Positions 1-64,000 are shown, counted from the first letter of the stretch. The stretch: 64,000 nucleotides of DNA from Bacillota bacterium (GCA_021768085.1 JAETOJ010000002.1:62001-126000); one strand, 5' to 3'. A program made the numbers and translations. The notes: generated from the sequence alone by a model not told the origin.

Positions 1-1160
1 CTCTGGTCGGAGGGTACCTCATACATCACCGGGGTCATGACCTCCTCCAGCACGGCCCGCAGGCCGCGGGCGCCGATCTTGCGCTCCAGCGCCTTGTCGG
101 CGGCAGCCTCCAGCGCACCGGGGGCAAACTCCAGCTCCACGTTGTCATAGTCCATCAGACACTTGTATTGCTTCACCAGGGCATTCTTCGGCTCGGTGAG
201 GATACGCACCAGCTGTTCCCGATCCAGCGCCTTCAGACTGGTGAGGATGGGCAGACGGCCTACCAGCTCCGGGATGATGCCGAATTTCAGCAGATCATGA
301 GGCTGAACGTGCTGAAATACGTCGTCCTTTTCCCGCTCTGCCGAGGTTTTTACATCGGAGCCAAAGCCAATGGTCTTTTGATCCAGCCGGCGCTCGATAA
401 TCTTGTCCAGCCCGTCAAAGGCCCCGCCGCAGATGAACAGGATGTTCTTGGTGTCGATCTGCAAAAACTCCTGGTGGGGGTGTTTGCGCCCACCCTGGGG
501 GGGGACGTTGGCCACGGTACCCTCCAAAATCTTTAGCAGGGCCTGCTGCACGCCCTCGCCGGACACGTCCCGAGTGATGGAGGTGTTCTCGCTCTTGCGG
601 GCGATCTTGTCGATCTCGTCCACGTAGATAATGCCCCGCTGGGCCAGCTCGATGTCATAGTCGGCGGCCTGAACCAGCCGCAGCAGAATATTCTCCACAT
701 CGTCGCCCACATAGCCCGCCTCAGTGAGGGTGGTGGCGTCGGCAATGGCGAAGGGCACCTTCAGGATCCGGGCCAGGGTCTGGGCAAACAGGGTCTTGCC
801 GCAGCCGGTGGGGCCCACCATGAGGATGTTGGATTTTTGCAGCTCCACATCGGCCCCGCCGCCGAAATAGATGCGCTTGTAGTGGTTGTAGACCGCCACG
901 GACAGAGCGATCTTAGCGTTGTCCTGTCCAATGATATACTCGTCCAGTACCGCCACCATCTCCTGGGGGGTGGGGATCACGTCGGGGATCTCCGGCGTCT
1001 CCTCCGGCCCGTCATCGTACTCCTCCCCCAGGATATTCATGCACAGGCGGACGCACTCGTTGCAGATATAGGCCCCGGGCCCGGCGATGATCCGCTCCAC
1101 CTGCTCCTGGTGCTTGCCGCAGAAGGAGCAGCGCACTGATTTATACTCATCTCTTGCCAT
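1..1160 (-). CDS. clpX: ATP-dependent Clp protease ATP-binding subunit ClpX (C-terminus runs off window)
   Basis: Reverse translation from ATG at 1160 gives [21 protein letters not shown] (Cys4 zinc-binding N-domain), GPTGCGKT Walker A and [13 protein letters not shown] Walker B. Confidence 0.96.
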
Positions 1161-1188
1161 GGTTCATCTTCCTTTCAGGAAAAGCGCC

Positions 1189-1219
1189 AAAGAGCGGAGA
1201 CGGGCAGCCTCCGCTCTTT
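1189..1219 (-). terminator. hairpin between clpP and clpX (attenuator/terminator)
   Basis: aaagagcggag / ctccgctcttt perfect inverted repeat in the clpP-clpX intergenic gap. Confidence 0.55.
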
Positions 1220-1229
1220 GAACCGTATA

Positions 1230-1811
1230 TCAGCGATTGGTGATAATCTTGTCGATCAGGCCGTACTCCAGCGCCTCCTGGGCGGTCATGAAATTGTCCC
1301 GCTCACAGTCGGCGGTGACCTGGGCCAGATCCCTGCCACAGTTGTCCGCCAGGATCTGGGTCACCCGCTTCTTGATAGTCTCCAGGCGCTTCAGATGGAG
1401 GGCCATGTCGGTGATCTGGCCCTGGGTGCCCGCAGAGGGCTGGTGGATCATGATCTCCGCGTTGGGAAGGGCCATGCGCTTCCCCTTGGCCCCGGAGGAC
1501 AGCAGGAACGCCCCCATGGACGCGCCCATGCCCACGCAGATGGTGGACACATCGCACTTGATGTACTGCATGGTGTCGTAGATGGCCATCCCGTCGGGGA
1601 TGGAACCACCGGGGCTGTTGATATAAAACTGGATATCCTTGTCCGGATCCTGGGCCTCCAGGTAGAGCAACTGGGCCACCACCAGGGACGCGGTGGTGGC
1701 GTTGACCTCCTCGCCCAGAAACACGATCCGGTCGTTGAGCAGCCGGGAAAAGATGTCGTAGGAGCGCTCGCCCCGGCTGGTCTGTTCCACAACATAAGGT
1801 ACTAAGCTCAT
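1230..1811 (-). CDS. clpP: ATP-dependent Clp protease proteolytic subunit ClpP
   Basis: 193 aa, [36 protein letters not shown] serine motif; [12 protein letters not shown]. Confidence 0.97.
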
Positions 1812-1921
1812 AAGAAATGTCTCCTTTCCGATGGGGGAATTGTGAACCCAAAATGCCGGCAGACAACAGTATACCCACCGGAACCAGGCACTTATTCCCT
1901 TCCGCCCTCAAAAAGGCAGAT

Positions 1922-3301
1922 TTAGGCTTCTTCAGCCTCGGGCTTTCCTTTACCCTTGGAGGCGGTCTTCTTCTTGGCGGGCTTTTCCTCCGCCCCGTCC
2001 TCGGTCTCCTCCGCCTTCTTGGCCTTCTTGGCGGGCTTCTTAGCCGCACCCTTCACCAGCTCCAGCGCCTTGCGCATGGCCAGATCGAGCCGCAGATCCT
2101 CCACGCTCACCAGCTCCCGAACCTTGTCCGTTTCCATCTTGTATTGCTCAGCCAGCTTGGCGATCTCCTCGTCCACGTCGGCGTCGGTGGCCTCGATACC
2201 CTCGGCGGCGGCCACGGCCTCCAGAGCCAGATCGCTGCGCACGTTGCGCTCAGCGGTGGTCTTGGACTGGGCGCGCAGCTCGTCCAGCGTCATGCCCATC
2301 ATCTGGAGATAGTTGTCAAAGCTGATGCCCTGGCTCTGAATCCGGTTGGCGTAGTCCTCCAGCATCTTGTCGGCCCGGTAATCCACCATGGCCTGGGGCA
2401 CGTCGCACTCCAGCTTCTCAATAAGGGCGTCAATGATGGCGGCCTCAAAGTCCCGGTCGGCCTGCTCCTGGCGGCGGGCCTTCAGCTTCTCGCCCAGATC
2501 CTTCTTGAACTCCTCCAAGGTGTCGAACTCGGACACGTCCTTGGCGAACTCGTCGTCCACCTCGGGTTCCTGCTTCTCCTTCACCTCGTGAACCTTGACC
2601 TTGAACACCACAGCGGCACCGGCCAGCTCAGGGGCGTAGTTCTCCGGGAAGGTGATGTCCAAATCCTTCTCGTCCCCCGCCTTCATGCCGACGACCTGCT
2701 CCTCAAAGCCGGGCACAAAGGAACCGGATCCCAGCTCCAGGCTGTAGTTCTCCCCCTTTCCGCCCTGGAAGGGCACGCCGTCCTTGAAGCCCTCGAAGTC
2801 GATGACGGCGGTGTCGCCCTTCTTGGCCTTCCGATCCACGCTCACCAGGCGGGACGCCCGGTCAATGTACGGCTTCAGCTCCGCCTTGATGTCGGCGGCG
2901 GACACTTTCACATCCGCCTTGCCCACGGGCAGGCCCTTGTAATCCTTGACGGACGCCTCGGGCTTGACGGTAACGGTAGCCTTAAAGGTAAAGCCGTCGG
3001 CGCTGACGTCCAGCACCTCCAGTTGGGGATAGGCCACGGGCTTCAAACCGGTCTCCTTCAGCGCGGCCTCATAGGCGTCGGGATAGGCCAGAGAGATGGC
3101 GTCCTCAAAGAAAATCTCGGCGCCGTACATCTTCTCCACCATCTTCCTGGGCGCCTTGCCCTTCCGGAAGCCGGGGACGTTGATGCGGTTCTTCTGACGG
3201 TTGTAGACCTTGTCGATGGCGGCCTGGAACTGGTCGGCCCCCACCTCGATCACCAACTCATAGGCGCTGTTTTCTTTTTTCTCGTTGCTCTTGATGTTCA
3301 T
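1922..3301 (-). CDS. tig: trigger factor (ribosome-associated chaperone/PPIase)
   Basis: MNIKSNEKKENSAYELVIEVGADQF...GFRKGKAPRKMVEKMYG signature; Lys-rich C-terminal tail; upstream of clpP. Confidence 0.95.
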   Translation of the reverse strand: MNIKSNEKKENSAYELVIEVGADQFQAAIDKVYNRQKNRINVPGFRKGKAPRKMVEKMYGAEIFFEDAISLAYPDAYEAALKETGLKPVAYPQLEVLDVSADGFTFKATVTVKPEASVKDYKGLPVGKADVKVSAADIKAELKPYIDRASRLVSVDRKAKKGDTAVIDFEGFKDGVPFQGGKGENYSLELGSGSFVPGFEEQVVGMKAGDEKDLDITFPENYAPELAGAAVVFKVKVHEVKEKQEPEVDDEFAKDVSEFDTLEEFKKDLGEKLKARRQEQADRDFEAAIIDALIEKLECDVPQAMVDYRADKMLEDYANRIQSQGISFDNYLQMMGMTLDELRAQSKTTAERNVRSDLALEAVAAAEGIEATDADVDEEIAKLAEQYKMETDKVRELVSVEDLRLDLAMRKALELVKGAAKKPAKKAKKAEETEDGAEEKPAKKKTASKGKGKPEAEEA

Positions 3302-3405
3302 GGTTGCTCCTCCAAGCTTGGCCCCTGATAAGCTCCCGGGCCTTCTTTCTAAATAATCCAACCTATTCTATCAGATAGGCGCAGAGATTTCCACTGTTTT
3401 TTTGC

Positions 3406-4095
3406 TCAATCTAAAATTTTTTTTGGACAGAACCCGACAAAGTCCGCCGACACCAGCCGGTACTCCACAGATCCCTGCACTCCCTCAATGGCCAGCCGGT
3501 GGCTGGCTCCGTGAAGGTGCCCATAACAGCAGATCCGGACGCCGTACCGCTCCAGCAGATCCAGGATCTCCTGACAGCGGTAGCCCCGGTACAGAGGCGG
3601 GTAGTGGAGGAAGCACAGCTTCTCCCGCTCCCCCGCCGCCTTCAGCGACGCCTCCAGCCGGATCAGCTCCCGGTTGAATACCTTTTCCCAGTGGGGCGTG
3701 CCATTTTCCTCGAAAAACCAGCCACGGGTACCGCACAGGGCCATGTCGCCGTAAAAGGCACAGTTGTTGTGAAGAATGTGGAGTTGGGTGAAGCCATTGG
3801 CCTGAAAAAAGGCGTTCATCTTGGAGGCCGTAGTCCACCAATAGTCGTGGTTTCCCTTTAGCAGCCACTTTTCCCCGGGCAACTCACTGTTCAGGAAGGC
3901 AAAGTCGTCCTTTGCCTCCTCCAGGTTCATGCCCCAGGATAGGTCGCCGCATAGCACCACCGTGTCGCCGTCCTCCACCGGGGAGAAGCCCTGCCGCAGC
4001 TTCTCCACATAGCCCTCCCACCCTCCGCCGAACACGTCCATAGGCTTGTCCGAGCGCAGGGACAGGTGGGTGTCGCCGATGGCGTAGAGAGCCAT
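3406..4095 (-). CDS. metallophosphoesterase family protein
   Basis: AIGDTHL, LCGDLSWG, LKGNHDYWW, YGHLHGAS calcineurin-like motifs. Confidence 0.9.
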   Translation of the reverse strand: MALYAIGDTHLSLRSDKPMDVFGGGWEGYVEKLRQGFSPVEDGDTVVLCGDLSWGMNLEEAKDDFAFLNSELPGEKWLLKGNHDYWWTTASKMNAFFQANGFTQLHILHNNCAFYGDMALCGTRGWFFEENGTPHWEKVFNRELIRLEASLKAAGEREKLCFLHYPPLYRGYRCQEILDLLERYGVRICCYGHLHGASHRLAIEGVQGSVEYRLVSADFVGFCPKKILD

Positions 4096-4111
4096 CCTCT
4101 CACCTCACCTC

Positions 4112-5599
4112 TTATTTCAGAAAGTCCAGCACACACTCCATCATGCCGGCGGGCTCAATGGAGCCGTTGAATCGGCGCTGCTTGTTCTTCAGCCGGGCCA
4201 GGGGCATGGGGACGGGCACGCCGGTATACTGGCTGAGCTGATCCAAGATCTCCACCCCGGGCTTATGGCCCTTTACTCCCAGAGCGGTGAGCACACTGGA
4301 GCAGAACTTGAAGGGGCTGGCGGTGGATACCACCACAGTGGGGGTGTCGTCCCCCGTCTCCACCCGGTACTCATCCAGCACATGAAAGGCCACGGCGGTG
4401 TGGGGGTCGATAAGGTATTCCCGCTCCTTCCACATCCTGCCGATCATGGCCAGCGTCTGGCTGTCGTCGCAGCACCCGGCGCTGAACAGGCGCTTGAGCT
4501 TGGTGCGGATGGCACTGTCCACCCGATAGCTGCCGTACTCCGACAACTGGGACATATACTCCCGCACCTGCTTGTCGTTCCGGCCGGACAGCTCAAAGAT
4601 CATCCGCTCCAGATTGCTGGAGATCAGAATGTCCATGGAGGGAGACATGGTGTTGTAGAACGTGCGATTGCGGTCATAGGCCCCGGTGTTGATGAAATCG
4701 GTGAGCACGTTATTCTGGTTGGAGGCGCAAATCAGGCGGTTAATGGGTATGCCCATCTCTTTGGCATAGTAGGCCGCCAGGATGTTGCCAAAGTTGCCAG
4801 TGGGGACGCATACGTTGATCTGCTCCCCCTTTGTGATTGCGCCGCTCTTGAGCAGGTCGCAGTAGGCGGAGGCATAATAAACGATCTGCGGCAGCACCCG
4901 GCCCCAGTTGATGGAGTTGGCGGAGGACAGGAAATAGCCCCGCTCCGCCAGAGTATCGGCCAACTCTTTGCTGGAAAAGAGCTGTTTCACCCCGGTCTGG
5001 GCGTCGTCGAAGTTGCCCGCCACTGCGGAAACCCCCACATTGCCCCCCTCCTGGGTGACCATTTGGAGTTCCTGGATGTCGGATACGCCGTCCTTTGGAT
5101 AGAACACCAGTATTTTTGTTTTATCCACGTTGCGGAAACCCTCCAGGGCAGCCTTGCCCGTGTCGCCGGAGGTGGCCACTAAAATACACACCGTCTTTTT
5201 CTCATCGTTTTTTTCCAGCGACGCTGTGAGCAGATGGGGTAGCATCTGGAGCGCCATATCCTTAAAAGCACAGGTGGGGCCGTGCCACAGCTCCAGACAG
5301 TAGGTGCGGTCGTCCAGCTTCCGCACCGGGGCCACGTCCTCCGCATCGAACTTGCCCCCACCATAAGCCTCGTTGGCATAGGTAGTCAGCTCAGAGGCGG
5401 CAAAGCCCTCCAAAAAGCTGTTCATGATATAGACTACCCGCTGTTGGTAGGACATCTCCTTCATGGTCTCCACCGCCGAAGCAGGCAGGCGGGGCAGTAC
5501 TGCCGGGGTCATCAGCCCCCCGTCCGGAGCCAGCCCCTTGGCGATGGCTTGGGGCGCGTTCATTCGCAGGTCTCTATTTCTCGTGCTCAGATAATTCAT
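4112..5599 (-). CDS. thrC: threonine synthase
   Basis: MNYLSTRNRDLRMNAPQAIAKGLAPDGGL; ELWHGPTCAFKDMALQMLP PLP-lysine motif; VATSGDTGKAALEGF. Confidence 0.95.
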   Translation of the reverse strand: MNYLSTRNRDLRMNAPQAIAKGLAPDGGLMTPAVLPRLPASAVETMKEMSYQQRVVYIMNSFLEGFAASELTTYANEAYGGGKFDAEDVAPVRKLDDRTYCLELWHGPTCAFKDMALQMLPHLLTASLEKNDEKKTVCILVATSGDTGKAALEGFRNVDKTKILVFYPKDGVSDIQELQMVTQEGGNVGVSAVAGNFDDAQTGVKQLFSSKELADTLAERGYFLSSANSINWGRVLPQIVYYASAYCDLLKSGAITKGEQINVCVPTGNFGNILAAYYAKEMGIPINRLICASNQNNVLTDFINTGAYDRNRTFYNTMSPSMDILISSNLERMIFELSGRNDKQVREYMSQLSEYGSYRVDSAIRTKLKRLFSAGCCDDSQTLAMIGRMWKEREYLIDPHTAVAFHVLDEYRVETGDDTPTVVVSTASPFKFCSSVLTALGVKGHKPGVEILDQLSQYTGVPVPMPLARLKNKQRRFNGSIEPAGMMECVLDFLK

Positions 5600-6540
5600 C
5601 TTTGTCTCACTACTCTCATTAAATTGTTATAAAACAGGTCGCGCACGACTGTTTCATGATAACCATGACAAAGCAGATACTCATAAAAGTCCCCCAACCG
5701 GTCGATAGACGGCAGGTCGGCAATGGTGTCGCAGCCATCCCAGTCACCTCCCAAGGCGACATTGGTCGTACCACCCAGCTCCAGGATGTGGTCCAGATGG
5801 GCTCGAAGAGCGTTCAGATCCTGGGTCCCGCCCACAAAATCCTCATAGAAATTGAGGCCGATCACACCTTGATTTTTTATTATCGCATTTATTTGCCCAT
5901 CCGTCAAGTTCCTTGTGTGATTCCATACAGATTTTGCGTTAGAATGGCTGGCGATAAAAGGCCTGCGAGCCAGCTCTGCCACGTCCCAGAACCCGGCCTC
6001 CGACAGATGGGACACATCCACCAGGATATGCAAGTCCCCCATTTTTTCCACAAACTGCTGCCCCAGCGGGGACAGTCCCCGTTCAGGCTGTTCCATCGAG
6101 GAACCGGACAGGGCATTGGCATGGTTCCAGGTCAGGTTGATGGCCACCACGCCCTCCGCCGCGGCCTCCTCCAGCCGTGCCGGGTCGCAGCCCAGCAGCT
6201 CCGCTCCCTCCACGGTGAGGAAGGCGGCAGCCTTCCCTTGCCTGTGGGCGCGCTCCACCTCCCGGGCGGTGCGACACTGGACAATTTTTTCCGCATTGCA
6301 GGCCATTTGCTCCCGAAAGCAGCGCAAGAGGGCAAAATACGCCCGTTCCACCGAATCCCCTCCGGCCGGGTAGCCGGTATAGCCATCGGCTGTCCACAGG
6401 GCGAAAAACTGGCAGTACCGCGCAAAATCGGCCGTCCGTTCCAGGGAGATCATCCCGGTATTGCGATCCAGCCCCTCATACTCCCGCCAGCAGCGGGAAA
6501 TGGTGTCGCAATGGGCGTCAAATACACAGATCCGCTTCAT
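5596..6540 (-). CDS. membrane dipeptidase, peptidase family M19
   Basis: FDAHCDTI, TVEGAELLG, NLTWNHANALSGS, ILVDVSHLSEAGFWDV, FIASHSNAK motifs. Confidence 0.92.
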   Translation of the reverse strand: MKRICVFDAHCDTISRCWREYEGLDRNTGMISLERTADFARYCQFFALWTADGYTGYPAGGDSVERAYFALLRCFREQMACNAEKIVQCRTAREVERAHRQGKAAAFLTVEGAELLGCDPARLEEAAAEGVVAINLTWNHANALSGSSMEQPERGLSPLGQQFVEKMGDLHILVDVSHLSEAGFWDVAELARRPFIASHSNAKSVWNHTRNLTDGQINAIIKNQGVIGLNFYEDFVGGTQDLNALRAHLDHILELGGTTNVALGGDWDGCDTIADLPSIDRLGDFYEYLLCHGYHETVVRDLFYNNLMRVVRQR

Positions 6541-6554
6541 AGCCGCTCCCCCTA

Positions 6555-6926
6555 CTAAAACGCGTTCTCAATGTAGTATATGTCCGGCTTCTCCGTGTGC
6601 ATACCCTGGGGCGCATAGACCTCCGCCACGTCAAATCGGGGCTGAAGGACCGTTGGATGGCGCATCAAATAAAACTCCGCGGTAATACGCAGCTTACGCT
6701 GCTTGGAAAGGGTTACTGCTTCACAGGCCGCGCCATATCTCCCATCCTTCCGCAGTTTAACCTCAACAAAGGCCAAGTACCTGCCGTTCTCTGCGATCAG
6801 ATCGATCTCCCCCATGCGGCAGCGGAAATTCCGCGCCGCAATCTGCCAACCCCGCCCTTGGAGCCATTCCGCTGTCCGATCCTCGCCCCACTGTCCCAGG
6901 GTACGGGCTCTCTCCCCACCCCTCAC
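6555..6926 (-). CDS. YraN family (UPF0102) endonuclease-fold protein
   Basis: GQWGEDRTAEWLQGRGWQIAARNFRCRMGEIDLIAENGRYLAFVEVKLR; adjacent to rnhB. Confidence 0.92.
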   Translation of the reverse strand: MRGGERARTLGQWGEDRTAEWLQGRGWQIAARNFRCRMGEIDLIAENGRYLAFVEVKLRKDGRYGAACEAVTLSKQRKLRITAEFYLMRHPTVLQPRFDVAEVYAPQGMHTEKPDIYYIENAF

Positions 6927-7528
6927 AGTTTTTTCAAAAAGGAGCGGCGGTGGATGGGACAGGGGCCGAACTCCCGCAAATGCGCATAGTGCCGTTCGGT
7001 GGGATAACCCTTATGGCGCTCAAACTCATATTGAGGATAAAGCGCGGCCATTTCCACCATGTAGCGATCCCGGCTGACCTTGGCCAAAATCGACGCCGCG
7101 GCGATAGAATACGACAAGCTATCTCCCTTTACAATAAGCTGATGATCTAACGTGATAGCACATTGACTCCCGTGATCTCGATTGCCGTCGATGAGGGCAA
7201 ATTCCGCTTTATGTTCCAGCCCATCAATGGCCGTCTGCATGGCTTTTATCCGGCTGTTGAGGATGTCAAGCCGGTCGATTTCCTCCGGCTCCACCCATGC
7301 CACCGCCCAGCTCACGGCCTGTTCCTGAATCTGGTCAAACAGGATCTCGCGCCGGCGCTCTGTCACCTGCTTGGAATCGTTAAGCCAAGGCAACTCCAAC
7401 CCGTCCGGAAGGATGACCGCTGCCGCATACACCCGCCCCGCCAAGGGTCCAACTCCTGCCTCATCACAGCCGCACACCGCAAGGTAGCCCCGCTTAGCGG
7501 CTACCCGCTCATAGTCCCAGCCCGGCAT
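6923..7528 (-). CDS. rnhB: ribonuclease HII
   Basis: VCGCDEAGVGPLAGRVYAAAVIL; ILAKVSRDRYM; GYPTERHYAHL. Confidence 0.95.
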   Translation of the reverse strand: MPGWDYERVAAKRGYLAVCGCDEAGVGPLAGRVYAAAVILPDGLELPWLNDSKQVTERRREILFDQIQEQAVSWAVAWVEPEEIDRLDILNSRIKAMQTAIDGLEHKAEFALIDGNRDHGSQCAITLDHQLIVKGDSLSYSIAAASILAKVSRDRYMVEMAALYPQYEFERHKGYPTERHYAHLREFGPCPIHRRSFLKKL

Positions 7529-7544
7529 GGCCTTTCCTCCTTTG

Positions 7545-8408
7545 CTATGGCTTCATGTCTTCTGGCGCTTCTAATGTAAAGTGTCCCAGCTTGCCGCTGC
7601 GAAACTCGTCCAGCAGCAGCTTTGCCATCCGCTCTGTGTCCAATTCTCCGCCGGATATACGCATACCCCGCTTTCTGGCGCAGTCCTCCAGCAACTCCCA
7701 GCCCTGCCTGCCATCCAGCTCTGTCAGCTTGTACCGCTCCTTGATGGCCTGGGGGTAGCGATCCCGCAGCAGCTCCAGCAAGGCACAGGCCAGCCCCTCC
7801 AAGTCTGTCACCTCATCCTTTACTGCGCCAGTAAAGGCCAAGTGAAGGCCGGTGATCTCGTCCTCAAACTTGGGCCAGAGAATGCCCGGGGTATCCAGCA
7901 GCTCCAGGCTGTTGTCCACGCTGACCCACTGCTTCCCCCGAGTGACACCGGGCTTATCCCCTGTTTTGGCAGATTTGCGCTTGGCAACCTTATTAATAAA
8001 AGTGGACTTGCCCACATTGGGCACCCCCACTACCATGGCCCGGATGGGGCGGCCCACCTGTCCCCGCTCCTTCCATTTGGCCATTTGCTCCTTCAGTGCG
8101 TTCCGGGCCAGCGCCGCCATCTGCCCTACCCCGGTCCCCGCCCGGGAATCCACCGCCGCGGCCGGGGTCTTTCTGGTCTTGTTAAAATAGTCGGCCCAGA
8201 CCCGATTCATCTGGGGATCCGCCTGATCGGCTCGGTTTAGCATGACGATCCGGGGCTTGTCCCCGCAGATGATGTCAATGTCCGGATTGCGGCTGGAGAT
8301 GGGAATGCGGGCGTCCACAAGCTCCACCACGATGTCCACGTGCTTCAGGTCGGCCTCCATCTGCCGCCGGGTTTTGGTCATGTGTCCCGGATACCACTGA
8401 ATATTCAC
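7545..8408 (-). CDS. ylqF: ribosome biogenesis GTPase YlqF/RbgA
   Basis: MNIQWYPGHMTKTRRQME; circularly permuted G motifs incl. VGVPNVGKSTFINK; LLDTPGILWPKFE. Confidence 0.95.
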   Translation of the reverse strand: MNIQWYPGHMTKTRRQMEADLKHVDIVVELVDARIPISSRNPDIDIICGDKPRIVMLNRADQADPQMNRVWADYFNKTRKTPAAAVDSRAGTGVGQMAALARNALKEQMAKWKERGQVGRPIRAMVVGVPNVGKSTFINKVAKRKSAKTGDKPGVTRGKQWVSVDNSLELLDTPGILWPKFEDEITGLHLAFTGAVKDEVTDLEGLACALLELLRDRYPQAIKERYKLTELDGRQGWELLEDCARKRGMRISGGELDTERMAKLLLDEFRSGKLGHFTLEAPEDMKP

Positions 8409-8472
8409 AGGTGTGCCTCCTTATTATCATACTCCCCTGCCAGAAATGCCAAAAGCTGCGGTTTCTCCGAAC

Positions 8473-8502
8473 AAAAAAGGAGCGGTTCCCCGCTCCTTTT
8501 TT
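8473..8502 (-). terminator. intrinsic terminator downstream of rplS
   Basis: aaaaaaggagcgg-ttcc-ccgctcctttttt hairpin with T-tract. Confidence 0.7.
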
Positions 8503-8512
8503 ATTCCACAGC

Positions 8513-8854
8513 TTACAGATCCTCCTTGACCTTGGCCGCCTTGCCCACGCGGTCACGCAAGTAGTACAGCTTGGCCCGGCGAACCCGGCCCTTCCGGACG
8601 GTCTCCACCTTCTCGATGGTGGGGGCATGCAGGGGGAACACCTTTTCTACGCCCACGCCGTAAGAGATGCGGCGTACAGTGAAGCTCTCCTCCACACCGC
8701 CGTGCTTCTTAGCGATCACAGTGCCCTCGAACACCTGAATACGCTCACGGCTGCCTTCCTTGACCCGGATGTGCACGCGGACAGTGTCGCCCACGCGGAC
8801 AGAAGGAGCCTCGTCCTTCATGTACTTTTCACTGAACTGATGCAGCAGATCCAT
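8513..8854 (-). CDS. rplS: 50S ribosomal protein L19
   Basis: [58 protein letters not shown]. Confidence 0.97.
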
Positions 8855-8989
8855 TTGTATTTCCTCCTATAATCAGGCGTTCATGCGTCCAAGCCCGTTT
8901 GCCGCGCAGAGGACCACCCGTTTTCAGACTATGGTAGTCTATCATATTGTGAAATGATTTGCAAGGGGTTTCCCGGAAAAATTTTAATT

Positions 8990-9592
8990 TTAAGAGGTAG
9001 TCCCCTGCCCCCTTCCGCCGTGGCGGATCACCCCCACCAGCAGCCACAGGGCGGTGAGCAGCAGAGACACATTGGCATAGTGGACGGCGGCAATGGTTCC
9101 CACGCCTGCCAGCACCCCCACCAGGCACCCGGCAAATGCCGTGAGCAGCCGGTCGGCCCAGTCCGGATCCAGCCGTTCCGCCAGCAGGCTGTATAGCACC
9201 CGCCCGCCGTCCAGCGGCAGGATGGGTAGCAGATTAAAGACCCCCAGCCCCAGGCTGAGCACCGCTGGCAAGTGCCGGCCCTGCCAATAGAACAGCCCAC
9301 CCAGCAGCAGATTGGCCCCGGGCCCTGCCAGAGCCACCAAGCTGTCCCGCCCGTAGGTCAGTGGCGCCCGGTAGGAGAAGGACAACTCTGCGCCCACTGC
9401 TGTGAGGGACAGCTGCTCCACCTTCCCCCCAAAGCACCGTGCCGCTGCCACATGGCCCAGCTCGTGGACAACGCAGGCCAGAAGGCCCCAGGGCAGCAGC
9501 CCAACCCCCTCGTCCAGCCAGTACAGAGCCCCCAGCAGCAGCAGGAATCCAGGGCTGGCTTCCAGCCGCAGCCGGTCAGGATTTCGCCACAT
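8990..9592 (-). CDS. M50 family metallopeptidase, SpoIVFB-like
   Basis: LLACVVHELGHVAAARCFGG (HExxH) and NLLPILPLDGGRVLYSLL; start chosen at internal Met to limit overlap with upstream gene. Confidence 0.85.
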   Translation of the reverse strand: MWRNPDRLRLEASPGFLLLLGALYWLDEGVGLLPWGLLACVVHELGHVAAARCFGGKVEQLSLTAVGAELSFSYRAPLTYGRDSLVALAGPGANLLLGGLFYWQGRHLPAVLSLGLGVFNLLPILPLDGGRVLYSLLAERLDPDWADRLLTAFAGCLVGVLAGVGTIAAVHYANVSLLLTALWLLVGVIRHGGRGQGTTS

Positions 9593-10571
9593 AATAGGCC
9601 GGATCCAGCCGGATATTATCTTTTTCAATGGTAAAATGGAGGTGGGTGCCGATGGCATTTCCGGTGTCCCCCACCAGCGCCACCGTCTGCCCGCAGGTCA
9701 CCGGATCCCCCTTGTGTACCAGCAGCTTACTGCAGTGGGCATAAAAGCTGCTGACGTTGTTGGCGTGAGAAATCTTCAAATACAGACCAAATTCATCGCT
9801 TTTGCCGATGTACTCCACCACGCCGTCGGCAAAAGCGCCGATCTCCGTCCCCTCCGCCGCGCCGATATCCAGCGCCAGGTGGAACTCATTTTTTCCGTTT
9901 ACCGGGCTGTCCCGGTAGCCGAAGGTGGAGGTCACCGGGCCCGTCACCGGATCCACTGTTTTGGGCAGCCCCAGCTCATAAAAGGCAAAGCTCACGTTGG
10001 AGGGCAGCTTGATCCCGTCATCGGTGTATTCCTGAGCCACCGCCGTCACAACGGCGGGTTGGGTGGGCTCCGGCGAGGGGCTGTCCGTCTCAGGCAGCGG
10101 AGAGATAGGCGGGACGGGCTCGTCCGGCGGCGTTCCGCCGCTCCGCCCCTCCATCACTCCATGGGTGCTCAGGTAGGCCCGTCCCGCTCCAGGGGTCTGA
10201 CTCAGCAGTACCACCGACCGGGGCGCGTCCTGCTCTGGCGCAGGGGCATCTGGCTCCGGCTCACCCCCTAAAATCCGCACCCACAGCGCCTCCAGAGACG
10301 CCCCCAGCGGCTTTCCGTCAGAGACGGATTGGCTGAAGGCTCGAAAGGCCGCGGTGAAATCCACATTTTCATCCATGGCGGCGCGCCACGCCTCAAACTG
10401 GACGGGAAACACCCCCCGGCCTACGTAGACCAGCAGAAACAGAGCCAGACTGATCAACAGCTGCGCCAGCCTGCGCCGGTCGCCGGTTTCCGCCTGTCGG
10501 GTGGGCCGCCTTGTCCTGCGGCTCGCTCCGCGGTTGCCCCTTGCCGTCCTACGCCCATAGGTCGTGTCCAT
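9576..10571 (-). CDS. M23 family (LytM-domain) membrane peptidase, SpoIVFA-like by position
   Basis: Single N-terminal TM, Pro-rich linker, STFGYRDSPVNGKNEFHLALDIGAAEGTEI...GTHLHFTIEKD. Confidence 0.85.
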   Translation of the reverse strand: MDTTYGRRTARGNRGASRRTRRPTRQAETGDRRRLAQLLISLALFLLVYVGRGVFPVQFEAWRAAMDENVDFTAAFRAFSQSVSDGKPLGASLEALWVRILGGEPEPDAPAPEQDAPRSVVLLSQTPGAGRAYLSTHGVMEGRSGGTPPDEPVPPISPLPETDSPSPEPTQPAVVTAVAQEYTDDGIKLPSNVSFAFYELGLPKTVDPVTGPVTSTFGYRDSPVNGKNEFHLALDIGAAEGTEIGAFADGVVEYIGKSDEFGLYLKISHANNVSSFYAHCSKLLVHKGDPVTCGQTVALVGDTGNAIGTHLHFTIEKDNIRLDPAYYVAKS

Positions 10572-10638
10572 GCCAATCCCCCCTTGCATACCCTACTGTA
10601 TGTCCCGTCAGAGGAATTTATGCGCCTTGTCCCACGAG

Positions 10639-10682
10639 AAAAAGGGCCGCAGAACCTTTCTTGTGGGTTCCGCGGCCCTTTG
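10639..10682 (-). terminator. terminator hairpin downstream of xerD
   Basis: aaagggccgc(a)gaacc ... gggttccgcggcccttt inverted repeat. Confidence 0.6.
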
Positions 10683-10690
10683 TGTGCAAT

Positions 10691-11578
10691 TCAGGCCCGG
10701 GGATGGGCTTTGGCGTACACGTCCCGGATCTTTTGGTTTACCACCTGGGTGTAGATCTGGGTGGCGGAGATATCCGCGTGGCCCAGCATCTCCTGGATGG
10801 ATTTCAGATCCGCCCCGTTCTCCAGCAGATGGGCAGCAAAGGAATGGCGGAGGGTATGGGGGGTGATGTCCTTCACAATCCCCGCCTTCTCCTGATAGCA
10901 TTTTACGATCTTCCAGAACCCCTGGCGGCTCATGCGCTCCCCGTTCATGTTGACAAACAGCGCCGGCTCGGCGGGATCCTCCAGCAGCTGGGGCCGCACG
11001 TCGCTGACATAGGCGGCCAGCGCCCGCACCGCCGCCTTGTAAAGGGGCACCACCCGCTCCTTGTTCCGTCCCCGGCAGCGGACAAACCCGGCGGACAGGT
11101 TGATATCCTGCGTGTCCAGGGCGATGAGCTCCGACACCCGGATGCCGGTGGCGTACAGCAGCTCCAGCATGGCCTTGTCCCGGCAGCCTTTGGCGTCCCC
11201 GATGTTGGGCTGCTCCAGAAACAGATCCACCTCCCTGTTGGTGAGGATGGCGGGCAGCTTCCGCTCAATCCGGCTGGGGGTAAAGCCTTTGGCCGGGTTG
11301 AAGCGCACAAAATGGGCGGCGGTCATATAAGTATAAAAGGACTTCAGCGACGCCACCGAGCGCACCACCGTGGCGTTGGATTTTCCCGTCTGCTCCAGGT
11401 GGTGGGCATACCGCTTCACGTCCTCCTGGGAGGTCTGGAGCAGATCCAGGCTGTCTTCGTCCGCCCAGAGGGCGAACTGGCGCACATCTCGGACATAAGA
11501 GCTGAGGGTATTGGCGGCAGCCCGCTTTTCCCGGGTCAGCCACGTCTCATAGCCCGTGATATAGTCCAATGTCCTCAA
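10691..11578 (-). CDS. xerD: site-specific tyrosine recombinase XerD
   Basis: ATGIRVSELIALDTQDINL, HTLRHSFAAHLLENGADLKSIQEMLGHADISATQIYT (R-H-R-H-Y catalytic set). Confidence 0.93.
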   Translation of the reverse strand: MRTLDYITGYETWLTREKRAAANTLSSYVRDVRQFALWADEDSLDLLQTSQEDVKRYAHHLEQTGKSNATVVRSVASLKSFYTYMTAAHFVRFNPAKGFTPSRIERKLPAILTNREVDLFLEQPNIGDAKGCRDKAMLELLYATGIRVSELIALDTQDINLSAGFVRCRGRNKERVVPLYKAAVRALAAYVSDVRPQLLEDPAEPALFVNMNGERMSRQGFWKIVKCYQEKAGIVKDITPHTLRHSFAAHLLENGADLKSIQEMLGHADISATQIYTQVVNQKIRDVYAKAHPRA

Positions 11579-11591
11579 CTCCTTTTTAAAG

Positions 11592-12221
11592 TTACGGGTT
11601 CAGCAGTCTCGCACAGACGGCGGAAAACAGAGCGGGCATCACGGTCTGCTGCAAGGCGGTAGCCAGCACCAGCAATCCCGCACAGGGGGCCAGCGCCCTG
11701 GCCCGCTCCGTCCAGTGAACGGGGGCAGAGGGCGCCCCGGGCAGACGGCTCAGGGACTGACGGAACGCGTCCGCCGCCACCACGAACAGCACCGGCACCG
11801 CCACCAGTAAGGTCATCCCAAAGGCGGCCAGCGCCGCCGCCACGCCGGGCAGATGGAACAGGCGGGCAAAGGTGGCCGCCGCAAAGGCCAGCAGGAACCC
11901 CCGCCCGCCCATCAGCAGGGGCACGCCCACCGCGCCCAGGGGAACCAGCCCCAGCAGGAACGCCGCCAGCGGCCAGCGGATCAGATCCCAAACGGTGGAC
12001 GGGAGAGACGGTTCCAGACCGCCGTCCTGTCCCGCGGCCTGGAAATATCCTTGAAGATAGTCCAGCAGTTCGCCGCTCTCCCCGCCCAAGGCAGAAAACA
12101 AAAACCCGCCCAGCGCCCCCAGCCCAAAGCAGACAGCCAGTATCGCCAGCCGGGTCACCCCGTCCCACGACGTTGCGGAGCCTATTCGTTTTCCTGTCCT
12201 GCGAACCGCCACACCCATCAC
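11592..12221 (-). CDS. spoIIM: stage II sporulation protein M-like membrane protein
   Basis: Multi-TM ~209 aa, LGLVPLGAVGVPLLMGGRGFLLAF; located next to xerD. Confidence 0.75.
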   Translation of the reverse strand: MMGVAVRRTGKRIGSATSWDGVTRLAILAVCFGLGALGGFLFSALGGESGELLDYLQGYFQAAGQDGGLEPSLPSTVWDLIRWPLAAFLLGLVPLGAVGVPLLMGGRGFLLAFAAATFARLFHLPGVAAALAAFGMTLLVAVPVLFVVAADAFRQSLSRLPGAPSAPVHWTERARALAPCAGLLVLATALQQTVMPALFSAVCARLLNP

Positions 12222-12468
12222 CCCACAGGGATACTATGGTGGCAGGACGGAATTTATGCGGAAAATCCGGACAAGGGGTGCACAACGGCGGGAAACTCCG
12301 CCCCAAAATCGGTAAGATTTATCATAAACCTCTTTTCTCGGAAACGCAAGAGGAAAGCGGAAATTTCTCTTAAATTTTTTGTTATGTCCAGTTGTTATGT
12401 ATTCTATATTATGTAAACTTGTAAAACAAGGCACCGCGTTTTTCGGTGAAAACACAGCATCTTGTGGC

Positions 12469-12513
12469 AAAAAGGGCCTCAGCTTCAAAATGTTGAAACC
12501 GAGGCCCTTTTTG
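12469..12513 (-). terminator. terminator downstream of the SCIFF maturase gene
   Basis: aaaaagggcctc ... gaggcccttttt hairpin, followed by further T tract. Confidence 0.7.
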
Positions 12514-12537
12514 CGTTTTTTCTCAAATTTTGCCGAA

Positions 12538-13920
12538 TTAGACGCGCTCCTCTGCCATACCCGCCCGGATGGCCCGCATAGCGATGGCACACTCCAGACG
12601 TTTGCGCTGCATATTGCAGCCAAACCGATTTGGTTTTTTTATGTCGCCGTTGACAAGCAGGTTGGAGGCGGAGCAGCCCCCACTGCAATAGAACCGAGCC
12701 CAACAGTCCTTGCAGTCGGGACGGGTGTAGATGTTCAGCCCTGCGAAGTTTCGGGACAGCTCCATATCAAAGGTGCCGTCGTAGAGATTGCCCAGCTTGT
12801 ACGACTCATTGCCCACGAACTGGTGGCAGGGGTAGATGTCCCCCTCCGGCGTGATGGCCACGTACTCGCATCCCGCGCCACAGCCCCGCATCCGTTTGAT
12901 CACGCAGGGCCCCTGGGACAGATCTACATTGAAGTGGAAGAAATTCACGTCGTCCCGCTTCAGCAGCTCCGCCGCCAGCCGCTCGTACTCCTCCAGGATA
13001 CCGGGCAGATCCTCCTCCCGGAAGGTGTAGTCGCAGTCCGGACCGCCCACCACCGGCTCCACCGACACGTGGCGGAAGCCTTGGTCGGCGATGTGGAGCA
13101 CATCCGCGGCAAAGTCGGCATTGTATCGGGTGAAGGTGCCCCGGAGGTAGTAGTCCTTCTCCCCCCTGCCCTCCACCAACTTCTGGAACCTGGGCAGGAT
13201 CACGTCATAGCTACCGCCCCCCGCCACGGTTTTCCGCATCCGGTCGTTGACCTCCGGCCGGCCGTCCAGGGACAGCACCGCGTTGGACATCTCCCGGTTG
13301 ATGTACTCGATGTTTTCGTCGTTGAGCAGCACGCCGTTGGTGGTGATGGTGAAGCGGAAATTTTTATTGTGCTCCTTTTCCAAGGAGCGGGCATATTCCA
13401 CCGTGGCCTTCACCGTGTCCATGGCCATCAGGGGCTCGCCGCCGAAGAAGTCCACCTCGATGTTTCGGCGGCTGCCGGAGCGCTCGATCACGAAGTCAAT
13501 GGCCTTTTTCGCCGTCTCCACATCCATGGTCATGCGGTGTCCGGTGCCGAAGTCACCGGTGGAGGCGAAGCAGTACTGGCATCGCAGGTTGCAGTCGTGG
13601 GATACGTGGAGGCACAGGGCCTTGATGGGGGCGTCCTGCTGCATCAGCGTGGCCGCGGCGGGGTCGATGTAGTTGTCCTCGGTGAACAGCAGCCCGTTTT
13701 TCTGAAGCTCCAGCAGCTCCGCCCAAGCCTCGTCCACCACCTCAGGGGTGTACTGGGACAGCTTGCCGTAGAGCTCCTGGGGACAGGTATCCGCCAGGGG
13801 GCCGTCCAGCAGGGTCAGGACGTCATAGGCGGTTTTGTCCAGCACGTGGACGGCACCGCTGTTGACGTCCACCGCCACAGGCACCCCCAGGCAGACGAAT
13901 GTATGAACCATTCCGGTCAA
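12538..13920 (-). CDS. scfB: radical SAM peptide maturase for SCIFF (thioether cross-link forming)
   Basis: LHVSHDCNLRCQYCFASTGDFG (CxxxCxxC), SPASM-type Cys-rich C-terminus (GCGAGCEYVAITPEGDIYPCHQF, CKDCWARFYCSGGC); directly downstream of SCIFF peptide gene. Confidence 0.93.
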   Translation of the reverse strand: MTGMVHTFVCLGVPVAVDVNSGAVHVLDKTAYDVLTLLDGPLADTCPQELYGKLSQYTPEVVDEAWAELLELQKNGLLFTEDNYIDPAAATLMQQDAPIKALCLHVSHDCNLRCQYCFASTGDFGTGHRMTMDVETAKKAIDFVIERSGSRRNIEVDFFGGEPLMAMDTVKATVEYARSLEKEHNKNFRFTITTNGVLLNDENIEYINREMSNAVLSLDGRPEVNDRMRKTVAGGGSYDVILPRFQKLVEGRGEKDYYLRGTFTRYNADFAADVLHIADQGFRHVSVEPVVGGPDCDYTFREEDLPGILEEYERLAAELLKRDDVNFFHFNVDLSQGPCVIKRMRGCGAGCEYVAITPEGDIYPCHQFVGNESYKLGNLYDGTFDMELSRNFAGLNIYTRPDCKDCWARFYCSGGCSASNLLVNGDIKKPNRFGCNMQRKRLECAIAMRAIRAGMAEERV

Positions 13921-13938
13921 CCTTCCTTTCGTGCGCAG

Positions 13939-13967
13939 AAAAAGGGTGGGAGGCTCCCACCCTTTCC
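13939..13967 (-). terminator. hairpin between SCIFF peptide gene and maturase gene
   Basis: aaagggtgggag-g-ctcccacccttt perfect inverted repeat with 1-nt centre. Confidence 0.6.
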
Positions 13968-13987
13968 AGCGCGCTGTGTATTTGGAA

Positions 13988-14131
13988 TTACTTCTTGTTC
14001 TCGCACTTCTGGTTGGCCACGGTGCAAGAGGTCTTGCAGGCGGACTGGCAAGAGGTCTGGCACTCGCCGCAGCCGCCGTGGGCGGCGCTCTGCTTCAGAG
14101 TGGCGCCGTTCAGCGTCTGAATGTGGGTCAT
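13988..14131 (-). CDS. scfA: six-cysteine peptide SCIFF
   Basis: 47-aa MTHIQTLNGATLKQSAAHGGCGECQTSCQSACKTSCTVANQKCENKK; Cys spacing characteristic of SCIFF. Confidence 0.95.
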   Translation of the reverse strand: MTHIQTLNGATLKQSAAHGGCGECQTSCQSACKTSCTVANQKCENKK

Positions 14132-14335
14132 GGGTATCTCCCTCCGTTTCAACTGATCTGCGTCAATGCCGCTGCTTCGCACAGCAACTGGACGTATTAT
14201 AGCATATTCCTTTTCTAAATTCAATATGGCGGCGGCTTTTTCTTTTCTTCGACTTTTTAAGCGCACCTGCGTCGGCTTTTGCATAGTATGGAGTGGCAGC
14301 CAATGCCAGACTAACATTCAAGGAGGTTCATTCAC

Positions 14336-14791
14336 TTGAATTCCGATGGAACTACCTCCCGCCCCTGTGGGGACGCCTGCGGCACCATGCCGTCCTGCGC
14401 CCCTCTGGCGGTACCATATGTACCTTTTCAGCAGCAGGGCAGCCAGAAATACAGCCAGGCCGACGCTCTGGCCAACGGCACCCTGTTTCCCGGGCTGAAC
14501 CTTCCCTTCCACCTGAAGGCGGACGCCAGCCAGCTGCCCGATAACCATTCCACCCAGCTTCAGGCCCTGTTTTTTGTGGTCACCGAGCTGGGGATGTATT
14601 TGGATACCCACAAAGATGACGCGGAGGCCTTTCAGCTGTTCCGCCAGTACGCGGAGCTGGCCAAGGAGGGCAAACGCCGCTATGAGGAGATGCACGGCCC
14701 GCTGACCCAGCTCAGCGCCGGGCAGGAGGCCGCCTATCGCTGGCTGGACGATCCCTGGCCCTGGGAGCTTCAGGAAGGAGGCGCCAACTGA
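14336..14791 (+). CDS. spore coat CotJA-CotJB fusion-like protein
   Basis: CotJA-like N-part (YVPFQQQGSQKYSQADALANGTLFPGLNLPF) followed by CotJB-like part (LQALFFVVTELGMYLDTHKDDAEAFQLFRQYAEL...YGPLTQ-like GPLTQ...WLDDPWPWEL); TTG start after aaggagg. Confidence 0.8.
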   Translation: MNSDGTTSRPCGDACGTMPSCAPLAVPYVPFQQQGSQKYSQADALANGTLFPGLNLPFHLKADASQLPDNHSTQLQALFFVVTELGMYLDTHKDDAEAFQLFRQYAELAKEGKRRYEEMHGPLTQLSAGQEAAYRWLDDPWPWELQEGGAN

Positions 14792-15387
14792 TGTTTGTCT
14801 ATGAGAAAAAGCTGCAATATCCGGTTCGGATCAAGAACAGCAATCCAAAGCTGGCCTCCGTGATCATCTCTCAGTACGGTGGACCGGATGGCGAGTTGGG
14901 CGCCTCCCTGCGTTATCTGTCCCAGCGGTATTCCATGCCTTATCCCGAGCTGAAGGGGCTGCTCACCGATATCGGCACTGAGGAACTGGGCCATCTGGAG
15001 ATGGTCGGCACCCTGGTGCACCAGCTCACCCGGAACCTCAGCGACAGCCAGATCAAAACCGCCGGCTTTGACGCATACTTTGTGGATCACACCACCGGCG
15101 TATACCCGCAGTTTGCCTCTGGCTATCCCTGGTCTGCCTCCACTATGCAGGTCACCGGGGACGTTATCGCAGATTTGACCGAGGATCTGGCAGCAGAGCA
15201 GAAAGCCCGCCTCACCTACGATAACATTCTTCGTCTGTCCGACGATCCGGATGTGAATGATGTGATCCGCTTTTTACGTGAGCGGGAAATCGTCCACTTC
15301 CAGCGGTTCGGCGAGGCCATTGAGCTGGCCAAACAGAGGCTTGATCAGAAAAATATCTACTTTACCAACCCGGCCTTTGACAAGTAA
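14791..15387 (+). CDS. cotJC: spore coat protein CotJC / manganese catalase family
   Basis: MFVYEKKLQYPVRIKNSNPKLASVIISQYGGPDGELGASLRYLSQRY...GTEELGHLEMVGTLV; ...REIVHFQRFGEA. Confidence 0.93.
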   Translation: MFVYEKKLQYPVRIKNSNPKLASVIISQYGGPDGELGASLRYLSQRYSMPYPELKGLLTDIGTEELGHLEMVGTLVHQLTRNLSDSQIKTAGFDAYFVDHTTGVYPQFASGYPWSASTMQVTGDVIADLTEDLAAEQKARLTYDNILRLSDDPDVNDVIRFLREREIVHFQRFGEAIELAKQRLDQKNIYFTNPAFDK

Positions 15388-15407
15388 GGGAACTAAAAAT
15401 TTTAATA

Positions 15408-15449
15408 AATCCCAGTATCCCAGTCAGAAATGTCTGGGATACTGGGATT
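15408..15449 (+). terminator. terminator of cotJ operon
   Basis: 16-bp perfect arms aatcccagtatcccag / ctgggatactgggatt. Confidence 0.65.
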
Positions 15450-15536
15450 ATTCCGTTTTCTGGAACATATTCAGCAATTATATACAATATAATCTTATGA
15501 TAAGCCCGCTGCCTTGGGAGTTTTTTTGCGAAAATG

Positions 15537-15565
15537 TTGACAAACTGTGAATGAACAGCTATAAT
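15537..15565 (+). promoter_or_regulatory. sigma-A-type promoter for the AtoE-like transporter
   Basis: TTGACA - 17 bp - TATAAT exact consensus, upstream of ATG 15628. Confidence 0.8.
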
Positions 15566-15627
15566 AAGCCCGTTGAGATTCACGGTTCAGTTGTCTAATC
15601 TATCGAAGAAAGAGAGGGTAAACTTTT

Positions 15628-17079
15628 ATGCTGAAAAAGTTTTCCAACGGCTGCGTTCGGGTCATGAACCGCTGGCTACCCGACCCGTTCCTGTTCGCCA
15701 TCATCCTGACCATCGTGGTGTTTATCGCCGCCATGATCGGCACATGGCAGAACCCCATCGAGCTGGTTTGGGCTTGGGCCGGTAAGGGCGGCACCGGCGA
15801 CGGTATGTGGGGTCTGCTGGCGTTCTCCATGCAGATGGCCCTGGTGCTGGTGCTGGGCTCTGCCCTGGCCTCCGCCAAGATTTGTAAGAAGATCCTCGCC
15901 TCCATTGCCAGCCTGGCTAAGAACAAGATGAGCGCCATCGTGGTTGTCACCGTGGTGTCCACCATCTGCTGCTGGCTGAACTGGGGCTTTGGCTTGATCG
16001 TGGGCGCCCTGCTGGCCAAGGAAGTGGCCCGCCGTGTCCGTGACCTGGACTATCCCCTGCTCATTGCCTCCGCCTACTCCGGCTTCGTAATCTGGCACGC
16101 CGGCCTGTCCGGCTCCATTCCCCTGCAGATGTCCGGCGGCAAGCAGTTCGGCGATTACTTCTATTCCGCTGACCTGACCCAGACCATTCTGCACCCCATG
16201 AACATTATTATGTGCCTGGTGGTTCTGGTAGGTATGCCCTTCCTCAACTACGCCATGCACCCTGACAAGGATCACACCATCACCGTGGATCCCAACCTGC
16301 TGGTGGACGAGGCAGAGAAGGAATACAAGATTGAAACTCCCGCCGAGAAGATCGAGCACAGCAAGATCTTGTGGGCCATCATCCTCATCATGGGCTTTGT
16401 TTACATCGTGCTATTCTTCATCCGCGTGGGTGCAGCCAAGTTGGATCTGAACGCCGTCAACGCCATCTTCCTGTTCCTGGGCCTGTTGGCTCACGGTGAC
16501 CTGCGTAAGTATGTGGACGCCATCGGCGACGCTGCCGGCGGCGCCGCCGGCGTGCTGCTCCAGTTCCCCTTCTATGCCGGTATTATGGGCCTGATGGTGG
16601 CACAGAATGCCGACGGCGTGTCCCTGGCCAAGATCATTGCCCAGTTCTTCACCAACATTTCCACTGATATCACCTTCCCCATGTGGACCTTCCTCTCCGG
16701 CGGCATCATCAACTTCTTTGTGCCCTCCGGCGGCGGCCAGTGGGCAGTTCAGGGCCCCATCGTTATGCCTGCCGCCACCGGCATCCTGGAGAAGATGGGC
16801 ACCGCCGCTGTGTTCACCTTCGACGAGGCAAAGAAGGCCTATCTGCTGGATCCCAACAGCGCCACTTATGCTCAGGCCATGGGTTACTATGGCCGGGCCG
16901 CCATGGGCATTGCCTGGGGCGATCAGTGGACCAACATGATTCAGCCCTTCTGGGCCCTCCCCGCCCTGGGTGTGGCCGGCCTGAAAGCCAAGGATATCAT
17001 GGGCTATCTGGTTGTGGTGCTGCTGTTCACCGGTCTGGTTGCCATTCTGGGCTTCCTGGCCTGGGGCCTGCTGTTCTGA
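15628..17079 (+). CDS. short-chain fatty acid transporter family (AtoE/TIGR00366-like)
   Basis: 483 aa multi-TM; MNRWLPDPFLFAIILTIVVF; CWLNWGFGLIVGALLAKEVAR; FFVPSGGGQWAVQGPIVMPA. Confidence 0.88.
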   Translation: MLKKFSNGCVRVMNRWLPDPFLFAIILTIVVFIAAMIGTWQNPIELVWAWAGKGGTGDGMWGLLAFSMQMALVLVLGSALASAKICKKILASIASLAKNKMSAIVVVTVVSTICCWLNWGFGLIVGALLAKEVARRVRDLDYPLLIASAYSGFVIWHAGLSGSIPLQMSGGKQFGDYFYSADLTQTILHPMNIIMCLVVLVGMPFLNYAMHPDKDHTITVDPNLLVDEAEKEYKIETPAEKIEHSKILWAIILIMGFVYIVLFFIRVGAAKLDLNAVNAIFLFLGLLAHGDLRKYVDAIGDAAGGAAGVLLQFPFYAGIMGLMVAQNADGVSLAKIIAQFFTNISTDITFPMWTFLSGGIINFFVPSGGGQWAVQGPIVMPAATGILEKMGTAAVFTFDEAKKAYLLDPNSATYAQAMGYYGRAAMGIAWGDQWTNMIQPFWALPALGVAGLKAKDIMGYLVVVLLFTGLVAILGFLAWGLLF

Positions 17080-17108
17080 GTCAGGCTGCGCATAACCGTA
17101 AATCTCCG

Positions 17109-17142
17109 AAAAAGCCCGCTCCGGTGTTGGAGCGGGCTTTTC
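17109..17142 (+). terminator. terminator downstream of transporter
   Basis: aaaagcccgctcc-ggtgtt-ggagcgggctttt. Confidence 0.75.
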
Positions 17143-17152
17143 TCGTACCTAT

Positions 17153-17908
17153 TCAGTTCTCCCAGCTCTCCCCGGTGGCATAGTCAATGGAGATCCCGGG
17201 CTGGACATTGTAGACATACACGTTGAAGCAGAGCCCCTCTCCCTCGTCCTCCACGGAAAACGCCTCCAGCTTTACCCCGGAGGCCAGCAGGTTTTTCCCC
17301 TCAAATACAGGGGTCACCCGGTAGAGCACGTGGTTTCCCGTCTCCTCCACGTAGTCGTCCACCATGTTCTCAAAGGGGAGCATCCCTTCCACATTCATGT
17401 ACCGCGTCCCAGTGATCAGGTTCTGCTTGTTGGCGTTCTCCCCCGCTAACTGGTAGCCGATCAGGTGGCAGCGGTTATAGAGGTACTTGCCGTCCACGCA
17501 GTCATATTTTACCGTCTGCCACCCGGAGGGCTTCACCTGTCCGATGTCGCCCCGGGGCTCGGTGGGCATGATATCCAAACAGATGTTGGCATATGCCACC
17601 CCGCATCGGCCCAGGTAGTCCAGCTCGCTGTAGGTCTCAAAGGGCTCCAGCGTCAGATCCGACCCGTCAAACTCTGGCCAGTTGTCGTTGAGCACCACAT
17701 AGGGATCGCCGGAGTAGTCCGGGATCTCCTCCATGGAGACAGGCGGCTCCTTGAGCCCCAACTCCACCAGCAGATTATCCAGCGTCAGCGAACCCTTGAA
17801 AAACAGCCCCGCCGCGGTGACCACTACAATCACCGCCAGCGCGATCAGCAAAATCACGATCAGCCGCTCCCGGGTCAGCCAGGACCGCCGCTCCGTGCGG
17901 GCGCTCAT
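17153..17908 (-). CDS. DNA/RNA non-specific endonuclease-like protein with N-terminal membrane anchor
   Basis: YNRCHLIGYQLAGENANKQNLITGTRYMNVEGMLPFENMVDDYV (EndA/NucA-type core) after one TM helix. Confidence 0.82.
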   Translation of the reverse strand: MSARTERRSWLTRERLIVILLIALAVIVVVTAAGLFFKGSLTLDNLLVELGLKEPPVSMEEIPDYSGDPYVVLNDNWPEFDGSDLTLEPFETYSELDYLGRCGVAYANICLDIMPTEPRGDIGQVKPSGWQTVKYDCVDGKYLYNRCHLIGYQLAGENANKQNLITGTRYMNVEGMLPFENMVDDYVEETGNHVLYRVTPVFEGKNLLASGVKLEAFSVEDEGEGLCFNVYVYNVQPGISIDYATGESWEN

Positions 17909-17964
17909 CCTCCACCCTCCCCAGAGCGGGCCCAAAAGTTTTTAGCCATGGGTCTCCCCCTCTC

Positions 17965-20653
<2,689 letters not shown>

Positions 20654-20700
20654 ACAGTCACCTCCATAGTCACTGTATGCGCAAAACAGCTCGGCCTATG

Positions 20701-21954
20701 TCACTCCCGCAGCAGCTCCTCCGCCGCCAGCATCACGCCGGTCTTGCCCGACTCATAGGTGAGCCCGCCCTGTAGATAGACTGTGTAGGGCTCCCGCATG
20801 GGCGCGTCGGCGGACAGCTCGATGGACGCCCCCTGGATGAAGGCCCCCGCGGCCATAATGACCTGGCTGTCGTACCCCGGCATATCCCAGGGCTCCGGAG
20901 TGACGTAGGAGTCCACTGGGGCCCCGGACTGGATGCCCTTACAGAACCGCTTCACCGCCTCCGGGTTCTTCAGGTGGATCATCTGAATGATATCATGGCG
21001 GATCGCGTCGGATGGCGGATCCGCTTCATAGTCCAGCAGCTCCATGAGTCGGGCGGCAAACACCGCTGTTTTCATCGCCTGGGCCACCGTATGAGGGGCC
21101 AGAAACAGCCCCTGGTACAGCAGACGGTTATTTCCCAGGGTGGCCCCGCACTCCCGGCCGATCCCCGGGCAGGTGAGCCGCATGGCCGCCCCCTCGATCA
21201 GATCCCGCCGGCCGGCAATGTAGGCCCCGGTGGGGGCCAGCCCGCCACCGGGATTTTTGATCAGCGAGCCCACCACCAGATCGGCCCCCACATGGGTGGG
21301 CTCCTGTTCCTCTACAAACTCTCCGTAGCAGTTATCCACCAGTATGGCGGCATTCGGGTTATTTTTCCGCACAATGGCGCACAGCTCCCCGATCTGCGCC
21401 ACCGACAGGGACGCCCGGGTAGCGTACCCCCGGGAGCGCTGGATCAGCACCGCCTTCACCCGGGGATCCCGCACCGCTTTCGCCAGCCCCGCGGGGTCAG
21501 GGGCATCGTCCACCAGCTCCACCTGGCGGTACTCCACGCCGTAGTCCTTCAGGGAGCCGTGGCCCTTGTCCACCGCTCCCACCACCCCCAGCAGGGTGTC
21601 GTAGGGCGCGCCCACCGCAGACACCAGCACGTCCCCCGCCTTCAGCGCCCCGAACAGGGCGCAGGCGATGGCGTGGGTACCGTTGACAAATTGCAGCCGC
21701 ACCAGGGCGTCCTCCGTGCCGAACAGATCGGCGTAGATCTCGTCCAGCTTGTCCCGGCCCAGGTCGTCGTAGCCGTAGCCGGTGGTGCCGGCAAAATAGC
21801 TCTCCGCCACTCGGTGCTTCTGAAACGCCGCCAACACCCGGCGGCTGTTGGCCTGGGCAATGGTGTCAATCCGGGCAAACTGCCCGCCCAGCTCCCGCTC
21901 CGCCCGATCCGACAGCGCCAGGACGCGCTCTGATATCTGTAAAGGAAAGTCCAT
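20701..21954 (-). CDS. methionine gamma-lyase family / 'aluminium resistance' PLP enzyme
   Basis: QKHRVAESYFAGTTGYGYDDLGRDKLDEIYADLFGTEDALVRLQFVNGTHAIACALFG; VQRSRGYATR-like IQRSRGYATRASLSV. Confidence 0.9.
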   Translation of the reverse strand: MDFPLQISERVLALSDRAERELGGQFARIDTIAQANSRRVLAAFQKHRVAESYFAGTTGYGYDDLGRDKLDEIYADLFGTEDALVRLQFVNGTHAIACALFGALKAGDVLVSAVGAPYDTLLGVVGAVDKGHGSLKDYGVEYRQVELVDDAPDPAGLAKAVRDPRVKAVLIQRSRGYATRASLSVAQIGELCAIVRKNNPNAAILVDNCYGEFVEEQEPTHVGADLVVGSLIKNPGGGLAPTGAYIAGRRDLIEGAAMRLTCPGIGRECGATLGNNRLLYQGLFLAPHTVAQAMKTAVFAARLMELLDYEADPPSDAIRHDIIQMIHLKNPEAVKRFCKGIQSGAPVDSYVTPEPWDMPGYDSQVIMAAGAFIQGASIELSADAPMREPYTVYLQGGLTYESGKTGVMLAAEELLRE

Positions 21955-21984
21955 TGACTGTTACCGTCCTATCTCGTATTTCTT

Positions 21985-22983
21985 CTACTTCTTTAGCTTG
22001 CTGGAGGCAAAAGCCGCCGTCAGCTCGGCACAGGCCCGCACATCCCCCAGATCCACCATCTCAGTGGGTGTGTGGGTATAGCGGCACGGGATCGAAATGC
22101 CTCCCGCGTACACGCCGCTCCGGGTGGCCTGCATGGGCCCCGCGTCGGTGCCCCCCATCTGAAGCACATCCCGCTGGGCCGGGATTCCCCGTTCCGCCGC
22201 CAGCCCCATGAGCCGTTCCACCAGCTCGGGCGGGCAGATCACGGAGCGATCCATCACCTTCACCGCCGCCCCCTTGCCGCACAGGCTGCTGGCCTGATGC
22301 TTGCTCCCCGGCTCATCGTCCGCCCCGGTGACGTCCACCGCGATACCGTAGTCCGGGTCGATGGCCCAGGCAGCGGTTTTTGCCCCCCGGCAGCCCACCT
22401 CCTCCTGGGTGGAGAACACAAAATACAGGTCGTTATCCGTCTCCTCCAGCCGTTCCATGGCCATCAGCAGCACAAGGCAGGCGATCCGGTCGTCCAGGTA
22501 GGGGGAGATCACCCTGCCCGCCGCCTGGCGGACGGGGGTGTCATACACCAACGCATCCCCCACCTGGATTAGCTTTTTGGCTTCCTCCCCATCCGCCGCG
22601 CCAATGTCGATGAACAGGTCGCTCACCTTCAGCTTGTCCAGATCCGCATCGCCCTTGACGCAGATCAGACCGCAGGTTCCATTTTGAAAGCGCACCGGGG
22701 CATAGACCACTTCTTTGGCGCCCACACCTCCCAGGGCCCCCACCCGGACAAACCCCTTCTCGTCGATGTGGGTGGCCACCAGCCCAATGGAGTCCATGTG
22801 GGCGGAGAACATCACTCGGGGGCCGCCCCCCTTCTTGTGGCAGATCAGGTTTCCCATCACATCCCGGGTGATCTCGTCCACAAATGGCGCGGCCAGCTGC
22901 TCAATTACCTGGGAAATCTCGTGCTCACAGCCGGAGGGCCCAAAGGCGGACACCAGCTGCTCCAGTGTTTTAATCAGTTCCAT
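21985..22983 (-). CDS. M42 family metallopeptidase (paralog 1)
   Basis: FSAHMDSIGLVATHI, YLDDRIACLVLL, STQEEVGCRGAKTAAW, TDAGPMQATRSGVYAGGISIPCRYTHTPTEMVDLGDV. Confidence 0.93.
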   Translation of the reverse strand: MELIKTLEQLVSAFGPSGCEHEISQVIEQLAAPFVDEITRDVMGNLICHKKGGGPRVMFSAHMDSIGLVATHIDEKGFVRVGALGGVGAKEVVYAPVRFQNGTCGLICVKGDADLDKLKVSDLFIDIGAADGEEAKKLIQVGDALVYDTPVRQAAGRVISPYLDDRIACLVLLMAMERLEETDNDLYFVFSTQEEVGCRGAKTAAWAIDPDYGIAVDVTGADDEPGSKHQASSLCGKGAAVKVMDRSVICPPELVERLMGLAAERGIPAQRDVLQMGGTDAGPMQATRSGVYAGGISIPCRYTHTPTEMVDLGDVRACAELTAAFASSKLKK

Positions 22984-23012
22984 GTCTATTTCCTCCTATC
23001 AGCCTAAGGCTG

Positions 23013-24035
23013 TCAGCCCCTGGCCATATCCCGGATAAACAGCCGGGCCAGAGACAGCATCTGTACCGCGTCGGATTGGCTGCACACGCTGTTGGGCGCG
23101 TGGAGATAGCGCACCGCCGCCGAGATCCCTGCCACCCGCACCCCGGATCCGGTTCCCTGCACTGCCCTGGCGTCGGTGCCTCCGGACAGGTAGTGCTTCA
23201 TCTGCCAAGGTAGGCCGTTCTCCTCCGCCAGCGCCCGCAGCCGCTCAAACAGCGCCCTATCATAGATGGCGCCCCCGTCCATCCAGGCCAGCACCGGGCC
23301 ACGCCCCGGCCAGCACACCTGCCGATCCTCCGACAGGGCGGGCACGTCGGCGGCGGTGGTGCCCTCCAGCACCAGGGCGATCTCCGGCTTTACGGAGAAG
23401 GCCGCCCCGAAAGCTCCCCGGGTGCCCACCTCCTCCATCACCGTGAAGGCGAAGGTGCAGTCCATGGGCAGCTCCTCTTCCAGCAGCTTCACCATCACCG
23501 CGCAACCCACCCGGTCGTCGATGGCCTTGGCCTTGAGCATTGCGTCCCCAAAGTCCACGGCGTCGCTGACAAATGCGGCAAAGTCCCCCAGCTCCACCTG
23601 GGACAGGGCCTCCTCCTGATCCTTGGCACCGATATCCACATAGAGATCCGTGACCTTGGGCACCTTCTTCCGCTCCTCGGCGGTGGTCAGGTGGATGGGC
23701 TTCAGGCCGATGACGCCGGGGACGCGCCCCGGCCCCACCGCCACCTCCTTGCCCAGCAGAATCCGCTGGTCGATGCCGCCTACACAGCCGAATTTCAGGA
23801 ACCCCTCTTTGGTGACCGACTTCACAATCAGCCCCACCTCGTCCATATGGGCGCACAGCATCAGCCGGTTCCCCGTGGACTTGGCCCCCCGCTTGAATAC
23901 GATCAGGTTCCCCAGCGCGTCCACCCGCACGCTGTCCGCGTGGGGCTCCACCCGCTGGCGGAGATAGTCCCGCACCTCATCCTCAAAGGAGGACACCCCG
24001 GACAGGGCGCACAGGGTTTTCAGCGTCTCAATCAT
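23013..24035 (-). CDS. M42 family metallopeptidase (paralog 2)
   Basis: CAHMDEVGLIVKSV, AIDDRVGCAVMV, FTVMEEVGTRGAFGAAF, GGTDARAVQGTGSGVRVAGISAAVRYLHAPNSVC. Confidence 0.92.
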   Translation of the reverse strand: MIETLKTLCALSGVSSFEDEVRDYLRQRVEPHADSVRVDALGNLIVFKRGAKSTGNRLMLCAHMDEVGLIVKSVTKEGFLKFGCVGGIDQRILLGKEVAVGPGRVPGVIGLKPIHLTTAEERKKVPKVTDLYVDIGAKDQEEALSQVELGDFAAFVSDAVDFGDAMLKAKAIDDRVGCAVMVKLLEEELPMDCTFAFTVMEEVGTRGAFGAAFSVKPEIALVLEGTTAADVPALSEDRQVCWPGRGPVLAWMDGGAIYDRALFERLRALAEENGLPWQMKHYLSGGTDARAVQGTGSGVRVAGISAAVRYLHAPNSVCSQSDAVQMLSLARLFIRDMARG

Positions 24036-25069
24036 TGCCAGTCCCCCTCTCCCAGTCCGGCGGCAAAGGCGGCCAGCAGCCGGGCCGTGTCCTCAATGTC
24101 GGCCCGCTCCACTGTCTCCACCGGGGTGTGCATATACTTCAGCGGGATGGACACCACCGTGGTGGCCACCCCCTCGTTGCAGATCTGCATCCCCCAGCCG
24201 TTGGTGCCGCTGCTGCCCTCCATGATCTCCTTCTGGACGGGGATGCTCTCCCGCTCCGATGCGTCCAGCAGGCGGCGCACCATCCACCGGGCGCAGTTGG
24301 GCCCGATGCCCACGGCGGGGCCGCCGCCCATCACCATAGCCTCCTCCTTAGAGGTGTCCGGCGTCACCCCGAAGGTCACGTCCACCGCCACGCAGCAGTC
24401 CGGGGCGATGGCCTGGGTCACCACCCGGGCCCCCATGCCGCCCACCTCCTCCCGGGTGCTGCCCAGGAGGTAGAGATCCACGTCCAGCTCCCTGTCCTGG
24501 AGCAGCTCCGCCGCCCGCAGCAAGGCCGCAAAACAGGCCCGGTCGTCCATGGACTTGGAGCACATCTGCCGCTCCCCCAGCCGGAGGAAATTCGAGCGGT
24601 ATACCACCGGCGTGCCCAGGGGGATCCGCCGCTCCGCCTCCTCCTGGCTCAGCCCCACGTCGATGAACATCTCCTCCACCTTGGGAGCCTTCTCCCGATC
24701 CTCCGCCGACAGCACGTGGGGTGGCAGGCAGGCCACCACCCCCCGCAGGGGCGGGTCGGCCAGCACCGTCACCTCTCGGTCGGGCAGCATCCGGGCGTCC
24801 ACCCCGATGGCAGCAAAACGCAAAAAGCCATGCTCCATCCCGGTGACGGTGAGCCCTACCTCGTCCAGATGGGCGTCCAGCAGCAGCTTTTTTGCCCCCG
24901 GCTTCCCGCAGTGGCGCACCCCAATCAAATTGCCCAACCTGTCGATCCAAACCTCATCCATCAGCGGCTCCAGCAGCGCACGGGCCACCTCCACGGCCGG
25001 GCCTTCACGCCCGGAGGGGGCCCCTGCGGTACACAGCCGCTCCAATCTCTGTTCTGTTTCCACGTCCAT
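24032..25069 (-). CDS. M42 family metallopeptidase (paralog 3)
   Basis: DAHLDEVGLTVTGM, SMDDRACFAALL, STREEVGGMGARVV, GTNGWGMQICNEGVATTVVSIPLKYMHTPVETV. Confidence 0.92.
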   Translation of the reverse strand: MDVETEQRLERLCTAGAPSGREGPAVEVARALLEPLMDEVWIDRLGNLIGVRHCGKPGAKKLLLDAHLDEVGLTVTGMEHGFLRFAAIGVDARMLPDREVTVLADPPLRGVVACLPPHVLSAEDREKAPKVEEMFIDVGLSQEEAERRIPLGTPVVYRSNFLRLGERQMCSKSMDDRACFAALLRAAELLQDRELDVDLYLLGSTREEVGGMGARVVTQAIAPDCCVAVDVTFGVTPDTSKEEAMVMGGGPAVGIGPNCARWMVRRLLDASERESIPVQKEIMEGSSGTNGWGMQICNEGVATTVVSIPLKYMHTPVETVERADIEDTARLLAAFAAGLGEGDWQ

Positions 25070-25086
25070 ATTACTCCTTTACCCGC

Positions 25087-26559
25087 TTATTTCAGCGCGT
25101 TCACCAAATCCTTGAACGCGTTTCCCCGCTCCATGAAATTTTTGAAGCGGTCAAAGGACGCGCTGGCCGGCGACAGGATCACCACGTCCCCCGGTTCCGC
25201 CAGGGCCCTGGCCCGCTCCACCGCCTCCCGCAGATCGGCACAGTCCACAATCTCCGGCCTCCCCGGCTCATACCCCGGCGCGGCCAGCACCGCCGCCTTG
25301 ATCTTCTCCGCCGTGTCCCCGGTGAGCAGCAGCGTCTTGACCGATTTGACAACCTCCGATCCCATCTCGTCGTAGGGGATGTGCTTGTCGTACCCCCCGG
25401 CGATGAGGATCACCTTATCTTGAAAAGAGCGCAGCCCCGCCATGGTGCGGCTTGGGCTGGAGGCGATGGAGTCGTTATAATAACGCACCCCGTCCAGCTC
25501 CCGCACCAGCTCGATGCGGTGCTCCACCCCGTTAAAGGTGCGGGCGAAGTCCCGGATCACCTCGTCGGGCACCAGCTCCTCCACCACGGCGATGGCCGCC
25601 ATATAATTCTCCAGGTTGTGTAGGCCGGGCAGGCGGATATCCTCCTGGTGGAGCACCGGGCGGCCGCAGTACATCACCATGCCGTCCTTTAAGTATACCC
25701 CCTGCTCCAGTGACTTTTTCCTGCTGAACAGCGTTACCTGCCCCCGGGCCTCTTTGGCAAAGCCGGCGGTGATCTCGTTGTCCGCATTGAGCACCAGCTT
25801 ATCGCAGGCGTCCTGGTAGGCAAAGATGTTCCGTTTGGCCGCCACATACTCCTCCATATCTTTATGGACGTCCAGGTGGTTGGGCGCCAAATTGGTGATC
25901 ACCGCGATGCTGGGGCTTTGCTTCATGGTGAGCAGCTGGAAGGAGGACAGCTCCAGCACCACTATGTCATCCGGTCGGATCTCGTCCACCTGGCACAGCA
26001 GCGGGTTGCCAATGTTCCCCCCCACAAAGGTGCGGTAGCCCGCCGCCTTCAGCATCCCGGCGATGATGGTGGTGGTGGTGGTTTTGCCGTCCGATCCAGT
26101 CACCGCAATAATCCGGCAGGGACACAGGGAGAGAAACGCTTCCATCTCCGAGGTGAGCACCGCCCCCTCCTCCACCGCCCGGGCAATCTGGGACACGTCG
26201 GGCCGCAGGCCCGGGGTACGAAAGATCACGTCCACTCCCTTTAGGTGTTCCAGATAGTCGGGACCCAGGGCCGCCTCCAGCCCCCGGCACTCCAGCGACT
26301 CGATGAGGCCGTTGAATTCCTCCCGCCGCCGCTTGTCGCAGGCCAGCACCTCCACGCCCGCGTCCAGCAACCGCTCCACCAGGGGCATGTTGGACACGCC
26401 CAGTCCGATCACGGCCACTCGCTTTCCCTTCAAGCCATCCATATATTCCTTCAGTGCCGATTCCATACCGAGCCGCACCTCCATGTCATCGATCCGCTTC
26501 CGCCCAAAGGCAGAATTTGCGTACAGAGGTATTATACCCCATTCAATTCCATTTGACAA
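25087..26559 (-). CDS. murD: UDP-N-acetylmuramoyl-L-alanine--D-glutamate ligase (start uncertain; internal Mets at MEVRLGMESAL plausible)
   Basis: KRVAVIGLGVSNMPLVERLLDAG; AVTGSDGKTTTTTIIAGML; VLELSSFQL; NLAPNHLDVHKDMEEY. Confidence 0.94.
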   Translation of the reverse strand: MSNGIEWGIIPLYANSAFGRKRIDDMEVRLGMESALKEYMDGLKGKRVAVIGLGVSNMPLVERLLDAGVEVLACDKRRREEFNGLIESLECRGLEAALGPDYLEHLKGVDVIFRTPGLRPDVSQIARAVEEGAVLTSEMEAFLSLCPCRIIAVTGSDGKTTTTTIIAGMLKAAGYRTFVGGNIGNPLLCQVDEIRPDDIVVLELSSFQLLTMKQSPSIAVITNLAPNHLDVHKDMEEYVAAKRNIFAYQDACDKLVLNADNEITAGFAKEARGQVTLFSRKKSLEQGVYLKDGMVMYCGRPVLHQEDIRLPGLHNLENYMAAIAVVEELVPDEVIRDFARTFNGVEHRIELVRELDGVRYYNDSIASSPSRTMAGLRSFQDKVILIAGGYDKHIPYDEMGSEVVKSVKTLLLTGDTAEKIKAAVLAAPGYEPGRPEIVDCADLREAVERARALAEPGDVVILSPASASFDRFKNFMERGNAFKDLVNALK

Positions 26560-26587
26560 TCACCCAAAGTTGAAGTACAATGAATTT

Positions 26588-26943
26588 CGCAAGCAAGCTG
26601 GACAGCCGCGCGGCCAGGCCGAAAGGCCGGCCGTGAGGAAAGTCCGGGCTCCGCAGGGCAAGGATAACGGGTAACACCCGCCGGGGGCGACCCCAGGAAA
26701 AGTGCAACAGAAATAGACTACTGGCGGGCGCAAGCCTGCCAGCAAAGGTGGAAAGGCGAGGTAAGAGCTCACCCAATGGCGTGTGAAAGCGCCCATTGCT
26801 GTAAACTCTATCCGGAGCAACGCCGTGGAGGGACACAAGGCCGGCCCGGCCGTCCCGGGGAGGCGGCTGGAGCGCGCTGGCGACAGCGCGTCGAGATAGA
26901 TGGCTGTCTTAAATGACAGAACCCGGCTTACAGGCTTACTTGC
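26588..26943 (+). ncRNA. rnpB: RNase P RNA (bacterial class A-like)
   Basis: 5' gcaagcaagctggacagccgcg, gaggaaagtccgggctcc, cagggcaaggataacggg, ...aacagaaatagactac..., 3' gacagaacccggcttacaggcttacttgc pairing with 5' end. Confidence 0.95.
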
Positions 26944-26949
26944 ACCAGA

Positions 26950-26980
26950 GGCAGGGCCCCCATGAGGGCCCTGCCTTTTT
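26950..26980 (+). terminator. terminator of rnpB
   Basis: ggcagggccc-ccatga-gggccctgcc followed by ttttt. Confidence 0.85.
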
Positions 26981-27038
26981 CTGTCCATTTTGTCCTTCCC
27001 CGGCCGGTTTCTCCGGGAGATTTCTTTTCTTTTATCCG

Positions 27039-27067
27039 TTGCGTTCTCCCTCCGGATACTATATAAT
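27039..27067 (+). promoter_or_regulatory. promoter of pyr operon
   Basis: TTGCGT - 17 bp - TATAAT, upstream of aggaggga RBS and TTG start 27102. Confidence 0.65.
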
Positions 27068-27101
27068 AATTCAAACCATTGACGACAGGAGGGACAACTC
27101 T

Positions 27102-28376
27102 TTGCGGCTTTTGATCCAGGGCGGGCGGGTGCTCGACCCCGCCCAGGGCGTGGACGAACGCCTGGATATTCTCATTGAGGACGGGAAAATCGCCCGGTTG
27201 GGCGGGCATCTATCGGCAGATGGCACACAGGTGCTGTCCGCCGCAGGGCTTGTAGCGGCCCCCGGGCTGGTGGATCTGCACGTCCACCTGCGGGAGCCGG
27301 GCTTCGAGGCCAAGGAGACGGTGGCCACCGGCTGCGCCGCCGCCGCCCGGGGCGGCGTCACCACGTTGGTAGCTATGCCCAACACCAAACCCGCCACCGA
27401 CTGCCCGGACATCGTTCGACTGGTACGGGACAGGGCCGCTCCCACCGGAATCAACGTCCTCCCCGCCGGGGCGGTAACGGTGGGACAGAAGGGCAAACAG
27501 CTCACCGATTTTGCCGCCCTGAAGGCGGCGGGGGCGCCTGCCTTCACCGACGACGGAGTACCCATCCAGAACCTGGCCCTGCTCCGGCAGGCCATGCTGG
27601 AGGCGAAGCGGCTGGGCCTGCCCCTGCTGGATCACTGCGAGGACAGGGACATGGTGCAAAATTACGCCGTCAACGAGGGGGCCGTCTCCCGGCAGCTGAA
27701 TCTCCCCGGCCGCCCCGCCATCGCGGAGGAGCTGCAGATCATGCGGGACGTGATGCTGGCGGAGGAAACCGGGGCCCATGTCCACATCTGCCACATCTCC
27801 ACCGCCAAAGGGGTGGAGATCGTCCGGCAGGCCAAGGCCCGGGGCGTCCACGTCACCTGCGAGACCTGCCCCCAATATTTCACCCTCACCGAGGAGGAGA
27901 TACTGCGGCAGGGCGCCATGGCCCGAGTCAACCCGCCCCTGCGCACCCAGGCGGACGTGGAGGGCATCCGGGCGGGGCTGATGGACGGCACCATTGACGC
28001 CATTGTCACCGACCACGCCCCCCACACCACAGAGGAAAAGGCCAAGCCCCTCCCCGACGCCCCCAGCGGCATGGTGGGGCTGGAGACCTCCCTGGCTCTG
28101 GCCCTCACTGGGCTGTACCACACCGGGCTGCTGTCTCTGAGCCGGGTCATCGCGCTGATGACCGCCGCCCCCGCCGCCCTGCTGGGGCTGGACAAGGGAA
28201 CGCTGGGCTTAGGCCGGAACGCCGACCTGATCCTCTTTGATCTGGACGAGGAGTGGGTCATTGACAAGACCAAATTTGCCTCAAAAGGCCGCAACACCCC
28301 CTTCCACGGCCGTACCGTGCGGGGAAAAGTCAAGTATACCATTTCCCGGGGAAAGATTATTTACCAGGAGGATTAA
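27102..28376 (+). CDS. pyrC: dihydroorotase
   Basis: LVDLHVHLREPGFEAKETVATG; HVHICHISTAKGVEIV; IDAIVTDHAPHT; TTG start chosen from RBS at 27087-27094. Confidence 0.94.
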   Translation: MRLLIQGGRVLDPAQGVDERLDILIEDGKIARLGGHLSADGTQVLSAAGLVAAPGLVDLHVHLREPGFEAKETVATGCAAAARGGVTTLVAMPNTKPATDCPDIVRLVRDRAAPTGINVLPAGAVTVGQKGKQLTDFAALKAAGAPAFTDDGVPIQNLALLRQAMLEAKRLGLPLLDHCEDRDMVQNYAVNEGAVSRQLNLPGRPAIAEELQIMRDVMLAEETGAHVHICHISTAKGVEIVRQAKARGVHVTCETCPQYFTLTEEEILRQGAMARVNPPLRTQADVEGIRAGLMDGTIDAIVTDHAPHTTEEKAKPLPDAPSGMVGLETSLALALTGLYHTGLLSLSRVIALMTAAPAALLGLDKGTLGLGRNADLILFDLDEEWVIDKTKFASKGRNTPFHGRTVRGKVKYTISRGKIIYQED

Positions 28377-28379
28377 ACC

Positions 28380-29303
28380 ATGTCATTCGACGCATTGCAG
28401 GACAAGATCAAGGCCAAAAAGAACCCCACCGTGGCCGGGCTGGACGCCCGGGTGGAGTACGTGCCGCCCCATATCCTCAAAAAGTACACCGACCAGCACG
28501 GCGAAACCCTAAAGGCCGCCGCCCAGGCGGTGCTGGAGTTTGACAAGGGCCTCATCGACGCGCTGGCGGACGTGGTTCCCGCCGTCAAGCCCCAGTCCGC
28601 TTACTTTGAGATGCTGGGCTGGCAGGGGATGCAGGCGCTGGAGGAGGTCATCGCCTACGCCAAATCAAAGGGCCTATTTGTCATGGCCGACGTGAAGCGG
28701 GGGGACATCGGCACCACCGCCGCCGCCTACAGCGAGGCGTGGCTGGGCTCCACCCAGGTGGGTGGGACGGCCTGCCCGGTGTTTGACGCCGACTGCGTCA
28801 CCCTCAACGGCTACATGGGCTCTGACGCCATCAAGCCCTTTTTAAAAGACTGCACCGAGCGGAACAAGTGCGCCTTTGTGCTGGCCAAAACCTCCAACCC
28901 CTCCTCCATGGAGCTCCAGGACATCGTGGCCGGGGATCGGCTGGTATACACCGTTATGGGCGACCTGATCCAGCGCTGGGGCCAGGGCACCGAGGGCAAG
29001 TATCACTATCAGGCCCTGGGGGCGGTAGTGGGGGCCACCCACCCCTCCGTTCTGAAGGAGCTGCGCTACCGTCTGGACAAAACCTTCTTCCTGGTGCCCG
29101 GTTACGGCGCCCAGGGAGGCACTGCCGCCGATGTACGGTTCGCTTTCGACGAGCTGGGCCGGGGGGCCATCGTCAACGCCTCCCGCTCCATCTTGTGTGC
29201 CTGGCAGAAAACCGGGAAGAACGGCGCGGACTATCAGGAGGCCGCCCGGGTCGCCGCAGAGCATATGCGGGACGAGATCAAGCAATATGTCACCATTCTG
29301 TAA
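28380..29303 (+). CDS. pyrF: orotidine 5'-phosphate decarboxylase (type 2-like)
   Basis: TVAGLDARVEYVP; LFVMADVKRGDIGTTAAAYSEAWLG; VPGYGAQGGTAADV. Confidence 0.94.
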   Translation: MSFDALQDKIKAKKNPTVAGLDARVEYVPPHILKKYTDQHGETLKAAAQAVLEFDKGLIDALADVVPAVKPQSAYFEMLGWQGMQALEEVIAYAKSKGLFVMADVKRGDIGTTAAAYSEAWLGSTQVGGTACPVFDADCVTLNGYMGSDAIKPFLKDCTERNKCAFVLAKTSNPSSMELQDIVAGDRLVYTVMGDLIQRWGQGTEGKYHYQALGAVVGATHPSVLKELRYRLDKTFFLVPGYGAQGGTAADVRFAFDELGRGAIVNASRSILCAWQKTGKNGADYQEAARVAAEHMRDEIKQYVTIL

Positions 29304-29315
29304 GGAGGGCCAAAC

Positions 29316-30101
29316 ATGCCGATTCAACAGATCTGCACCGTGGCCTCCATGACCCAACTGGACGCCTCAACCTGGTGGATGGTGCTGGAGGTTGGGAAGC
29401 TGGTGGAACAGCACGGCCTCACCGGCGGGCAGTTTATCCATATCAAATGCGGAGATGATCAGCTCCTCCGCCGGCCCATCTCGGTGGCCATCGCCGGCTG
29501 GGATGAGCCGGCGGATCTGGCCACCCTGATTTTTGAAGTGCGGGGTGAGGGTACCCGCTGGCTGTCCCAGTGCAAGGAGGGAGATAAACTGGACGTGCTG
29601 GGCCCCCTGGGGAACAGCTTCGACGTGTCCCGAGAGGGGCATTATCTGCTGGTGGGCGGCGGCATCGGCGTACCGCCCCTCATCACCTGCGGGGAGTGGC
29701 TGAAATGGCCCCGAACGGCGGTGCTGGGTTTCCGTACGAAAGACAAGGCATTTCCCTCCGTGGTTAGCCGTTTTGAGGAGCACTGCGAGAAAACCTGTCT
29801 CTGCACCGACGACGGTACCCTGGGCCGCCATGGCTTTGTGGACGGCCAGGTGCGTGATCTCCTTGAACAGGATAAATCCTTTACACAGATTCTGGCTTGT
29901 GGCCCTAAGCCCATGTTGAAAAGCGTGGCGGCGGTGGCAGCGGAGTTTGGCGTCCCCTGCCAGGTGTCCATGGAGGAGCGGATGGCCTGCGGCGTGGGGG
30001 CTTGCCTTGGCTGTGCCCTCCGGATGAAGGACGGGAGCATGAAGCACGTGTGCAAGGACGGTCCGGTATTCAACGCCGAGGAGGTGGACTGGGATGTCTG
30101 A
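29316..30101 (+). CDS. pyrK: dihydroorotate dehydrogenase electron transfer subunit
   Basis: FAD/NAD oxidoreductase with LLVGGGIGVPPLI and 2Fe-2S Cys motif MACGVGACLGCALRM...C. Confidence 0.93.
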   Translation: MPIQQICTVASMTQLDASTWWMVLEVGKLVEQHGLTGGQFIHIKCGDDQLLRRPISVAIAGWDEPADLATLIFEVRGEGTRWLSQCKEGDKLDVLGPLGNSFDVSREGHYLLVGGGIGVPPLITCGEWLKWPRTAVLGFRTKDKAFPSVVSRFEEHCEKTCLCTDDGTLGRHGFVDGQVRDLLEQDKSFTQILACGPKPMLKSVAAVAAEFGVPCQVSMEERMACGVGACLGCALRMKDGSMKHVCKDGPVFNAEEVDWDV

Positions 30102-31089
30102 GAAGAAAACACCCCGTCCCGAGGCTTCGGGGATCATTGGCGGCGCCACTACATCTGTGGCGTTATTTCAAGACCGCTCTGTTGATCTATCCGTTGATTT
30201 AGCCGGGGTTGTGCTGAAAAACCCGGTGGTGGTCGCCTCCGGCACCTTTGGCTTTGGCCGGGAGTACGGCCAGTTCTTTGACCTGTCCGAGCTGGGCGGC
30301 ATCTGCTGTAAGGGTCTTACCCTTCACCCCAGGGAGGGCAACCCTCCGCCCCGGATCGCCGAGACCCCTCTGGGGATGCTCAACTCGGTGGGACTGCAAA
30401 ATCCTGGCGTGGACGCCTTTATTCGGGACGAGCTTCCCTTCCTGCGGCAGCATGACGTGACGGTCATCGCCAACATCTCAGGAAACACACCGGAGGAGTA
30501 CGGCGTCATGTGTGAAAAGCTGTCCGAAGCCGGGGTGGATATGATCGAGGTCAACATCTCTTGCCCCAATGTGAAGGCGGGAGGCTTGGCCTACGGCACC
30601 CGTCCCGATCTGGCGGCGGAGGTCACCCAGAAGGCTAAAAAGCGCGCCACCGTCCCAGTGATGGTGAAGCTCTCCCCCAATGTCACTGATATCACGGAAA
30701 TCGCCCGGGCCGCAGCGGACGGGGGCGCGGACGCCCTATCCCTCATCAACACCCTGCGGGGGATGCGCATTGACGTAAACTCTCGACGGCCTATCCTCAA
30801 AATGAACACCGGCGGGCTGTCCGGCCCCGCTGTCCTCCCTGTGGCGGTGCGTATGGTGTGGGAGGTGGCAAACGCCGTCAAGCTGCCTATCATCGGGATG
30901 GGCGGCGTATCCACTGGGGAGGATGCCGCCCAGTTCCTGCTGGCGGGGGCCTCCGCCGTGGCGGTGGGCACCGCCCTGTTCGCCGACCCCTTTGCCCCGC
31001 TGAAGGTGCGGGACGAGCTGGCGGCAATTGCGGCCCGGCAGGGCCTGTCCGCGGTACGGGAGCTCACCGGAGGCGTGCAGCCCTGGTGA
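30094..31089 (+). CDS. pyrD: dihydroorotate dehydrogenase catalytic subunit (class 1B)
   Basis: LKNPVVVASGTFGFGREYGQFFDLSELGGICCKGLTLHPREGN; NISCPNVKAGG; GMGGVSTGEDAAQFLLAGASAVAVGTA. Confidence 0.95.
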   Translation: MSEKKTPRPEASGIIGGATTSVALFQDRSVDLSVDLAGVVLKNPVVVASGTFGFGREYGQFFDLSELGGICCKGLTLHPREGNPPPRIAETPLGMLNSVGLQNPGVDAFIRDELPFLRQHDVTVIANISGNTPEEYGVMCEKLSEAGVDMIEVNISCPNVKAGGLAYGTRPDLAAEVTQKAKKRATVPVMVKLSPNVTDITEIARAAADGGADALSLINTLRGMRIDVNSRRPILKMNTGGLSGPAVLPVAVRMVWEVANAVKLPIIGMGGVSTGEDAAQFLLAGASAVAVGTALFADPFAPLKVRDELAAIAARQGLSAVRELTGGVQPW

Positions 31090-31109
31090 AGCACAGGAAG
31101 GAGACTACC

Positions 31110-32204
31110 ATGACCACCATTTATCTCATCCGCCACGGCCAGGCGGAGGGCAACCTCTACCGCCGCTGCCACAGTTGGCACAACGGACTGCTCACCAGCA
31201 AGGGCCGGGAACAGGTGAAGGCGCTGGAGCAGCGGTTCCAGGACGTCCACTTTGACGCGGTATATTCCAGCGACCTCTACCGGGCCATGTCCACCGCCGG
31301 GGCCATCTATCGCTCCCATGACCTTCCCCTGCGGGTGGATCCCGGTCTGCGGGAGATCGGCGCGGGCGTCTGGGAGGATGTGCCCTGGGGTCAACTGCTC
31401 CACGATCACCGGGAAAGCCTGGCAGCATTTCTGGCCTGCGACCCTGGCTGGCAGGTGGAGGGCAGCGAGACCTTCCCTCAGGTGCGCCAGCGTATGACCG
31501 CCTCCCTGACCCGCATCGCCACCGCCCATCCGGGACAGACGGTGGCGGTGACCTCCCACGGCTGCGCCATCCGGGCGGCGCTGTCTGCCTTCCTGGGCAT
31601 GGACGCCGCCAGTATGAGCCAGATTCCCCTGTCCAATAACACCGGCGTGGCCAAGCTGATCTCAGAAAACGGCAGCTTCCAGGTGGAGTATTATAATGAT
31701 GACGGCCACCTCGGCTCCTCTGAGCGGTGGCGGTATCCCACCGCCCAGTCCAACGCCGCCTCCGGCATTCCCGGCATGGAGCGCAACGCCCTGCGCCATC
31801 GTCCCCTGATCCTACCTCAGGAGGAGGAGTTTTATCTGAGCGCCTGTAGGGAAGCCGGCGTTGAGCCATACAACTTCCTACTGAGTGAGCCGGACAACCT
31901 GCTGTTGTCCCTGCTGGGAGATCGGCCTGTGGGAGTGCTCCAGATGGATCGAACCAGGGAAGCGGAGCAAGGCGCGGGTTGGATCACGCTGTTGTGGATG
32001 GCCCCGGAGTTCCAGGGAAAGGGCCTTGGAATCCAGCTACTGGGCCACGCGATCTGTACTTATCGGGCCCTGGGGCGGCAGATCCTGCGGCTGTCCTGCC
32101 CTCCGGGACACCAGCGGTTCCGTCAATTTTGCCTCACCCATGGCTTCACCGAGGCGGACGGCCAGCCTGACGTACTGGAAGCCTATATCGGGCTGGAGCT
32201 GTAA
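31110..32204 (+). CDS. histidine phosphatase (phosphoglycerate mutase-like) fused to GNAT acetyltransferase
   Basis: N-part TTIYLIRHGQAEGN ... VTSHGCAIRA; C-part ITLLWMAPEFQGKGLGIQLLGHAICTYRALG (GNAT motif A). Confidence 0.85.
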   Translation: MTTIYLIRHGQAEGNLYRRCHSWHNGLLTSKGREQVKALEQRFQDVHFDAVYSSDLYRAMSTAGAIYRSHDLPLRVDPGLREIGAGVWEDVPWGQLLHDHRESLAAFLACDPGWQVEGSETFPQVRQRMTASLTRIATAHPGQTVAVTSHGCAIRAALSAFLGMDAASMSQIPLSNNTGVAKLISENGSFQVEYYNDDGHLGSSERWRYPTAQSNAASGIPGMERNALRHRPLILPQEEEFYLSACREAGVEPYNFLLSEPDNLLLSLLGDRPVGVLQMDRTREAEQGAGWITLLWMAPEFQGKGLGIQLLGHAICTYRALGRQILRLSCPPGHQRFRQFCLTHGFTEADGQPDVLEAYIGLEL

Positions 32205-32250
32205 GCCGATAGCTTTTTTGAACCTGTGCGGAACCCATACATAAAAGCTC

Positions 32251-32284
32251 CAGGGCGGCTGGGATTACCCGGCCGCCCTGTTTT
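32251..32284 (+). terminator. terminator of pyr operon/phosphatase-GNAT gene
   Basis: cagggcggctgg ... ccggccgccctg then tttt. Confidence 0.7.
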
Positions 32285-32286
32285 GC

Positions 32287-32667
32287 TTACCGCATCGCCC
32301 GGCCGACGTCGTTGGCCGCGTCGCCGATGGCGTCGCCTGCGCCTCGAACCACATCGCCTGCGCCCCGAGCCAGATCCCCTGCGGCGTCGCCGATGTCGTC
32401 CATCACGCTGTCCCCATCCTGGCCGCCGATTCCGGCAGAACTGTCAGGACGGCCGTCATTGTTCTGATCGTTGGTGCCCCCTGCGCCGCCGCCATCCATG
32501 GCGTCGTTGCCATTATTTCCGCCATTCATGCCAGGGCTGTGCTCATCCTGGGGCATGGTGTGGGTGGGCTCCACCGGTCTGGAGTTCTCCTCCCGGTTGG
32601 CGGAGCAGCCCGCCAGGGCCAGGACAAACACCAGGGCCATTGCCAAAGCAAACCTTCTCTGTTTCAT
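32287..32667 (-). CDS. small lipoprotein with Gly/Asp/Ala repeat C-terminus
   Basis: LVFVLALAGCSANRE lipobox; C-terminal DIGDAAGDLARGAGDVVRGAGDAIGDAANDVGRAMR. Confidence 0.65.
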   Translation of the reverse strand: MKQRRFALAMALVFVLALAGCSANREENSRPVEPTHTMPQDEHSPGMNGGNNGNDAMDGGGAGGTNDQNNDGRPDSSAGIGGQDGDSVMDDIGDAAGDLARGAGDVVRGAGDAIGDAANDVGRAMR

Positions 32668-32903
32668 CGTTATGCCTCCTGCTTTTTTTCACTTCCCCGT
32701 TCCTCATTATGTGCCGGCTCCGGCAAATTAAAAGCAGAAAAATTTTGCCGATTTTCCAGCGCATCTCATAAATCCGCCGGTTTTTTCGTCAGCGCGCACC
32801 CTTTTCTCCTTTTTACATAAGCTGAATCAGGGAAGCCGGAACCCGCCCCAGGCGGGGCCTGCCATCACAGACTTCCCACAATCCCCAAAAGGAGGAATTG
32901 TCC

Positions 32904-33293
32904 ATGCCCCAGACCGGCTCTTTGACCGTTCGTGCGTTTACCTCTCAGGCCCAGCTTCCCGTCGCCGGCGCCACGGTGATTATCTCCGGCCCCAGTGAGG
33001 ACGGCCGCCGAAACGTGCTCTCCATCCAGACGACCGACAGCAGCGGCGCCACCAAGCCCTTTCAGCTGGAGGCCCCCGACCTGTCCCTCAGTGAATCCCC
33101 CGGCGGAGCCGCCCCCTTCTCCGACTACGCCTTGGTGGTGGAGCACCCGGACTACTATCTGGCCACCTTTGAAAAGCTCCAGGTGTTTCCCGGGGTGGAG
33201 ACGGTGCAGAATGTGCCCCTGGTACCCCTCCCCCAGCCCTCCAACGGGGATGATATCGCCAGTCCGGTGGTGGTCACGCCACAGCCGCTGTGA
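32904..33293 (+). CDS. hypothetical protein, carboxypeptidase-regulatory/beta-sandwich-like
   Basis: TGSLTVRAFTSQAQLPVAGATVIISGP...; RBS aaaggagga; co-directional with PG-binding genes. Confidence 0.7.
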   Translation: MPQTGSLTVRAFTSQAQLPVAGATVIISGPSEDGRRNVLSIQTTDSSGATKPFQLEAPDLSLSESPGGAAPFSDYALVVEHPDYYLATFEKLQVFPGVETVQNVPLVPLPQPSNGDDIASPVVVTPQPL

Positions 33294-33323
33294 ACCGCTC
33301 CGGCGCCAAGTAAGGAGGTTCCT

Positions 33324-34508
33324 ATGCCTATCTCAGTCACGCCCTACATACCGCAGACTATCACCGTGCACCTGGGCCCGGCCAACCAGTGGGCAGAAAA
33401 TGTGACGGTGCCCTTCATTGATTATATCAAAAACGTAGCCTCCAGCGAGATCTACCCTACCTGGCCGGAGGCGGCGCTGCGGGCCAATATTCTGGCCCAG
33501 ATCTCCTTTGCCCTGAACCGGATTTACACCGAATACTACCCCAGCCGGGGCTATGACTTCGACATCACCTCCTCCACCGTCAACGATCAAAAGTTTATCA
33601 AGGGGCGCAGCACCTTTGAAAACGTAGATCGCCTGGTGGATGAGCTGTTCAACACCTATATCCGGCGGCAGGGCTTTGTGGAACCCTTGGCCGCCAAGTT
33701 CTGCAACGGCACCACCGTCACCTGCGACGGCCTGTCCCAATGGGGCAGCGAGCGGCTGGCCCGGCAGGGCAGCTCCACGTTGGACATCCTGCGCCACTAC
33801 TACGGCGACAACATTGAGCTGGTGTCCAACACCCCCATCCGGGACATCTCCTACTCCTACCCCGGCTATCCCCTGCAGGTCGGCTCCTCCGGCGACTATG
33901 TCACCGTGCTCCAGGTCATGCTCAACCGGATCGGGCAGAACTACCCCGCCATTCCCCGCATCCGCCCGGTGGACGGCGTGTTCGGCAGCCAGACCGAGGC
34001 GGCGGTTAAAAAATTCCAGTCCATTTTCAACCTCACCCCCGACGGTATTGTGGGCCAGGGCACCTGGTATAAGCTGGTATCCCTCCACGGGGCAGTCAAA
34101 AAGCTGTCCGAGCTGGTGAGCGAGGGCCAGCCCTTCACCCAGATCCAGGGCCCTGCCGCTGGGGTCACCCTCCGGGAGGGCAGCACCGGCCTGGCTGTGT
34201 CCGCCCTGCAATATTTTATCTCCATCATCGCCCAGTTCAATTCCGGCGTTCCCCCCCTGGCTATCGACGGCATCTTCGGCCCCCGCACCCGGGAGGCAGT
34301 GGAGGCCGCCCAGACCCGCCTGGGCCTGCCCGCCACCGGTGTGGTGGATCAGCAGACCTGGCAGCGGCTGTATGACGAATACCTGGGCATCGCCCGCACC
34401 GCCCTGGTCGGGGCCAACCTGCCCACCAGCGCCCAGGACATTCAAAACTCCGTGGCCGCCGGTCAGTTCCCGGGCTACAACCTCACGTTTGGAAACTCCA
34501 ACGCATGA
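33324..34508 (+). CDS. SpoIID/LytB-like domain protein with two C-terminal peptidoglycan-binding (PG_binding_1) domains
   Basis: VPFIDYIKNVASSEIYPTWPEAALRANILAQISFALNR (SpoIID-like) ; CNGTTVTCDGLSQWGSERLA; two GSSGDYVTVLQVMLNRI...VDGVFGSQTEAAVKKFQ-type modules. Confidence 0.82.
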   Translation: MPISVTPYIPQTITVHLGPANQWAENVTVPFIDYIKNVASSEIYPTWPEAALRANILAQISFALNRIYTEYYPSRGYDFDITSSTVNDQKFIKGRSTFENVDRLVDELFNTYIRRQGFVEPLAAKFCNGTTVTCDGLSQWGSERLARQGSSTLDILRHYYGDNIELVSNTPIRDISYSYPGYPLQVGSSGDYVTVLQVMLNRIGQNYPAIPRIRPVDGVFGSQTEAAVKKFQSIFNLTPDGIVGQGTWYKLVSLHGAVKKLSELVSEGQPFTQIQGPAAGVTLREGSTGLAVSALQYFISIIAQFNSGVPPLAIDGIFGPRTREAVEAAQTRLGLPATGVVDQQTWQRLYDEYLGIARTALVGANLPTSAQDIQNSVAAGQFPGYNLTFGNSNA

Positions 34509-34525
34509 AAGGAAGGATCTTCCCT

Positions 34526-35056
34526 ATGAACAACACGGCAAACGGATCGGAGCTCACCGGCCAGCCCATCCGATCCCTGCAATATATGCTCAACCAGTTG
34601 GCCATCCATGACCCCAAGCTGATCCGGCTGACGGTGGACGGCATCTTCGGGGAGCGCACCCTGGAGGCCGTCATGGTGTTTCAGCGGGAGTACCACCCCC
34701 CGGTGACCGGGGTGGTGGATCTGGGCACCTGGGACGCCATCCGGGAGGCCTACTATGAGACTGAGCTGCAATACGGCTTTCCGCCCCCGCTGAACGTCAT
34801 GCCCTGCGGCACCTACACCGCTGGCGAGGGCCAGGAGTGCCCGCCCATACTCATTGTCCAGGCCATGATCGTCTCCCTCAGTAAGGTGATGAACAACTTC
34901 ACCCCTTGCAAGATGAGCAGCTGCAACGATGGCGAGACCCCTGCCAACCTCCGCATCCTTCAAAAGCTGGCGGGTCTGCCTGCCACCGGCGTGCTGGATC
35001 GCCCCACCTGGGCCTATCTGGTGCAGCTCTACCAGGCCCTTGTCACCCGGGCCTGA
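34526..35056 (+). CDS. peptidoglycan-binding domain protein
   Basis: PIRSLQYMLNQLAIHDPKLIRLTVDGIFGERTLEAVMVFQREYHPPVTGVVDLGTWDAI; second partial repeat with GVLDRPTWAYLV. Confidence 0.82.
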   Translation: MNNTANGSELTGQPIRSLQYMLNQLAIHDPKLIRLTVDGIFGERTLEAVMVFQREYHPPVTGVVDLGTWDAIREAYYETELQYGFPPPLNVMPCGTYTAGEGQECPPILIVQAMIVSLSKVMNNFTPCKMSSCNDGETPANLRILQKLAGLPATGVLDRPTWAYLVQLYQALVTRA

Positions 35057-35161
35057 GCGACAGACAAATTCTGCTTGTCTTTACCGCAGGGATCGGCTAT
35101 AATGTTCCTTGTCCCTTGCGCGGCGCCTGCCGCGCCCTGCCCGGGAGAGGAGCTGGTGCAT

Positions 35162-35680
35162 ATGGCCGGGTTTATCCATGACAAGCTGGACATCAAGCTG
35201 CTGGTGCTTTACATTTTAGATCGCGCCGCCGCCCCCATTGACTTCGCCACCCTCACCGACCTGTCCATGTGTGACGGCGGCGTGGACTACTTCCAGTTCG
35301 CCGAGGCGGCGTCCGAGCTGCTGGGCAGCGGCCACATCGCCCAGGACGGGGAGTTCTATTCCATCACCGGCAAGGGCCGCCGCACCTGCGCCGCCGGGGA
35401 GAGTAGCTTGTCCCCCGTGGTGCGCCGCCGGTGCGACCAGCGCATGGCCCCCCTGAACCAGGCGCTAAAACGCAAGGCCCAGGTGCGGGCGGAGGTGCGA
35501 CCCCAGCCCCAGGGATTTGACGTGTGCCTCACCATGGACGACGATCAGGGCAGCCTGTTCTCCTTGACCCTGCTGGCTTCCTCTGAGGAGGACGGGCAGC
35601 GCATTGCCCGTCAGTTTCTCCAGCACCCCGACCGGATATACAACGGGATCCTCGGCGTCCTGCTTGCCGAACAAGATTAG
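35162..35680 (+). CDS. DUF4364-like protein
   Basis: DKLDIKLLVLYILDRAAAPIDFATLTDLSMCDGGVDYFQFAEAASELLGSGHI winged-helix-like. Confidence 0.75.
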   Translation: MAGFIHDKLDIKLLVLYILDRAAAPIDFATLTDLSMCDGGVDYFQFAEAASELLGSGHIAQDGEFYSITGKGRRTCAAGESSLSPVVRRRCDQRMAPLNQALKRKAQVRAEVRPQPQGFDVCLTMDDDQGSLFSLTLLASSEEDGQRIARQFLQHPDRIYNGILGVLLAEQD

Positions 35681-35692
35681 GAGGGAACCCTT

Positions 35693-36502
35693 TTGACCAT
35701 CCTGGGCTATTCCATTGTGGATCTGTTCCTCTACTTTATCTTCTACTCCTTCCTGGGGTGGGTGATGGAGACCTGCTACTGCTCCATCTGCGAGCGGCGG
35801 CTGGTGCCCCGGGGCTTCCTGTACGGCCCCATCTGCCCCATCTACGGCACGGGCGTGCTGCTGATGATCCTGTTTTTCACCCCATTGAAATCGAATCTTG
35901 TGCTGTTCTACGTGGTGGCCGTGGTGGTGATGAGCTCCTGGGAGTATTTTGTGGCCTGGCTGCTGGAGACCACCACCCACGTGAAATACTGGGACTACTC
36001 CCACTTCCGCTTTAACCTGAAGGGCCGGATCTGCCTGTGGGTGGCACTGGTGTGGGGCGTGCTGTCCTACGTGGTGATCTTCTATATCCACCCGCCGGTG
36101 GAGGATCTGTTCGCCGATATCCCCCCGGTGCTCAAATACACCCTGGGCAGTGTCCTGCTCACGGTGCTGATTGTGGACGCGGTGTTCACCATCCGCCATC
36201 TGGCCCTGGTGTCTCGGCTGGTAGTGGGCGTCACCACCCTGGGGGAAGAACTCCAGCTCCAGCTCTCCCTGGGCAAGGCGGAGCTGTCCGATATGCTGGA
36301 GGACAAATCCTCCGCCCTGCGTCAGCGGTACGGCGACCAGATCGCCCAGCTGGAGCGGTACAGCCGCCGCTTCCGCAGCCGGTACAGCAAGATGTCCGTC
36401 AACCGCCACTATACGGTTCGCCACGAGGACATCGTGGCCGCTGCCCAGCTGGCCCGGGAGGAGCTGCTCCGGAAAAAGGCGGAGCGGAAGGCCAGCCACT
36501 GA
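35693..36502 (+). CDS. putative ABC transporter permease (PF06541-like) membrane protein
   Basis: FIFYSFLGWVMETCYCSICERRLVPRGFLYGPICPIYGTGVL; VKYWDYSHFRFNLKGRICLWVALVWG. Confidence 0.82.
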   Translation: MTILGYSIVDLFLYFIFYSFLGWVMETCYCSICERRLVPRGFLYGPICPIYGTGVLLMILFFTPLKSNLVLFYVVAVVVMSSWEYFVAWLLETTTHVKYWDYSHFRFNLKGRICLWVALVWGVLSYVVIFYIHPPVEDLFADIPPVLKYTLGSVLLTVLIVDAVFTIRHLALVSRLVVGVTTLGEELQLQLSLGKAELSDMLEDKSSALRQRYGDQIAQLERYSRRFRSRYSKMSVNRHYTVRHEDIVAAAQLAREELLRKKAERKASH

Positions 36503-36563
36503 TCAACCCGTACAAAAACCGGGGCAGACGGTTTTCCCGCCTGTCCCGGTTCGTTGTGTTCTG

Positions 36564-37037
36564 TCAGCTATCCCAGCCCTTGCACACATCCACCCAGGCC
36601 GTATAGCCGGAGTACCGCTCCAGCTCCTCTATGGACAGCTCGATGGCGCTGTTGCTGCTGCCGCAGGCGGGGAACACCGTCTCAAACCGCTTCAGGGAGC
36701 GATCCAGGTAGACCGCCACCCCCTCCTTGATCCCGAAGGGGCACACGCCACCCACCGCATGGCCCACCAGCTCCACCACCTCGTCGGGGGTGAGCATCTT
36801 CGCCTTGGTTCCAAACTGGGCCTTATACTTGGGGTTGTCGATCTTGGCGTCCCCGGCGGCCACGATCAGAACCGCCCGCCCGTCCACCAGGAAGGACAGC
36901 GTTTTCGCGATCCGGCAGGGCTGGCACCCCAGCGCCTGGGCCGCCAGCTCCACCGTGGCGCTGGACACGTCGAACTCCTGTACCCGATCCGCCATTCCAA
37001 ATTGGGCAAAATATTCTTTTACTGCCTCGATTGCCAT
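36564..37037 (-). CDS. YbaK/EbsC family aminoacyl-tRNA deacylase-like protein
   Basis: CRIAKTLSFLVDGRAVLIVAAGDAKIDNPKYKAQFG...EVVELVGHAVGGVCPFGI. Confidence 0.88.
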   Translation of the reverse strand: MAIEAVKEYFAQFGMADRVQEFDVSSATVELAAQALGCQPCRIAKTLSFLVDGRAVLIVAAGDAKIDNPKYKAQFGTKAKMLTPDEVVELVGHAVGGVCPFGIKEGVAVYLDRSLKRFETVFPACGSSNSAIELSIEELERYSGYTAWVDVCKGWDS

Positions 37038-37099
37038 ATCATGCACATCCTTTCCGCTTTTTGCATGATACCACAAATGGGGCTTTCAGGCAACTGTAA

Positions 37100-39166
37100 T
37101 TATTCCGCGCCGGGCCGGTCTGATGGTTCCGCGGGCAAGGCCCGCCCGTTCTCCGCCAGCCAGGCTTGGTAATACTCCTCCCCCGCTGCCAGCAGCTTGG
37201 CGGCGATCCGGGCCGTCTCCACCGCCTCTCCGTCGGAGATAGACGCGGGACAATAGAGCAGCTCCGCGCCAGCATCTTCTAACAGGGGATGACCCGTCAT
37301 TGCCGTCACCGTCCCGCTGTCCAGCTCCACGGTAAACTCCCACCAGCCGGTTTGCGTGTAGTTTCTGATCATGGCCATCATCCTGGTGTCCACCGTCACC
37401 GAGCGGCGGCCCCCGTCCGTCCACCGGGCGTAGATGCTCCCATCGATCTCACCGGCAAACCCCGGGTACACCATAGACAGGTATCCGTAAGGGTAGTCCT
37501 GCCCCGATGCCGACCACGACGCCGGATGCCAGAAGGCCCCCTGTTCCAGCGTCACATTCCCCACGCTGCCGTCCATCCGGACGCTGTGCTCCTCCCCGGC
37601 GGTGTTCAGGGTGAAGGTCAGCTCAGCGGCGGGTAGATCAGGGGCTTCTCCTGCCCCGCCGTCCGATCCGATGTCCAGCCCGTTCTCCGTCAGAATCAAC
37701 CGGCCGTAGCGGGTGCGCGCCCCGCCCAAATAGTCCCGCTCCTCCACCGTGAGCTGATCTCCCACCTGTCCCAGATAGTAGTCATGCGTCATGCGATCTG
37801 CCAGCTCCAGCAGGGAGAAGGATCCGGATTCGTGTAACCACCGGATCACCCGGATACGCTCGTCCCCAATGCCCGATCCGATGCACACCTGGGAGCAGAT
37901 CTCCCGTTTGCCGTCCCCGTCCAGGTCGCATAGATAGGTGTCCTCAATGGGCATACCATCAAACAGCGTTACTTCCTCTCCGTCTCGGACGGCGGTGAGC
38001 TTCCCGGGGTACAGCCGGAAGGTGACGCCGGGGTACTCGTTTAGCCGGATCTCTCGGCACTCATCCCACGCCATCCCATCGATCACAATGGAGTCCACCC
38101 AGATCTCCGCCGGGCCGGGCTCGTGGTATACAAAGTCTATCGGTCTCCCCGGCCCCGAGGAGTAGCCGGGATTGGTGGCCAGGGCCACCCACAGGCCCAG
38201 CACCCCAACGAGGGCCAGCGGCGCCACCCAGAAGGCAGGTTTTTTGTACTTCAAGACGTTCTTGATGCGGCTCTGGAAGCCGCTGCCGCCGAAGGCCAGA
38301 GGCCCCGCCGGCAGCCTCCCGCCCTGGGACAGCCGCAGCAGGGAGGTGGAGTAGTCCGCCCGGATATCCCGACCCATCCGCTCCAGCACCGTCTCGTCGC
38401 AGGACATCTCCATGTCCTTCCCCGCCAGATAAAAGGCCAACCATACCAGTGGGTTGAACCAGTGGACAGCCAGTGCCAGCCACGCCAGCGCCCGGAGGAT
38501 GTGATCCCCCCGGCGAATGTGGGTGCGCTCATGGAGGAGGATATAGTCCCGCTCCCCTTCCGACAATCCGGAGGGCAGATAGATTTTGGGCCGGATCACT
38601 CCCAACACAAAGGGAGACGAGATGTGATCCGCCAGCCGGACGTTTCTCTCCCCCTCCAGCGGCACGGCCCCTATCAGCTTCCACCGCAGCCTCAACAGGG
38701 AGATCAGGCTGTAGCCCATCAGGACGGCAAACCCGGCCAGCCAGATGGCCGCGGGCACAGTGCGCCAGTCCGGCACGGGGCCCAGTTGGTTGATAACAGG
38801 GGCCAGATTCTCCTCCGAATCCCCTCCGATCACCACGGGCTGCCCCTGCTGATAGGGGTGATCCACCAAAAAGTCGTTCACCGGCCGATCTACAGAGGGG
38901 ATGCCGGTCTGGATCTGGATCACCTGATCCGTACCTCCTCCCCGCCCGTCGGCGTACACCATCTGCGCGGAGGGCAGAAGGCTAAAGGCGCTGTCCCGGG
39001 TGAACGGGCACAACAGCCGGAACAGCACCACCGCCCACAGGGCATAGGAGAATATTTTCGGGGCCTTCCGCAGGGCCAGCCGTGCCAGCAGCACAAACAG
39101 GATGACAAAGGATCCGGTGAGGCTCATGCCCACCACGGTGAAGAACAGGTTTTCCATCACCCTCAC
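37100..39166 (-). CDS. M56 family (BlaR1/MecR1-like) metallopeptidase with extracytoplasmic C-terminus
   Basis: YILLHERTHIRRGDHILRALAWLALAVHWFNPLVWLAFYLAGKDMEMSCDE. Confidence 0.88.
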   Translation of the reverse strand: MRVMENLFFTVVGMSLTGSFVILFVLLARLALRKAPKIFSYALWAVVLFRLLCPFTRDSAFSLLPSAQMVYADGRGGGTDQVIQIQTGIPSVDRPVNDFLVDHPYQQGQPVVIGGDSEENLAPVINQLGPVPDWRTVPAAIWLAGFAVLMGYSLISLLRLRWKLIGAVPLEGERNVRLADHISSPFVLGVIRPKIYLPSGLSEGERDYILLHERTHIRRGDHILRALAWLALAVHWFNPLVWLAFYLAGKDMEMSCDETVLERMGRDIRADYSTSLLRLSQGGRLPAGPLAFGGSGFQSRIKNVLKYKKPAFWVAPLALVGVLGLWVALATNPGYSSGPGRPIDFVYHEPGPAEIWVDSIVIDGMAWDECREIRLNEYPGVTFRLYPGKLTAVRDGEEVTLFDGMPIEDTYLCDLDGDGKREICSQVCIGSGIGDERIRVIRWLHESGSFSLLELADRMTHDYYLGQVGDQLTVEERDYLGGARTRYGRLILTENGLDIGSDGGAGEAPDLPAAELTFTLNTAGEEHSVRMDGSVGNVTLEQGAFWHPASWSASGQDYPYGYLSMVYPGFAGEIDGSIYARWTDGGRRSVTVDTRMMAMIRNYTQTGWWEFTVELDSGTVTAMTGHPLLEDAGAELLYCPASISDGEAVETARIAAKLLAAGEEYYQAWLAENGRALPAEPSDRPGAE

Positions 39167-39528
39167 CCCCTGCTCTCGTCGATGAGCCGCTGAAGCTGCT
39201 CCACCTCCTCGGCGCTCAGCTTCTTCCGGCTGGCAAAGGCCGCCAGGAACTTGGGCAGGGAGCCGTCAAAGGCCTGGTCTACAAACTCCTCGCTCTGCCG
39301 GGCGGCGAACTCCTCCCGGCCAATCAGAGAGGTCACCACCCCGCCCTCGTTTTGAAAGATCCCCTTCTGGCACAGCCGCCGCAGCACCGTATAGGTGGTG
39401 GACTTCTTCCAGTCCAGCCTTTGGGCGCACAACTCCACCAGCCGGTTGGACGCCACCGGCTCATTGTCCCAGATCAGGGCGGCAAAGGCGGCCTCTACCT
39501 CGCCCAGCCTGTACTGCGTCATATTCAT
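39163..39528 (-). CDS. BlaI/MecI/CopY family transcriptional repressor
   Basis: LGEVEAAFAALIWDNEPVASNRLVELCAQRLDWKKSTTYTVLRRLCQKG; overlaps BlaR1-like gene. Confidence 0.92.
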   Translation of the reverse strand: MNMTQYRLGEVEAAFAALIWDNEPVASNRLVELCAQRLDWKKSTTYTVLRRLCQKGIFQNEGGVVTSLIGREEFAARQSEEFVDQAFDGSLPKFLAAFASRKKLSAEEVEQLQRLIDESRG

Positions 39529-39540
39529 CCCTCCAGTTTG

Positions 39541-39593
39541 GTTTACATTCTGTAGCCCACTATCAGTCTACAGCAAGTAAACTAACTTGTCAA
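39541..39593 (-). promoter_or_regulatory. BlaI-type promoter/operator
   Basis: Minus strand TTGACA-17-TAGACT; dyad gtttac-N3-ctgtag-N12-ctacag-N3-gtaaac at 39541-39582 overlapping the -10. Confidence 0.6.
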
Positions 39594-39622
39594 GGACGAA
39601 TTTTCTTTTATCAGCTTATCGG

Positions 39623-40807
39623 CTACGCCTTGCCCTTCGCCGCCAGCCCCTCCAGGCTCTGGCCCTTGAGGCACCGCTCCAGCAGCTCGGGCAGCCGCTC
39701 CGGGGCGCAGGCGAAACAGGGAACGCCCAGATTCGCGATCCGCCGGGCGGTCTCCGGGTCGTAAAAGGGCTTGCCCCCGTCAGCGATGGCCAGCAGCACC
39801 ACCACGTTCACTCCGGAGCTTTTCAGCTCCTCCACCCGGCGCAGCAGAGCCGCCCGGTTGCCCCCCTCGCACAGGTCGGAGATGAGGAAAAACAGGGTTT
39901 TCGCCGGGGCCTCGATGAGCCCCTGACAGTAGGCGATGGATTTGGCGATGTCGGTGCCGCCCCCCATCTGGAAGCCGAACAGTAGATCCACCGGGTCGGC
40001 GCACAGGGGTGTCAAGTCCATGATCTGGGTATCGAAGGCCACCACGCTGGTCTTGACAGCGGACATAGAGGCCAGCACACAGGCCATCACCGACGAATAG
40101 ATGATGGACTGCCCCATAGAGCCGCTCTGGTCGATATCCAGAATGATGTGCCAGCGGTTGATCTTGCTGGAGCGGTCAAAAAACCACACCCGCTCCGGGA
40201 TCACAGCCTTCAGCTCCGGGCTGTAGTTTTGCAGGTTCCGCCGAATGGTGTAGGGGAAGTCGATGGCCGCCGCCGACGGCAGAGGAGCGTGGGCCCGGCG
40301 GTTCAGCGCCGCCGTCACCGCCCGGCGCACGTCGTTTTCCAGCAGGCGGTTGATCTCCTCTACAATTTTGCGGATAAACTTCCGGGCGGACTCCTTGGAC
40401 TTTTTGGGGATCTGATCCTTGAGCATCAGCAGCGTGGAGGCCAGATTCAGATCCGGCTCCAGCCCCTCCAGCAGCTCGGGCTCCAGCAGCAGCTGCTTCA
40501 GCCCCTTGCGCTCAATGGCGTCGTTCTGCACCACCGCCACCATCTCCGGGTCAAAAAGAGAGCGCAGATCCCCCAGCCACTTGGAGATCACCGGGGAGGG
40601 CGGGCCCTTCCCCGCCCCGCCGGACGCCCCGCCGCCGCTTCCGAAGCTCTCACCGGGCCCGCCGTAGATGGCCCCCAGCGCCCCATCCATGAGCAGCTCC
40701 TCCTGGGACAGGCCCCCCGCCCCCATGCCGGTGAAGGAGTTCTCCGTCTCCGCGCCTAAAATCAGCCGCCAGCGGGAGAGTTGTTCGGTCTGCGCCATGG
40801 GCCGCAC
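39623..40807 (-). CDS. VWA domain (CoxE-like) protein
   Basis: WHIILDIDQSGSMGQSIIYSSVMACV (MIDAS DxSGS), GGGTDIAKSI, FLISDLCEGG. Confidence 0.88.
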   Translation of the reverse strand: MRPMAQTEQLSRWRLILGAETENSFTGMGAGGLSQEELLMDGALGAIYGGPGESFGSGGGASGGAGKGPPSPVISKWLGDLRSLFDPEMVAVVQNDAIERKGLKQLLLEPELLEGLEPDLNLASTLLMLKDQIPKKSKESARKFIRKIVEEINRLLENDVRRAVTAALNRRAHAPLPSAAAIDFPYTIRRNLQNYSPELKAVIPERVWFFDRSSKINRWHIILDIDQSGSMGQSIIYSSVMACVLASMSAVKTSVVAFDTQIMDLTPLCADPVDLLFGFQMGGGTDIAKSIAYCQGLIEAPAKTLFFLISDLCEGGNRAALLRRVEELKSSGVNVVVLLAIADGGKPFYDPETARRIANLGVPCFACAPERLPELLERCLKGQSLEGLAAKGKA

Positions 40808-40810
40808 CTC

Positions 40811-43123
40811 CTAAATGTCGTCAAAATCGAATTCGTCCAGGCTGTCCAGCACCGCCTGCTCCGCCTCGGTCACGTCGTTCCGCAAAAGCTCCGCCGCCTG
40901 CTGGACATTGACGCCCCAGATCTCCCCCAGGTTCTCCGCGATGTCGTTCTTTTCCGAGGGGGAAAAGTCGGCAAAGGCCCGCCGCAGGAACACCAGCGCC
41001 CTCCGGAAGGTTTCATCGTCCAGCCCACTGAGGTACTGATCCAACTGCCGCCACAGGGACAGCCGGGCGATGAGGGCATAACGGTTTTTACCCGCCAGCC
41101 CCTCGAACCACCCCGCCCCAAGGTCGGCGGGCACCCCGGGGGACAGCCGCCGGGCCACCTCTCGGGACAGCAGCTCCTCGTCCGCTTTGCCCCGCTCCAG
41201 CAGGATGGCCATGGCGAAGCCGGAGCACCGGGTGTTGAGATCGTCCCGATCCGAGATGCTGGTCAGCAGATTGAGCCACCGATCCTCCTCCAGAAATTCG
41301 TGGCTTAGCTGTAAAGTATTTAGCCTATCCATCGCCTGTGTAACAGCAGATGCGGCTTTACTATCGCATACGCAGGCGCTTTCCAGCGTCAGGCACGAGC
41401 GCAGATAGAGCTGCTTGATCAGCGGCACCACCGGGGCCGGGTCGAACCGCCTCAGGTCGCCGTACCGCACCACCAGCGACAGCCGTGAGGCCGTCTCCGC
41501 CACTTCCGAGATGGCGGCGGAGTCCACGCTCAACCCCTGCAAAACCGACAGCGCGTGGGCCGCTGCCCCGGGCATCCCGCACAAAAAGGCATCCTGGAAG
41601 ATGGCCGCCGCCTGGGCGATAGAGCTGCTGTTGTCCGCCCGCTCCTTCAGGGCGAAGGCCGCCGCCCCCTCGATGGTATCCCCCATGAGGGCGGACTCCA
41701 CGATCTCGATCTCCGCCTCCGGCGTCCAGCGCAGCTCCCAGTACTCCCCCCAGTTTGCCCCGTCCTGCCGGGAGGGGAGCAGATTGGCAAAATGCACCCC
41801 TAAAACCCGCAGCCGGTGGAGGAAAAACGACCGCCGCAGATCGCCCAGCGCCGCTGCCTCCGACTTCACGTTCAGCTTCTCCCGCAAGTCCAGATCCAGC
41901 CGCTGCAGCTCGGCGGCGCGGTACTTCTCCAGGCGCAGGGCTTTGAGCTGCCGGTAGAAGTCCTCCTGCACCGACGTGCGGGCCACCCCCTCCGGGAGGA
42001 AGCCAATCTTTTTGCCGATCTCGGTGTCCGCCGCCGCGACGGCCAGCTCGGAGAAGCTTCCGTGGCCCATGGTGGTGACGGAGGCGTCCCGCAAATCCGA
42101 CAAGGCAGGATACTTGCTCCCCCGCATGGCGGCCAGGGTATTGGCCAGCCGCACCGCCTCAATGACCTCGGCGGAGGACACCAGGTTGCCCGCCTTGCGG
42201 TGGGCGGCGGCCAGCCGCGTCAGGTAGAGATAGGCCCCCTCCTCCACACCGCCCCGGTTTAACGCGTCCCACAGCAGCTCGAAGTAGGCTGGGGCCTTGT
42301 TCCCCGCCCCGTAGCCGGAGCGAGAGGACAGCCGGTAGTAGGAATAGGGCATCAGCGTGGCGCAGCAGTCCGCCTTGGGCAGGGCTTTTTCTTCTTCATC
42401 GGTCATGGGCTGGTTTTCCTCCAGCCCCGCCACGTGGAAGGAACCGCACACGCAGAAGATCTTCTCCGCAGGCACGCCAGAAGCGACAGCCTGGGCCATG
42501 ACCCGCTTCATGTACGCCTCCCGCACCACGGTTTCCGCCAGATCCCGCCCGCCCTCCAGGGACGCCGCCCGGAGCTGCCGCCCGAAGGTGTTGTTGACGG
42601 CCTGGAAGTCCTCCCCGTCCCCCAGTTGCTCAAAGCTCCGCTCCCAGAAGGTGTCGTGATCCTCCCCCGTCAGGGTTTCCAGGCCCTTGTAGACGCTCTC
42701 GGTGGTGACAGGGGCGTCCGGCTCCCCTAAAGCGTTGTCGCCAGCCTCGCCGCCGTCGTCCTCCTCCGACCGCAGGGCGGCCCGCTTTGCCGCCGCCTCC
42801 GCGAACGCCAGGAACACCGACGACGGCAGATCCATAAACCGGCACTCCACCCCGTGCTCGTGGGCCCACAAGATCGCCTGCGTCTCCGGGGAGTAGATGG
42901 CAAAGGGCCACAAAACTGTCCGCACCGGCGGCTCCTTGGTATAGGCCAGAATGGCCGCCGGGAACCGGGTGTCCGGGTGGCACAACCACCTCATCTGATC
43001 GTTGAGATCGCTGGGTCCCTCCACCAGCACCAGCTCCGGCTTTGCCTCGTCCAGCGCCTTTCGCAACCGAAACGCCGCCGCCGGGGACAGGTGGCGGATG
43101 CCGAATAACGTCGGCCCGCTCAT
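40811..43123 (-). CDS. DUF5682-like protein (possible TraB/ChaN/EreA-like N-terminal fold)
   Basis: MSGPTLFGIRHLSPAAAFRLRKALDEAKPELVLVEGPSDLNDQM ... IFCVCGSFHVAGLEEN; overlaps MoxR gene. Confidence 0.75.
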   Translation of the reverse strand: MSGPTLFGIRHLSPAAAFRLRKALDEAKPELVLVEGPSDLNDQMRWLCHPDTRFPAAILAYTKEPPVRTVLWPFAIYSPETQAILWAHEHGVECRFMDLPSSVFLAFAEAAAKRAALRSEEDDGGEAGDNALGEPDAPVTTESVYKGLETLTGEDHDTFWERSFEQLGDGEDFQAVNNTFGRQLRAASLEGGRDLAETVVREAYMKRVMAQAVASGVPAEKIFCVCGSFHVAGLEENQPMTDEEEKALPKADCCATLMPYSYYRLSSRSGYGAGNKAPAYFELLWDALNRGGVEEGAYLYLTRLAAAHRKAGNLVSSAEVIEAVRLANTLAAMRGSKYPALSDLRDASVTTMGHGSFSELAVAAADTEIGKKIGFLPEGVARTSVQEDFYRQLKALRLEKYRAAELQRLDLDLREKLNVKSEAAALGDLRRSFFLHRLRVLGVHFANLLPSRQDGANWGEYWELRWTPEAEIEIVESALMGDTIEGAAAFALKERADNSSSIAQAAAIFQDAFLCGMPGAAAHALSVLQGLSVDSAAISEVAETASRLSLVVRYGDLRRFDPAPVVPLIKQLYLRSCLTLESACVCDSKAASAVTQAMDRLNTLQLSHEFLEEDRWLNLLTSISDRDDLNTRCSGFAMAILLERGKADEELLSREVARRLSPGVPADLGAGWFEGLAGKNRYALIARLSLWRQLDQYLSGLDDETFRRALVFLRRAFADFSPSEKNDIAENLGEIWGVNVQQAAELLRNDVTEAEQAVLDSLDEFDFDDI

Positions 43124-44214
43124 CACCCGTTCAGCTCCCGGCAGGCGCGGTACAGCGGCAGCCACTCGTGCCCCCGCTTCTTCATCACGTTCTCCAGGTA
43201 TTCCTTCCAGGTCACCTTGTCGTGTTCTTCATCCTTGACCACAGCCCCCTGAAGGGCGGCGGCCAGATCTCCGTCCGAGATCCGCCCGTCCCCGAAGCTC
43301 CCGGCCAGAGCCATGGAGTTGGCCAGCAGGGAAATGGCCTCAGCGGTGGACAGCACGCCAGAGGTGGTTTTCAGCTTCTGCTTGCCGTCCAGGGTAGCCC
43401 CGGCGCGCAGCTCTCGGAAGATGGTGACCACCTTCTCCACCGTGTCCTCCCCCGGCTGGCGGGCGTTGAGATCCAGCCCCGCGGACAGCTGGACCACCCG
43501 GGTGCGCACAATATCCAGCTCTGTCTCCATATCCGACGGTGTGGGCAGGACGACGATGTTAAACCGCCGCTTCAGCGCCGCCGACATATCGTTGACGCCC
43601 TTGTCCCGGGTGTTGGCGGTGGCGATGACGGAGAAGCCTTTGGCAGCGGGCACCTCCAGTCCCAGCTCGGGCACACTGAGCCGCTTTTCCGACAGGATGG
43701 AGATCAGCGCGTCCTGCACCTCGCTGGCACAGCGGGAGATCTCCTCCACCCGGGCGATGGAGCCCGTCTCCATGGCTCGGTAGACCGGGCTTTTGACCAT
43801 GGCCTCGGGACAGGGCCCCTTGGCGATGAGCATGGCGTAGTTCCAGGAGTAGCGGATGTGCTCCTCGGTGGTGCCCGCCGTGCCCTGGACGACCTTGGTG
43901 GAGTCCCCGTTGACGGCGGCGGCCAGGTGCTCACTGAGCCAGGACTTGGCTGTCCCCGGCTCGCCGATGAGCAGCAGAGCCCGATCTGTCACCAGCGTGG
44001 CGATGGCGATCTCCACCAAACGCTTGTTGCCCATGTACTTGGGGGTGATTTCCACCCCCTTGACCTTGGTGTTCCCCGTCAGGTAGGTCAGCACCGACCG
44101 GGGGGACATCCGCCAACCAGTAGGGATGCTCTCCGTCTCCGCCGACATCAGCGCGTCCAGCTCGGTCTGATAGAGCTCCTCCGCCGGGAGGCGCTGTACG
44201 TTTTTGTCAGACAT
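43123..44214 (-). CDS. MoxR-type AAA+ ATPase
   Basis: LLIGEPGTAKSWLSEHLAAAV Walker A; SIARVEEISRCASEVQDALISILSEKRL; VIATANTRDKGVNDMSAALKRRFNIV. Confidence 0.92.
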   Translation of the reverse strand: MSDKNVQRLPAEELYQTELDALMSAETESIPTGWRMSPRSVLTYLTGNTKVKGVEITPKYMGNKRLVEIAIATLVTDRALLLIGEPGTAKSWLSEHLAAAVNGDSTKVVQGTAGTTEEHIRYSWNYAMLIAKGPCPEAMVKSPVYRAMETGSIARVEEISRCASEVQDALISILSEKRLSVPELGLEVPAAKGFSVIATANTRDKGVNDMSAALKRRFNIVVLPTPSDMETELDIVRTRVVQLSAGLDLNARQPGEDTVEKVVTIFRELRAGATLDGKQKLKTTSGVLSTAEAISLLANSMALAGSFGDGRISDGDLAAALQGAVVKDEEHDKVTWKEYLENVMKKRGHEWLPLYRACRELNG

Positions 44215-44228
44215 GATTCCACGCTCCT

Positions 44229-46160
44229 TTACTCATTTTCCCATTTGCCAATCATGTCCTGTATCATGGCATCGGGCCAGGTGCCCCGCTGGGCCCGGAG
44301 CTTCTTGGCTTTGATCAGGCCGGCGACCTCCCGAAGCTGGGCAGCCTTCTCCTTTCCGGAGACAGGCAGGGCATCCAACATAGTTCGGACAGAGAAGTAT
44401 GACACTTCTCCCTGAGCCTGGGCGTACCTGACAAAGAAGCCGTCCCAGTCCTTCCAGCCGCATTGAATCAGTGTGCGGACATATTGGATATAACCGCCTG
44501 CATTTTTTCCGCGTGTAGCCCGGGTGTAAAGGTATTTTCCCACCTTGTCCATTACCTGGTGATCCATGGGCCGGATCAGATTCATGATCTGCGTGTCCAT
44601 TCCGCCCATTTCCAGCAGCAGCTCGAACCACACCGGATCCAGCTCCTGGGTGAGGATTGGGTGCTCCTCTGGTTCAAAAAAGGCCCTAATGTTATTTGCG
44701 GGGTCGTTGGCGTAGACCATATACTCATAGCGGCCGTTGTTCCAGCACAGGCCCCACATCACATCCTGGAGAATGCCTCTGGTGTCGGCATCCTTTCTGC
44801 CGAACAGCTTGAATTTGGGCCGTAGCAGCTCTTTCGCCCTCTGCCCCGCCGTCTCGCTGTCCTCGGTGAGCAGCGAGGCACACAGATCGGGGGCAATCCA
44901 CCTACCGCCATAAACCCTGGCCAGTTCCCCGGCCAGGGTGCACAGGCTGCTATCCCGGGTAAGCTGGATGGAGCGCATCAGGGTGAAGGGCATGGCGGCG
45001 CTGAAATACCGCTGAGAATCAGGGTCAGTGGTGGCACCCCGGCAATAAAACCGCATGGGTCTTGTTTTTGTCTTGCCGTTTTCCTCGCAGGTGTAGTCCC
45101 GATCCAAGGCGGCGCCCAGACCGGCGGCAGCCCGGAAAGCCTCACAGACCTTGGGCCCAGTCTTGCACTCGATGGCGGTGCGCAGCTGGCCCAACAGGCC
45201 AAACAGCTCGTCGTTCAGGGGCATATTGGGGTTCTTTTTGACCCGTTCCACCGTCTGGAGGAACCACTCAGCGGTCAGGTCAGTAGCCGTTCGGGCGGAG
45301 GAGAGCCGCATGGCCTCCAGCGCTCCGCCCATGTCTTTTTGGGCCAGTGTCTCCCAGTACGTCCGGGACTCCCCGGTCTCCATTCGCGCCAGAGCAAGCT
45401 GGGCGGCCTGCCTGCACTCCTTCTTCTCCGTCTGGCACAGACCGATCAGGGTCTGGGCGTTGGCGGGGTCGTGCCTCAGGGCGAGGATCAGCGCCTGCCG
45501 CACCGGCTTTTTCGCCTGGGGAAGTTGCTCCAGATACCAGGCATTCTCCGAAGCCCCGGCAATCTCCTCCATCACCTGAACCCGTCGGGCCATCTCCTTC
45601 TTCCCGGCGGGGTCGAAGCCCTCCTTCAGCAGAGGAACGGCGGCGGGGCCGGATCGCCCCAAAATTTTCCCGTTCTGATCGGCCAGCTCCCCGTAGCTGT
45701 CCCCAAGGCCGGCCACCACCGCGGGCAGCACCCGGAAGTCGGTGAAAAATGCAGGGTGGTTTTCCCAGGTGGACTGGATAGTCTCCATCCGCCCGCCGCC
45801 TGTCCCGGTGAGGGCAGTAAGCAGAGGCTGGAGCTGACTGTAGGACAGCTCCTGATACTGGCCGCCCCCGACAGGTAGGGACTTTAGCTCCCCCTCCACG
45901 CCGGTCTTGGCTTGGGTGTAGGCCACCGCATCCACCAGGGCCAGTACGTCCAGCAGCAGGCCCGCCCGCTGATCCGGCGGCGCGGCCAGCAGTTTTGTCA
46001 ACCCACCGTCAATCTTCCCGAACACCGGGCTGGCCGCAGCCAGGGGCTTGAGGGCCTCCGCCGCCCGCTGGAGCCGGAAGTCCTCCCCCAGCAGGGATAC
46101 CCCCGCAATGGCGGCGTATTCCAGCCGCTCCTTCACGTCGTAAAGAGGTTGTAAGTTCAT
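44229..46160 (-). CDS. large uncharacterised protein, DUF5691/HEAT-repeat-like
   Basis: 643 aa, alpha-helical repeat character (e.g. RQALILALRHDPANAQTLIGLCQTEKKECRQAAQLALARME); fixed position in operon. Confidence 0.6.
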   Translation of the reverse strand: MNLQPLYDVKERLEYAAIAGVSLLGEDFRLQRAAEALKPLAAASPVFGKIDGGLTKLLAAPPDQRAGLLLDVLALVDAVAYTQAKTGVEGELKSLPVGGGQYQELSYSQLQPLLTALTGTGGGRMETIQSTWENHPAFFTDFRVLPAVVAGLGDSYGELADQNGKILGRSGPAAVPLLKEGFDPAGKKEMARRVQVMEEIAGASENAWYLEQLPQAKKPVRQALILALRHDPANAQTLIGLCQTEKKECRQAAQLALARMETGESRTYWETLAQKDMGGALEAMRLSSARTATDLTAEWFLQTVERVKKNPNMPLNDELFGLLGQLRTAIECKTGPKVCEAFRAAAGLGAALDRDYTCEENGKTKTRPMRFYCRGATTDPDSQRYFSAAMPFTLMRSIQLTRDSSLCTLAGELARVYGGRWIAPDLCASLLTEDSETAGQRAKELLRPKFKLFGRKDADTRGILQDVMWGLCWNNGRYEYMVYANDPANNIRAFFEPEEHPILTQELDPVWFELLLEMGGMDTQIMNLIRPMDHQVMDKVGKYLYTRATRGKNAGGYIQYVRTLIQCGWKDWDGFFVRYAQAQGEVSYFSVRTMLDALPVSGKEKAAQLREVAGLIKAKKLRAQRGTWPDAMIQDMIGKWENE

Positions 46161-46172
46161 CCCCGCACCTCC

Positions 46173-47615
46173 TCAATATTGCAGCCGGAGGATCTCGTCC
46201 GGCGTCACCACGCTGTAGGGGTGGAGACACAGGGCCTTATCCCGCCCGTCGTAGAACATCAGCCCAAACAGGGCACTACCCGCTGGGATTTCCCGGGGAA
46301 GCATCCCCAGCCGCTCTGTACAGGCGTGATCCGTCCCGTCCTCCGCCCTGTCCCGCAGAGCGATCCGGGCCCCCGCCGGATCCTCCAACACGTAGTCCTC
46401 CCCAATCCTGCCAATGCTCCCGACGGGCAGCAGCACCGCCAGAAACTTGGGCGCCAGGGTGTTCTTGATCTTCCCTTTCACCAGCTTGACTGCCTCCGCC
46501 ACACCGGGCTGAGCCAGCCTGGGCAGAGCCGCCTGCTCCTGGGCCGTCAGGGGCCGGGTGGACGCGCCCTCCCAGCGCACCCGCCGATCCCCCTCCCCGG
46601 GGTAGATGTATAGGGCCGGTGTGTCCAGCAGCCCAAACCGGCTGTCCTCCCCCTTCACGTACTTCAACGCCTTCAGGGGGCGCAAGTTCAGGGTCTGCCA
46701 GAGCTCGCCGCTGTCAACATCCAGCCACCAGCCCCGCTCTACGTACTCTTTCCTGGCCTCGTCCAGCGACACGTCAAAGGAGAGCTGCACCAGCTTCGCG
46801 TTCTCTCTGACAGAGCCGATGGCCCCCAACTCCTCCAACGTCCACACCCCACCCAGCGCCTCAAAGAGGGCGGAGTCCTGGTTGGAGAAATCCCCCACCT
46901 CCAGCTTGCCCTCCAAAAACGTCCGGCCCTTTTTGATGGTGGAGCGCAGGGCCACCAGGATTCGCAGGGCCTCGGCATAGGCACCGTCCGCTCGGGTGGG
47001 ATCCTTCTGCACTGCACGCACCGCCAGGGCTACCCGGGTAAAGGCCGTCTGGGGCCCGGTGAGGTAGCAGCTGCCCAGCTCCTTGGCCAGCTTGTCAAAG
47101 GTTTGGGCGGAGCTGCCGGCCAGGGTGCCCAGGCCAGAGGTCAGCAGCTCGTCCATCATCTTCTCCGCCATGTCCAGCCCTTCCAGTTGCCGGGCAAGCT
47201 TTTTCTTTCGGGCAGCAGCATTGGGCTTTTTAGGCTTGGGGGGGTCGTCCGCGGTCCCCTCCCTCTTCGCTGCCCGGGCGGCCTGCTTGGCCCGCTTGTC
47301 CGCGATATCCTCGGGAATCTCTGCTGTCTCGAAGGGCTTTGCCCCCAGGATCTCGAACATCAGCCCCAAGGCGTGCTTACAGGGAAACTGCCGGCTGGGG
47401 CAGGAGCACCGGCAGGTGGGCGCGTCCCGATTGGTGAAGTCGATGGACACCCGATAGGGGGTTTTTCCGCTGCCTGCGCACTCCGCCCAGTACAGCGTGC
47501 CGTCCTGGGTTCTGCGATGGGCAGAAAAACTGCCCTTTTTCGACAGCTTCCTCCCGTTTTCCGCCGCCGCGGGGTTGGGCGCCTGGAGAAGAATAAATTG
47601 TTCGGTCAAATCCAT
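46173..47615 (-). CDS. SWIM zinc-finger protein
   Basis: PTCRCSCPSRQFPCKHALGLMFEIL (CxC...CxH SWIM motif). Confidence 0.88.
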   Translation of the reverse strand: MDLTEQFILLQAPNPAAAENGRKLSKKGSFSAHRRTQDGTLYWAECAGSGKTPYRVSIDFTNRDAPTCRCSCPSRQFPCKHALGLMFEILGAKPFETAEIPEDIADKRAKQAARAAKREGTADDPPKPKKPNAAARKKKLARQLEGLDMAEKMMDELLTSGLGTLAGSSAQTFDKLAKELGSCYLTGPQTAFTRVALAVRAVQKDPTRADGAYAEALRILVALRSTIKKGRTFLEGKLEVGDFSNQDSALFEALGGVWTLEELGAIGSVRENAKLVQLSFDVSLDEARKEYVERGWWLDVDSGELWQTLNLRPLKALKYVKGEDSRFGLLDTPALYIYPGEGDRRVRWEGASTRPLTAQEQAALPRLAQPGVAEAVKLVKGKIKNTLAPKFLAVLLPVGSIGRIGEDYVLEDPAGARIALRDRAEDGTDHACTERLGMLPREIPAGSALFGLMFYDGRDKALCLHPYSVVTPDEILRLQY

Positions 47616-47771
47616 GAGGATTACTCCTTCCGATGGAAAATAAATCAGCCATATTGTACTACATTCCACCGTCAGGCGCAAGGGGTTGTGGAGCAGCAGC
47701 CGCTGTGAGTTTCATTTTGCACCTCCTGACCGGATGACTCACAGCTTTGTTAAAAGGATCTTTCGATAGCC

Positions 47772-48257
47772 TTATTGGCTACGAAACGCTTGATACTCCT
47801 TGTCCAGTCGGAAGGTATAGATCACCGCAAACACTCCTGCCAGGACAATGAGCCAGCCGGTTATCTTTCCAGAACTCAACAGCGTTATAGCGAAACTTGC
47901 AACACCGTATACCAGCAGAATAATGGAACAGACCCTGCTCTGCTTCAGGTGAATGAGCAGGCCCAGCACTAATACGATAGCGGCATCAATCAGCATCATC
48001 GGGGCGAACAGTATGGCAACCACAGCCGTCACCACGGCGCAGATGTAGCACAAAATTGCAGCGCCCTGGATGTTCTTACGGGTTCTGTCCGCGGCGTAGT
48101 TCCGGCAAAACTCTGCCTTTGAGATGTCCCGGTTTTCCATCGCCGCGGCCGGTGCGGCAGGGTTCCCCCAGGGCCGATCCTCTTTCTGTACCGCACCGCA
48201 GGAAGGACAATGCTTCTGTCCCGGCTGGATCTCTGTTCCGCAGGTTGGACATTTCAA
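47772..48257 (-). CDS. zinc-ribbon membrane protein
   Basis: MKCPTCGTEIQPGQKHCPSCGAVQKE then several TM helices. Confidence 0.75.
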   Translation of the reverse strand: MKCPTCGTEIQPGQKHCPSCGAVQKEDRPWGNPAAPAAAMENRDISKAEFCRNYAADRTRKNIQGAAILCYICAVVTAVVAILFAPMMLIDAAIVLVLGLLIHLKQSRVCSIILLVYGVASFAITLLSSGKITGWLIVLAGVFAVIYTFRLDKEYQAFRSQ

Positions 48258-48477
48258 TTTAGATTCCTCCTTGATATGTCAGATCTCTATTACAAAACAG
48301 CAAACGCACGGCATGGAATAGTCAGTATCCGCTACGGTTAAACCTGTCATGCACTCCAGTGGTTCTGAGCTTGCGCCACACCACATTCCCATACTGCGCC
48401 GCAATCCTTATAGCCTAATTGATCGGGAAAATTTAAATATACTGGAGGGTGCTCTGTCATATGCGTCACCTCTTGGT

Positions 48478-48804
48478 CTACAAGTTTTGAATGCCCGCTT
48501 GCAGCAGCCATTTCTGGAGCTTTTTCACGGGGAAGCCAGTGAGGGTAAATCGTTCACCCCCTCTGCTGTGTAAGGTGACCTTTGTGAAAAACAAGTGCCT
48601 GCCAACCGTGAAGCCCCTGATCTTTGCAAGTTCAAGCTCAAATTCCGGATGGCTGAGCCATGAGATATAGAAGCATACCCTTTGGTTCGTGACGAAGATG
48701 GTACCGCGCCATGTTTGGCATGAGTTTCCCGGCACCGGCTCCCAATAGGCCATCATCCCCTGCCCGATCAGCAGTTCGCCTATTCTAAGCTGAATATTTG
48801 CCAA
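48478..48804 (-). CDS. small PH/GRAM-like domain protein
   Basis: WRGTIFVTNQRVCFYISW...LELAKIRGFTVGRHLFFTKVTLHSRGGERFTLTGF. Confidence 0.55.
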   Translation of the reverse strand: MANIQLRIGELLIGQGMMAYWEPVPGNSCQTWRGTIFVTNQRVCFYISWLSHPEFELELAKIRGFTVGRHLFFTKVTLHSRGGERFTLTGFPVKKLQKWLLQAGIQNL

Positions 48805-48886
48805 AAGCGCCCGCTCCTTTCACCAATTATCCCAGGTGAACTATTCGCCTGCATCGTAAGCTGCCGGACAATCGCATCTCGGAACT

Positions 48887-49434
48887 TCATATGGTCTTCC
48901 TCACTCTCACTACCGGGCTGTGAAGCGCCTTCAAGCTGGCTGCTCTCAGGCGTAGCTGAGTTGCGCCTCGCACCCGAAGCATCCGCATCTCCAAATGCGA
49001 TTCCTCCTCATGGGTCAAGCCTTTCCATTCCCCAGTACCGTCCAGACTATTCTGACGTAGGGTGCCTATGTAGGCGGAGATCACCTCATCCTTTGTGGGG
49101 CCGCCATCGCTCCCCAAATCCCACCGGGCCTGCAACCTCCAATCTTCCAGAAATTCTTTCGTTTTTTAGCGCAGCCCTCACGGTAGCCTTGCCGGGCGGC
49201 TTCATCAATACTTTTCAACGTTCCAAGGATGCGGATATCTGTGCCATGGGTCACATTCTTGCCAAGACTCGCTGCGGCACTGGGGTCACAGCGTAAACAG
49301 GCCTGGGGCGCGCCAGTGGTGATCTTCGTGATATTGGGGACGTTCCCCCAGTTCGTGACGTTCGTGATGGTTCCTTTAAAAACAGATTCATACGCTATTT
49401 GTACCTGAATAGCCGCGCCTTTGAGACCGTACAA
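48887..49434 (-). pseudogene. probable degraded/frameshifted ORF (two overlapping minus-strand fragments)
   Basis: ORFs 49081..49434 and 48887..49135 overlap in different frames with compositional coding character; single intact product not found. Confidence 0.35.
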
Positions 49435-49820
49435 ACTGTCTCCGCAGGTGCACTGCTCAGCAGATTGGCAAGCGGCGCGTACTCACACACCACAGTCTTC
49501 TCCGGCACCTCCTGTCCCCGCACCAGCAAGAAGTCCGTCACCAGAACCGCCCGCGCCCCACAGTTTGGGCACACCAGCGGCCACATTCGGCACGCCCTCT
49601 GCCCCACCGGGATATCCCCTGTCTGGGCGATAGGCCAGCAGGCCACGCCGTAGTAATCGCCGGAAGGCGTATAGTCTTTATCTTGATAGACCGGGAGCAG
49701 AAACAGCCGGGGCGCGCCCCGCTTTTTGGTTCGGGCTCCGCATTCATCGCATCGGGGCGTCAGTTCACCGCGGGCGATGAACTTGCCGCCTGTAAGGCGC
49801 TCCCAAAAGCTGTAGTCCAT
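49395..49820 (-). CDS. zinc-ribbon-like hypothetical protein
   Basis: MDYSFWERLTGGKFIARGELTPRCDECGARTKKR...WPLVCPNCGARAVLV; start 5 bp after upstream stop. Confidence 0.6.
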   Translation of the reverse strand: MDYSFWERLTGGKFIARGELTPRCDECGARTKKRGAPRLFLLPVYQDKDYTPSGDYYGVACWPIAQTGDIPVGQRACRMWPLVCPNCGARAVLVTDFLLVRGQEVPEKTVVCEYAPLANLLSSAPAETVCTVSKARLFRYK

Positions 49821-49825
49821 CGTGG

Positions 49826-50383
49826 TCAGGCTTTCGCGTTGGCCTTCGCGGTATTCAAAAGGCTGCAAAGCTGATCTGCCTTGGAGATAGCCTCCAGCAC
49901 CCGCTTATCCTTCATAGACAGCGTCCCCCGGGACACCCGGAGCGTGGCAATTCGCACCTTCTTGCCGTCCAGCAGGAACTCACAGCTCACCTGAGAGGTG
50001 CCCGCGCCAAATTTTCCGTCATTGACCCGCACATTGGTCACCTTACTCAGGTCAACGAACTGAAGCTCCGGGTTATAGCGGGCAACCACACCCATACGGC
50101 CGCTCTGATCAATGTAGTACACCGCATTATGGGCCTCGAACTTATACTGGTAGGTAAAGCCCTGGGCCTGGAATCCCGCCTCCAGCGCCTTGGCAGTTTT
50201 CTTCATCTTGCTCTCCAGGAACATAGGAATGGCCACCGCAATGCCAATCGCAACAAAAGCGACGATAACAAAGACGGCCTTGTTATCCATCAGTACGGTA
50301 AAGGCCAGGATGGCCAAAATGATGGCCACCACCGCCGGAATACCGGCCCAAATGGCAAGATAGGAAGTGTTTACTTTTTTCAT
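49826..50383 (-). CDS. membrane-anchored hypothetical protein
   Basis: MKKVNTSYLAIWAGIPAVVAIILAILAFTVLMDNKAVFVIVAFVAIGIAVAIPMFLESKMKK two N-terminal TM plus soluble domain. Confidence 0.7.
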   Translation of the reverse strand: MKKVNTSYLAIWAGIPAVVAIILAILAFTVLMDNKAVFVIVAFVAIGIAVAIPMFLESKMKKTAKALEAGFQAQGFTYQYKFEAHNAVYYIDQSGRMGVVARYNPELQFVDLSKVTNVRVNDGKFGAGTSQVSCEFLLDGKKVRIATLRVSRGTLSMKDKRVLEAISKADQLCSLLNTAKANAKA

Positions 50384-50442
50384 GGTTGATGTTCTCCTCT
50401 CCAAATGATTTCTCTATATGAACCGCACCCTGCGGAAATCGT

Positions 50443-51498
50443 TCACCTGGTATGGATGATGCGGTTGCAGGACGCCCGCCGGACGATCCGTCCATCGTCC
50501 GTCCAGTAGCGGTGGTCGGGGTACTGCCCCGGCTCAATGGATGCCTCATACAGCTCCACCACCTGATTATACTCGTCCTTTTTCAGCGGATAGGGCAGAT
50601 CAAAGGGCCGGACGTTCTGCCTACCCGCGGCCACGCCGCCACTGAGTACCTGGGAATACATCAGGTCGAACAGCGCCTGCTGCTCCCTGGACAGGGCCGC
50701 GTAACCCTCCACCTCGTCGCAGATGGGCACCGCCAGGTCGCCGTACATCCAACAGCCCTCCGGCGCCGTCAGATCCACCGCCATGCCGGAGGTGCGCTCC
50801 TTCCCCGCGGCGTCTGTGATGGTGAGGATGGTGCCCGTCTCCGGCAGGTAGATCACGGTATAGGAAAGCTGGGTCAGCTGGGTACAGGAGAGCAGTGTTG
50901 CGGCGCACCGCAGGGAGATGTCCTCCGCCGTGTCATAGTACACAAACCGCTCGTCGGGCAGCGCCCTGGCCCCACGGCGCAGCTGGCGCTCCACCAGCAG
51001 CAGCGGCCCCTCGTAGACTGCGGGCTGGCCGGACTGGTACAGCTCCAGATCCCGCCCGGTCTCCTGGATCTCCCGGGGCAGCGCCGCCCGCAGCACCTCC
51101 GTGCCGAATAGGAACACCGCCAGACCGCACAGGGCGGCGTAGGCCACCCAGGGGGTTCCCCGTGGAGTCCGCCGCTGGCCGCTCAGCTCGTTCCGGTAGA
51201 AATTTCGCCGTTCCTCCGTCGTGGCGAACTCCGGGGGCTGGGCGCTCTCCCAGCGGCGTTTGGATCGGCGGACGCCGGCCTGCTCCAAAACAAAGCACAG
51301 CACCGGCACAAAGGGGGATACGGTCAGCAGCACCATGCGGGCAATCCACCCCCAATGCTCCCCCTGGAGAACCGCCACCGCCGGGTCGGCTCCAAACTGC
51401 CAGAACAGGGCTTTCAGGACAAAGGGCGCGCCCAGGGCGCAGGCGGGCAGCACAAGGGCCAGTATCAGAGCCAGGATCAGCCATTTTTTCTCCTTCAC
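50443..51498 (-). CDS. hypothetical membrane protein
   Basis: Three TM-like segments then extracytoplasmic region; tight gap to neighbour. Confidence 0.7.
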   Translation of the reverse strand: MKEKKWLILALILALVLPACALGAPFVLKALFWQFGADPAVAVLQGEHWGWIARMVLLTVSPFVPVLCFVLEQAGVRRSKRRWESAQPPEFATTEERRNFYRNELSGQRRTPRGTPWVAYAALCGLAVFLFGTEVLRAALPREIQETGRDLELYQSGQPAVYEGPLLLVERQLRRGARALPDERFVYYDTAEDISLRCAATLLSCTQLTQLSYTVIYLPETGTILTITDAAGKERTSGMAVDLTAPEGCWMYGDLAVPICDEVEGYAALSREQQALFDLMYSQVLSGGVAAGRQNVRPFDLPYPLKKDEYNQVVELYEASIEPGQYPDHRYWTDDGRIVRRASCNRIIHTR

Positions 51499-51501
51499 AC
51501 G

Positions 51502-52314
51502 CTATTCCTCCCCGCAGGAGATCCACAGCACCAGCTTGCTGTGGGGCAGGTAATCCACCCGGATCGGGTAAATGTTAGTCTCGAAGCCTGTCAGGTCGAA
51601 CTGGATCCGACCCATGCGGCAGGTCACATCGTCCACATGGATGTCGCACACCCAGCGGTTGTAGAGCCCCGGCATGATGGGCATAAGGGTTTTAGACCAG
51701 CGGGGGCTGGTGTACCAGGGGATGGGGTCGTACTCCCCTTCCGGTTCCCGGCCCATGCCCACCAGCACGTTGTTCCGGGCTGTGGCGTCGATCTGCTCCT
51801 CGGTGACGACGCCGGTGCGCCACTCCCCCGCCAGCACCAGGGGCAGATCCTGGGCATAGGGAATCAGCGACCACACCGACCAGCCCGCCAGCAGCAGGGT
51901 CAGCGCCCATGCCGCCCCTACCCTGCCCCAGACCGGCCTGCGGCCGAACATCCGGAAGGTAAACACCAGCCGCTCATAGCACTGGACGGCCAGCAGCACC
52001 GCCAACCCCAGATTGATTATTAGGGGAACCACCGACGCCAGGTACATATAGGGCCGGAAGGATCGCCCCAGGAAGGAGAACATATCCTGGAGCTGATTGG
52101 CAAACAGGCCGCCCACCCCCACCTGGAGAACCAGCGTCACCACCGCCAGCAGCACCGGCGCCCGCCACAGCCGCCTGGACAGGGCGGCCCGGATCAGCCG
52201 CTGCTCCCGGCGGGTAAACTGATCCTGGTGTTCCCGGAACCAGATGTAGGCATCCTCCCAACGGCCCTGAGCCGTCAGCTCCGCCATAGGTTCATATTGC
52301 TCACTTCTGTCCAT
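51502..52314 (-). CDS. hypothetical membrane protein
   Basis: Multiple hydrophobic segments; 3-bp gap to next gene. Confidence 0.7.
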   Translation of the reverse strand: MDRSEQYEPMAELTAQGRWEDAYIWFREHQDQFTRREQRLIRAALSRRLWRAPVLLAVVTLVLQVGVGGLFANQLQDMFSFLGRSFRPYMYLASVVPLIINLGLAVLLAVQCYERLVFTFRMFGRRPVWGRVGAAWALTLLLAGWSVWSLIPYAQDLPLVLAGEWRTGVVTEEQIDATARNNVLVGMGREPEGEYDPIPWYTSPRWSKTLMPIMPGLYNRWVCDIHVDDVTCRMGRIQFDLTGFETNIYPIRVDYLPHSKLVLWISCGEE

Positions 52315-52320
52315 GGGGCG

Positions 52321-52923
52321 TCACACGTTATTTCGGGCGATGGCGTTCTCCAGAATATCGTCATCGTCAAAGCGGAAGGTGTAGGACACCTGCCCCTTGG
52401 TGTAGGAGATGGCGTTTGCATCCTCGTTCTCACTGTAGGTGTAGCCCTTCAGTGCGCCGTCCATGTACGATTTGATCTCCGTCTTGGTCTGTTCCTCCAT
52501 CTCCAGTCCCGCCACGGACACCTTGACATTGTCCGCCAGCAGATCCTGGATGTCACAGGAGATGGAGTTGATCTTCCCCTCCCGGATCTCCACCTGCTCG
52601 GAACTGGGGTTATACACCCAGCAGTTAATGGACGCCCCGGAGCTACCCTTTACCTTAAAAGGCACGCCGGAGTTATAGTAGCTCTTGGCCTCCAGCACCA
52701 CATTGCTGTAGTTGTAGGTTCGCACGGTATTGCCCTCAACGGACATGGTGGAAAACACGTAGCCATCGCTCATGAAGTCCCGCACGCTGATGGTACGCAT
52801 CTGATAGGTCTTTCCGTTGATGGTGATCTCGGCCTTGGCCGCGCCCGAAAGGAAGATGTAGCATCCTATCCCAACCAGGATCAGCAGGCAGATCATGCCC
52901 AAAATTGGATTGCGCTTTTTCAA
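52321..52923 (-). CDS. hypothetical protein with N-terminal membrane anchor
   Basis: MKKRNPILGMICLLILVGIGCYIFLSGAAKAEITINGKTYQ; 6-bp gap to next gene. Confidence 0.7.
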   Translation of the reverse strand: MKKRNPILGMICLLILVGIGCYIFLSGAAKAEITINGKTYQMRTISVRDFMSDGYVFSTMSVEGNTVRTYNYSNVVLEAKSYYNSGVPFKVKGSSGASINCWVYNPSSEQVEIREGKINSISCDIQDLLADNVKVSVAGLEMEEQTKTEIKSYMDGALKGYTYSENEDANAISYTKGQVSYTFRFDDDDILENAIARNNV

Positions 52924-52960
52924 CTCAAAGCACCTCTTTTATCCTAATTCCAGCGGCGCG

Positions 52961-53995
52961 TCAGGACGCCATGGAGCTGTTATACAGGTCGATGCAGGCA
53001 GTCAGCACCACGTTCACATGGATCAGGCCCCCAAGGTACTCCCGTCCGGGATCCTCAATGGGTCGGCCGCTCTCTACCTGCTTGATCATCCACTCCAGGG
53101 CGGAGGCCATCCGGTCGATCTGAGTGCCGATGTGGTAGGCGCCGTCGGCGGTCATGGACTCCTCCATCAGCTGGTTGTTGTCCGCCGCCGCGGCCTTGTA
53201 GTCCGCAATGGTATCCAGCAGCTCCTGGTACAGCGGGCGGATGGGGGCCAGATCCAGATTTTCGATGTTCTCGTCGGAGATCCCCTGAGCGGAGCACTCG
53301 GCGGTGATCTTCTTCACCACCGTGATGGAGTGGCTGAAGTTGTAGGCCAGCAGCCGCCCTTCCTCCTGCATCTTCTGCTCCTCTGCCTCTACCCGCTGGA
53401 TGCTCATGGCTTGGATGGCGCTCATGTACTGGAACGCCAGCTCCTGGAACACAGCGGCGTTGGCCTGGATGGCCTTGTGGTACTCCTTGGGTTTGGCGTA
53501 CTGGTCGGCGGCATAGTCATAGTTGTGGGCGATCTCGGAGAAGGTCTCCATCAGCGTCCGCATGGGCTCCAGAATCTGTTTGGTCAGGCCGTCCAGCTCC
53601 TCAAAAGCCGGCGCCATCCCAACCACATACTCCGCGTCCTCCAGGATGTCGGTGTTGTAGCCGGAAATGTCATACTTGTAAGTGTACTCACTGTCCGGGA
53701 TCAGGGCAAACTCGTCGGCGTACTCCACCACCTCATAGTAGCTATACAGGGTATCCAGCACGTCCACAATCTTGTTGTTCATCTGCACGTAGACATTGTA
53801 CTTCACCGTCTCCGCCGTCTCCGGATCCAGGGTCTCCTCCGGGGGAGTGGGGGCCGGGGTGGGCTCCGCCTTCTGGGTAGGAGTAGGCTTGTCGGTCTCC
53901 TTCCCGCCGGTGCCGCCCGACAAATCGCACCCGACGCTCGCCGTCAGCAGCAGCAGAGACAGCATCAGGGCCGCCAACTTCTTGGTCTTGTTCAT
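52961..53995 (-). CDS. DUF3829-like lipoprotein
   Basis: LLLLTASVGCDLSGGTGG lipobox; helical C-terminal region KYNVYVQMNNKIVDVLDTLYSYYE. Confidence 0.72.
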   Translation of the reverse strand: MNKTKKLAALMLSLLLLTASVGCDLSGGTGGKETDKPTPTQKAEPTPAPTPPEETLDPETAETVKYNVYVQMNNKIVDVLDTLYSYYEVVEYADEFALIPDSEYTYKYDISGYNTDILEDAEYVVGMAPAFEELDGLTKQILEPMRTLMETFSEIAHNYDYAADQYAKPKEYHKAIQANAAVFQELAFQYMSAIQAMSIQRVEAEEQKMQEEGRLLAYNFSHSITVVKKITAECSAQGISDENIENLDLAPIRPLYQELLDTIADYKAAAADNNQLMEESMTADGAYHIGTQIDRMASALEWMIKQVESGRPIEDPGREYLGGLIHVNVVLTACIDLYNSSMAS

Positions 53996-54122
53996 AATCC
54001 ATATCCTCCTCGTTGGTCATCGTTCTCAGGGCAGATCTTTGATCCGCCCGTGTATTTGCTCAGGCCTTCAGGACTTCGTCAGATGCACTCTTACACTGCC
54101 CTAAACAGCCATCAAGCCAAAA

Positions 54123-54178
54123 GAGAAAAAGGCGCCTTCTGTCGCATAGCAAGCCATGCGGCAAAAAGCGCCTTCTCG
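54123..54178. repeat. nested hairpin upstream of the 49.4-54.0 kb operon
   Basis: gagaaaaaggcgccttctgtcgcatagcaagccatgcggcaaaaagcgccttctc: outer arms aaggcgc/gcgcctt, inner tgtcgcat/atgcggca. Confidence 0.45.
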
Positions 54179-54389
54179 TATAGGGGAACTCTGCATCCAC
54201 CATTTTTTGCACACAACAAGCCCGCTCAGCTAAACGGCAATAGCTGACTAATGATGACGCAGATCACAGTTTTTGTCAACCCCTTTTCCATAAATCCGCA
54301 AACTTTCTACTTAATTTATATTGGCAGATTATCTGAGGAATTAAGGCGCATTGGAGCCAAATTGCTATACATTTGGAAGTTACAAACAC

Positions 54390-55030
54390 GTGATTACAAT
54401 ACCTCCTTATCTTTCTTTATGTCAGAACCGCAAGGTTTGGGGACATATTCTTCGCGGCCCCTATATTTGTTTAACTCACACAGTCCTTCCCCGTTGAGGA
54501 TGTTTTCAATAGAAAAATTGACGCTCTGTTAAACCCGTATGTCCAAACCGGAGCCCGCGCTGCTCCTGGCATTGTTGCCCCTACTTGACTGTTCCGTCCG
54601 ATACGCTTCATCGTAGATTGCGCTGGCCGTATAGGGCAGTCCGGACAGCCGGAACGCGTTCGACCCCGACCCTTTAAACAGGCCGCGGTCAGCCGCTGCT
54701 CACCTTGCCGTCCACCGCGCCGATCTCCGATCTATCGGAACAAAGGAGCTATGAGACAGAGGTTCGGGTGGTTTTCCGGTTGACCGCCGACCCACCGCCC
54801 AGCAGGCTGCCCGACTTCAGCTTGAGCCTTTCTCCTCCCCTGAGCAAGCCGAGCAGGGACATCCCTGCCCCGCTCCTCATGGATCTCAGCCCCAGGGATG
54901 CTCCCCCTATCCTGAAGCGATAGCTTCTGGGAATATTGCTGAATGACATATTCCGCTCCTCCTTTTTTAGTCCTGGGCCAGGCTTGCCCGCTCCGCCCTG
55001 TACGACTCCATATAGATCTGTCTGATTCAA
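54390..55030 (-). pseudogene. remnants of minus-strand coding sequence broken by stops/frameshifts
   Basis: Reverse strand reads QSVNFSIENILNGEGLCELNKYRGREEYVPKPCGSDIKKDKEVL* (~54400-54535) and DRGLFKGSGSNAFRLSGLPYTASAIYDEAYRTEQSSRGNNARSSAGSGLDIRV* (~54535-54695), without plausible intact starts. Confidence 0.4.
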
Positions 55031-55843
55031 TAGTCAAATTGCATCTCCTCCCAGGTGGGCACCATCGTCCAGGCCCCATAGCCGCTGTTGTAGCTGGCGA
55101 TCATACGCCTGCGCTCGTCGGCGATGTGGGCGGTGGTGTTATGGGCGCCCACGGACACGCCGGCGGTGTGGAACGACCCAAACAGGCACAGGATGTTCTC
55201 GCCGCCGCCCTCATACCGGTCGTACTGGCCGATGAGCTGAGAAACCCGGGCAATCGCCCTCTCCCGCTCCGGGGAGATATGCTGGGCCTGATAGTCCCGC
55301 ACAAAGGATTGTATTCCTCCGACATATAGACCCCCGCCTGGGCGTCCGCCCTGGCGTACTCCCGCACCCTCGCAATAAAGGGGGCATCCGCCAACGCACG
55401 TTCCACCAGCTCCGGCAGTGTGACGTCCTCTGGGTCAAACACCGGGATGGTGATCAGATCCGAGAACCGGTTCAAATCGACGATGACACTCTCCGCGATC
55501 CGGATCAGCTCGTCCTCCGGGAGCGGCGCACGTATCCATAAGGAGCTCCCACCCTCCGCGGCGGGCCACACCAGAACGCTGTCCTCACTGTCTTCCACCC
55601 GCAGGTACAGCTCCGCCGCCCTGCCGTCCACGTAGACGGTCTTGGCGTCACCGACGCCCCCTCCGGTCGGGGCGCCCGATGCCGGATGGGGCGAGCCGCC
55701 CTTCGCACCAGCCTGCCCATCCTCTTTTCAAACTCCGGCGAGAAATCATGCTCCGGCAGCTCCGCCATCAGGCTTCCATACTCCTGGCGGGCCGCGTCCA
55801 GCATAACCCTGCGGGCCAGGTTGTCCAACGCCCGGTCTGTCAC
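55027..55843 (-). pseudogene. frameshifted anti-sigma/DUF4367-like gene
   Basis: MTDRALDNLARRVMLDAARQEYGSLMAELPEHDFSPEFEKRMGRLVRRAARP (frame 1) -> AAELYLRVEDSEDSVLVWPAAEGGSSLWIRAPLPEDELIRIAESV (frame 2) -> IQSFVRDYQAQHISPERERAIARV... (frame 3). Confidence 0.55.
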
Positions 55844-56118
55844 GGTGATCCCTCCCTGCCTCTTTGATTCCGAAAGAGCTGCAGCGATCTGATCCCGCCG
55901 CGCGGAGCAGCCCTTCTACCATGATTAACGCAGCGAACCCATAAATTCTCACAGGATTTTCAAAAAATATGAAAACAAGCTTGTCCTTGTCCCATACCTG
56001 CACCGGATCCATCGTCAAAGGCAACGCAAAAAACCGCCCCTTGCCATGCTAAACACGGCAAGGAGACGGTTTTTCACAGTAAGCACAAAATATCACGCAA
56101 ATTCTCTGCCCGGAAGCA

Positions 56119-56657
56119 TTACGCATCCAGCAGGAAGCCCTCTCGCTCCACAATGTCACGCAGAAGCCGGCGGCCACGGTTTACCCGGGTGCTGACCGCT
56201 GTCTTCGTCAGGCCCAGCTTGGCCGCGATCTCCCCATCGGAATAGCCCATTAGCAGCTTCATCTCCAGGACGGCCCGGTAGGTCTGAGGCAGTCGGGTGA
56301 AGCTGTCCACCAGCATGTGGTAGTCGGTGACAGCCTCGGAGGATTCCGCAACGCTATCCCAATCCTCCAGTGGAACCTCCCCCCTTCTTTTCCGCAGGAG
56401 AGATGGCCTCGTTTCTGGCAATGACCACAATCTGGGGAGCCAGATCCTCAACGGGGGGCGCTTTGGAGCTTATTGAACTGCTTGATGATCCGTAGGAAGG
56501 CGTTATACACCGCGTCCTCCGCGTCCTGGCAGTTGTGCAGGACGCCTTCCGCCACCCGGTACATGAGGCCGCGATAGTTTAGATAGATCTGCTCAAACCG
56601 AATTTTTTCCTCCGGCGTGTCCATCATTTGCAGATAATAGACCAGCATCAGCTGCAC
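56119..56657 (-). pseudogene. frameshifted ECF-type sigma-70 factor
   Basis: Region 2 in 56448..56657 (IYLNYRGLMYRVAEGVLHNCQDAEDAVYNAFLRIIKQFNKL) and region 4 in 56119..56451 (LPQTYRAVLEMKLLMGYSDGEIAAKLGLTKTAVSTRVNRGRRLL) lie in different frames; C7-type run near junction. Confidence 0.65.
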
Positions 56658-56767
56658 CTCCCACTCCCAGACATGGGGCTCCGTGTCGGGTATATACCCT
56701 TTTATCTATTATCGGCAAACGACGAAAAAAGTTAAGATTAGCGGGGAATAGGGGTAATTAAGCGCAC

Positions 56768-57769
56768 CTATGGCGTGTCGGGTTCGCTGGGTTCGTCCAG
56801 GCCGAAGCCTGGGACAATGGTGGTGTCGGGATATTCGGCGGGAGCACTGCCCTTGTCCGGAATGTCCTGTGTGCTCCCTACAATAAAATCCTCATGAAAT
56901 GGGCTGATGATAGATGCCGTAATCTTAATGACTTCCTCCAATTCCAACCGCTGTGCCTCAATTTCGTACTCCACCCCATTCAGGGTAAAGGCCGCTGTAT
57001 AGATGTCGTAGTATCCAGCAGGCGTTTTAGAGGCGCCATCACCGTAAGGGAGAGAACAGTGCCTGAGCGTGACAGGCACTCCGCCGAAGTCAGTAGTCCG
57101 CTCATTATCCACTGGGAGAAGGCAACAGTGTAGAATACGCAGCCTGGAAGCTCTGATGGTAAAACCTTGGGGAATCACAATGTCATCATTAGACTTAGGG
57201 CTTCCGTCCTCCCCAAAGTCCACCCAGAAACTCCGGCCCGCCTGATCCTCAACAACATTCCCGGTAGCTTTCTCCCGGACAATGCGGCCCGACACAGCTT
57301 TCCCGCCCCCGGTAAGATCATCAGGGATATAGGCAGGAGCTAACTCCCAGCCATAGTAGGCTCTGACACCCTCCGTATTCAAAATTTCCTCGTTATAGAT
57401 AGCAGGATCTCGGTAAAGCGGGGCGGCATTCTGGGCCAGCCCTGCCGACTCGTTCACCGCTACGTTGTCCCAGTTGATGGTAATCTCCGGCTCACTGGGC
57501 GGCTGAAGGGGCTCAACGCTGGGCTGGTCTCTGCCATCGCTGGCCACAGGGCCGGGAATGCTGGGATCCGGGGGCGGCACGATAGTGCCTTGGCCCTTCA
57601 AAATGCCCGGTAGCGCCGCCATGGTCACCGTGAAGATCAATCCAATGCACGCCGCCATGGCCCCCCATTTCAGCCAGCCGCTTTTCTTTTTACGCTCATA
57701 GGTGATAGCTTCCATAATGTACTTGTCGTTGACTTTTCCCAGCGCACTGGAAAATTGTGCTGCGTTCAT
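56768..57769 (-). CDS. anti-sigma-factor-like membrane protein
   Basis: MNAAQFSSALGKVNDKYIMEAITYERKKKSGWLKWGAMAACIGLIFTVTMAALPG; start overlaps stop of upstream ECF sigma gene. Confidence 0.75.
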   Translation of the reverse strand: MNAAQFSSALGKVNDKYIMEAITYERKKKSGWLKWGAMAACIGLIFTVTMAALPGILKGQGTIVPPPDPSIPGPVASDGRDQPSVEPLQPPSEPEITINWDNVAVNESAGLAQNAAPLYRDPAIYNEEILNTEGVRAYYGWELAPAYIPDDLTGGGKAVSGRIVREKATGNVVEDQAGRSFWVDFGEDGSPKSNDDIVIPQGFTIRASRLRILHCCLLPVDNERTTDFGGVPVTLRHCSLPYGDGASKTPAGYYDIYTAAFTLNGVEYEIEAQRLELEEVIKITASIISPFHEDFIVGSTQDIPDKGSAPAEYPDTTIVPGFGLDEPSEPDTP

Positions 57770-58326
57770 CGTATAACCCCTCTTTCTTCAAAATAGTGCC
57801 GCAACTGCTTTCGGATACGGGTCAGCCGGACAGACACGTTCTTTTCCGATAAGCCTGTCCGCGCCGCAATCTCCCCATAGCTGTCGGAGAACCAGTACCG
57901 GCGCATGAGCAGGACACGGTTCTCCGGGGACAGCGTTTCCAGGAAGTCCTCGATCAGCCGGACAAGCTCCTGTTCCTCCAACTCCCCCTCCACAGTTCGG
58001 GGCGAGGCCAGACAGTCCTCCAGCTCCTCCAGCGACACGGTGTAGCTCCCGCCGCCCCGCTTGGCCGTTTTTCCCGCATGATACCGCATGAGGGAGAGAT
58101 TGCGGACGATCCGGCACAGGAACGCCAGCAGTGGATCGGGCCGGGCCGGCGGGATGGCGTTCCAGGCGCCAAGGTAGGCGTCGTTCACGCACTCCTCCGC
58201 GTCCTGGCGGCTGTGCAGGATGTTATAGGACAGGCTGTGGCAGACCTTACCGTATTTGCCGTCCAGCTCCCGGATCGCCTGCTCCGACCGGGCGAAAAAC
58301 AGTTCTATGATGGCGCTGTCCTCCAT
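57766..58326 (-). CDS. RNA polymerase sigma-70 factor, ECF-type
   Basis: NILHSRQDAEECVNDAYLGAWNAIPP (region 2); LSPENRVLLMRRYWFSDSYGEIAARTGLSEKNVSVRLTRIRKQL (region 4). Confidence 0.93.
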   Translation of the reverse strand: MEDSAIIELFFARSEQAIRELDGKYGKVCHSLSYNILHSRQDAEECVNDAYLGAWNAIPPARPDPLLAFLCRIVRNLSLMRYHAGKTAKRGGGSYTVSLEELEDCLASPRTVEGELEEQELVRLIEDFLETLSPENRVLLMRRYWFSDSYGEIAARTGLSEKNVSVRLTRIRKQLRHYFEERGVIR

Positions 58327-58474
58327 CGGGGCTTCCCTCCTCTCTGTCCCTCAACCATCTACTATGGATTTTTTGGAAAACACTACACAGTCAATACAGA
58401 CTTTGACAAAAATTCTCTGGAACCAGATTGATAGGGTCCGTACCTGCATGACAGCCTTCAAAAAATCTGCTCGA

Positions 58475-58526
58475 ACATATATCAAAGGCGGCGATTCCGT
58501 GGTGAACCGCCGCCTTTGATATATGT
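58475..58526. repeat. perfect 19-bp inverted repeat with 14-nt loop
   Basis: acatatatcaaaggcggcg - N14 - cgccgcctttgatatatgt. Confidence 0.8.
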
Positions 58527-58562
58527 CCGCACTAAATGCCGCACCCAAGGCCCAGATGCGCC

Positions 58563-58895
58563 TTACTCCAAGTCCTCAATTTGCATCCGCTGCAAAGCGT
58601 CCAAGCCGTCATGGCGGCGCTTAAAGTACAGCCAGATCCCTCCAAAAATGAACGTAGGGATGTTGGCCAGCAAGAAGATCCCAACGAGTACAACCAGGTT
58701 TCCAAGCATGGCGCCCACGGCGTTGATGGCAAAGACCGCCGTCAGCATCAGGCCAAGGGCAAGAAAGCTCCCCGGCAGAAGCAGCCCCAGCTTTAAGCTC
58801 TTTTTGCACATCCAGACCTGCAAAACTACAAGCAGCGCCATCAAAACTAAAAACAGCAGCAGCACTAATATTACTCTAAAATAACTCATACACAA
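58563..58895 (-). CDS. small membrane protein (3 TM-like segments)
   Basis: VLLLFLVLMALLVVLQVW...LLLPGSFLALGLMLTAVFAINAVGAMLGNLVVLVGIFLLANI. Confidence 0.65.
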   Translation of the reverse strand: MCMSYFRVILVLLLFLVLMALLVVLQVWMCKKSLKLGLLLPGSFLALGLMLTAVFAINAVGAMLGNLVVLVGIFLLANIPTFIFGGIWLYFKRRHDGLDALQRMQIEDLE

Positions 58896-58912
58896 CCTTT
58901 CCTTTCACAAGT

Positions 58913-59212
58913 TCATTTTTTGCCTACGGCTTTTTTGTATTCTGAAATCAGTATTTTCGCGGTGTCAAAATCAAGCTTTTCGTTTACTGCCAGACGTTTG
59001 ACCGTAGCGATGTATGGATCTGCGGCCACATCTTCTACCATCTGTATCTTCTGGATCAAGCGATCCAGACGCAAGCGAACCGTGGGATAGGTCACGCCAT
59101 ACTGACCGGCCACCTCCTTCAGCGACCCAGAGGCAAGGATGAACTTCTTGATGAACGCCACATCTTCATCCTCCAATCCAGCCATCCACTCCGGCAGTAT
59201 CTCAACTGACAT
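58913..59212 (-). CDS. DUF2089-like DNA-binding protein
   Basis: LPEWMAGLEDEDVAFIKKFILASGSLKEVAGQYGVTYPTVRLRLDRLIQKI. Confidence 0.85.
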   Translation of the reverse strand: MSVEILPEWMAGLEDEDVAFIKKFILASGSLKEVAGQYGVTYPTVRLRLDRLIQKIQMVEDVAADPYIATVKRLAVNEKLDFDTAKILISEYKKAVGKK

Positions 59213-59310
59213 AGGCACCCCCCTTTCTATGTTCCTCATTATATGCTTTAATTTTATTAAAGTCAATACTAAATTTTATTATTCTGAAATTTAAGATTTC
59301 ACTTGAATAA

Positions 59311-59354
59311 AAGCAGCACAGCGATCCTGCATCCGAGAATCACTGTGCTGCTTT
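59311..59354 (-). terminator. terminator-like hairpin downstream of 59382..60863
   Basis: aagcagcacagcgat ... atcactgtgctgctt (one mismatch). Confidence 0.5.
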
Positions 59355-59381
59355 GCAAAGACAAAATGCGGGGCGCCGCGC

Positions 59382-60863
59382 TCAATACTTGCGGGGGTTA
59401 TACAGCCCCTCCGGGGCCAGCTGTCCCTCAGAGCCCCACTGGTACATCCGCCACTGCCAGCTGGGCGCGGAGTAGAACCCGGCGGCCAGGATGTCGGACG
59501 GCAGGGCGTAAGGGTACTGCCAGCTGCTGCGCTTGTGGGCGATGGTCACGGTGTAGTTGTAGAGTGACACGGTCTCCGGCAGAGAGGGCGCCGCCTCCCA
59601 GAACAGGAAGGCCTCCGTGGGGCCATCGACCTCCTCCGGCAGAGCGAAGTCGGTGTAACAGCAGGGCCTCCCGGCGCCGTCCGCCTCAAACCGGAAGTCC
59701 AGCGGCATGGTATAGGCCGTCCCCGCGCTGTCCCTCCACTTCAGCACCCCCTCCACCCTGGTGGTATGGACGGTAACGCCCTGGATGTCCTGTGCCACCT
59801 GGATCCCCTCCATATAGCCGCCGGACGCCTCGCCGGGGTTCCAGCGCAGGTGGGCCAGATACACGCAGCGGAACCCATACCGCTCGTCCCGCACCGGAAC
59901 CTCAACGGTGATCACGCTGGGCATACCGTCTGTATGGGGGCCGGCCGGATCGTGATACCCCTCTTTTTTCAGCCCGTAGGCCCCCTCAAACCGGGCCAGC
60001 TCGTTGTCATCCAGCCCGCCCAGGATATCCTCCGGGAAGCCCAGCTCCAGCAGTTCTCCGCGGAGGGGGGAATCGCCCACGTCGGAGCCGTACTCAGGCG
60101 TATGCTCTCCGTCCGGCAGGCGGGCGAATATTAGGGGCAGGACGCCCACCGCCAGCAGATGGAGCGCCAGCCATACGGCCAGCACAACCCGGCCGGACAT
60201 CCGCGACGGGACGGCCTTCAGCACGTACCCCGCCTGATCCAGACTCCTGCTGACCTTGCGTAAGCCCACCAGCAGGCAAATCCAGAGGATCAGGAGCGGC
60301 CCCACCAGCAGCCAGCCCTCCAGCCCAATGAGCGCCATGGGCAGCAGCAGGGTCTCCACGATGACCACCCCTCCGGCCGCAGTGGTGCGGGGCTTCTGCC
60401 CTGCCCGGCGGAATACCCCCTTGAGGCCCTGCCACAGCCCGCCCACCACTAAGATCAGGGTGAGCTGGAGCGCCACCGTCCACAGCACGTTGTAGACTGG
60501 TACCGCCCCTGTGGTGGTGTTCCATTCCCCGCCTACCAGCTCCTCCAGCCGGCCATCCAGGGGGGTGGCCTGGAGCAGCACCACGGCCAGCCGCAGCGCG
60601 GCGTACAGGCCGGCGCAGCCGCAGGCGAACCGGAAGGCACCGTTCTCCCGGCGCAGGGCGCCCAGCCCCAGCCACAGCAGCACCGCGCCCACCGCCGGAA
60701 GAATGAGGTTCAGCCCAAAGCCGTTGATGGTGATGGTAATGAGCGCCAGTCCCCAGCAGATCAGGCCGACGGGCTTTTTCCACGGGCAGGGCGGTTCCAG
60801 CTTCGCCAGCTCCGGCGGCAGCTGGGCGGAGCCCACATAGAGCAGACGGTCAAATTCATCCAT
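59382..60863 (-). CDS. multi-TM membrane protein, likely sigma-factor partner
   Basis: Several TM helices then extracytoplasmic domain; start overlaps the stop of the sigma gene. Confidence 0.7.
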   Translation of the reverse strand: MDEFDRLLYVGSAQLPPELAKLEPPCPWKKPVGLICWGLALITITINGFGLNLILPAVGAVLLWLGLGALRRENGAFRFACGCAGLYAALRLAVVLLQATPLDGRLEELVGGEWNTTTGAVPVYNVLWTVALQLTLILVVGGLWQGLKGVFRRAGQKPRTTAAGGVVIVETLLLPMALIGLEGWLLVGPLLILWICLLVGLRKVSRSLDQAGYVLKAVPSRMSGRVVLAVWLALHLLAVGVLPLIFARLPDGEHTPEYGSDVGDSPLRGELLELGFPEDILGGLDDNELARFEGAYGLKKEGYHDPAGPHTDGMPSVITVEVPVRDERYGFRCVYLAHLRWNPGEASGGYMEGIQVAQDIQGVTVHTTRVEGVLKWRDSAGTAYTMPLDFRFEADGAGRPCCYTDFALPEEVDGPTEAFLFWEAAPSLPETVSLYNYTVTIAHKRSSWQYPYALPSDILAAGFYSAPSWQWRMYQWGSEGQLAPEGLYNPRKY

Positions 60864-61422
60864 GGATCACACCTCCCAGTTCCTCCCGCAGCTGCTTGCG
60901 GATGCGGTACAGCTTGCCCTCCACCGCCCGGACGGTTAGGCCGCACTCGGCGGCGATCTGCGCGGTGGGCTGATAATAGTAATATTTACGCAAAAACAGA
61001 TCCCGTTCTCTGCGGCCCAGCTGCCCCACAGACGCCCATAGAGCCTGTGCCGCCTCCGCTTTCAGCAGGGACTGCTCCGGGCCGTCGGCGGCGTCCGGCA
61101 TGGCCTCGTCCAGCGCACCGCCCTCCTGGAGGCGTTCATTGGATCGGCGGCGGTTGAGGGCCACGTTGCGGGTCAGGTGGGTGAGCCAGGTGGTCAGGGC
61201 GGCCTTGCCGGGGTCAAACGTGCCGATGGAGTTCCACACCCGGAGCAGCACATCAGACAGGCACTCCTCCCGATCCCGCTCGTCGGGGAGGATAGGAGCG
61301 ATGATGTACCGCAGCAGAGGGGTGTACGCCGTCTGGAATTGCTCCATCACGCCGTCCTGCCGGGTTTGCAGGGCACGGATCAGCTGCACATCCTCCACAA
61401 TGTATCCCTCCTTTTTCTTCAT
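60856..61422 (-). CDS. RNA polymerase sigma-70 factor, ECF-type
   Basis: DREECLSDVLLRVWNSIGTFDPGKAALTTWLTHLTRNVALNRRR; LGRRERDLFLRKYYYYQPTAQIAAECGLTVRAVEGKLYRIRKQL. Confidence 0.92.
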   Translation of the reverse strand: MKKKEGYIVEDVQLIRALQTRQDGVMEQFQTAYTPLLRYIIAPILPDERDREECLSDVLLRVWNSIGTFDPGKAALTTWLTHLTRNVALNRRRSNERLQEGGALDEAMPDAADGPEQSLLKAEAAQALWASVGQLGRRERDLFLRKYYYYQPTAQIAAECGLTVRAVEGKLYRIRKQLREELGGVIHG

Positions 61423-61576
61423 ATGTCCTACTATACACCGGTGGCGGCAAAATCCCACACGAAATTTCCAAGAAATTGCGGGCGCAGAAAATGCCTGTCC
61501 GCGCTCTGGGGAAGGCGGGCAGGCGTTAAACACTAAAGGATGGAACCTAACTCATATTTCTGGAATGACGGCTCTA

Positions 61577-62182
61577 TCATTCCGTCCAATACTCTATCCC
61601 TGGATTAAGTCTTCCTCCAATAGCACCCGCTTTTTCAAAATCATAATCCAGAAAACCATCATCGTCCAAAAAATAAACATCTTCTTGATAAAAAGCGATA
61701 ATGGTCTCAAAAAACTTTTCTAAAGACTTGTGCATCCCCACAAATCCTTCGTCCGAGAAATAAGCGAATATTGCTTCTGTGTTGTCCTGTTTTTTCACAT
61801 AACAGATATAGTTAGAAGCGTAATCCGCCAGCAACGGTATAACAATCTCTATTTGATTTTCACATATAGCATCAGATCCTACCATACGCAAAAATGTATT
61901 ATATTCAACGTCTAATTCCTCTATATGTATTAACCTATAACCAGGAATAAAATCCATCAATTTCTGCTCTTTAATATCTCTGGGTGTTCCTGCAAATGTG
62001 CTGTATATTTCTCGATAGATTTCAGGAACAGGGCGATTTATGTTAGTCAAAAGTTGCTCCCATTCTCGATGTGGAATGCCTAAACTGCTTTTATAACCAC
62101 ATCTCATTTTATCAGAAAGAGAGATAAACTCATCAAGTAATTCTTTTTCCATACTATGTGACATTTTTCTCACACCATCCAT
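61577..62182 (-). CDS. SMI1/KNR4 (SUKH)-like protein
   Basis: Imperfect SUKH-like pattern NINRPVPEIYREIYSTFAGT...GYRLIHIEELDVEYN...; AT-rich relative to flanks. Confidence 0.5.
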   Translation of the reverse strand: MDGVRKMSHSMEKELLDEFISLSDKMRCGYKSSLGIPHREWEQLLTNINRPVPEIYREIYSTFAGTPRDIKEQKLMDFIPGYRLIHIEELDVEYNTFLRMVGSDAICENQIEIVIPLLADYASNYICYVKKQDNTEAIFAYFSDEGFVGMHKSLEKFFETIIAFYQEDVYFLDDDGFLDYDFEKAGAIGGRLNPGIEYWTE

Positions 62183-62449
62183 TCAGTTATTTCCCTCACA
62201 CCACTTCGCAATCTCCCCAATCAGCCCCAGCGGGAGCGGCTTGCTGTACGGGAGCTGGATCGTGCCCTTGCTGGTCTTATACTCCGTCAGCCGCCCGGCA
62301 AACGCCTCCACAGCCTCCGGGCTGTACCCGGTCAGCCAGCAGATGACTTCATCCACCTCGGCCTTTGTCCGGCCTTTCCGGGTGACTTTGTCCAGCAGGA
62401 GCCCGTATACCTTCCCAAACTTCGTCTGAAAAACCTTCTCGTTGTTCAT
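62183..62449 (-). CDS. DUF2200-like N-part with DUF1801-like C-terminal tail
   Basis: FGKVYGLLLDKVTRKGRTKAEVDEVICWLTGYSPEAVEAF then YKTSKGTIQLPYSKPLPLGLIGEIAKW. Confidence 0.6.
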   Translation of the reverse strand: MNNEKVFQTKFGKVYGLLLDKVTRKGRTKAEVDEVICWLTGYSPEAVEAFAGRLTEYKTSKGTIQLPYSKPLPLGLIGEIAKWCEGNN

Positions 62450-62643
62450 ACCTTGTATCCCTCCGGCAGTGATGCCCTATTCTACCACACACTACATCGT
62501 TTTGCAAAACTCTCCCCAAGTTGGCCGATATATTTGCCTCGCTTTGTCGTAGCTGATAAAATGGAGAAAAAGAAAACATTTTTTGTTTTCTTTGTAACGA
62601 ACGACCTTCCAATGGGATATATAGAGTGAAGGGAGGGAGCCGC

Positions 62644-63132
62644 ATGGAAGATATGGACGCCATCTACCGCCGCCACGTCCACACGGTCTACAAATTTCTC
62701 CTGGCCCAATGCCGTGAGCCGGATCTGGCCGAGGAACTGACCCAGGAGACCTTTTATCAGGCGGTTCGCTCCATTGACCGCTTCGACGGCTCCTGCAAAT
62801 TGTCCATTTGGCTGTGCCAAATCGCTAAACATCTGTGGTATCAGCAGCTGCGGAAGCGCCAAAAGGCCCTTGTGCCACTGGACGAGGTGCCGGATTTTCC
62901 CGCCCCCTCGGCGGAGGAGGGACTGCTGGAACAGGAAGGACAGCTGGCCCTTCTTAGAAAGATCCACCAGCTGCCGGAGCCTCAACGGGAGGTGGTTTAC
63001 CTCCGGGCCTTCGGCGGTCTCAGCTTCCGGGAGATCGGGGATGTGCTGGATCACACGGAGGCCTGGGCCCGGGTGACCTTTTATCGGAGCAAGGAAAAAC
63101 TTCGCAACGGAGGTGCGGAAGATGAAAAATGA
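62644..63132 (+). CDS. RNA polymerase sigma-70 factor, ECF-type
   Basis: LAQCREPDLAEELTQETFYQAVRSIDRFDGSCKLSIWLCQIAKHLWYQQLRKRQK; LPEPQREVVYLRAFGGLSFREIGDVLDHTEAWARVTFYRSKEKL. Confidence 0.93.
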   Translation: MEDMDAIYRRHVHTVYKFLLAQCREPDLAEELTQETFYQAVRSIDRFDGSCKLSIWLCQIAKHLWYQQLRKRQKALVPLDEVPDFPAPSAEEGLLEQEGQLALLRKIHQLPEPQREVVYLRAFGGLSFREIGDVLDHTEAWARVTFYRSKEKLRNGGAEDEK

Positions 63133-64000
63133 TCTGACCTGCGGCCTGGTGCGGGATCTGCTGCCCAGCTATGTGGAGGGGCTTGTGTGTGCGGAATCCC
63201 AAGAGGCGGTGGATCGGCACCTGGCAGACTGCCCCAGCTGTGCCGCCGCCTTGTCCGCCATGCGGGCCCCGGAGCCGGAGACCGTGGCGGAGGAACAGGC
63301 CCGGGAAGTGGACTACCTGAAGCGGGTGAAAAAGCACAGCAACCGGAAGGTTATCGCCGCGGTGGTTTGTACCGCTCTCATTCTGCTCTCGGCGCTGCTG
63401 CTGAAGGTATTCGTCATCGGCTCGCCCATCCGGCCCCAGACCGTAGCCGTCAAAGGCACCGTGGAGGACGGCACCCTCCACCTGTCCCTCATGTCAACGG
63501 TGTCCGCCAACGCCCTCCACGGCTGGCGGGTGGAGACAAAGGACGGCGTGGCCTCCGTCTATGCCCGGGACGTGCTGGTGTCCCCCCTATTCTCCGACGG
63601 CAGCGGCCAGCTGGACATCCCCCTGAAAGGGGTGCACGAGGTGTGGCTGGGCGGCCTCTCGGGCCGGCTGTTGTACCAGGACGGCGTAGTGATCTCCCAG
63701 CTGGCCCTGGAGCTGATGGACGCCAAAGCCCCCGACTGCGGCGATCCCACCGCTCTGGAGCGCATCGCGGAGATCCTGCGCCTCCCTGAGCGGCTGGGCA
63801 GCTACACGTTTAGTCTGCAAACCGACAAGCACCCCTACGGAGGCACGCTGGTGTTTGTGGAACGGCCCACAGGCGAACAGCTCAATCTTGCTACTTGCTA
63901 TAATCTGCTTACCCTGGCGCTGGTGGACAATATGGAGGCCTCCCTGTTCAAGCGCCTCGCTTACGGGGATCCCCCAGACCTGAGTACGATCGTCACTAAC
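63122..64000 (+). CDS. anti-sigma factor with zf-HC2-like domain and TM helix (runs off window)
   Basis: LTCGLVRDLLPSYVEGLVCAESQEAVDRHLADCPSC (HxxxCxxC) then TM IAAVVCTALILLSALLLKVFV; overlaps sigma gene by 11 bp. Confidence 0.87.
   Translation, partial: MKNDLTCGLVRDLLPSYVEGLVCAESQEAVDRHLADCPSCAAALSAMRAPEPETVAEEQAREVDYLKRVKKHSNRKVIAAVVCTALILLSALLLKVFVIGSPIRPQTVAVKGTVEDGTLHLSLMSTVSANALHGWRVETKDGVASVYARDVLVSPLFSDGSGQLDIPLKGVHEVWLGGLSGRLLYQDGVVISQLALELMDAKAPDCGDPTALERIAEILRLPERLGSYTFSLQTDKHPYGGTLVFVERPTGEQLNLATCYNLLTLALVDNMEASLFKRLAYGDPPDLSTIVTN

Follow-up and report, generated by a model that had tools for sequence, protein, structure and literature searches.

A five-gene MoxR/VWA operon with a predicted TIKI/TraB-type hydrolase and a repeat protein of exchangeable C-terminal part

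A MoxR AAA+ ATPase, a DUF5682 protein and a VWA protein form the core of a compact operon in which the C-terminal part of a neighbouring repeat protein has been replaced in place between close relatives, and in which the N-terminal domain of the DUF5682 protein very probably belongs, on profile and signature evidence, to the TIKI/TraB/PrgY/EreA hydrolase superfamily. The operon lies in the window, by which is meant the whole stretch of 64,000 nucleotides that was analysed (Bacillota bacterium, GCA_021768085.1 JAETOJ010000002.1:62001-126000); the genome assembly comprises 110 contigs with 2.94 Mb in total. The operon, its conservation, the kinship of its core with YehL/YehM/YehP and the replaced half of the repeat gene are secure, and the gene set itself is already known from other bacteria. 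What is new is the superfamily assignment of DUF5682, the swappable C part of the repeat protein and the alternative modules found on the three-gene core. The YehL/YehM/YehP set occurs in about 98% of complete Escherichia coli genomes and in many phyla.

Operon layout, known relatives and distribution

Five consecutive minus-strand genes encoding, in order of transcription, the SWIM, repeat, MoxR, DUF5682 and VWA proteins form a tight operon at 39623-47615 (Table 1). The first-pass annotation had proposed one such operon with gaps of 3-14 bp or a 1-bp overlap, and both frames and spacings agree with it: the intergenic spacings are 12, 14, -1 and 3 bases, the ATG of the SWIM gene at 47615 is preceded by AAGGAG, and the ATG of DUF5682 overlaps the TGA of MoxR by one base. 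The intact Walker A (GEPGTAKS) and MIDAS that it had reported are present and conserved over about 98 loci. The MoxR proteins keep the Walker A Lys in 97/98 loci and the Walker-B-like EE, the sensor-1 Asn and the RRF arginines in 98/98 each; the D-S-S-T-D MIDAS of the VWA protein is complete and conserved in about 98 loci; and the CxC...CxH of the SWIM protein is intact in all copies that cover the motif (75 of 79 aligned, the other four being gaps). The DUF5682 protein passes the curated cut-off of PF18934 (525 bits vs 26), and the HEAT_2 Pfam score of the repeat protein is only E=0.012.

Table 1. Features of the operon, with positions counted from the first letter of the window
Feature	Position	Strand	Basis
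SWIM zinc-finger protein, 480 aa, first gene	46173..47615	-	PF04434 E=4e-8 (Pfam)
SWIM motif CSCPSRQFPCKH	near 47355-47456	-	
Repeat protein, HEAT-like alpha-solenoid (predicted), 643 aa, constant N and interchangeable C part	44229..46160	-	AlphaFold, Foldseek, divergence pattern
Repeat protein, constant part, residues 1-160	45681..46160	-	75-88% aa identity vs eight same-genus relatives
Repeat protein, variable part, about residues 200-643	44232..45550	-	aa and nucleotide identity
MoxR AAA+ ATPase, YehL subfamily	43123..44214	-	PF07728 (AAA_5) E=1e-38
Walker A GEPGTAKS in MoxR	43942-43965	-	
DUF5682 protein, 770 aa, YehM homologue, N-terminal TIKI/TraB-like domain and helical C-terminal part	40811..43123	-	PF18934 E=3e-157
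DUF5682, predicted hydrolase domain	42254..43123	-	hhalign and invariant residues
Predicted catalytic residue H11	43091-43093	-	
Predicted catalytic residue E35	43019-43021	-	
Predicted catalytic residue R201	42521-42523	-	
Predicted catalytic residue H230	42434-42436	-	
VWA (CoxE-type) protein, complete MIDAS, YehP homologue	39623..40807	-	PF05762 (VWA_CoxE) E=4e-44

The gene set is of a known kind, its MoxR, DUF5682 and VWA proteins being homologous by sequence comparison to YehL (39% over 368 aa, E=9e-80), YehM (25%, E=9e-31) and YehP (34%, E=1e-74). YehL names one of seven MoxR subfamilies (PMC3893208), and the window MoxR is placed there by sequence similarity and by its DUF5682 and VWA neighbours, which are as in E. 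coli. In E. coli K-12, yehL (MoxR), yehM (DUF5682), yehP (VWA) and yehQ (SWIM) are consecutive and are preceded by yehI (DUF4132, MolR). Since this strain carries yehLMPQ and the families are named at NCBI, the set is not an unknown one. No functional study of the set was found in the literature covered, which takes in few subscription journals: DUF5682 is named in none of its papers, and the two papers that name two or more of yehL/M/P/Q are not functional studies by title and abstract.

The E. coli genes resemble the window in the order of the three core homologues and in having a SWIM protein in the operon. They differ in that the SWIM gene comes last and is without detectable homology, a DUF4132 protein replaces the HEAT-like protein, and the set belongs to the core genome (yehLMP in 5305 of 5426 genomes, about 98% of complete ones, with roughly one chromosomal copy per genome). 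Homology of YehQ and YehI to the SWIM and repeat proteins of the window was considered, and neither BLASTP nor phmmer gave a match. The yehI and yehQ genes have diverged further than yehLMP (90-95% in about 2000 genomes), yet they have not been replaced, and hypervariability of YehI was not seen among the E. coli genomes at the sensitivity used. On one conjugative E. coli plasmid with resistance genes (NZ_CP103756.1, 105365-130780), a chromosomal yehI-yehLMPQ-btsSR-mlrA segment lies between IS26 copies.

Plasmids of Rhizobium etli and Deinococcus taeanensis carry genes annotated in the order SWIM-DUF5691-AAA-DUF5682-VWA; Hymenobacter has this order with SWIM and DUF5691 fused. These operons share with the window the gene order and homologous SWIM, MoxR, DUF5682 and VWA proteins; they have DUF5691 where the window has a repeat protein without detectable relation to it. 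An assignment of the repeat protein to DUF5691 (PF18944) was rejected, with no Pfam match and an hhalign result of E=0.09 (probability 0.6%).

Relatives were sought by a locus scan anchored on MoxR alone, from which the best-scoring 80 named loci were taken, so that the sample leans to closer relatives; they span Clostridia, Paenibacillus, Cohnella, Treponema, Rhodopirellula, Desulfovibrio, Bacteroidota, Verrucomicrobia and others. Together with genus relatives, E. coli and plasmid loci, they give 101 loci with a MoxR frame. DUF5682 follows MoxR directly in 100 of them and the exact five-gene order is found in 65; further loci carry additional copies of the repeat gene or are truncated at the end of a contig. 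This linkage is far beyond chance, and the neighbourhood analysis excludes the alternative that the genes of the proposed single operon are not co-conserved. The SWIM-repeat-MoxR-DUF5682-VWA order recurs in Clostridia, Paenibacillus, Treponema, Desulfovibrio and others. The MoxR of the window shares 97% identity with the one in an Oscillospiraceae MAG (L035), which makes a gut member of the Oscillospiraceae the probable source. The occurrence is patchy. DUF5682 is found in 12 of 37 same-genus genomes, the window's own included, and in the phylum as a whole 8 of 399 genomes have it above the cut-off; the surroundings of the operon differ between relatives, which places it at several genomic sites.

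The three-gene core MoxR/DUF5682/VWA is combined with different SWIM modules and different large partners (HEAT-like, DUF5691 or DUF4132/MolR), also inside the window's genus. DUF5682 and VWA form one polypeptide in L101, L030 and L026, and SWIM and DUF5691 are fused in L029. Three relatives in the window's genus carry an E. coli-like variant, with MoxR-DUF5682-VWA followed by a YehQ-like protein, and two of them (L023, L024) have a DUF4132 protein beyond it. Similar actinobacterial sets had been mentioned in the first-pass annotation, which is partly right: a Streptomyces plasmid carries a variant with the order DUF4132 / large protein / AAA / DUF5682-VWA fusion / SWIM-like protein.

Other arrangements were also seen. 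The order is HEAT-SWIM-MoxR, not SWIM-HEAT-MoxR, in L057 and L091, which shows that the two genes of recognition type are able to swap positions. Large DUF4132 (MolR-like) partners occur as tandem duplicates beside the core in K-12 (yehH pseudogene and yehI, L002:2411-8912) and in Iodobacter (two copies, L034:4303-10848), which is reminiscent of the duplicated repeat genes in window-type operons. A sequence labelled Bacteriophage sp. (unverified; MT835988.1), possibly bacterial DNA, has MoxR-DUF5682-VWA and was the sole match in the phage collection; scans of viral contigs gave generic MoxR relatives only.

Predicted hydrolase domain of DUF5682

The assignment of the DUF5682 N domain is carried by profile comparison and by a shared signature. 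Its alignment to PrgY/TraB by hhalign gives E=5e-5 (score 42.9, shuffle maximum 21.1) and to GumN E=0.0016 (score 33.6, shuffle maximum 18.9), where reversed alignments score 15-16 and the mutual score of PrgY and GumN is 41.5; against the Ere family alone the score was within the column-shuffle range. The signature of the domain, G-[IV]-R-H...(24)...E followed by R-E-x-x-M...G-x-x-H, parallels that of PrgY/TraB, G-T-A-H...(24)...E followed by R-D...G-A-A-H, and GumN and Ere have the same order. Residues R10, H11, E35, S78, E80, D98, E165, R185, R201, E202 and H230 are invariant in 66/66 DUF5682 proteins, and the residues tested are invariant in at least 97 of 98 loci. In characterised members of the superfamily, EreC depends on H50, E78 and H289 for catalysis, with R261 stabilising the transition state (PMC7979712), and the His-Glu pair of RRSP and its partners are essential (PMC6254334).

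In the AlphaFold model (pLDDT 87) the N domain has alternating strands and helices and the remainder is mostly helical, an order of elements that fits the TIKI type. Foldseek with the whole model, dominated by the helical C part, gave nothing below 1e-3 against the PDB, and a PDB sequence search with DUF5682 profiles gave chance matches only. The assignment consequently rests on sequence, as the whole-model search did not confirm the fold. DUF5682 thus resembles the TIKI/TraB/PrgY/EreA/ChaN superfamily in the H...E...R(D/E)xxM...GxxH residues, in their similar spacing and in the alternating beta/alpha order of the model; it differs in the large helical C-terminal part fused to the domain, the linkage to MoxR/VWA and the invariant Arg before H. 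With its N domain placed in a hydrolase superfamily, DUF5682 is a likely enzyme, which supports the earlier suggestion that it is the effector or enzyme of the set, and the assignment names putative catalytic residues that are open to mutation.

Constant and variable parts of the repeat protein

The AlphaFold model of the repeat protein is a nearly all-helical solenoid (pLDDT 90) and its best Foldseek matches, which are weak, are HEAT solenoids (SF3b, karyopherins); it is confidently predicted to be an alpha-solenoid. Of the five components it is the least conserved by a wide margin, with a mean identity of 26% vs 73% for MoxR and 51% for DUF5682. The variable part has 26-47% amino acid identity to same-genus relatives and 80% to the more distant L037.

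Comparison of the window with L019, of the same genus, gives pS values of 0.14-0.28 for the SWIM, MoxR, DUF5682 and VWA genes vs 0.51 for the repeat gene, for which pN is 0.41. Along this pair the nucleotide identity stays near 0.9 across the SWIM gene and the first part of the repeat gene, drops to 0.3-0.5 at about 45400-44200, and is 0.94 again at MoxR; the same dip in the repeat gene is found with L016, and downstream syntenic genes are mostly 85-99% identical. In the clearest case, L017 and L018 have both flanking gene sets in common at about 94% identity over 20 kb, the sole dip being about 1.6 kb of the repeat gene (0.31-0.64), which ends at the gene end. The same constant/variable pattern is found between L015 and L017.

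The identities of the N and C parts are 80% and 80% for window-L037, 88% and 28% for window-L019, 96% and 98% for L018-L020, and 76% and 29% for L017-L018. Because the first pair has 80% in both parts and the second 88% and 28%, the C part is not merely a fast-evolving half. The core genes reject a clade of window and L037 (p-AU 0.00016), and the repeat C-part data reject a clade of window, L016 and L019 (p-AU 5e-5). The alleles look functional since the within-class omega is 0.18 (window-L037), and this value, together with a between-class pS of about 0.5 (0.14-0.28 in the neighbouring genes), argues that they are exchanged and not degenerating. The same discrepancy between core and repeat genes in Lachnospiraceae (L057 vs L061/L062; weaker in Paenibacillus) means that the pattern is not confined to one genus. 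The split also recurs inside single loci: L036, L040, L056, L069 and L073, from several families, hold two or three tandem copies whose identity is 75-89% over the N part and 39-70% over the C part.

Such swapping is how the recognition parts of immune-like systems behave. The repeat protein had earlier been suggested as a scaffold; a passive scaffold is not favoured by these data, which fit better with a variable module for recognition that has a constant N and a swapped C part. The alleles also constitute natural pairs, with the same locus and core and a different sensor half, for asking what is recognised. No silent repeat-gene cassettes were found elsewhere in the window's own genome (assembly about 91% complete), and no convincing long repeats or inverted pairs, as a sign of an invertase, near the variable part.

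Proposed response system, rival readings and neighbouring genes

Computed directly were the gene set and its linkage, the intact motor, MIDAS, zinc-finger and hydrolase motifs, the TIKI signature, the solenoid fold, the constant/variable split and the in-place replacement. We give an even chance to the reading that the five proteins form a MoxR/VWA-powered recognition-response system with a variable sensor and a hydrolase effector; from it we infer complex formation, the order of events, the activity and substrate of the hydrolase and the nature of the ligand. The alpha-solenoid would dock to the other components via its constant N part, and its swappable C part would recognise a variable ligand, most likely a phage or other mobile-element product, with the SWIM protein aiding recognition or scaffolding. 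Recognition would engage the MoxR hexamer, which would act on its VWA partner; the latter, through its MIDAS, would hold and remodel DUF5682 and turn on its hydrolase domain of TIKI/TraB type. This domain, most probably a peptidase or amidase, would execute the response.

The MoxR/VWA remodelling pair that had been proposed for this locus is supported. In the NorQD pair, the MoxR ring is plugged by the VWA domain, action on the client requires the MIDAS, and the client is remodelled by a twisting motion that ATP drives (PMC9976466, PMC13036017); by analogy, MoxR/VWA would act on DUF5682, to which VWA is physically linked in the fusions named above. For the MoxR-vWA conflict systems described in the literature, the proposed sensor is a component that varies fast and the proposed effector a peptidase, and one lineage is diversified by retroelements (PMC7159879, PMC10907252, PMC12839542). 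In the window operon, the repeat protein with its swapped half would suit the position of the sensor and DUF5682 that of the enzyme. The ternary systems with VMAP or iSTAND (Kaur et al., 2020, PMC7159879) resemble the window in the MoxR/vWA switch, the predicted hydrolase and the fast-varying, non-enzymatic putative sensor. The window differs in lacking matches to VMAP, iSTAND and EAD and an effector fused to VWA, and in a hydrolase of TIKI/TraB type. Since Pfam scans found no VMAP, iSTAND, EAD or vWA-fused effector, the operon is seen as working like these systems but is not counted as a member. The window MoxR scores 29.3 bits with bpMoxR (cut-off 27) vs 132.9 with AAA_5.

The conflict-system option, also raised by the first-pass annotation, gains indirect support from swapped alleles, patchy occurrence and different genomic sites, but stays a candidate: PADLOC gave no convincing match, no phage test of the gene set was found in the literature covered, and in E. 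coli the set belongs to the core genome. The PADLOC-DB 2.0.0 models gave weak partial matches only in the operon (best E about 1e-4), and scattered defence matches only on 149 neighbouring genes, for which there was no baseline for comparison. Against the recognition-response reading stand these PADLOC results, the ubiquity of yehLMP in E. coli, unlike a typical accessory defence system, the absence of hypervariability in YehI at the sensitivity used, the whole-model Foldseek search that did not confirm the TIKI fold, and the lack of an effector that would obviously kill a cell. A hitherto unrecognised, immune-like class of bacterial systems that includes E. coli YehLMPQ, in which a MoxR/VWA motor would activate a TIKI-family hydrolase upon solenoid sensing and the ligand-binding half of the sensor would be diversified by in-place allele replacement with no retroelement, is a tentative proposal that we regard as somewhat doubtful. 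If the recognition reading is true, the locus adds a way to diversify the sensors of MoxR/VWA systems that needs no retroelement.

The main rival, rather unlikely in our judgement, is a dedicated maturation chaperone with a metabolic or stress housekeeping role, in which MoxR and the CoxE-type VWA would insert metal into DUF5682 or assemble it, with the SWIM and repeat proteins as assembly factors. A MoxR and VWA pair with MIDAS is present beside DUF5682, the putative metal-requiring client, and NorQ/NorD, CoxD/CoxE and RavA/ViaA share with the window the MoxR ATPase, the VWA with MIDAS and the CoxE-type VWA. To our knowledge, these pairs are without a linked SWIM protein, DUF5682 or hypervariable repeat protein. 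NorQ/NorD are encoded with their client cNOR, and both ATPase and MIDAS are required for metal insertion (PMC9976466, PMC13036017). The window VWA being of CoxE type, the position of DUF5682 between MoxR and VWA or fused to the latter, and the presence of the gene core in the E. coli core genome fit this reading as well. TIKI depends on metal, but its superfamily relatives EreC and RRSP do not, and a chaperone does not explain the replacement of the repeat C part, the tandem duplications or the several insertion sites.

Improbable by comparison is a proteostasis role, in which the motor would deliver proteins to DUF5682 for trimming, new N-termini would be exposed for N-degron degradation, and the repeat alleles would pick substrates. 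TIKI-superfamily relatives include proteases, and genes for ClpS, ClpA and leucyl/phenylalanyl-tRNA-protein transferase lie 4-60 bases after VWA in four Lachnospiraceae loci; these, however, are one clade (MoxR 93-98% identical), and the transferase is absent from 60/60 relatives, DUF5682 carriers included. In those four loci (L056, L057, L061 and L062, e.g. L061:14537-17940) the three genes are on the same strand as the operon, as if an N-degron pathway were co-transcribed, a linkage confined to this clade.

For the repeat gene, there is a small probability that the pattern is neutral, relatives keeping different copies without selection for recognition after tandem paralogues, N-part gene conversion and random loss, for which speak the five loci with tandem copies and the three copies of L040 with C parts from both deep classes, but single-copy loci show the split at one syntenic site with intact frames (L017/L018), and window and L037 are of the same class although L037 lies outside the genus clade in the core tree. 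As a way by which alleles move, a tandem-paralogue route is possible.

A BlaI/BlaR1 (M56) pair lies downstream of the operon at 37100-39528 of the window, and also in L019 and L035; it is probably a separate unit, given the TTGACA-17-TAGACT at 39593-39565. BlaR1 has a short divergent stretch at about 38650-38800 between window and L019, and in L024 such a pair lies divergently upstream of the variant operon. LexA-box-like regulation was rejected, as the scan gave fewer matches than chance. Upstream of the operon are two genes for sigma-70-family (ECF-like) factors (57766-58326 and 60856-61533), and in L016, L019 and L022 a relative of one of these immediately precedes the operon.
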